Below are positions 1-22,641 of a stretch of 22,641 nt of DNA, piece by piece. This stretch comes from a virus: positions 1 through 22,641 of the IMG/VR virus record IMGVR_UViG_3300030012_003671; one strand, written 5' to 3'. The notes under the pieces were generated by a model. That model saw nothing but the letters and a program-made list of their open reading frames with translations, made no database searches and was not told where the DNA came from. Within the stretch, counting starts at the first letter, position 1, and the number at the start of each line of letters is the position of its first letter. The translations under genes and the position numbers were made by a program.

Positions 1-195
1 ATAGATTCCAGGATTATTTCCAACATTATAGTGAAAATGAAATTCACGGAACGGATCTCCATCCGCTGTTGGTAGGATGCGGACCATTTGATCGCCCGCT
101 TTTGGCTTCCACATTGTGGAAGATTTACCGTTTTGTTTTCCGCCATTTTTAGATGCATTAAGTTTGGCGCGCATCGCTTCTAGATTAATAGCCAT
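1..195 (-). CDS. Single-stranded DNA-binding protein, gp32-like (N-terminal part only)
   Basis: This is the first 65 residues of a protein that runs off the low-coordinate edge. It begins MAINLEAMRAKLNASKNG, which resembles the N-terminal basic region of T4 gp32 used for cooperative binding, followed after a Gly/Lys/Asn linker by MWKPKAGDQMVRILPT, matching the conserved start of the gp32 OB-fold core (a W/K-rich strand then V-R-I-L-P). In the T4 family this protein coats single-stranded DNA at replication and recombination forks and represses its own translation. An AGGAG site at 204-208 sits 8 bases before the ATG at 195. A consensus sigma70-type promoter lies at 292-320 and a terminator at 332-360 isolates the gene from the upstream unit, so it appears to be an independently transcribed gene. 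The zinc-binding and acidic C-terminal parts lie outside the window. The identification is by motif recognition, not by alignment. Confidence 0.8.
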   Translation of the reverse strand, partial: MAINLEAMRAKLNASKNGGKQNGKSSTMWKPKAGDQMVRILPTADGDPFREFHFHYNVGNNPGIY

Positions 196-291
196 AGTAT
201 TTTCTCCTAAATAAGTCTATTTTTTTGTGTTTTATCACTAAGGTAAGCAGGGTTTCGACCATACTTCCGATTGTAATTTGATTATATATAT

Positions 292-320
292 ATTATAACA
301 TTTCTAAAAGAGTTTGTCAA
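292..320 (-). promoter_or_regulatory. Sigma70-type promoter of the gp32-like gene
   Basis: On the minus strand a TTGACA box (315-320) is separated by exactly 17 bases from TATAAT (292-297), with TGT directly before the -10 box (extended -10). Transcription would start near 285, giving a leader of roughly 90 bases before the gp32-like ATG at 195. It closely matches the box at 985-1013, including the flanks CTTGACAA and ATGTTATA. It would be read by host RNA polymerase, so early or middle expression is inferred. Confidence 0.75.
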
Positions 321-331
321 GTAAAAATGTT

Positions 332-360
332 AAAAAAGTGGTCTTTTTTTGGGAGACCAC
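332..360 (-). terminator. Rho-independent terminator after the 72-residue gene
   Basis: On the minus strand GTGGTCT (354-360) pairs with AGACCAC (338-344) across a 9-base loop, followed directly by six T residues (332-337). It lies 16 bases past the stop of the 376-594 gene and before the gp32-like promoter. Confidence 0.8.
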
Positions 361-375
361 CAACCCAAGGACCGG

Positions 376-594
376 TCAGCCCTTATTGTTGACAAATGCC
401 AATAAAAGTTCTGCTTGTTCTACAATCTCTTCCATTGTTGGGTAAGAAGGGAACTTAGCATCTTTTGGCTCAATGATGTTGTGCCTAATTGACAATTCAA
501 CCTCTTGAAACTTTGAATGATATCTTGAAACCAAAATACCTTCTGCTTGTCCGAGCAATCCTGCTCTAAGTTCATATCCACTTTTATTACTCAT
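376..594 (-). CDS. Conserved small phage protein, function unknown (72 aa)
   Basis: A soluble 72-residue protein without a recognised catalytic motif. It has an N-terminal segment ELRAGLLGQAEGIL, a middle part with alternating charged residues, and a C-terminal YPTMEEIVEQAELLLAFVNNK helix. This architecture (an R-x-x-L-L-x-x-A-x-x-I-L start and a final P-T-x-E-E-I-x-x-x-A-E-x-L helix) resembles a family of small proteins of unknown function that I recall from T4-like phages of aquatic bacteria; that recollection could not be checked. The ATG at 594 is preceded by an AAGGAG site. The gene has its own strong promoter at 681-709, a CA-rich leader, and a terminator at 332-360, so it appears to be a monocistronic early or middle gene. 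Confidence 0.75.
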   Translation of the reverse strand: MSNKSGYELRAGLLGQAEGILVSRYHSKFQEVELSIRHNIIEPKDAKFPSYPTMEEIVEQAELLLAFVNNKG

Positions 595-680
595 TTTATC
601 TCCTTATAGTGTGAGTGTGTGTGTTGTGACTTTAAGATAGTCACCATCTATAATTAGTTCATTTAGTCTAATATATTCTT

Positions 681-709
681 ATTATAGCACGTTATTTAGT
701 AGTTGTCAA
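681..709 (-). promoter_or_regulatory. Consensus sigma70-type promoter of the 72-residue gene
   Basis: On the minus strand TTGACA (704-709), a 17-base spacer and TATAAT (681-686) match the sigma70 consensus at all twelve positions, with TGC forming an extended -10. The -35 box overlaps the last codons of the small membrane-peptide gene at 696-842. The leader to the ATG at 594 is about 80 bases and contains a run of CA repeats. Confidence 0.8.
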
Positions 710-842
710 TAAATTCATCTACTTTACTAAAAAAACTGGATATTAAAAAAATCCCTGCGATAAAAAATAAAAGATTGAATATTGTGTACTCTTCTTCTTC
801 TTCTTGTTGTTTTGTAATTTCTTTGTTATTAGTGTTTTCCAT
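696..842 (-). CDS. Small one-helix membrane peptide (48 aa)
   Basis: A 48-residue peptide beginning MENTNNKEITKQQ, followed by five consecutive Glu residues, a hydrophobic segment of about 20 residues (FNLLFFIAGIFLISSFF, roughly residues 22-38) and a short charged tail ending DEFIDNY. The reading frame is supported by a full AGGAGG at 848-853, five bases before the ATG at 842. The acidic N-terminal half and single hydrophobic helix suggest a small inner-membrane protein, but no family is recognised. It follows the 25-residue peptide at 881-958 and shares its promoter at 985-1013. Its end overlaps the next promoter. An open frame on the opposite strand over this region lacks such signals and is regarded as spurious. 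Function is unknown. Confidence 0.7.
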   Translation of the reverse strand: MENTNNKEITKQQEEEEEYTIFNLLFFIAGIFLISSFFSKVDEFIDNY

Positions 843-880
843 TTTGTCCTCCTATCTTTTCCACCAATTTGGTAGAGTGT

Positions 881-958
881 TTATAATCTGTCCAGAACCC
901 AATACCAAGCTAATGTAAAAAAAAATACAAACGCTGCGGTTCCAATAATTAATTCCAT
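881..958 (-). CDS. Very small hydrophobic peptide (25 aa)
   Basis: A 25-codon gene starting MELIIGTAAFVFFFTLAWYW and ending VLDRL, almost entirely one transmembrane helix with an Asp-Arg pair at the C terminus. Translation signals are strong: an AGGAGG lies five bases upstream of the ATG at 958, the same arrangement as the neighbouring 48-residue peptide gene. A near-perfect promoter lies at 985-1013, so this is the first gene of a two-gene unit of tiny membrane peptides. No family is recognised. Small phage membrane peptides can affect lysis, superinfection or host membrane enzymes, but nothing here selects among these. Confidence 0.65.
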   Translation of the reverse strand: MELIIGTAAFVFFFTLAWYWVLDRL

Positions 959-984
959 TTTTTCCTCCTCTTGATTATATTAAT

Positions 985-1013
985 AATATAACATCGCTAT
1001 CAGATGTTGTCAA
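985..1013 (-). promoter_or_regulatory. Sigma70-type promoter of the two small membrane-peptide genes
   Basis: On the minus strand TTGACA (1008-1013), 17-base spacer, TATATT (985-990), with TGT before the -10. It overlaps the stop-codon end of the VOC-fold gene (stop at 1010). It is the sister of the 292-320 promoter. Confidence 0.75.
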
Positions 1014-1324
1014 GTAGAATGGCTAACTTTTTTAGGATATTTTATTAATTCATATATGTTTCCGAAAGGATCACGCTTGTAGGCAGAGTGGGTACCATCT
1101 CTGTGTGGCTTTATTTTATCACCCTCTTCAAAGTCATCCACTTCAAATGCAATATGTGGGGGATGCTGGGATTTAATAACAAAGGCAAGCTTTACATTGC
1201 TGAACTCAATGAAGGACCAAGTATCATCCACGTATAACATTTTTGCTCCAAAATTCTGGCAGTACCAAATAGCTGCTTCTCTGGGGTCATCCACCTGTAG
1301 TGCAACATGATCTAAAGTTTTCAT
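1010..1324 (-). CDS. VOC-superfamily (glyoxalase/dioxygenase-fold) protein
   Basis: A 104-residue protein with the paired beta-alpha-beta-beta-beta layout of the vicinal oxygen chelate fold. It opens MKTLDHVALQVDDP and closes DPFGNIYELIKYP, both typical of the family. The four usual metal-ligand positions appear occupied: His6 in the first strand, Glu40 (SFIEF), His57 (PPHIAFEVDD) and Glu92 (YELIKYP). That would allow divalent-metal chemistry, as in glyoxalase I, fosfomycin- or glutathione-type transferases or ring-cleaving dioxygenases, but the substrate cannot be read from sequence. At 104 residues it is a single-domain version that would act as a dimer. The start overlaps AGGTGA from the end of the upstream 55-residue gene, suggesting translational coupling. 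It is a probable host-derived auxiliary gene. Confidence 0.85.
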   Translation of the reverse strand: MKTLDHVALQVDDPREAAIWYCQNFGAKMLYVDDTWSFIEFSNVKLAFVIKSQHPPHIAFEVDDFEEGDKIKPHRDGTHSAYKRDPFGNIYELIKYPKKVSHST

Positions 1325-1327
1325 TTT

Positions 1328-1495
1328 TCACCTGTAATAAATTTCAAAATTTTTGTTTAATATTTGTTTGTTTAATTTAAAATCCATCCCCAGGTCAACG
1401 CAATATGTATGTATATGATCTTTTTCTTCTCGAACAAATACAAATTGCATTCCACACTTTATAAGACCAATTTCATTTTTAGCAACCAAAATCAT
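1328..1495 (-). CDS. Hypothetical protein (55 aa)
   Basis: A 55-residue frame starting at the ATG at 1495, beginning MILVAKNEIGLIKCGMQFVF and ending KNFEIYYR. A GAGGTG site lies four bases before the start, and the stop codon is three bases from the next gene's ATG (1324), whose ribosome-binding site is inside this gene's last codons. The predicted sequence alternates hydrophobic and polar residues as in a small beta-rich domain, with two Cys (14 and 32) and an H-x-H pair (residues 27 and 29). No family is recognised. The good ribosome site and tight spacing to the VOC gene are the reasons to accept it. Confidence 0.6.
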   Translation of the reverse strand: MILVAKNEIGLIKCGMQFVFVREEKDHIHTYCVDLGMDFKLNKQILNKNFEIYYR

Positions 1496-1528
1496 AATCA
1501 CCTCTACAATAATTATGAGTATCTTTAA

Positions 1529-1723
1529 TTAATCACCCGAATCAAGATCTTTCTCTATCTCTGCTATTATTCTTTTCATTTGTAATATTAGCTCAGAGAC
1601 TTCAAAAATCTTTTTCACCGCCTCTTCTTTATAGTCTGGATTATAAATTAAAAAATCCAAAAGCTTCTCTTCGGCGCCCAATAATCTTTTTAATTCTTTT
1701 TTAAGTTTAGTTAATTGATCCAT
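1529..1723 (-). CDS. Small coiled-coil protein (64 aa)
   Basis: A highly charged 64-residue protein (MDQLTKLKKELKRLL..., ending IIAEIEKDLDSGD) that looks helical throughout, with leucine/isoleucine heptads in residues 1-20 and 36-58 and a short break around NPDY. The first 13 bases overlap the end of the tubulin-like gene, and an AGGAAG site lies in that gene's last codons, so the two are probably translated together. No family is recognised. Its position suggests a possible partner or regulator of the tubulin-like protein, which is inference from gene order only. Confidence 0.65.
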   Translation of the reverse strand: MDQLTKLKKELKRLLGAEEKLLDFLIYNPDYKEEAVKKIFEVSELILQMKRIIAEIEKDLDSGD

Positions 1724-2532
1724 TGGACTTCCTGTGTATAGTGCGTATAGTGTTTTACATAGTAATGGTTATCGGGCTCAGAATTACTCCATATGGCGAA
1801 AGACGTTTCTCTGCCTAAGTCTTTGTTTGTGCGAACAACTTGATGACAGTTGGGGACAACTTCTTCATCATTATCTAAATCTTCTTGGTCAATATTGAAA
1901 TAATATTGTGACTCTGTGATATTTTCTAGATTGTAAAATATTTTATCGTCTCCACTAAGTAAGCTCCATCCAATGGTTGATATTCTTGATATTTCCTTGG
2001 GTGTGTGAAACTTTCCAAAATCTTGATCAACATTATCACAATAATTTAAATTTTGAAAGAGTGAATAAATATAATAATTTACTTTTTTATAATATTCTTT
2101 AATTGGGCCTGCACCAGTTAAGTCTAATAAAATCTTATTGGATAGCATTATCATCTCTTTTATCTTGCCCGATCTAGTAAACTCTTGTAGGACACCGAAG
2201 TGGACTCGATGGCGCAATCTCTCATCCTTAGATGCGAATTCAAGGTCTGGTTCAATATATACAACAGTCATTTGGTGGGCCTGTAGTGCCTCTAGAACGC
2301 GTAGAGTTACTCCGGCAACCTTACCGGAGCCACAAACAAATAAGAGGCCTTTATCGTGGGATTTCAAGCCCCTAGATGATATCTTAATTGGGTGTTCATC
2401 ATAGGCCTCAACAGATTCCTTTGAATCTAGACCATCGCCGTCGTCAAAAATTAAGATTTTATAATTTTTTGAATGAGGTCTAAAAAGTTCTGCTATACTC
2501 TTACCTGCCTGTCCAATACCTACTATTAACAT
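1711..2532 (-). CDS. Divergent tubulin/FtsZ-superfamily protein (candidate)
   Basis: A 273-residue protein from the ATG at 2532. It begins MLIVGIGQAGKSIAELF, like the first nucleotide-binding loop of FtsZ (V-G-x-G-x-A-G). Residues 63-77 (LLFVCGSGKVAGVTL) sit where the tubulin signature GGGTGTG would be, but in degenerate form. Residues 89-124 (VVYIEPDLEFASKDERLRHR... then MIMLSNKIL) follow the FtsZ order of a beta strand, P-F-x-F-E-x-x-x-R and a helix, then a strand ending in N-D-K-L. A tyrosine-rich helix (136-154) could be the central H7 helix. The C-terminal part is not recognised and is shorter than usual. The upstream gene stops one base before this ATG and GGTGA precedes the start; an in-frame ATG-less extension upstream would only read into the preceding gene. 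A simple Rossmann-type nucleotide-binding protein is the main alternative. Confidence 0.55.
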   Translation of the reverse strand: MLIVGIGQAGKSIAELFRPHSKNYKILIFDDGDGLDSKESVEAYDEHPIKISSRGLKSHDKGLLFVCGSGKVAGVTLRVLEALQAHQMTVVYIEPDLEFASKDERLRHRVHFGVLQEFTRSGKIKEMIMLSNKILLDLTGAGPIKEYYKKVNYYIYSLFQNLNYCDNVDQDFGKFHTPKEISRISTIGWSLLSGDDKIFYNLENITESQYYFNIDQEDLDNDEEVVPNCHQVVRTNKDLGRETSFAIWSNSEPDNHYYVKHYTHYTQEVQWIN

Positions 2533-2533
2533 T

Positions 2534-2890
2534 TTATTCACCATTAATTCTACAAATTCCCATGACCTCTCGCCACGTTTCACCAGATCTTAGATTTTTT
2601 TCCCAGAGTATTTCCCCTCTATACTTATCATAACATAGTTCTGAATTTTCATGTTCCACCCAACAGGTTTTTCCTTGTTTTTTTATTGTTTTTATGATTG
2701 GATGAATATCCCTGTTAATTTCAAATGAATTATCGTAAACAATAAACTGTATTGTATTATAGCTGTAGTATGTGCGTACAGATTTTGTTTCAAACTCTTG
2801 ATATCTCTCACTCCATTTTTGTTTTTTGACTGTGCAAAACTCAAAAACATCTGCGGCTTGTGCTAATGTTGCTAATAATAGTAATATCAT
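2534..2890 (-). CDS. Secreted small protein with four cysteines, function unknown
   Basis: A 118-residue protein beginning MILLLLATLAQA-ADVFEF, a short signal-peptide-like hydrophobic segment with an A-Q-A cleavage motif after residue 12, although without the usual positively charged start. The mature part has exactly four cysteines (19, 76, 86, 113), which would allow two disulfides in the periplasm, and many aromatic and basic residues. A strong AGGAGG lies five bases before the ATG at 2890. It lies directly after the polymerase gene and its stop codon almost touches the tubulin-like start. No family is recognised. Export in infected cells suggests an action on the envelope, such as superinfection exclusion or lysis control, but that is inference. 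Confidence 0.65.
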   Translation of the reverse strand: MILLLLATLAQAADVFEFCTVKKQKWSERYQEFETKSVRTYYSYNTIQFIVYDNSFEINRDIHPIIKTIKKQGKTCWVEHENSELCYDKYRGEILWEKNLRSGETWREVMGICRINGE

Positions 2891-2906
2891 TTTTCCTCCT
2901 ACTGTA

Positions 2907-4094
2907 TTACCAAGTAAATTTTTTCATTTGTCCCAAGTTTTTTCCAAGGGACACATTAACCTTAAACTTTCCTAACTTTGTATCCTCAAATATTTGCTTC
3001 AATTGAGGGATCAGTCTTTTATCGTCTCTATGTAGATCGATGATAACGCTATCATGCACAACTGCCATAACATGGGATCTTGAGTTGCTAAGGAAACGAG
3101 AAATTTTGTTAAATCTGTCGATGGTGTTGTCCGAGGAAGTCGATTGGAGAAGGTAGTTAAGTGCCTTGGAAGAGGGAGCAGCAATTGTCCGTCCAAATGG
3201 CGTTTGCACTTGTTCTTCAATATAATATCGCTCGAGAATACTTTGTCTATCATAGATTTCGGAATCGATGGTAGTTGATTCGGGATTATAGAGCCAAGCG
3301 AATAGTTTTTGTTTTGCTTTTTCGCGAGACATTTCTTGTTTAAAAACGTTTTTGATGTTCCACTCATGTATATCTTCCTCGGGTTGTTCTATATTTTGTA
3401 GTGCTAGCAGTGTTCTTACTTCCGCAGCATTAAAGTCAAGTTCTAAGAAAACATCATTATGCGGAAGAACATGGCTTTTTAATTCTTTCTTGAGATTCAA
3501 AATTGGAAATGATCCCTTTTTTGTAGTCAAGCGACCAGTCACAGTTCCAAATATATCATAGTCTATATGAATCGGCTTACCTTCAAACTGTTGATATAAA
3601 TGCTTTGCCTTATTGTCTTCGGCTGAAGCTACATATAACGCAAACATGTTTACATTGACTTGATGCTGCGATAATTTTCTAAGGTTGCCGAAAGTTTCCT
3701 TGATGAAAGAATAGTTTTTTGGCTTTTCTATATTTTCAAAGACCCAAGATGTAATTTCATTTTTTGTATCAAAGTAATGTTGCAGGTGCTTTTCTGGAAC
3801 TAACTCATAAAAACAAACATCGTCTAAATTCATGCCCGATGTCCTGAACGATTTAAAATGTGACTTCAATAACCTTTGTGCAGCACTCCACCGAACACTC
3901 AGTTCTGGTGGGCATACTTCATCAATGGCCTTTCCTCCAACCCAAAGCTGGGCATAATCGATATCAATACCATCTAAATGTTTGGACCAAGCCCAAGTCT
4001 TTGTAAGACCAGATGGAATTTTATCATATACAAACTTGTTTGGTAGATAAACACCTACGCAATCTACTTTGCTGTCCATTAATTGAAATATCAT
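2907..4094 (-). CDS. Minimal family A DNA polymerase (Pol I-like polymerase domain)
   Basis: A 395-residue protein containing the family A polymerase motifs in order. Residues 186-189 (TGRL) match the T-G-R-L/F template-contact motif. Motif A is D220-FNAA-E225-VR, keeping the catalytic Asp and the steric-gate Glu that selects deoxynucleotides. Motif B on the O-helix keeps Arg257, Lys261, Phe265 and Tyr269 with the exact R-x3-K-x3-F-x3-Y spacing, although the usual following Gly is Asn. A Q-S-T-S-S-D segment (317-322) matches Q-G-T-A-A-D. Motif C is VH-D348-S, where the usual Glu after Asp is Ser as in T7 RNA polymerase. No 3'-5' or 5'-3' exonuclease domain is present, and the gaps between motifs are shorter than in Pol I. 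T4-like phages replicate with a family B enzyme, so this is probably accessory: repair, gap filling or lesion bypass. A promoter candidate lies at 4247-4275. Confidence 0.85.
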   Translation of the reverse strand: MIFQLMDSKVDCVGVYLPNKFVYDKIPSGLTKTWAWSKHLDGIDIDYAQLWVGGKAIDEVCPPELSVRWSAAQRLLKSHFKSFRTSGMNLDDVCFYELVPEKHLQHYFDTKNEITSWVFENIEKPKNYSFIKETFGNLRKLSQHQVNVNMFALYVASAEDNKAKHLYQQFEGKPIHIDYDIFGTVTGRLTTKKGSFPILNLKKELKSHVLPHNDVFLELDFNAAEVRTLLALQNIEQPEEDIHEWNIKNVFKQEMSREKAKQKLFAWLYNPESTTIDSEIYDRQSILERYYIEEQVQTPFGRTIAAPSSKALNYLLQSTSSDNTIDRFNKISRFLSNSRSHVMAVVHDSVIIDLHRDDKRLIPQLKQIFEDTKLGKFKVNVSLGKNLGQMKKFTW

Positions 4095-4102
4095 ATGTCC
4101 TC

Positions 4103-5356
4103 CTAATATGAGGACGATGTTCCACCAGAACTCGGAGAAGCCCCAACAGTCTCCGATCTAATTTCAGTCGCCCTCTGTTTAATTTTTGCTTTCAGATCAT
4201 GGAATCCATAATTTTTATTCCATACTTGATCTTTAAACTCTTTATTAATATAACCTAAAGCTTTTTGTTTGTCAACTGTTTTTAGTAAATATTTTGCTTT
4301 TCTGCAAATATTTTTTATCCTGCTTTCTTCAAATGGCGAGCCTTCCTCAAAATTACGCAACTTACAATATAATTCTAATTCTTGTGCATCCGTGTACGGT
4401 CTTTTATCTAACCGCACCTGCGATCTTAATATATACCTAGACACAGTTCGTCCACACTTAAATTCTGTTATTCTTGTTTGATAATTCTTTCTTGCAAAGT
4501 TATTATAATATATATTAATATTATTATATAATAATAGATTATCTATAGTATATGTTTTAATAAATCTATTATTGAATATATCAGATAGTGTAAATAAACC
4601 ATATGAATATCTAATACTATCATTTGCTGGTGATTTTAGTTCACAAATAAGTATGTTTGGGTTTTCTTTTGAAATAGCAAAGCCCATATTCATACATAAA
4701 TTTTGAAAATAATCAAAAGAAGGATGGTCAATTATTTTATCAATTTTCATTTGATCTTCGGACATTGAAATCTCAGCGTATGAAAATGCTAAACCAGTAT
4801 CTAAAATATTTGATGCGGTTGATGTATTCCACCTAGTCATCGTTATTGGAGCCTGTTCTCTTTTTTTTAAAATATATTTAAAAAAGTTCTTGACATAGTC
4901 TTCGTATGATGTTATATTATTAATACCAACAATATTTGGTATGTGTGTTTCGTTGTATCTTTGGAGAATACTCCCCAAGTATTCTCCATATTTCAACCTT
5001 GGGTTTACATATGATTCAATCATTTTTAGATTGCCGAAGGCGGATCCTTCAAGAGAAACAAGACCTCTTTGTACGGCAGTCGTCCAATTTAATCTCATAA
5101 GCGCATAGGAATCTGCTACAAAATCGAAAACTCTACCATTTTGAGTTTCCACCAAAAACTGTTCATCGGGAATAACTGAATTATTTTCATGATCAATCAT
5201 TCCATAATGCAATCTCTCTACGAAATGATTGTTCATAACCATTTCTCTCCCAAGACCCAGTCTACTATCAAATGCTTGACTTTCGTATTTGATTCTCATC
5301 ATCATTCTTTCTTTAGCGGACTTTGTTTTGTTGTTTGATTTAAAGTTTCTGGCCAT
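4103..5356 (-). CDS. Hypothetical protein at the end of the tail gene block (417 aa)
   Basis: A 417-residue protein without a recognised domain. It starts MARNFKSNNKTKSAKERMMM, rich in basic residues, has a tyrosine- and asparagine-rich middle (around 270-300, YNNINIYYNNFARKNYQ), and ends in a Ser/Gly-rich tail (GASPSSGGTSSSY). It has no membrane segment or signal peptide. Its start lies five bases after the stop of the 1112-residue tail protein, so it belongs to the tail operon and is probably a virion or assembly protein. An enzyme or a head/DNA-handling protein cannot be excluded, because the gene also borders the non-structural polymerase cassette. Its local composition is more AT-rich around 4490-4600 than its neighbours. 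Confidence 0.7.
   Translation of the reverse strand: MARNFKSNNKTKSAKERMMMRIKYESQAFDSRLGLGREMVMNNHFVERLHYGMIDHENNSVIPDEQFLVETQNGRVFDFVADSYALMRLNWTTAVQRGLVSLEGSAFGNLKMIESYVNPRLKYGEYLGSILQRYNETHIPNIVGINNITSYEDYVKNFFKYILKKREQAPITMTRWNTSTASNILDTGLAFSYAEISMSEDQMKIDKIIDHPSFDYFQNLCMNMGFAISKENPNILICELKSPANDSIRYSYGLFTLSDIFNNRFIKTYTIDNLLLYNNINIYYNNFARKNYQTRITEFKCGRTVSRYILRSQVRLDKRPYTDAQELELYCKLRNFEEGSPFEESRIKNICRKAKYLLKTVDKQKALGYINKEFKDQVWNKNYGFHDLKAKIKQRATEIRSETVGASPSSGGTSSSY
4247..4275 (-). promoter_or_regulatory. Candidate internal promoter for the polymerase/tubulin cassette
   Basis: On the minus strand TTGACA (4270-4275), a 17-base spacer and TATATT (4247-4252), inside the 3' part of the 417-residue gene. 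It has the same geometry as the three promoters in the first kilobase but lacks the TGN extension. It would give a transcript starting about 145 bases before the polymerase ATG at 4094 and would separate the non-structural cassette from late tail transcription. Confidence 0.45.
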
Positions 5357-5361
5357 GATTA

Positions 5362-8300
5362 TTATTCCCCATCTTCATTGGTTTTATTTTCCTTGATTCT
5401 TTCAGCTCCATCTGTCCCTTTTTCTTCTGATTTTTCACTTTCGTTTGCATTAGTCTCCTCACCAGAACCAGAACCGTATTCTTTAGATCCAACATTCGCA
5501 TTTAAATTATGTTCTTCTGCGTAAACCTTGATTTTTTCCACTATTTCATTGTACTTCGCCTCACACCTCTGAGACTTTTCTTTCGCAGGTTTATCGCTTT
5601 CTTTTTTAAGACGAAGAGAACTCTCGGCATCATTACCAGCGAACACACAATCTACACTAACCTTGAAGTCGTTCCATACATTTAGTGTTAATGAATAAGT
5701 TACACTTTTTACTGTGTAATATCCTCCAAAGCCCAAAATGTTTGCTTTAGTACCTCTTTTATGTGGATCAGATTCATTTAAGGGATCTCCCTGCTCCCAT
5801 TCAATATCTGGTGCCCAATCTGTTAGTATAAAATTTATTATATTTCCTGGATATATTGTTGTAATGGCTTTTGGAGATTTTACTGCGAAGCTGAGATCAT
5901 AAACATTGGATAGTAAACTAAGATTGCCAAAATCTGTTTGAGCATGCCTAGCCTCTCTGATAAAAGGCATTGATGTTTTTTTAAAATTAACGTCTGCTAT
6001 GTAATTCGCAGTTTTTCGATTATTACCATAATACATAGTTAAAGTATATGGATCTTCAACAAGACGCTTGGCTTTTGCTTGTCTTTGCGTACTAGGGTTT
6101 TGTATATATATAACGCAATAATTATAGGCATGATCAACCCCTAACTTTGGATTTGATCTCATAAGAATACTTGGGCTACCAGGGTCAAAAAACGATCTAC
6201 CGCCTGTTGAATAAAACCCATCTGTTGTGTGGTCAGTAAAAAATCCAACTCTAAGTTGTGGAGGCTTCTCCTCAGGCAATAAATTTGCAAAACAAGTATC
6301 ATAGATCACAGCATTTATTAATCTTTCAAGCAAATCTTTTATAAAAACACCGGCCGGATAACTGGTTTTTCCAGATTTTGTAATTGTATCATGAAACCAA
6401 GTTGTAAAAAATCTTAAATCAATCGGCATAGCCAAGGGGCTAATGAGTTTTGTTTTGGATAAATCTTGAGGATCAGGAACTGGTATAGATGTAACCATAA
6501 ATCTCAAATTCATATTTTTTGCCCACTCGTGATGTGTTGATGTTCCATCTTTATACAAGCAGTCAAGGACAACGTACATCAGATCGCCCAAGAAAAATCC
6601 ATGATAAGGGTATCCCCCGTCGTCATCTCTGAGATCAACTTCTCCTTCATTATTCATAGAAGCATCACCAGCTCCAAACAAATCAGCAAAAGAATTAGAC
6701 GCCGCCGATGCCCACTCTATTATTCCACCACCGGGTGGCGGCCTTATTGTTATAGATCCTAACCAATCTGCTTTTGTAAGATAGTTCTCAAGTGGCGGAA
6801 GGGATCCATTAACAACTTTTTTTGCAACATAATCTTTGCTATAATCATATCCAAATATAAGACCTCTTTTGAACAATTCTCTAACTAAAGTACCCGTTTT
6901 GATATTATGTAACGCTTCAAGTCTGTCATATTCTGCTTGTGTTGATGTTATTTTTCTTCTAGTAGCATCGTCACAATTATTATCTAATATGTATTTGTTG
7001 TTTTCCCTTCTTCTCTTATATCTTTCCTCGATAATCTTTGAAGTGGCCAATGCATCCATTGAACTGATATCCATAGCACTCTCAAAATATCCAGCATAGT
7101 TTATTGTAAGCTTTGTCCTACCGGCTCCATCATCTTTCCTATCAAGTTTGTGATCAATGCAACACAAATCGTAAATTAAAGCGCTCTCTACGTTATCTGC
7201 TCCCCACTCTCCCTCCAGAGACCAAACTTTTAATCTTATTCGGGAGTAATCCGGATGAAATTCATCTCGATATATTGAACCACCAGCAGATTTTCTAGTT
7301 TCAACAGTTTGTGTAGTTGGTAATGTTATTAGATCATATATTTTTAATTCAGAATAGCCATCTTTTCCAGCGCTTGGATCTTTTGTGTATGCGCAAATAG
7401 CATCAATTGATTGTAAATTATCAAGTTCAATCGTTATATTTGCCTTAACATCTTTTCGTGCGGTTGAAGGGTTTGTACCTTTTAGTATAACTTCTACATT
7501 AGTGATCGCATAGCCAAGACCATTTCTTAATCCGTCTTTTATTTGTTTTGCTCTCTCATGGCTTACCACTTCGTTAAAATTAAATGCTTCTTTTAATTTA
7601 TAATCATCTGTTGCTGATGAGAGAAAAATTTCTATTTCTTTGAGACCCTCTTTTGTTTCATAAACCCAGTATAATTTATAATACATTTCTGGTGATAAAG
7701 CATCTTCATCAGCAACATAGGTTTTTGTTTTGGTTGAAACTGTACACATGTTTATCAGTGTAGATGGATTATAAGTATTTCTAGTTGTTAACGGTATTAT
7801 TCTACCATCAAATGGAATTGTACGACCTTGATATGATCCACTTGGAGGGGCTGTTCTCCAATTGTTAACATAAGTTTGTGACCAAGAAGTTGAATTTGGA
7901 GCCACTGCTCTCTCGTTCATTAAATCACTCGATAATATACATTGTCTAACTGTTGTTAACTGATCATCGCTTAAATCATCTAAGCCAATAGTTGTTGATG
8001 ATCTTTCAAATAATCCTCCAATGACGGGTAAATTCGGAAGAAAATCAAAAAGACCACCACCATCCTCTCCTGCATCGCCTTTTCCGGTTGCTAAGTTTAA
8101 TTGTTGTTTTTGTTCGAGCTCTAATTCCTCAGCAGTTCCAATGGTACCATCTGACCCACTAGCTCCTTCAAATTGTTCTTCAAAAAACAAGTTGAGAACT
8201 TCAACCCTGGTCGGATCCTGGAGGGTTCCACTAAAAAAATAGTTATTTAATAATGTCTGATCTAATTCGCCAATTTTTCTTATAGCTCTTTTGATATCAT

Positions 8301-8700
8301 CATCATCAGTTTCTAATTTTGTTTGATATCTTTCAAGACCGTCTACCAATACACGCTCGTCTGCTGTGATTCCATCCGGAGCATACTTGGCCGATATATA
8401 GGAAGAGACCGCTTCTTTAATTTTTGGAAGAAGATGTGATTTATAGTAGGGTTGTACTGCTTTTTTTAGATCTTCGTCGGGCGTTTCTTTACAATAAAAA
8501 ATAATAAGCTGATCGTCACCGAAGCCATTTGACCCATAACTTTCAGAATCACTATCTGCGGCAATCGGATTTCCTCCGTTTACCAAAACTCGATTAAATT
8601 GACCGCTAGCTTTTTTGTACTCTGGAGTATTTTTACCCTTGTCTACTCCGATGGCGTTTTCCGGTACGATAAAGCCATCATTTTTAACCGTCCAACCCAT
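5362..8700 (-). CDS. Large virion protein, probable baseplate hub or central tail protein (1112 aa)
   Basis: A 1112-residue protein starting MGWTVKNDGFIVPENAIG. The N-terminal 250 residues are charged and mostly helical. The rest is predicted beta-rich with many short aromatic strands. Its last structured part (about 900-1040) has the pattern of hub-type tail proteins: a strand-rich stretch with YPGNIINFILTDW, then a GYYTVKSVTYSL...WNDFKVSVDCVFAG segment. The final 75 residues are a Lys/Glu/Asn-rich, apparently disordered tail. It is translated from an ATG overlapping the stop of the gp53-like gene (TAATG), directly downstream of the gp48/54-like and gp53-like genes, which supports a baseplate-centre role (the place of gp27/gp5 in T4). 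No lysozyme motif was noticed. The specific hub assignment is inference from context. Confidence 0.6.
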   Translation of the reverse strand: MGWTVKNDGFIVPENAIGVDKGKNTPEYKKASGQFNRVLVNGGNPIAADSDSESYGSNGFGDDQLIIFYCKETPDEDLKKAVQPYYKSHLLPKIKEAVSSYISAKYAPDGITADERVLVDGLERYQTKLETDDDDIKRAIRKIGELDQTLLNNYFFSGTLQDPTRVEVLNLFFEEQFEGASGSDGTIGTAEELELEQKQQLNLATGKGDAGEDGGGLFDFLPNLPVIGGLFERSSTTIGLDDLSDDQLTTVRQCILSSDLMNERAVAPNSTSWSQTYVNNWRTAPPSGSYQGRTIPFDGRIIPLTTRNTYNPSTLINMCTVSTKTKTYVADEDALSPEMYYKLYWVYETKEGLKEIEIFLSSATDDYKLKEAFNFNEVVSHERAKQIKDGLRNGLGYAITNVEVILKGTNPSTARKDVKANITIELDNLQSIDAICAYTKDPSAGKDGYSELKIYDLITLPTTQTVETRKSAGGSIYRDEFHPDYSRIRLKVWSLEGEWGADNVESALIYDLCCIDHKLDRKDDGAGRTKLTINYAGYFESAMDISSMDALATSKIIEERYKRRRENNKYILDNNCDDATRRKITSTQAEYDRLEALHNIKTGTLVRELFKRGLIFGYDYSKDYVAKKVVNGSLPPLENYLTKADWLGSITIRPPPGGGIIEWASAASNSFADLFGAGDASMNNEGEVDLRDDDGGYPYHGFFLGDLMYVVLDCLYKDGTSTHHEWAKNMNLRFMVTSIPVPDPQDLSKTKLISPLAMPIDLRFFTTWFHDTITKSGKTSYPAGVFIKDLLERLINAVIYDTCFANLLPEEKPPQLRVGFFTDHTTDGFYSTGGRSFFDPGSPSILMRSNPKLGVDHAYNYCVIYIQNPSTQRQAKAKRLVEDPYTLTMYYGNNRKTANYIADVNFKKTSMPFIREARHAQTDFGNLSLLSNVYDLSFAVKSPKAITTIYPGNIINFILTDWAPDIEWEQGDPLNESDPHKRGTKANILGFGGYYTVKSVTYSLTLNVWNDFKVSVDCVFAGNDAESSLRLKKESDKPAKEKSQRCEAKYNEIVEKIKVYAEEHNLNANVGSKEYGSGSGEETNANESEKSEEKGTDGAERIKENKTNEDGE

Positions 8701-9026
8701 TAATCAATTGCCTCCACAACAACAGATGGTCTCCTTGGTATCTTAAGAATGTCTCCAATTTCATAATGACCATCAGTTGGCTTGTTATTAACTAGACCAA
8801 TCACCCACCAATAATTATTTGTACCATAATATCTCCGAGATATATGATGCAATTTATCTGTTTTAGCCCATGTGTGTTCAGTAAGAATTTCAAACTCTAA
8901 GCCCTGTAGGTTGTCAAATGTTTTAGTTCTTCTTATTTTTAATTTTTTGATGCCTCTATCATCTTTTAAGTTTTGATAGTGGTCATCGGTGATAACTGCT
9001 TTATCATTGTTCTTATATTTAGGCAT
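8700..9026 (-). CDS. Baseplate protein, gp53/LysM-like (108 aa)
   Basis: A 108-residue protein whose C-terminal two thirds follow the LysM-type pattern of gp53-like baseplate wedge proteins: WAKTDKLHHISRRYYGTNNY, WWVIGLVNNK, then YEIGDILKIPRR, that is an initiating helix, Y-Y-G-x-x-x-Y-W-W-V and a closing G-D-x-L-x-I-P strand. In T4 gp53 (196 residues) binds at the baseplate centre and helps hold wedges around the hub; this is a shorter version. The start ATG overlaps the stop of the 540-residue protein and its own stop overlaps the start of the 1112-residue protein (both TAATG), implying coupled translation in fixed ratios. Confidence 0.75.
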   Translation of the reverse strand: MPKYKNNDKAVITDDHYQNLKDDRGIKKLKIRRTKTFDNLQGLEFEILTEHTWAKTDKLHHISRRYYGTNNYWWVIGLVNNKPTDGHYEIGDILKIPRRPSVVVEAID

Positions 9027-10648
9027 TATTTGGGATCTCCTATTTTAGAAGTTTTTCTATCAAAAGGAAAAAGATGTGCTGCAGCAGAATCTATTATTGG
9101 TTTTCTGCTGCTTTCCTTAGGTTTGAAGAAATAGTAGTCTTCCTTGTTGCTTTCGTTCAAATTATAATTTCTTATCATATCTGCTCTGTTATAAATGAAT
9201 TTAAAATCAAGAGACATTGCTTTTGGATAAAGATTGTTGCCTTGTTCAAAAAACCCTGCATCCATATCAATATCAAAATTTAATGCATTTAAGTATAGAG
9301 GAACAGAATTCATATACATATCAGCCAAGTCATTGCTTGGAGGACCAGAGTTCGGCATTTCTAACATGCTGGGTATGTATACCAATAATTTAGATTTTAC
9401 ATCCTCAAATCTAAGATCTGATCTTGCTTGATCAATTGTTTCAAAACCATCAGAGTATTTTTTTAAAAACATCCTTAATATATATTGAATTTTGCCACAG
9501 TTTTTTTTAGCCTCTAGTAAACTAGCAGAAGGAATATTTATCTTAAATGAATATTCAGTCATATCTGGTGTAACACCCCTCTGCAGAACTCTTGTGTTTA
9601 TTGTGGAGTTTGCATGATGAGCCAATTCAACTTTTGTCTTTACATTTCTTGTAAAATTTTCTAAAAAAGGTTTAAAGATAACGTATCTATGAGGAAATGT
9701 GTTGGTTGGATTTATAGGCAAAGATATAAAAATAAAAGTACTGTGATATCCAAGATCATTCATCTGAGATATTGTAAAATCCATACCACCCTTACCGGCA
9801 AACGCAGGCTCGTAAACTGGTGCTGATTTTGCTGGTCCTTCACTTTGATCAAATGTAACTTTTATTCCAAATGGAAACAATGTCGAGTCAAATTGTGAAA
9901 AGTGTCCGTCAAGCTGAAACGGCAATATTGTTTTATTAGTCAAATGATCTCTCGTTTCGTCAAAAAGATTTTCACTATCATAATTTAATCTTAATTTTAG
10001 GTTTATAAGCTTTGGAAACAGATAATTATCAAACTCAAAGTAACCTACACTAACGTCTGGTTCATAGGCTACAGTATCTATAAAACAAGGCATCCCATGC
10101 ATAATTAATTCATCATAATCCCCAATGTTTCTAGGTCTGTTATCTCTACCAGAGTTAATAATATTTTTAAAATAAACATGGAATAGTGGTATGGTAGTTC
10201 TGGAGTCTTTTGGCCCACTTGCTACTCCTGTAAACGCGTACTCTAATTGAGAGCCGTCTGCGCTCCATTTTGCCGGCATAATTAATCTTTGTAGCTCTTC
10301 TATTTTGGCTAGATTATTTCTAGCTTCATTTGTACTGTGTGCTGGTAATTTTATTTCAATATCTATATACATCTTCCCAGTTATTTCTTTTATTATCTGG
10401 AAGTTTCTTGTTGCTAGATTTTCAATTGATGTTTCTTTTTCTAAATTTATTTTAATACTATCGAAAAAACCTTTAAAAGCTATAAACCTTTCCAAAGGAG
10501 CAGATCCAATAAACAATGTGTTCCCACTACGTTCAGAATAATCAGAACCATAGGCACGGAATGTTTCTCGTCCATTCTCGTCAAACTTTCTCTCGGCAAC
10601 CGTATCTGAAATATTATACGGAGTTAGTTGTGAAGGTATTCTGGGCAT
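9026..10648 (-). CDS. Baseplate/tail tube-cap protein, gp48/gp54-like, with internal duplication (540 aa)
   Basis: A 540-residue soluble virion protein. Two regions appear homologous: about 185-255 (MHGMPCFIDTVAYEPD, then GYFEFDNYLFPKLINLKLRL) and about 437-520 (MNSVPLYLNALNFDID, then GFFEQGNNLYPKAMSLDFKF). Each ends in a conserved y/l-F/Y-P-K-x-x-x-L-x-x-x-x strand of the kind found in gp48/gp54 and other tube-fold proteins that nucleate the tail tube. Its place directly after the tape measure and before the gp53-like gene is also that expected for a tube initiator or hub adaptor. It starts at the ATG at 10648, overlapping the stop of the tape measure gene. The general class is fairly secure but the exact T4 counterpart is not. 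Confidence 0.6.
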   Translation of the reverse strand: MPRIPSQLTPYNISDTVAERKFDENGRETFRAYGSDYSERSGNTLFIGSAPLERFIAFKGFFDSIKINLEKETSIENLATRNFQIIKEITGKMYIDIEIKLPAHSTNEARNNLAKIEELQRLIMPAKWSADGSQLEYAFTGVASGPKDSRTTIPLFHVYFKNIINSGRDNRPRNIGDYDELIMHGMPCFIDTVAYEPDVSVGYFEFDNYLFPKLINLKLRLNYDSENLFDETRDHLTNKTILPFQLDGHFSQFDSTLFPFGIKVTFDQSEGPAKSAPVYEPAFAGKGGMDFTISQMNDLGYHSTFIFISLPINPTNTFPHRYVIFKPFLENFTRNVKTKVELAHHANSTINTRVLQRGVTPDMTEYSFKINIPSASLLEAKKNCGKIQYILRMFLKKYSDGFETIDQARSDLRFEDVKSKLLVYIPSMLEMPNSGPPSNDLADMYMNSVPLYLNALNFDIDMDAGFFEQGNNLYPKAMSLDFKFIYNRADMIRNYNLNESNKEDYYFFKPKESSRKPIIDSAAAHLFPFDRKTSKIGDPK

Positions 10649-13113
10649 TATCCTGCGCTCGCTACTTGATCTACTTTAGCAAACTCCAAGTTCACCATGA
10701 CTTCTTCTAATACTTTTTCCCCAATTTGTAAAACAACAGGCAATAGTTGGCTTTGTTGCGACATTTTTACGTCAATTTCTAATTTACCATCGGCAACTGA
10801 TTTAATTACATCGCTACCTCCGACCAAAGCAGTTCCATCTGGTTTTACCATCAATATACCAGACATATCAACAGCGCCAATAGCCATTACTGCATTTTTT
10901 ATCTTACCTAGCCCTGTATTTATCCTATTTACGTCTAAATTCATCAAATCTTCTACATTAAATGGATTATCACTAAAGTGATGTAACTGGTCTGCATTTC
11001 CAGACATTATTAAAAATAATTTTGCAAATTTATTGGACATTCTCTCAATAAATCCCATCATCAGCCTCATAGGGGTTAGCATTAAGTTTAATCCTTCTGC
11101 TAAAAAGTGGAATATCTGGACAAAAGTAGGATTGATTGTTTGCGAAAATAGTCCAAGCAAGTCATCAAAAACACCTAGTGTTGCTGAAAGAAGCCCAATA
11201 AGTGGCCTTATTACAAACATTATTGCCCTTATTCCTTGCTCAAGGGTAAAGAACATTAAATTAACTGGTGATAAAATAACTTTAACAATGATTGACAGAA
11301 GTTTAAAAAGCGGTCCAAGCAATTCTGTAAGTCTTCCAATTGATTTTGACGCTGACTTAATTGATGGAGCAAATGCAAGAAAAAATTGCATAAGACCAAG
11401 CTTTAATTGATCAAATATTGGCACCAAGTCTTCTGTTGCTTTTTGTAATTCTTCTTGTATATTTGGTATCTCTTGTTGACCACTTAAGGTTTTATTATAT
11501 TCGGCGGTAGACATGTTCAATAGTCTTTGTGCTTCATCTACACTTTTAAGACCCATTGCTTGTGTAATATGTAGTTTCGTAAACTTATCAAGAGAGTCAA
11601 AGTTTCCAACCGACGCCTTAACTTGATCCCTAATCGTTTTAACTCTCTCTGCTTCGGTCATATTCATTAATTCTAATTGGGATAACTGAGTTCCAAGAAC
11701 AGCATTTAAAGCGGCAGCGCTTTCAGCAGCTCCTTCAAAAGTGTCAAATTTACTAACAGATGAGGTTAGTGAATCAATAGACATACCGGTAGCCTTAGCT
11801 TGTGCCTGTAGATCCTTAAACACTTCAATATTATCTCTACCATACCTAGCTAAAAGCGGTGCTGCTTGGTTAAAGTCTTTTATTGCCTTGGTCGCTGTGA
11901 TTCCAACTTCTTTGCCCATTCGAGCAACTCGAGCAGTCATGTTCGCAGCCTCATGTGCATTCAAACCCATTGCTCTTTGCATGTGATCTATTGATTTAAC
12001 TGTGTCTGTGGCGCTAACTCCTAGCTTTTCTAATCTTGCCACGGTCATAGTTAGATATTGATTGACTTCTTCGTTCTGTGGTAAAAATGAACTAAGCCCA
12101 TGGGCCAAACTAGTTAATCCTTTGGCCGCTTCTTCAAATCCAATACCAGCCATATTTCCAGCAATAGCAACATTAACGATTTCATCGTGAAACTCACTAG
12201 CAAATCCGGTGGCTTGAGCAACTTGTTTAGATAATCTATCAACTCTATCGACTAATTTAAATACCGCAACGGCTGCCTTAAGTGCAGCAAAAGCAATCAT
12301 TCCCTTTAGTCCACCAAATTTTGCTAGTTTTGGGCCTAGCATTTTAAATAAACCTCCCAACTTTGATAGTGCTGGGCTTAATTTATTTTTAACTCCTTGG
12401 GGTATGAATTTTCCTAATTTTCCAAATTTTTGACCTATTGATTTAAAGACAGGGCCTATTTTTTTACCCATTTTATCAAAAATTTTGTCAAACCCAAACT
12501 TTTGAAATTTCTTTTGGAAATCTTGATATTCATGCAATAATCTTGATATGCTGCTTCCTGCTTTACCACCAAAATTACTAGCCATATCTGCTGCGGCATT
12601 GAGTTGCTGCCCAGCGGCTTCTGCTTGTATTTTTTCTGGTGTTATTTCTGCATTTTGTTCTCTTAGTTTGTTAAGTTTTTCTTCTTGTCTTAATCTATTT
12701 TTTTCACGACGTTTTTCTTGGGCGGTGGCACGATTAACAGCTCTCTGAGCTTTCTCTTGCTCTTCCTTTTGTTCAGTTATTTGTTTTTCTAAGTCTAATA
12801 TTTCTTGGGCATATGCTTCCCGGGCTTCATCAACGGCCTCTTGCTCATCTCCCATTGACGCCATCATCTCTCTTTGTTCTTCTTTTGCTTTTAAAAGCTT
12901 GGCTTCAAGGTCCAGGCGGGCTTGGTCTTGAGCATTAAGTTCATCTACGAGTTTTTTTCTTTTCTCCACAAGATCAATTTCTTTATCAGCTAAATCTTCA
13001 AGCCTTTCTCTCAGATTTATTTGCTCCTCAAGAGATCTATTAAGCTCTGATTGTTTAACTTTTGCATCTTCAAGTTGTTGTAACAACTCTTCTGGTGTTT
13101 TGCCTTCGGCCAT
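10648..13113 (-). CDS. Tail tape measure protein (gp29-like)
   Basis: An 821-residue protein with the architecture of tape measures. Residues 1-165 are a long, highly charged coiled coil rich in Glu, Lys, Arg and Gln. Residues 200-295 are a Lys/Gly/Phe-rich region (FGKLGKFIPQGVKNKL) leading to an Ala-rich hydrophobic helix (GMIAFAALKAAVAVFKLVD). A helical middle with GLTSLAHGLSSF-type repeats follows, and two to three strongly hydrophobic segments (about 590-690) precede a polar C-terminal domain. In contractile tails it fills the tube, sets the tail length and passes into the host membrane. At the usual 1.5 angstrom per residue the tail would be about 120 nm. It follows the gp26/gp51-like chaperone pair, a terminator and a candidate late promoter. 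Confidence 0.85.
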   Translation of the reverse strand: MAEGKTPEELLQQLEDAKVKQSELNRSLEEQINLRERLEDLADKEIDLVEKRKKLVDELNAQDQARLDLEAKLLKAKEEQREMMASMGDEQEAVDEAREAYAQEILDLEKQITEQKEEQEKAQRAVNRATAQEKRREKNRLRQEEKLNKLREQNAEITPEKIQAEAAGQQLNAAADMASNFGGKAGSSISRLLHEYQDFQKKFQKFGFDKIFDKMGKKIGPVFKSIGQKFGKLGKFIPQGVKNKLSPALSKLGGLFKMLGPKLAKFGGLKGMIAFAALKAAVAVFKLVDRVDRLSKQVAQATGFASEFHDEIVNVAIAGNMAGIGFEEAAKGLTSLAHGLSSFLPQNEEVNQYLTMTVARLEKLGVSATDTVKSIDHMQRAMGLNAHEAANMTARVARMGKEVGITATKAIKDFNQAAPLLARYGRDNIEVFKDLQAQAKATGMSIDSLTSSVSKFDTFEGAAESAAALNAVLGTQLSQLELMNMTEAERVKTIRDQVKASVGNFDSLDKFTKLHITQAMGLKSVDEAQRLLNMSTAEYNKTLSGQQEIPNIQEELQKATEDLVPIFDQLKLGLMQFFLAFAPSIKSASKSIGRLTELLGPLFKLLSIIVKVILSPVNLMFFTLEQGIRAIMFVIRPLIGLLSATLGVFDDLLGLFSQTINPTFVQIFHFLAEGLNLMLTPMRLMMGFIERMSNKFAKLFLIMSGNADQLHHFSDNPFNVEDLMNLDVNRINTGLGKIKNAVMAIGAVDMSGILMVKPDGTALVGGSDVIKSVADGKLEIDVKMSQQSQLLPVVLQIGEKVLEEVMVNLEFAKVDQVASAG

Positions 13114-13133
13114 TTATAAATCCTCGTATCTTC

Positions 13134-13143
13134 AATAATTAGT
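13134..13143 (-). promoter_or_regulatory. Candidate late promoter element before the tape measure gene
   Basis: ACTAATTATT on the minus strand, 20 bases before the tape measure ATG and just past the 13149-13177 terminator. It matches the elements at 15518-15527 and 21413-21422 in 9 of 10 positions. A gene after a terminator needs a new promoter, which supports the reading; no -35-like box is apparent, as is usual for T4-type late promoters. Confidence 0.4.
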
Positions 13144-13148
13144 ATCAT

Positions 13149-13177
13149 AAAGAAAATGCTCGGCTTTTGCCGAGCAT
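13149..13177 (-). terminator. Rho-independent terminator between the tail chaperone and tape measure genes
   Basis: A perfect nine-base-pair stem ATGCTCGGC/GCCGAGCAT (13156-13164 with 13169-13177) with a four-base loop, followed on the minus strand by TTTTCTTTATG. It lies 11 bases past the stop of the gp51-like ORF. Confidence 0.85.
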
Positions 13178-13187
13178 GTTAGTTTAG

Positions 13188-13376
13188 TTACGATTTAGAA
13201 TTATCGGCTTGTTTTTTATATTCTCTGATTGTTCTTTCAAGCCACCAAGATCTGAGACCAACCGGAAGACTATAGAGTTCAGTTAGAGACCACCCGCCAT
13301 AATGTTTTAGGGTGAAGAAGCATTCATAGACTTGCTCCATATAATCATCACTCAGGCCAAAAAAAGTCGGTTCCAA
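13188..13376 (-). CDS. gp51-like tail assembly ORF in the +1 frame, possibly expressed by frameshift
   Basis: A 62-codon frame (only about 56-60 residues if fused) containing DDYMEQVYECFFTLKHYGGW, then LPVGLRSWWLERTIREYKKQ. The L-P-x-x-x-R-x-W-x-x-x-x-x motif is typical of small second tail-assembly proteins (T4 gp51-like) placed between the gp26-like gene and the tape measure. It overlaps the gp26-like gene by 29 bases in the +1 frame. The first possible start is a TTG with its nearest AGGAGG about 15 bases away; the first ATG (13340) has no clear ribosome site. A run of seven T (13359-13365) in the overlap would let a ribosome shift +1 from the gp26-like frame into this one, giving a 331-residue fusion. 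Independent translation from ATG 13340 (50 residues) remains possible. Confidence 0.65.
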   Translation of the reverse strand: MEPTFFGLSDDYMEQVYECFFTLKHYGGWSLTELYSLPVGLRSWWLERTIREYKKQADNSKS

Positions 13377-14184
13377 ATGGAACGCTCATAACCTCCTCAT
13401 GATCACAATTTTTACAAACAAATTTTTGCTCCAGTTTGATGTCTGACGATATGTAGTTAAATGAGTCTCTTAGCAATTTTGAATCTCTAGCAACCATATT
13501 ATCACATACATAATCAATAGTTTTCTTATCTTCATAACCATTAAATGATACAACATATCTTTTCATCTGCTTGGTGATCAAGTCATTTGTCATTTCTTTG
13601 TTTTTAGAGGAAGATGCGATATCCATTTCATCCTGCCCGGTTAGCTGTCTAATCCTTGCGACAATATTTGATAGGGGTAGTGTTACCGTAAAGGTTGCAT
13701 CTCCATTATCAGTAATCCCTGTCTCTTCTAGATCATCTCCAAGGTGCTCTTCGTAATCATGTAAATCAAATTTCCACTTAGAAGTCTCAGCACAAGCAGG
13801 ACATTGGATTGTTGTTTTATAGTCTGCCCCATATGCACTCGCTCTTGCATGAATAATAATCGCATTTCTATCCCCAAGATATAGGGATCTAGCATTAATA
13901 TTTTTGTCTCGGATTAGATTTTGAATCAATCTATCAAGAGCCAAACCTTTCTTCAACAATGATCTGTTAGTTAATACGTCTTCATCTTTAGCCGTCATGT
14001 AGTTGATTTCAATTGAGTCTTTGCCGTGCAAAGGGTGTCCTTCTGGATATCTTCCTCTTGACGGTAGTTGAACAATTTCGCTTGGAGCGACAAAGTCCAT
14101 TGGGTTGGCCATTGCTGGTGGCTCTTCTGATGGTGTGGGTTGGTGACCGCCCATCAATCGGTCTTCATTGTTTCTGCGTTTCAA
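13348..14184 (-). CDS. Tail assembly/baseplate protein, gp26-like, with zinc ribbon (278 aa)
   Basis: The N-terminal 30 residues are disordered. Then PSEIVQLPSRGRYPEGHPL, followed by INYMTAKDEDVLTNRSLLKKG and LDRLIQNLI, follows the pattern of T4 gp26-type baseplate proteins (L-P-S-x-G-x-x-Y then M-T-A-x-E-E-D-I-L). Two Cys pairs, C128-PA-C131 and C257-KN-C260, make a probable zinc ribbon. This class acts as a tail assembly chaperone or hub component and lies just upstream of the tape measure, as here. The start is a TTG at 14184 preceded by GAGGTG at optimal spacing; the next ATG, at codon 11, has no such site. Near its end a TTTTTTT run precedes the stop by three codons, which may be a frameshift site into the gp51-like frame. 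Confidence 0.75.
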   Translation of the reverse strand: MKRRNNEDRLMGGHQPTPSEEPPAMANPMDFVAPSEIVQLPSRGRYPEGHPLHGKDSIEINYMTAKDEDVLTNRSLLKKGLALDRLIQNLIRDKNINARSLYLGDRNAIIIHARASAYGADYKTTIQCPACAETSKWKFDLHDYEEHLGDDLEETGITDNGDATFTVTLPLSNIVARIRQLTGQDEMDIASSSKNKEMTNDLITKQMKRYVVSFNGYEDKKTIDYVCDNMVARDSKLLRDSFNYISSDIKLEQKFVCKNCDHEEVMSVPFGTDFFWPE

Positions 14185-14201
14185 TTTTCACCTCTTTAAA
14201 A

Positions 14202-14888
14202 TTATACTGAATGTCTATACGAATGTTCAGCCCAGTCGTAAGCGATATCCAGTGTGTATTCGACTAAATTATCATCCCCATAGTCAAGTTCTCCCCAAGA
14301 AATTTTTGTTATGATAGGATTATATATAGTCCAAGTCTCAGTAGATCTTTTTCCTGTTCTATCAAGTTGATGGATCTTGAAAAGAGATCCATCTGTTCGA
14401 TTATGTTCTGCTCCAAAAGAAAGATCGATCATAGCAGCCTTTTCCGGGGACACCACAGCCTTAACATTTTTACTTCTTCTTCTACTAGGTGTAACATATC
14501 CTGAAGCCAACAACATTTCATACAATACAGCACTTGTTGGTATTGGAGTAAAATTGTCATCATTATCCAAAGCAATAAGTAGCTCAAGGCTATCACCTTG
14601 TGGACCAGTGATTGCACCAAGAGATGCTCCATCATCATCCTCCAATCTATATCCGTCTCCCCACAATCCTTCATTTGTATCGACAAACTTCATTGTTATT
14701 GGTTCCCACTTGGGAACTCCTGGATAATTATAAAAATGATTAATCATCTTATATTGCTTTGATTCTATCGTAACGGATGGCTTAGAGATAGAGGATACGG
14801 TGAATAATTTTCCACCGTTACCCCACTCAACTATAAATCGATTCTTTTGCTTTGCTTGGTTTCCACCATTAACGCCCCACCATGCCAT
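14202..14888 (-). CDS. Tail tube protein paralog 2 (gp19-like, 228 aa)
   Basis: A 228-residue protein of the gp19 tail-tube type, paralogous to the gene at 14903-15496. Shared segments run in order: MAWWG versus MAFWG at the start, a KxRxxVxxG strand, SISKPSVTIESKQYKMINH versus VDKPKMTISADANHKFMGH, YPGVPKWEPITMKFVD versus FPGSVTWEDINITLVD, the LASGYVTP/AASGYEFP segment, and WTIYNPIITKISWGELDYGDDNL versus WTLFNPFIKSVEWDQLDYASDDL, ending in YDWAE. It carries an extra loop of about 40 residues (GDGYRLEDDDGASLG to NDDNFTPIP) after FVD. Either it is the second tube layer or a specialised tube-end protein (as gp54 and gp48 are in T4). Confidence 0.75.
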   Translation of the reverse strand: MAWWGVNGGNQAKQKNRFIVEWGNGGKLFTVSSISKPSVTIESKQYKMINHFYNYPGVPKWEPITMKFVDTNEGLWGDGYRLEDDDGASLGAITGPQGDSLELLIALDNDDNFTPIPTSAVLYEMLLASGYVTPSRRRSKNVKAVVSPEKAAMIDLSFGAEHNRTDGSLFKIHQLDRTGKRSTETWTIYNPIITKISWGELDYGDDNLVEYTLDIAYDWAEHSYRHSV

Positions 14889-14902
14889 CTAAGACCCCTT
14901 TA

Positions 14903-15496
14903 CTATTCTCTAGATACGGTAGAGATTGTTGGATTAATTTGCCCAGCAACGCCTCTGGTCAATTCAGCCCAATCATAAACAACTCCCAATGTGATCTCAG
15001 ATAGATCATCGGACGCATAGTCTAATTGATCCCACTCAACTGATTTAATGAACGGGTTGAATAAAGTCCACTCTTCAATTTCTCTACCCTCAGCATCTAG
15101 TTGAGTAATCGTAACTGGCCCTAGGGCACTTACAGACTCAACCTTATTGATTGTAGCCAAATTATTTGACTTCTTTGGAAACTCGTACCCTGAAGCTGCG
15201 ACCATTTCAAGAAGCTTTCTAGCAGCATCAATGCCTTGGTTTTCAGCAGGATCAACAAGAGTAATGTTGATATCTTCCCAAGTAACACTACCTGGAAACT
15301 TAAAAGTATGTCCCATAAATTTATGATTGGCATCAGCAGAAATAGTCATTTTTGGCTTGTCTACTGTTTTTGCATACCAGACTAGACCTTCGCCTTTATC
15401 CATACCAACAGAAGATCCAAAGTTAACTTTCCATCGATACTTTCTTTTTGGCTCTCTACTTTGCCCTTTGATTAATGATTCACCCCAAAACGCCAT
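14903..15496 (-). CDS. Tail tube protein paralog 1 (gp19-like, 197 aa)
   Basis: A 197-residue tail tube protein, the first gene after the sheath, the normal place of gp19. It starts MAFWGESLIKGQ and ends with a YDWAELTRGVAGQINPTIS segment. The core is a beta-rich fold with the sequence GHTFKFPGSVTWEDINITLVDPAENQG and LLEMVAASGYEFP, typical of tube subunits that stack as hexameric rings and surround the tape measure. It has an AGGAG-type site before its ATG at 15496 and a candidate late promoter element at 15518-15527. It lacks the 40-residue loop of the paralog, so this compact form is the better candidate for the main tube subunit. Confidence 0.8.
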   Translation of the reverse strand: MAFWGESLIKGQSREPKRKYRWKVNFGSSVGMDKGEGLVWYAKTVDKPKMTISADANHKFMGHTFKFPGSVTWEDINITLVDPAENQGIDAARKLLEMVAASGYEFPKKSNNLATINKVESVSALGPVTITQLDAEGREIEEWTLFNPFIKSVEWDQLDYASDDLSEITLGVVYDWAELTRGVAGQINPTISTVSRE

Positions 15497-15517
15497 GTTA
15501 TTAGTCTCCTATTTTAT

Positions 15518-15527
15518 ATTAATTAGT
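15518..15527 (-). promoter_or_regulatory. Candidate late promoter element before the tail tube gene
   Basis: ACTAATTAAT on the minus strand, 21 bases before the tube ATG at 15496, in the short gap after the sheath gene. It is identical to the 21413-21422 element. A strong dedicated promoter would suit a gene whose product is needed in many copies. Consensus and function are inferred only from recurrence. Confidence 0.4.
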
Positions 15528-15530
15528 GTG

Positions 15531-18500
15531 TTATACGAAATCCGCACCGGTTCTAGTGATAACAAAGTCAACAACAATGAATTCAATAGCGCGGGCTGGC
15601 TTAATATAGATCTTAGCGTACATAACGTTGCGATCAATCAAATCAGCGGTTGTGGTAGTTTCATCAAGAACTAGCAAGTAATCAGTCAAACCAAATCTTG
15701 CTTGAGTTCTCGAGAGAACTGGGTTTACTTGAGCCTTAAATCTATTCCAAGTAGATTGTACATTTTGATCAAACAACAAGTTTCTAGCAACTGCGCCGAC
15801 TTCTGATTTCAAGAATAGAAGTAGTCGGCGGACGTTGATTCTATCAAGAGCAGATTGACCTGCTTGAAGTGTTTTTTGTCCAAAGATTACAACACCCTCT
15901 GCTGGGAATGTAGCGATTGGATTGATATTTACTTCATACAATCTGTCTCTCTCGCTTGAATCAAGTCTTTGTCTAGCTTGAAGAACTTTTGGTCCACGAG
16001 GTCCACCCAAAGAACCAAGTCCTCCACGATTAAATCCTGCTGGAGCAAACCATAGTTCAGAAGTAGCCTGAGATCTACCAAGAGCACCAAGAGCAGCAAC
16101 GGAAGATGGAATCCAAACAAGTTGTCCACCGTTTAAGTTATCAGCAACCTGTACAGATGGATAGAACGCACAAGCGTATGATGAGTCAAGATTTCTCTGT
16201 CTGATACTTGTTACTGCTGAACTAACAGATCCCAAAGAATCAAGATCAGTATCGCCTGAAAGTCTTTCGGCAACTGGTTTGTAGTCATTTTCAATATCGA
16301 TAATTGCGAGAACATCTTTTCTAGTCTCAGCGATAGAGATAATTCTGTCAGTAATTACAGGCTTTTTAATTCCAGGCATCAACAATAAGTTAGCTGGAAC
16401 AACCTCAGGATCCTTAACGGAGTCAAGTGCCTTATTCAGTGTATAATGAATGTAGTCTCCTCGATCATTTCTTGTTGTAGAAATGAGTCCGTCTCGAAGT
16501 GGCTCTTTTTCTGTAATATCAAACCCTTCAAATCCACCATGTAGAGGCATCAGGAACTGCCTTACATTTAGATCGAGAAGATCTCCAAAACTATTGGAAG
16601 TAGTATAAGATGTAGTACCGTGAGAACCAGATGTGTAGTCAACAGTATTATTTGTAGTATTAATCACCAAATCATCCAAGGTAAAGATGAACGAGTGTTC
16701 GTAGTTGGTTGATGATGGAGAAAAGTTGTTAATATCAGCAGGAAGTCTTCTCAAATAATCAACATAATCTGGATCATTAAGAGTTGAGGTTGTTGATATT
16801 TTTGGACGAATACCATAATATGCTCGATATGGATCAGGTGCTCCACCCTCTGTTCCATCTCCGCGAAGAGCGATGGCTGGGAACAAGAATGATGCGGTGA
16901 AGTTGGTTGGACCTGCGACAAATTTACCAGCACTACCACCAGCAAAAGGCATGGAAGCGTTCCCTTTTACAAATGCTCCAGCAAAGTCATTACCATCATT
17001 TGTACCAGTAGTATTGGCTCTACTAATATTTCCGCTCGGGTTTGAAATGGTTGATGTAACAACTTGTGAAGAACCAGTAACATCAGCTTCAATAATAATT
17101 TTATCTCCGGCACCGCTATTGTCGGTATGTGTAATTGTAACACCGGTAAGCGATAAGGCATCAAGAGCAGCTTTAATGCTGGTAACAATTTCATCGTTCC
17201 TATCAGTGTTCACTTGGCTCAAGTTAATTTCCATTTCGTTATCGACTTGGAATGTTGTTTCACTTGCACCACCACCGCTTCTAAATTTAACTGTTCTGGT
17301 TGTTCCTAAAATATTGATGGCTAATTCTTCACCATTGTCTGGAACATCAGTGTTAGCAGCTCCAAAAGTAATAATAGTTTTTGCCTTGACTCCGTCTGCA
17401 CTTGTTACACCAAGCGGGTTAGCTCCCAAGGAGGAATCATGTAAAGTAAATCCTTTTGGACGAACAGGTCCTTTGAAACCAGCAGGCAAGAATCCTTGAC
17501 CACCACCATCTTCGATAAATTGTTGAATATCGACATAAATGATGTTTGATTGGTTAATGTAGTTCCCCAAGGTTCTGTAGCGACGATTAGTCTCATCCCA
17601 ATCAAGAACTTGGTCTCCAATTCTTTTTCCTAGATAATTTATATCAGATGGATTTAAATTAAGATTTGTGTATCTTTCAACAGTTTGACCATTCATATTT
17701 TTTACACAAACACTGAATGTTCCATATGGGTTGACAATAGGATTCGTTGGTTCGCGAATATCTTCAATTGCGATCATATAATCTTTCTGAATATCTTCTC
17801 CAACATGTAGAGATTTAAATTGGAACAAGTCAGTTTGTCCTTTTTCTTTTTGAGAAACAACCATACCAGAATATGCTTCAGCAGCCGCTTCTTTGTGATC
17901 TCCCCAGTTACCATCGCTATTTTCTAAAGGCAGAAGAATACCATAGACTGTACCAGCAGATGCTGTGTGTAAACCAAGATCTCTAACTTCTCTTGCGAAA
18001 GATTCGCCAAGCCAATATGTTTCGCGTTGACCGGCTGCAACGGTAAGTTCATTTACCGATTGTGGATTAGTGTTAAGAGCAGATCTAATATATTTTGAAG
18101 AGTTTCTTGAGAAATTAAATGTTTTAGTTACCGAATCACTGCCCTCGTCTGAGACGATTAATTTAAATTCACAATTATCACCAGTGCTTTTAATTAATGT
18201 GCCTGCTTGTTCTTTCTGCGCACCATCCGCTGCCGCAGCTCCAGAGAGTGCGAGAGCACCTTTGTTGGCATATATTACAGCAGCTAACGAACCAGTGCCC
18301 ATTGTATTTGCTGATGCTGAGGCGATCAAGAAAAGCCCATATGCAGAAGAGTTGGTTGCTCTGTCTGAAGTTAACGATCCACTCAATTTCCATCCTGCTT
18401 TACCTGCGTCAGTAGATGCTTGAGGGTGTTGATCACCAGCAATCCTTACAACTGTAATTGGTGAGTTTTCGGAGGCCAACCAAGATTGTGCAGCATAAGA

Positions 18501-18752
18501 CGCGTAGGTAGGACCAGTCATATTACCGTCTCTCCACATGTCCCCTTGTGCTCCTGCACCACCTGGAACAGGTAGTCCGAACACGGACACAAAGTCATCT
18601 AGGTTGCGAACTTTTACTGGCTTGTTAGCAGGCCCTTTTCTTGTTCGTCCAATAATAATTGGGCCTTCTGCTTCTCGCTCCTGAGGAATGAAGCTTTGGT
18701 CAATCTCGCGGATGTTAATTCCGGGTGAAAGAAAATCAAATTTTGTAGCCAT
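15531..18752 (-). CDS. Tail sheath protein (gp18-like, enlarged)
   Basis: A 1073-residue contractile sheath protein, large compared with T4 gp18 (659). It starts MATKFDFLSPGINIREIDQS, the S-P-G-V/I-x-x-x-E opening of sheath subunits. Residues 790-1073 are the conserved C-terminal core: LMPGIKKP, VLAIIDIENDY, SSYACAFYPSVQVAD, LVWIPSSVAALGALGR, WFAPAGFNRG, FPAEGVVIFGQKTLQ, DRINVRRLLLFLK and an AKIYIKPARAIEFIVVDFVITRTG strand. Such elements interlock subunits and contact the tube. Two middle regions look like surface insertions: about 120-230 (Ala/Gly/Ser-rich) and about 455-590, which has the I-N-I-L-G-T-T-R-T-V-K-F, K-A-A-L-D and V-T-I-T pattern of beta domains inserted in virion proteins. It starts at 18752 with an AAGGAG site and lies downstream of the neck genes. 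Confidence 0.92.
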   Translation of the reverse strand: MATKFDFLSPGINIREIDQSFIPQEREAEGPIIIGRTRKGPANKPVKVRNLDDFVSVFGLPVPGGAGAQGDMWRDGNMTGPTYASYAAQSWLASENSPITVVRIAGDQHPQASTDAGKAGWKLSGSLTSDRATNSSAYGLFLIASASANTMGTGSLAAVIYANKGALALSGAAAADGAQKEQAGTLIKSTGDNCEFKLIVSDEGSDSVTKTFNFSRNSSKYIRSALNTNPQSVNELTVAAGQRETYWLGESFAREVRDLGLHTASAGTVYGILLPLENSDGNWGDHKEAAAEAYSGMVVSQKEKGQTDLFQFKSLHVGEDIQKDYMIAIEDIREPTNPIVNPYGTFSVCVKNMNGQTVERYTNLNLNPSDINYLGKRIGDQVLDWDETNRRYRTLGNYINQSNIIYVDIQQFIEDGGGQGFLPAGFKGPVRPKGFTLHDSSLGANPLGVTSADGVKAKTIITFGAANTDVPDNGEELAINILGTTRTVKFRSGGGASETTFQVDNEMEINLSQVNTDRNDEIVTSIKAALDALSLTGVTITHTDNSGAGDKIIIEADVTGSSQVVTSTISNPSGNISRANTTGTNDGNDFAGAFVKGNASMPFAGGSAGKFVAGPTNFTASFLFPAIALRGDGTEGGAPDPYRAYYGIRPKISTTSTLNDPDYVDYLRRLPADINNFSPSSTNYEHSFIFTLDDLVINTTNNTVDYTSGSHGTTSYTTSNSFGDLLDLNVRQFLMPLHGGFEGFDITEKEPLRDGLISTTRNDRGDYIHYTLNKALDSVKDPEVVPANLLLMPGIKKPVITDRIISIAETRKDVLAIIDIENDYKPVAERLSGDTDLDSLGSVSSAVTSIRQRNLDSSYACAFYPSVQVADNLNGGQLVWIPSSVAALGALGRSQATSELWFAPAGFNRGGLGSLGGPRGPKVLQARQRLDSSERDRLYEVNINPIATFPAEGVVIFGQKTLQAGQSALDRINVRRLLLFLKSEVGAVARNLLFDQNVQSTWNRFKAQVNPVLSRTQARFGLTDYLLVLDETTTTADLIDRNVMYAKIYIKPARAIEFIVVDFVITRTGADFV

Positions 18753-18789
18753 TGACTGTTCTCCTTAAATTATAAAAATATTATTTCCT

Positions 18790-18799
18790 ATTAAATAGT
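18790..18799 (-). promoter_or_regulatory. Candidate late promoter element before the sheath gene (variant)
   Basis: ACTATTTAAT on the minus strand, one base different from ACTAATTAAT, 37 bases before the sheath ATG in the largest gap (70 bases) of the tail region. The spacing to the start is longer than in the other three cases, so this member is the weakest. Confidence 0.3.
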
Positions 18800-18822
18800 T
18801 AAAGCAAATGCGAAAGTCATTT

Positions 18823-19674
18823 TTAAAAGTCTCTAAAATCATCGTCATCGGACTCCCAAGGTTTTTTGTCTCCGACGATTGATCTTTCCCTTACAAGCTT
18901 AACTTCAACTATTGTCTCTTTTGTAACAATTTTTGGTGCCTCTTCGTTTTCTCCGTCGCCAAGAAGAAATCCAAGCACTTTTAATTTTATTGTTGTATCA
19001 AACGATCTTTCATCTTCTCCCAAGTTTGATACATTATTATTTTGTGTATAATCCTGCTCTATAAATACTTCATATCTATGTCCGTTATAACTAGCAACTA
19101 AAGAATTGATGTTACCGGTTTTTGTCATAAAGGGAGCTACTAAATCATTCATTTGTTGTTGATACTCGGTTCTAAGTTTTATTGAGTATCCGACGTTTAT
19201 CCACACAGGGATGGGCATATATGTTTCTTCATATACAACTTTTTTATTATCCACTGGGAAGTTTTCTTGTCCATTAAGTTTATTACTTTTGGACGATGCG
19301 AATTTTCTTGTTGCTTTTTGTACAATCTTTCTTGAAACTAATCTTTGATGTTTTTTGTATCCTCGAGGACCAGACAGTTCTGGGAAAAGATTTGCTTGAT
19401 ATCCGCCTTTAAAAGTTGGGTCCTTTGCCATCGATGTTCTTTCAATGGTAATAACTGGTAATTTAATTTTACCAACAGAGTCACGTATGTGATCCCTGAG
19501 ATCTTTTGATTTTGAGTCAAAAGCACGTTCTGGTGTAATCCACAAAACCGGCACCTTCTTAAAACCTGAATTAGTTGACGTGTGTAGATCAAACCCTTCG
19601 TTTATTAGATTGTAAATCGCAAAGTCAATAGTCTCCAGAGTTGAAGGTTCTAGCGTTATTTCTTTATTCGGCAT
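18823..19674 (-). CDS. Tail completion/sheath stabiliser protein, gp15-like (283 aa)
   Basis: A 283-residue protein between the gp14-like neck gene and the sheath, the position of T4 gp15, which caps the finished tail and joins it to the head. It begins with a helix (STLETIDFAIYNLINEGFDL), has a central VPVLWITPERAF/LPVITIERTSM strand pair, a Lys/Arg-rich loop, then ETYMPIPVWINVGYSIKLRTEYQQQMNDLVAPFM, a pattern seen in gp15-like proteins (a strand W-x-x-x-x-Y-x-x-x-x-x-T followed by a helix). An acidic tail (ESDDDDFRDF) closes it. It overlaps the gp14-like gene by 11 bases, so expression is coupled. The assignment rests on gene order plus fold pattern rather than strong residue identity. Confidence 0.7.
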   Translation of the reverse strand: MPNKEITLEPSTLETIDFAIYNLINEGFDLHTSTNSGFKKVPVLWITPERAFDSKSKDLRDHIRDSVGKIKLPVITIERTSMAKDPTFKGGYQANLFPELSGPRGYKKHQRLVSRKIVQKATRKFASSKSNKLNGQENFPVDNKKVVYEETYMPIPVWINVGYSIKLRTEYQQQMNDLVAPFMTKTGNINSLVASYNGHRYEVFIEQDYTQNNNVSNLGEDERSFDTTIKLKVLGFLLGDGENEEAPKIVTKETIVEVKLVRERSIVGDKKPWESDDDDFRDF

Positions 19675-20149
19675 TAAAAACTCCGTCTCTTGCTCTAATA
19701 CATTCTGCTGTTACTTCAAATCGTGACTCAATTTGTCCGAATAATTGCTTGGGTTCATTTATCTTTACTATTTCGTAGTAAATATTTCCATATCTAACGA
19801 AATCTCCTTCACGAACAAATAAATTTTGATCCTCAGTTAATCTACGTTTATGAAAATTTACTTTTAATCCTGTTTTCTTATCAAGACCAACGCCTTCCAT
19901 AAACTGAGTTTCAACTCCCATATACTCAACAAGGGCAAATACTCTGATGGGATGTAGAAAGTTTTTCTCTATTGCCTCACCATATAGTGGGTGAAAGTTT
20001 GTTGTTTCTGTGTCGATTGCGAAATATAGAATTTGTTGCCCAACAACTCTTTCTATAATTTCGTCATTAACTTGCTTAACAAGATTCTTTTCTTTTTCTC
20101 CTAAGAATAGTGGTGGAGGTGGTTGAGTTGGTCTTTCCCATTTTGACAT
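19664..20149 (-). CDS. Neck protein, gp14-like head closure (161 aa)
   Basis: A 161-residue protein between the gp13-like and gp15-like genes, as gp14 is in T4. Residues 10-75 contain a helix (EKEKNLVKQVNDEIIERVVGQQI), a strand (LYFAIDTETTNFHPLYGEA), where H-P-L-Y-G-E is a hallmark of gp14-like neck proteins, and a further strand ending LVEYMGVETQF. The C-terminal half has FVREGDFVRYGNIYYEIVKINEPKQLFGQ, a beta pattern common to head-closure proteins. It closes the head portal after packaging and forms the upper docking surface for the tail. It is shorter than T4 gp14 (256 residues) because the last domain is missing. Confidence 0.75.
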   Translation of the reverse strand: MSKWERPTQPPPPLFLGEKEKNLVKQVNDEIIERVVGQQILYFAIDTETTNFHPLYGEAIEKNFLHPIRVFALVEYMGVETQFMEGVGLDKKTGLKVNFHKRRLTEDQNLFVREGDFVRYGNIYYEIVKINEPKQLFGQIESRFEVTAECIRARDGVFNAE

Positions 20150-20153
20150 TTAA

Positions 20154-21395
20154 TTACCCCACAAAAATCTTCAAAGGTGTCTTCTTAACAATCTCGTTCA
20201 TATTATCAGTCATTGCTTTATCAGTCTCTGCGATCTTAGAGTACAACATTTCATCAAGCTGCTTGTTAAGTTCTTCTCGCAAAGCAGTCTGTTCTGCTGC
20301 TGCTTGACTCAGTAAGTCTGAAGCATTTAGTGTTACGCTATCACCAGGGATTGGAACCTGTCCTCCGAACTTTCCTCGGACTTGACCAAGAGTTTCTTTT
20401 GAGAGAGCAAGAGCGAACCGTCTAATCCATTGTTGTCCAATTGAGTTGATCTTATCGAAAGCAATATTCTCCATAGGCATAGTATTCATGTTGTTAATAC
20501 CATTTACTCCTGAATCATATGATCCTGTAGCAAAGGCATCATTGTTCTCAACTGTAAATCTAAACCAAAATTTTTCTGGAGACACAGAGTCTGGTATTGG
20601 ATATATTTTTAATTTATTGTCTACAATCTCATAAGAGTAGTGAGAAGTCCTTGTATAAAGGTGATCTTCATAAGCAATGGCTTGAAGTTTATTCTGCCAA
20701 GCAGGTATAACATTGAATGACGAGTCATCGGCATACTGTCCATAATTATGGAAATCGCCAACAACGTTGAGTCCTCCGTAATATCCATAGAACCTCCACA
20801 TTTGTCTTGGTGTTACATAATAAACTTGACGGATCTTGATTCTTTTATTGCCCATTCCGTTCCAATCATTTGAAGCCTGCGAGCTAGATACAACAGCTTG
20901 TAGGTCGTAAACTTGTTGTTCTGTAACTCTATCAAAAGAAGCAGAATATATAGGATCAGTACCTCCAACCATTGCTTCTGAAGAAAACTTATCTGCTGCT
21001 CTAAAGGCATAGTCAAATTGAAACTTAGGATATTTAAGGGCCACATCATCTGTGCCCGATACTGTTCCCTTGTGATCAAATGAGCCCGTAGGACCTCCAA
21101 GAGCGCTTCCTAAAGAATTTCTAGCCTGATGTAGGTTTACTATGTAAGAATACTCTAGAACGGCTTCCTCGTAGTGATTATAGACGTTCTGTGCGGTGAG
21201 TTCAATATCCAGAACATCTCCACCCAATCTTTTAAATGTATAGGCAACTTGTGCCATTGCACCACTCACAAATGCGGTGCTTGTATAAAACCCAACTGCT
21301 AGTGATCCGGTAATCGTTGCTGCTGTATCAGAAGAGGTTACCGGAAGTGTAATCGCAGATTGAGTTGATGTGGGTGTTAAGTCAGGGAAACTCAT
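20154..21395 (-). CDS. Neck protein, gp13-like (413 aa)
   Basis: A 413-residue protein whose first part has AQVAYTFKRLGGDVLDIELTAQ...YNHYEEAVLEYSYIVNLHQ, an alpha-helical adaptor segment, and whose C-terminal part has RRFALALSKETLGQVRGKFGGQVPIPGDSVTLNASDLLSQAAAEQ. The L-G-x-x-R-G-K-x-x-x-x-x-P-I-P-G segment is characteristic of T4 gp13-type neck proteins. The middle (RIKIRQVYYVTPRQMW...YGYYGGLN) is beta-rich. It docks under the portal and builds the neck with gp14. The start chosen is the ATG at 21395 with GGAGG seven bases before; a TTG two codons earlier is possible but less well placed. A candidate late promoter element and a terminator of the upstream gene lie directly before it. Confidence 0.78.
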   Translation of the reverse strand: MSFPDLTPTSTQSAITLPVTSSDTAATITGSLAVGFYTSTAFVSGAMAQVAYTFKRLGGDVLDIELTAQNVYNHYEEAVLEYSYIVNLHQARNSLGSALGGPTGSFDHKGTVSGTDDVALKYPKFQFDYAFRAADKFSSEAMVGGTDPIYSASFDRVTEQQVYDLQAVVSSSQASNDWNGMGNKRIKIRQVYYVTPRQMWRFYGYYGGLNVVGDFHNYGQYADDSSFNVIPAWQNKLQAIAYEDHLYTRTSHYSYEIVDNKLKIYPIPDSVSPEKFWFRFTVENNDAFATGSYDSGVNGINNMNTMPMENIAFDKINSIGQQWIRRFALALSKETLGQVRGKFGGQVPIPGDSVTLNASDLLSQAAAEQTALREELNKQLDEMLYSKIAETDKAMTDNMNEIVKKTPLKIFVG

Positions 21396-21412
21396 AGACA
21401 ATCCTCCGTCTC

Positions 21413-21422
21413 ATTAATTAGT
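21413..21422 (-). promoter_or_regulatory. Candidate late promoter element before the neck operon
   Basis: ACTAATTAAT on the minus strand, 17 bases before the gp13-like ATG and just downstream of the 21429-21460 terminator. Being the first element after a terminator, it or something overlapping it must restart transcription of the neck-to-sheath genes. Confidence 0.4.
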
Positions 21423-21428
21423 CTCGGT

Positions 21429-21460
21429 AAAAAGAAAACCCCGACCATGTGGTCCGGGGC
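21429..21460 (-). terminator. Rho-independent terminator after the Lys/Ala-rich gene
   Basis: A GC-rich stem (CCCCG with ACC, 21439-21446, pairing 21451-21459 with one bulged base) and four-base loop, followed on the minus strand by GGGGTTTTCTTTTTA. It lies 22 bases after the stop of the 21482-21814 gene. Confidence 0.85.
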
Positions 21461-21481
21461 GATTTGAAAGATTAAGGAGAT

Positions 21482-21814
21482 TTAATCTTCGGAGTCCTTC
21501 TTTGCTTTAGTTGTCTTTTTCTTTGCAGCAGCGGCTTTTTTCTTTTTGGCCTCTTCTGCTTTTCGCTTTTTATCTGCTTCGGCTTTCGCCTTAGCTTCCT
21601 TGCGAGCTTTCTCTTCAGCAAGTCTTTTCTCCTCGGCAGCTTTTGCAGCCTTTTCTTCAGCAAGTCTTTTTGCTTCGGCTTCTGCCTTTACTTTTTCTTG
21701 TTCGTCAATGATATGACCAAGCCCAACACGACGAGCCTCCTGGGGATCAAGTTCAATCCCCAGAAGACGATGTTGTCGTAATAGAAGCTTTTTTCTTTTA
21801 GATCTGCGACCCAT
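21482..21814 (-). CDS. Lys/Ala-rich basic helical protein (histone H1/TolA-like composition)
   Basis: A 110-residue protein. The first 37 residues (MGRRSKRKKLLLRQHRLLG...) are a basic start followed by a short globular part ending GLGHIIDEQ. From about residue 40 on it is an uninterrupted charged helix of Ala, Lys, Glu and Arg with repeated R-L-A-E-E-K-A-style units, turning into a pure Lys/Ala tail (KKKAAAAKKKTTKAKK) ending in acidic SED. The composition is like TolA or histone H1 tails, which is low-complexity and so not proof of relation. It follows the tandem small virion proteins and precedes a terminator, so it probably belongs to the capsid-side operon. It could bind DNA or another acidic surface, or be a scaffold-type assembly protein. 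Confidence 0.7.
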   Translation of the reverse strand: MGRRSKRKKLLLRQHRLLGIELDPQEARRVGLGHIIDEQEKVKAEAEAKRLAEEKAAKAAEEKRLAEEKARKEAKAKAEADKKRKAEEAKKKKAAAAKKKTTKAKKDSED

Positions 21815-21827
21815 TAATCACCTCTTA

Positions 21828-22277
21828 TTAGCTAATTGTAGGTGCTTCATCGGCGTGAACAATACCAGTTACATACCAAGAAGTACCATCGGATACACAT
21901 TCAATCCAACTACCAAATTGCGTACCATTGTTTCTTTTGTCTAGTTTAATTTCATCAGCATTCCCACTACCATCCTCAGAAACAAAGTCAGCGGTAGTTC
22001 CATCGCTATCTTGAAAGAGCAATCCACCAATAAAATGTGTTCCTGTGTCATGGGTCTTAATCGTAAGGTGTCCACCATCCAAGTCGCACATGATAAGGAA
22101 CTTGAAATATGCTCCATCTTGTGGTGCTGGGAGATTGACTGTTCGATCTCCAGTCAAATCAGCAGCTAAAATATAAATTTCACCAGTTTCTGCTGGTTGG
22201 ATGGTCTTATCGGCATCCGCCAGAATCTCTGCTCGTTGACGACTAGCGACTCTTGCGCTTCTTGCAACTCTTGACAT
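21828..22277 (-). CDS. Small virion-type protein, tandem copy 2 (149 aa)
   Basis: A 149-residue beta-rich protein starting MSRVARSARVASRQRAEILA, a basic N-terminal helix, then a domain with DKTIQPAETGEIYIL, TVNLPAPQDGAYFKFLIMCD, HLTIKTHDTGTHFIGGLLFQD and a C-terminal SDGTSWYVTGIVH. The SDGTSWYV motif and repeated T-x-x-x-T-H-x-I-G-G-L-L strands are typical of repetitive, surface-exposed phage decoration or fibre-type domains, but no family can be named. It has an AAGGAG site before the ATG at 22277. A near copy of its coding sequence lies 520 bases upstream and includes a 42-base identical stretch. It is probably a head decoration or fibre protein. Confidence 0.7.
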   Translation of the reverse strand: MSRVARSARVASRQRAEILADADKTIQPAETGEIYILAADLTGDRTVNLPAPQDGAYFKFLIMCDLDGGHLTIKTHDTGTHFIGGLLFQDSDGTTADFVSEDGSGNADEIKLDKRNNGTQFGSWIECVSDGTSWYVTGIVHADEAPTIS

Positions 22278-22353
22278 AATTTATATCTCCTTAAATTAAA
22301 TAAATATTTTTTTACATGTTGTGTGGTCAACAACAAGTGATCCAAACAAAAAA

Positions 22354-22641
22354 TCAGCTAATTGTTGGAGCATCTTCGGAGTGAATACACCCGGTGACAT
22401 ACCAGCTAGTTCCATCAGATACACATTCAACCCAACTACCAAATTGAGTACCAGCGTTAGTGTGAATAAGTGCGATTTCATCAGCAGACCCACCATTTGG
22501 GACAAAATTAGCAGTAGTACCGGTACTTGGCTGATGTAGTAATCCACCAATAAAATGTGTTCCTGTGTCATGGGTCTTAATCTTAAATGTTCCGCCATCC
22601 AGATCACACATGATGAGAAACTTAAAGTAAGCTCCGTCTTA
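22354..22641 (-). CDS. Small virion-type protein, tandem copy 1 (3' part)
   Basis: The last part of a paralog of the 21828-22277 protein, open to the window end. It matches from DGAYFKFLIMCDLDGG to the end SDGTSWYVTGCIHSEDAPTIS, including THDTGTHFIGGLL. The frame continues upstream of the first internal ATG (22611) through DGAYFKF, so the N-terminal part is expected beyond the window. However, the last codon in the window (22639-22641) reads TAA where the paralog has CAA (Gln). Either the copy is damaged, the base is an end-of-contig error, or this copy uses the internal ATG. Confidence 0.6.

Follow-up and report, generated by a model that had tools for sequence, protein, structure and literature searches.

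The window analysed here, a 22.6-kb virus record, encodes what is predicted to be a minimal protein of tubulin fold beside the short DNA polymerase of the phage. The protein belongs to a so far unnamed family that is widespread in uncultured phages. New is the genomic setting, i.e. a tubulin-fold gene tied to a DNA polymerase: the open-access papers covered describe phage tubulins from large jumbo phages (PhuZ) and from plasmid-like phages (TubZ), which are regarded as DNA-moving filaments, and no description of a polymerase-linked tubulin-fold family was found in these papers. While the fold is well founded, the function is a proposal. We suggest that the protein binds a guanine nucleotide and acts together with the phage polymerase as a scaffold or switch, a reading we regard as evenly balanced. 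A tubulin-fold family that is locked to a polymerase and devoid of the motifs of filament dynamics would widen the known uses of this fold, and its hundreds of sequences could be used to trace the possible loss of the motor cycle in a polymerising GTPase. In addition, a conserved gene of abundant uncultured phages gains a testable role.

Fold and motifs of the protein

The gene is located at positions 1711-2532 on the minus strand, stop codon included, and comprises an intact ORF for a protein of 273 aa starting with MLIVGIGQAGKSIAELF. The ATG at 2532 is backed as the start codon by relatives starting at the same position; a GTG at 2583 marks an upstream extension of the ORF. All motifs quoted in the initial annotation are present, namely VGIGQAGKS (residues 4-12), LLFVCGSGK (63-71), EPDLEFASKDERLRHR (94-109) and SNKIL (131-135). 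The median dN/dS of 126 close pairs of family members was 0.08, indicating that the family is under purifying selection. Together with the homologous ORFs, this value argues that the ORF is no chance frame.

The initial annotation had proposed a divergent tubulin/FtsZ-like protein from such motifs and had named a Rossmann fold without helix H7 as the finding that would speak against it. AlphaFold2 with 97 relatives yielded a model with pLDDT 95 and pTM 0.92, while folding from the single sequence without relatives reached a pLDDT of 34. The model comprises a nucleotide domain, the central helix H7 (residues 149-167) and a second alpha/beta domain in the correct order, with a loop at the T4 position. 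TubZ and FtsZ were the best PDB matches in Foldseek (E ~1e-10, prob 1.00), and the best 50 matches all belonged to the tubulin superfamily. VIA-align gave Z scores of 23.2 for CetZ, 22.0 for TubZ, 21.9 for FtsZ and 20.2 for tubulin, spanning residues 1..273. The predicted structure of the window protein is that of the tubulin/FtsZ fold, H7 included.

Evidence independent of the model is weaker, yet the alignments point in the same direction. When compared with a seven-member FtsZ profile by hhalign, the family aligned over 149 columns (E 2.3e-5, probability 76%) and the register was kept through H6 and H7. Among the weak profile matches to PDB entries, FtsZ chains also ranked top, and they kept this register. 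PF00091 was matched weakly by 10 of the 97 members (best E 0.0034) and TIGR00065 (FtsZ) by a few, but the window protein itself had no PF00091 match at E 1 and did not reach the Pfam cut-off. An ordinary NAD-binding Rossmann protein, which weak Pfam matches to TrkA_N (37 of 97 members) and saccharopine dehydrogenase (22 of 97) might suggest, is extremely improbable and was rejected on the predicted structure, as the model matches tubulins across both domains with Z above 20, the best 50 Foldseek matches are uniformly tubulin-like, the window protein's own matches to these two families stay below the Pfam cut-offs, and the nucleotide-binding half is common to both folds, which accounts for the weak matches.

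Several elements of the nucleotide pocket are kept. The T1-like loop GIGQAGK (residues 5-11; 2500-2520, minus strand) is aligned with T1 of FtsZ by hhalign, and its GxGxxG pattern is present in the family: G5 and G7 are found in all 97 members, and position 10 is Gly in 65 and Ala in 32. Asn132 (2137-2139, minus strand), at the guanine-contacting Asn position of H6, is Asn in 95/97 members and is paired by hhalign with the invariant asparagine of the FtsZ PND motif. Helix H7 of the model (2032-2088, minus strand), which was aligned with FtsZ H7 by two methods, carries Asn152 at a guanine-contacting position, likewise Asn in 95/97. We take Asn132 and Asn152 to occupy the guanine-contacting positions of FtsZ and tubulin. 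Because the T1 glycines and the two asparagines are kept, a guanine nucleotide is most likely bound in the usual pocket.

Other elements are degenerate or lost. The loop at the T4 position, GSGKVAG (residues 68-74; 2311-2331, minus strand), comes after strand 61-67 and before helix 71-82 in the model. It does not hold the tubulin signature GGGTG[S/T]G: G68 alone is invariant in the 97 members, which mostly have GSGKxxG or GSSxSSN; the degeneracy noted in the initial annotation is supported. According to a mapping by secondary-structure order and profile alignment rather than by residue-by-residue superposition, no GxG of T3 is conserved in residues 32-60, a region clearly shorter than its FtsZ counterpart, and in T7 (residues 168-183) no acid exceeds about 75% of the members, whereas D209 and D212 of T7 are invariant in the FtsZ comparison set. 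The H2-S3-H3 region, which holds the T3 GxG, is lost or reduced in the family. Helices H8 and H9 are missing from the model, and there is no C-terminal tail beyond strand S10, the protein stopping a few residues past the conserved Q267. Since the T3 loop, the glycines of the signature, the acids of T7 and helix H8 have degenerated or disappeared, GTP would most likely not be hydrolysed by the normal tubulin mechanism. In PhuZ, T7 and the T3 loop help to couple assembly to hydrolysis (PMC3678025). Therefore, canonical GTPase-driven filament dynamics, with classical polymerisation-driven GTP hydrolysis, are unlikely in the window family, although an unusual filament is possible.

Near-invariant residues specific to the family are E42, L77, Q116, R120, S121, G122, R183, Y210 and Q267. 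Four of them lie in the most conserved stretch, VLQEFTRSG (residues 114-122; 2167-2193, minus strand), at the end of helix 102-121, where Q116, R120 and G122 are found in 97/97 members and S121 in 96/97. In the model, R120 and its neighbours are placed at the end of helix H5, away from the pocket, and they may constitute a partner-binding face. As the signature, T3 and T7 of the known groups were sought and found lacking, the protein should be classified as a new, divergent family within the superfamily, and not as FtsZ, TubZ, CetZ or PhuZ.

Family extent and linkage to a short DNA polymerase

Neither the window protein nor two divergent family members had a tblastn match in 50,697 phage records, and a search of IMG/VR with the single window protein sequence retrieved no relatives. 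Relatives were reached first via the neighbouring polymerase and then via alignment-based scans of IMG/VR. Homologous ORFs were obtained in 231 fetched loci, and each of the alignment-based scans, which relied on pattern matches, contained more than 590 confirmed relatives among the matches listed. Members are usually 265-290 aa long, and most are presumably of marine origin. Within 84,980 bacterial and archaeal genomes a single relative was detected, in a WOR-3 MAG (L248, CP070664.1), where it sits in an apparent phage segment that also encodes a polymerase, an SSB and RecA. Ordinary bacterial genes flank this phage replication module, and a stretch of N lies close by; the module is either the remnant of a prophage or a chimera of the assembly.

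The polymerase gene of the window (2907-4094, minus strand) encodes a short family A enzyme of 395 aa (PF00476, E 2.3e-11; PHROG DNA polymerase, E 1.6e-17). In its motif C region, VHDS stands in place of the HDE found in most polymerases of family A. Nearly all loci fetched with the polymerase have a tubulin-fold homologue just downstream, and the exceptions stop soon after the polymerase. As these loci are biased, linkage was assessed in the 125 loci that were fetched by the tubulin-fold protein alone and have enough upstream sequence: in 123 of them the polymerase is located upstream within 1.6 kb. Considering all fetched loci, the polymerase is upstream in 216, the two genes overlap or abut in 141, and a 4-nt overlap, the commonest arrangement, occurs in 97. 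The two proteins would be produced together, often via translational coupling. Within the clade to which the window belongs, the two genes are separated by a few small ORFs; in the window this is one ORF of 118 aa (2534-2890, minus strand), whose product has a signal-like N terminus. It has relatives in only 14 loci and is missing from most of the family.

The linkage extends to a replication module in the order polymerase, tubulin-fold gene, gp32 SSB, RecA/UvsX, 5'-3' exonuclease, DnaB-type helicase and ribonucleotide reductase. A gp32-like single-stranded DNA-binding protein was found in 194 loci; in the window only its start is present, cut by the window edge (1-195, minus strand; PHROG 1192, E 4.5e-8). 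Pairwise distances of the tubulin-fold protein correlated with those of the polymerase (r 0.91), gp32 (0.92) and the gene beyond the polymerase (0.83), the partial r values being 0.55 for the polymerase, 0.48 for gp32 and 0.38 for the neighbouring baseplate-side gene. This pattern fits inheritance of the genes as a unit and is no proof of contact; shared inheritance alone can explain both gene order and correlated distances. The initial annotation had recognised the fold and the unusual setting, but missed the near-invariant association with the polymerase and its module as well as the size of the family.

The module also occurs without the tubulin-fold gene. In immuto, a cultured Flavobacterium phage, the order is likewise PolA, two small genes, SSB, RecA, 5'-3' exonuclease, DnaB and RNR, but unrelated short genes occupy the place of the tubulin-fold gene, which is absent. 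Thus, this type of polymerase does not need the tubulin-fold protein. The idea that immuto genes 2 and 3 are a split or decayed copy of it was tested and rejected.

Possible roles in phage replication

The motif losses and the polymerase linkage hint at a new function of the tubulin fold in the replication of viral DNA. Most likely, the protein would serve as a nucleotide-responsive scaffold or as a polymerase accessory subunit at the phage replication site. A more specific version, in which it is a guanine-nucleotide-binding part of the viral replisome that forms no filaments and is a partner of the short family A polymerase, is tentative and rather doubtful; if true, it would give the fold a non-cytoskeletal part in DNA synthesis.

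Alternatively, the protein may, like PhuZ or TubZ, form cytoskeletal filaments that centre the replicating DNA of the phage or segregate it, though with an unusual interface. Phage tubulins are known to act in this way (PMC4244570, PMC3678025), the tubulin fold covers the whole length of the protein, and a place in a replication operon would fit DNA positioning. However, PhuZ protofilaments depend on T7, H8, T3 and an ordered C-terminal tail (PMC3678025), while in the window family the T3 region and H8 are reduced, the T7 acids are unconserved and nothing follows S10. The match to a five-member PhuZ profile was weak (hhalign E 5.9e-4, probability 29%), and chimallin was not matched in seven records, a result obtained with a single phiKZ query that divergent shells could escape. 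We consider such filaments unlikely. The initial annotation had put forward positioning of the phage or of replication foci, for which we found no evidence; the anatomy of the protein argues against a canonical dynamic filament.

It is also conceivable, with still lower probability, that the protein is strictly a processivity or fidelity subunit of the polymerase and replaces a missing T4 clamp. In five family records of 184-191 kb neither a T4 gp45 clamp nor an intact family B (gp43-type) polymerase was detected, while the control searches worked, a Straboviridae phage being positive in all three and a Kyanoviridae phage in two; this result also favours the scaffold or switch. The overlap with the polymerase gene and the small size of the polymerase (about 395 aa) would likewise suit this role. 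On the other hand, a clamp of another family could escape the search, immuto has neither a clamp match nor the tubulin-fold protein, and no DNA-tethering role is known for the tubulin fold. AAA matches were also considered as a clamp loader and rejected, the one examined being a MoxR/AAA_5-type ATPase.

Several phages block FtsZ, and an FtsZ-like fold would permit capping of FtsZ filaments. The protein might be a decoy aimed at the host, binding FtsZ and stopping cell division early in infection. Yet genes for host takeover are usually located in variable early regions, and a near-invariant place in the replication module across wide divergence is atypical for them, which renders the decoy very unlikely. 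Both filament positioning and FtsZ antagonism are less likely than a scaffold or switch acting with the polymerase.

Known tubulin-like systems and other genes of the window

Like CetZ, TubZ and FtsZ, the window family has the two-domain fold over its whole length, the T1 glycines, the asparagine at the H6 position and a polar residue at the guanine position of H7. It differs from them by an identity of only about 10-15%, by lacking GGGTG[ST]G, the T3 GxG, conserved T7 acids, H8, H9 and the tail, and by the position of its gene in a phage replication operon. With PhuZ of phiKZ-type jumbo phages it shares a phage-encoded tubulin fold, but PhuZ has a T4 loop of the GASGS type, GxGK in T3 and two invariant aspartates in T7, and it also possesses an acidic C-terminal tail (PMC3678025). 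PhuZ is mostly found in phages of 200-320 kb; the T4-type tail genes reported in the initial annotation do lie on the window, where sheath, baseplate hub and head-tail adaptor were recognised, and this setting differs from that of the PhuZ jumbo phages as it had stated. FtsZl1 and FtsZl2 are, as is the window family, divergent branches of the superfamily (PMC2875224). In the FtsZl families the GGGTG(S/T)G loop is retained, and C-terminal regions of coiled-coil or other type have been added; for FtsZl1, counterparts of T6-H7 could not be assigned with confidence, nor was any likeness to the usual C-terminal domain detected (PMC2875224). In contrast, the window family has kept the C-terminal domain, lost the signature and added nothing.

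The best viral structural match was A0A6J5RW92 in BFVD ('FtsZ Cell division GTPase', uncultured Caudovirales; E 2e-12), a protein of 452 aa with 13% identity, whose likeness to the window family is known at the level of structure. A second, canonical phage tubulin of 383 aa is encoded in the 135,976-bp record of L235 (L265:1297-2445, plus strand). It has the signature GGGGGTGSS, matches PF00091 (E 1.7e-10), lies downstream of an SMC/gp46-like gene and is 81-91% identical in 66 IMG/VR loci (L265; also L274, L275-L340). Four records carry both this tubulin and the polymerase-linked family (L235, L173, L279, L305). A constant canonical partner tubulin was rejected, as only 2 of 16 searched records have the canonical protein, and it was undetected in three family records of 184-191 kb. 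Direct descent of the window family from the canonical tubulin received no support from profile comparison.

Elsewhere in the window, a glyoxalase-fold protein of 104 aa (1010-1324, minus strand; PF00903, E 2.9e-7) is encoded in the phage operon and has a relative in only 1 fetched locus. The tail sheath (15531-18752, minus strand) comprises 1073 aa and exceeds the usual T4-type sheaths; in most cultured phages the match is confined to its C-terminal part (about 740-1072). At 21828-22640 (minus strand), two short adjoining ORFs encode a nearly repeated protein sequence, KTHDTGTHFIGGLL...GSWVECVSDGTSWYVTG, which looks like the duplication of a structural domain.
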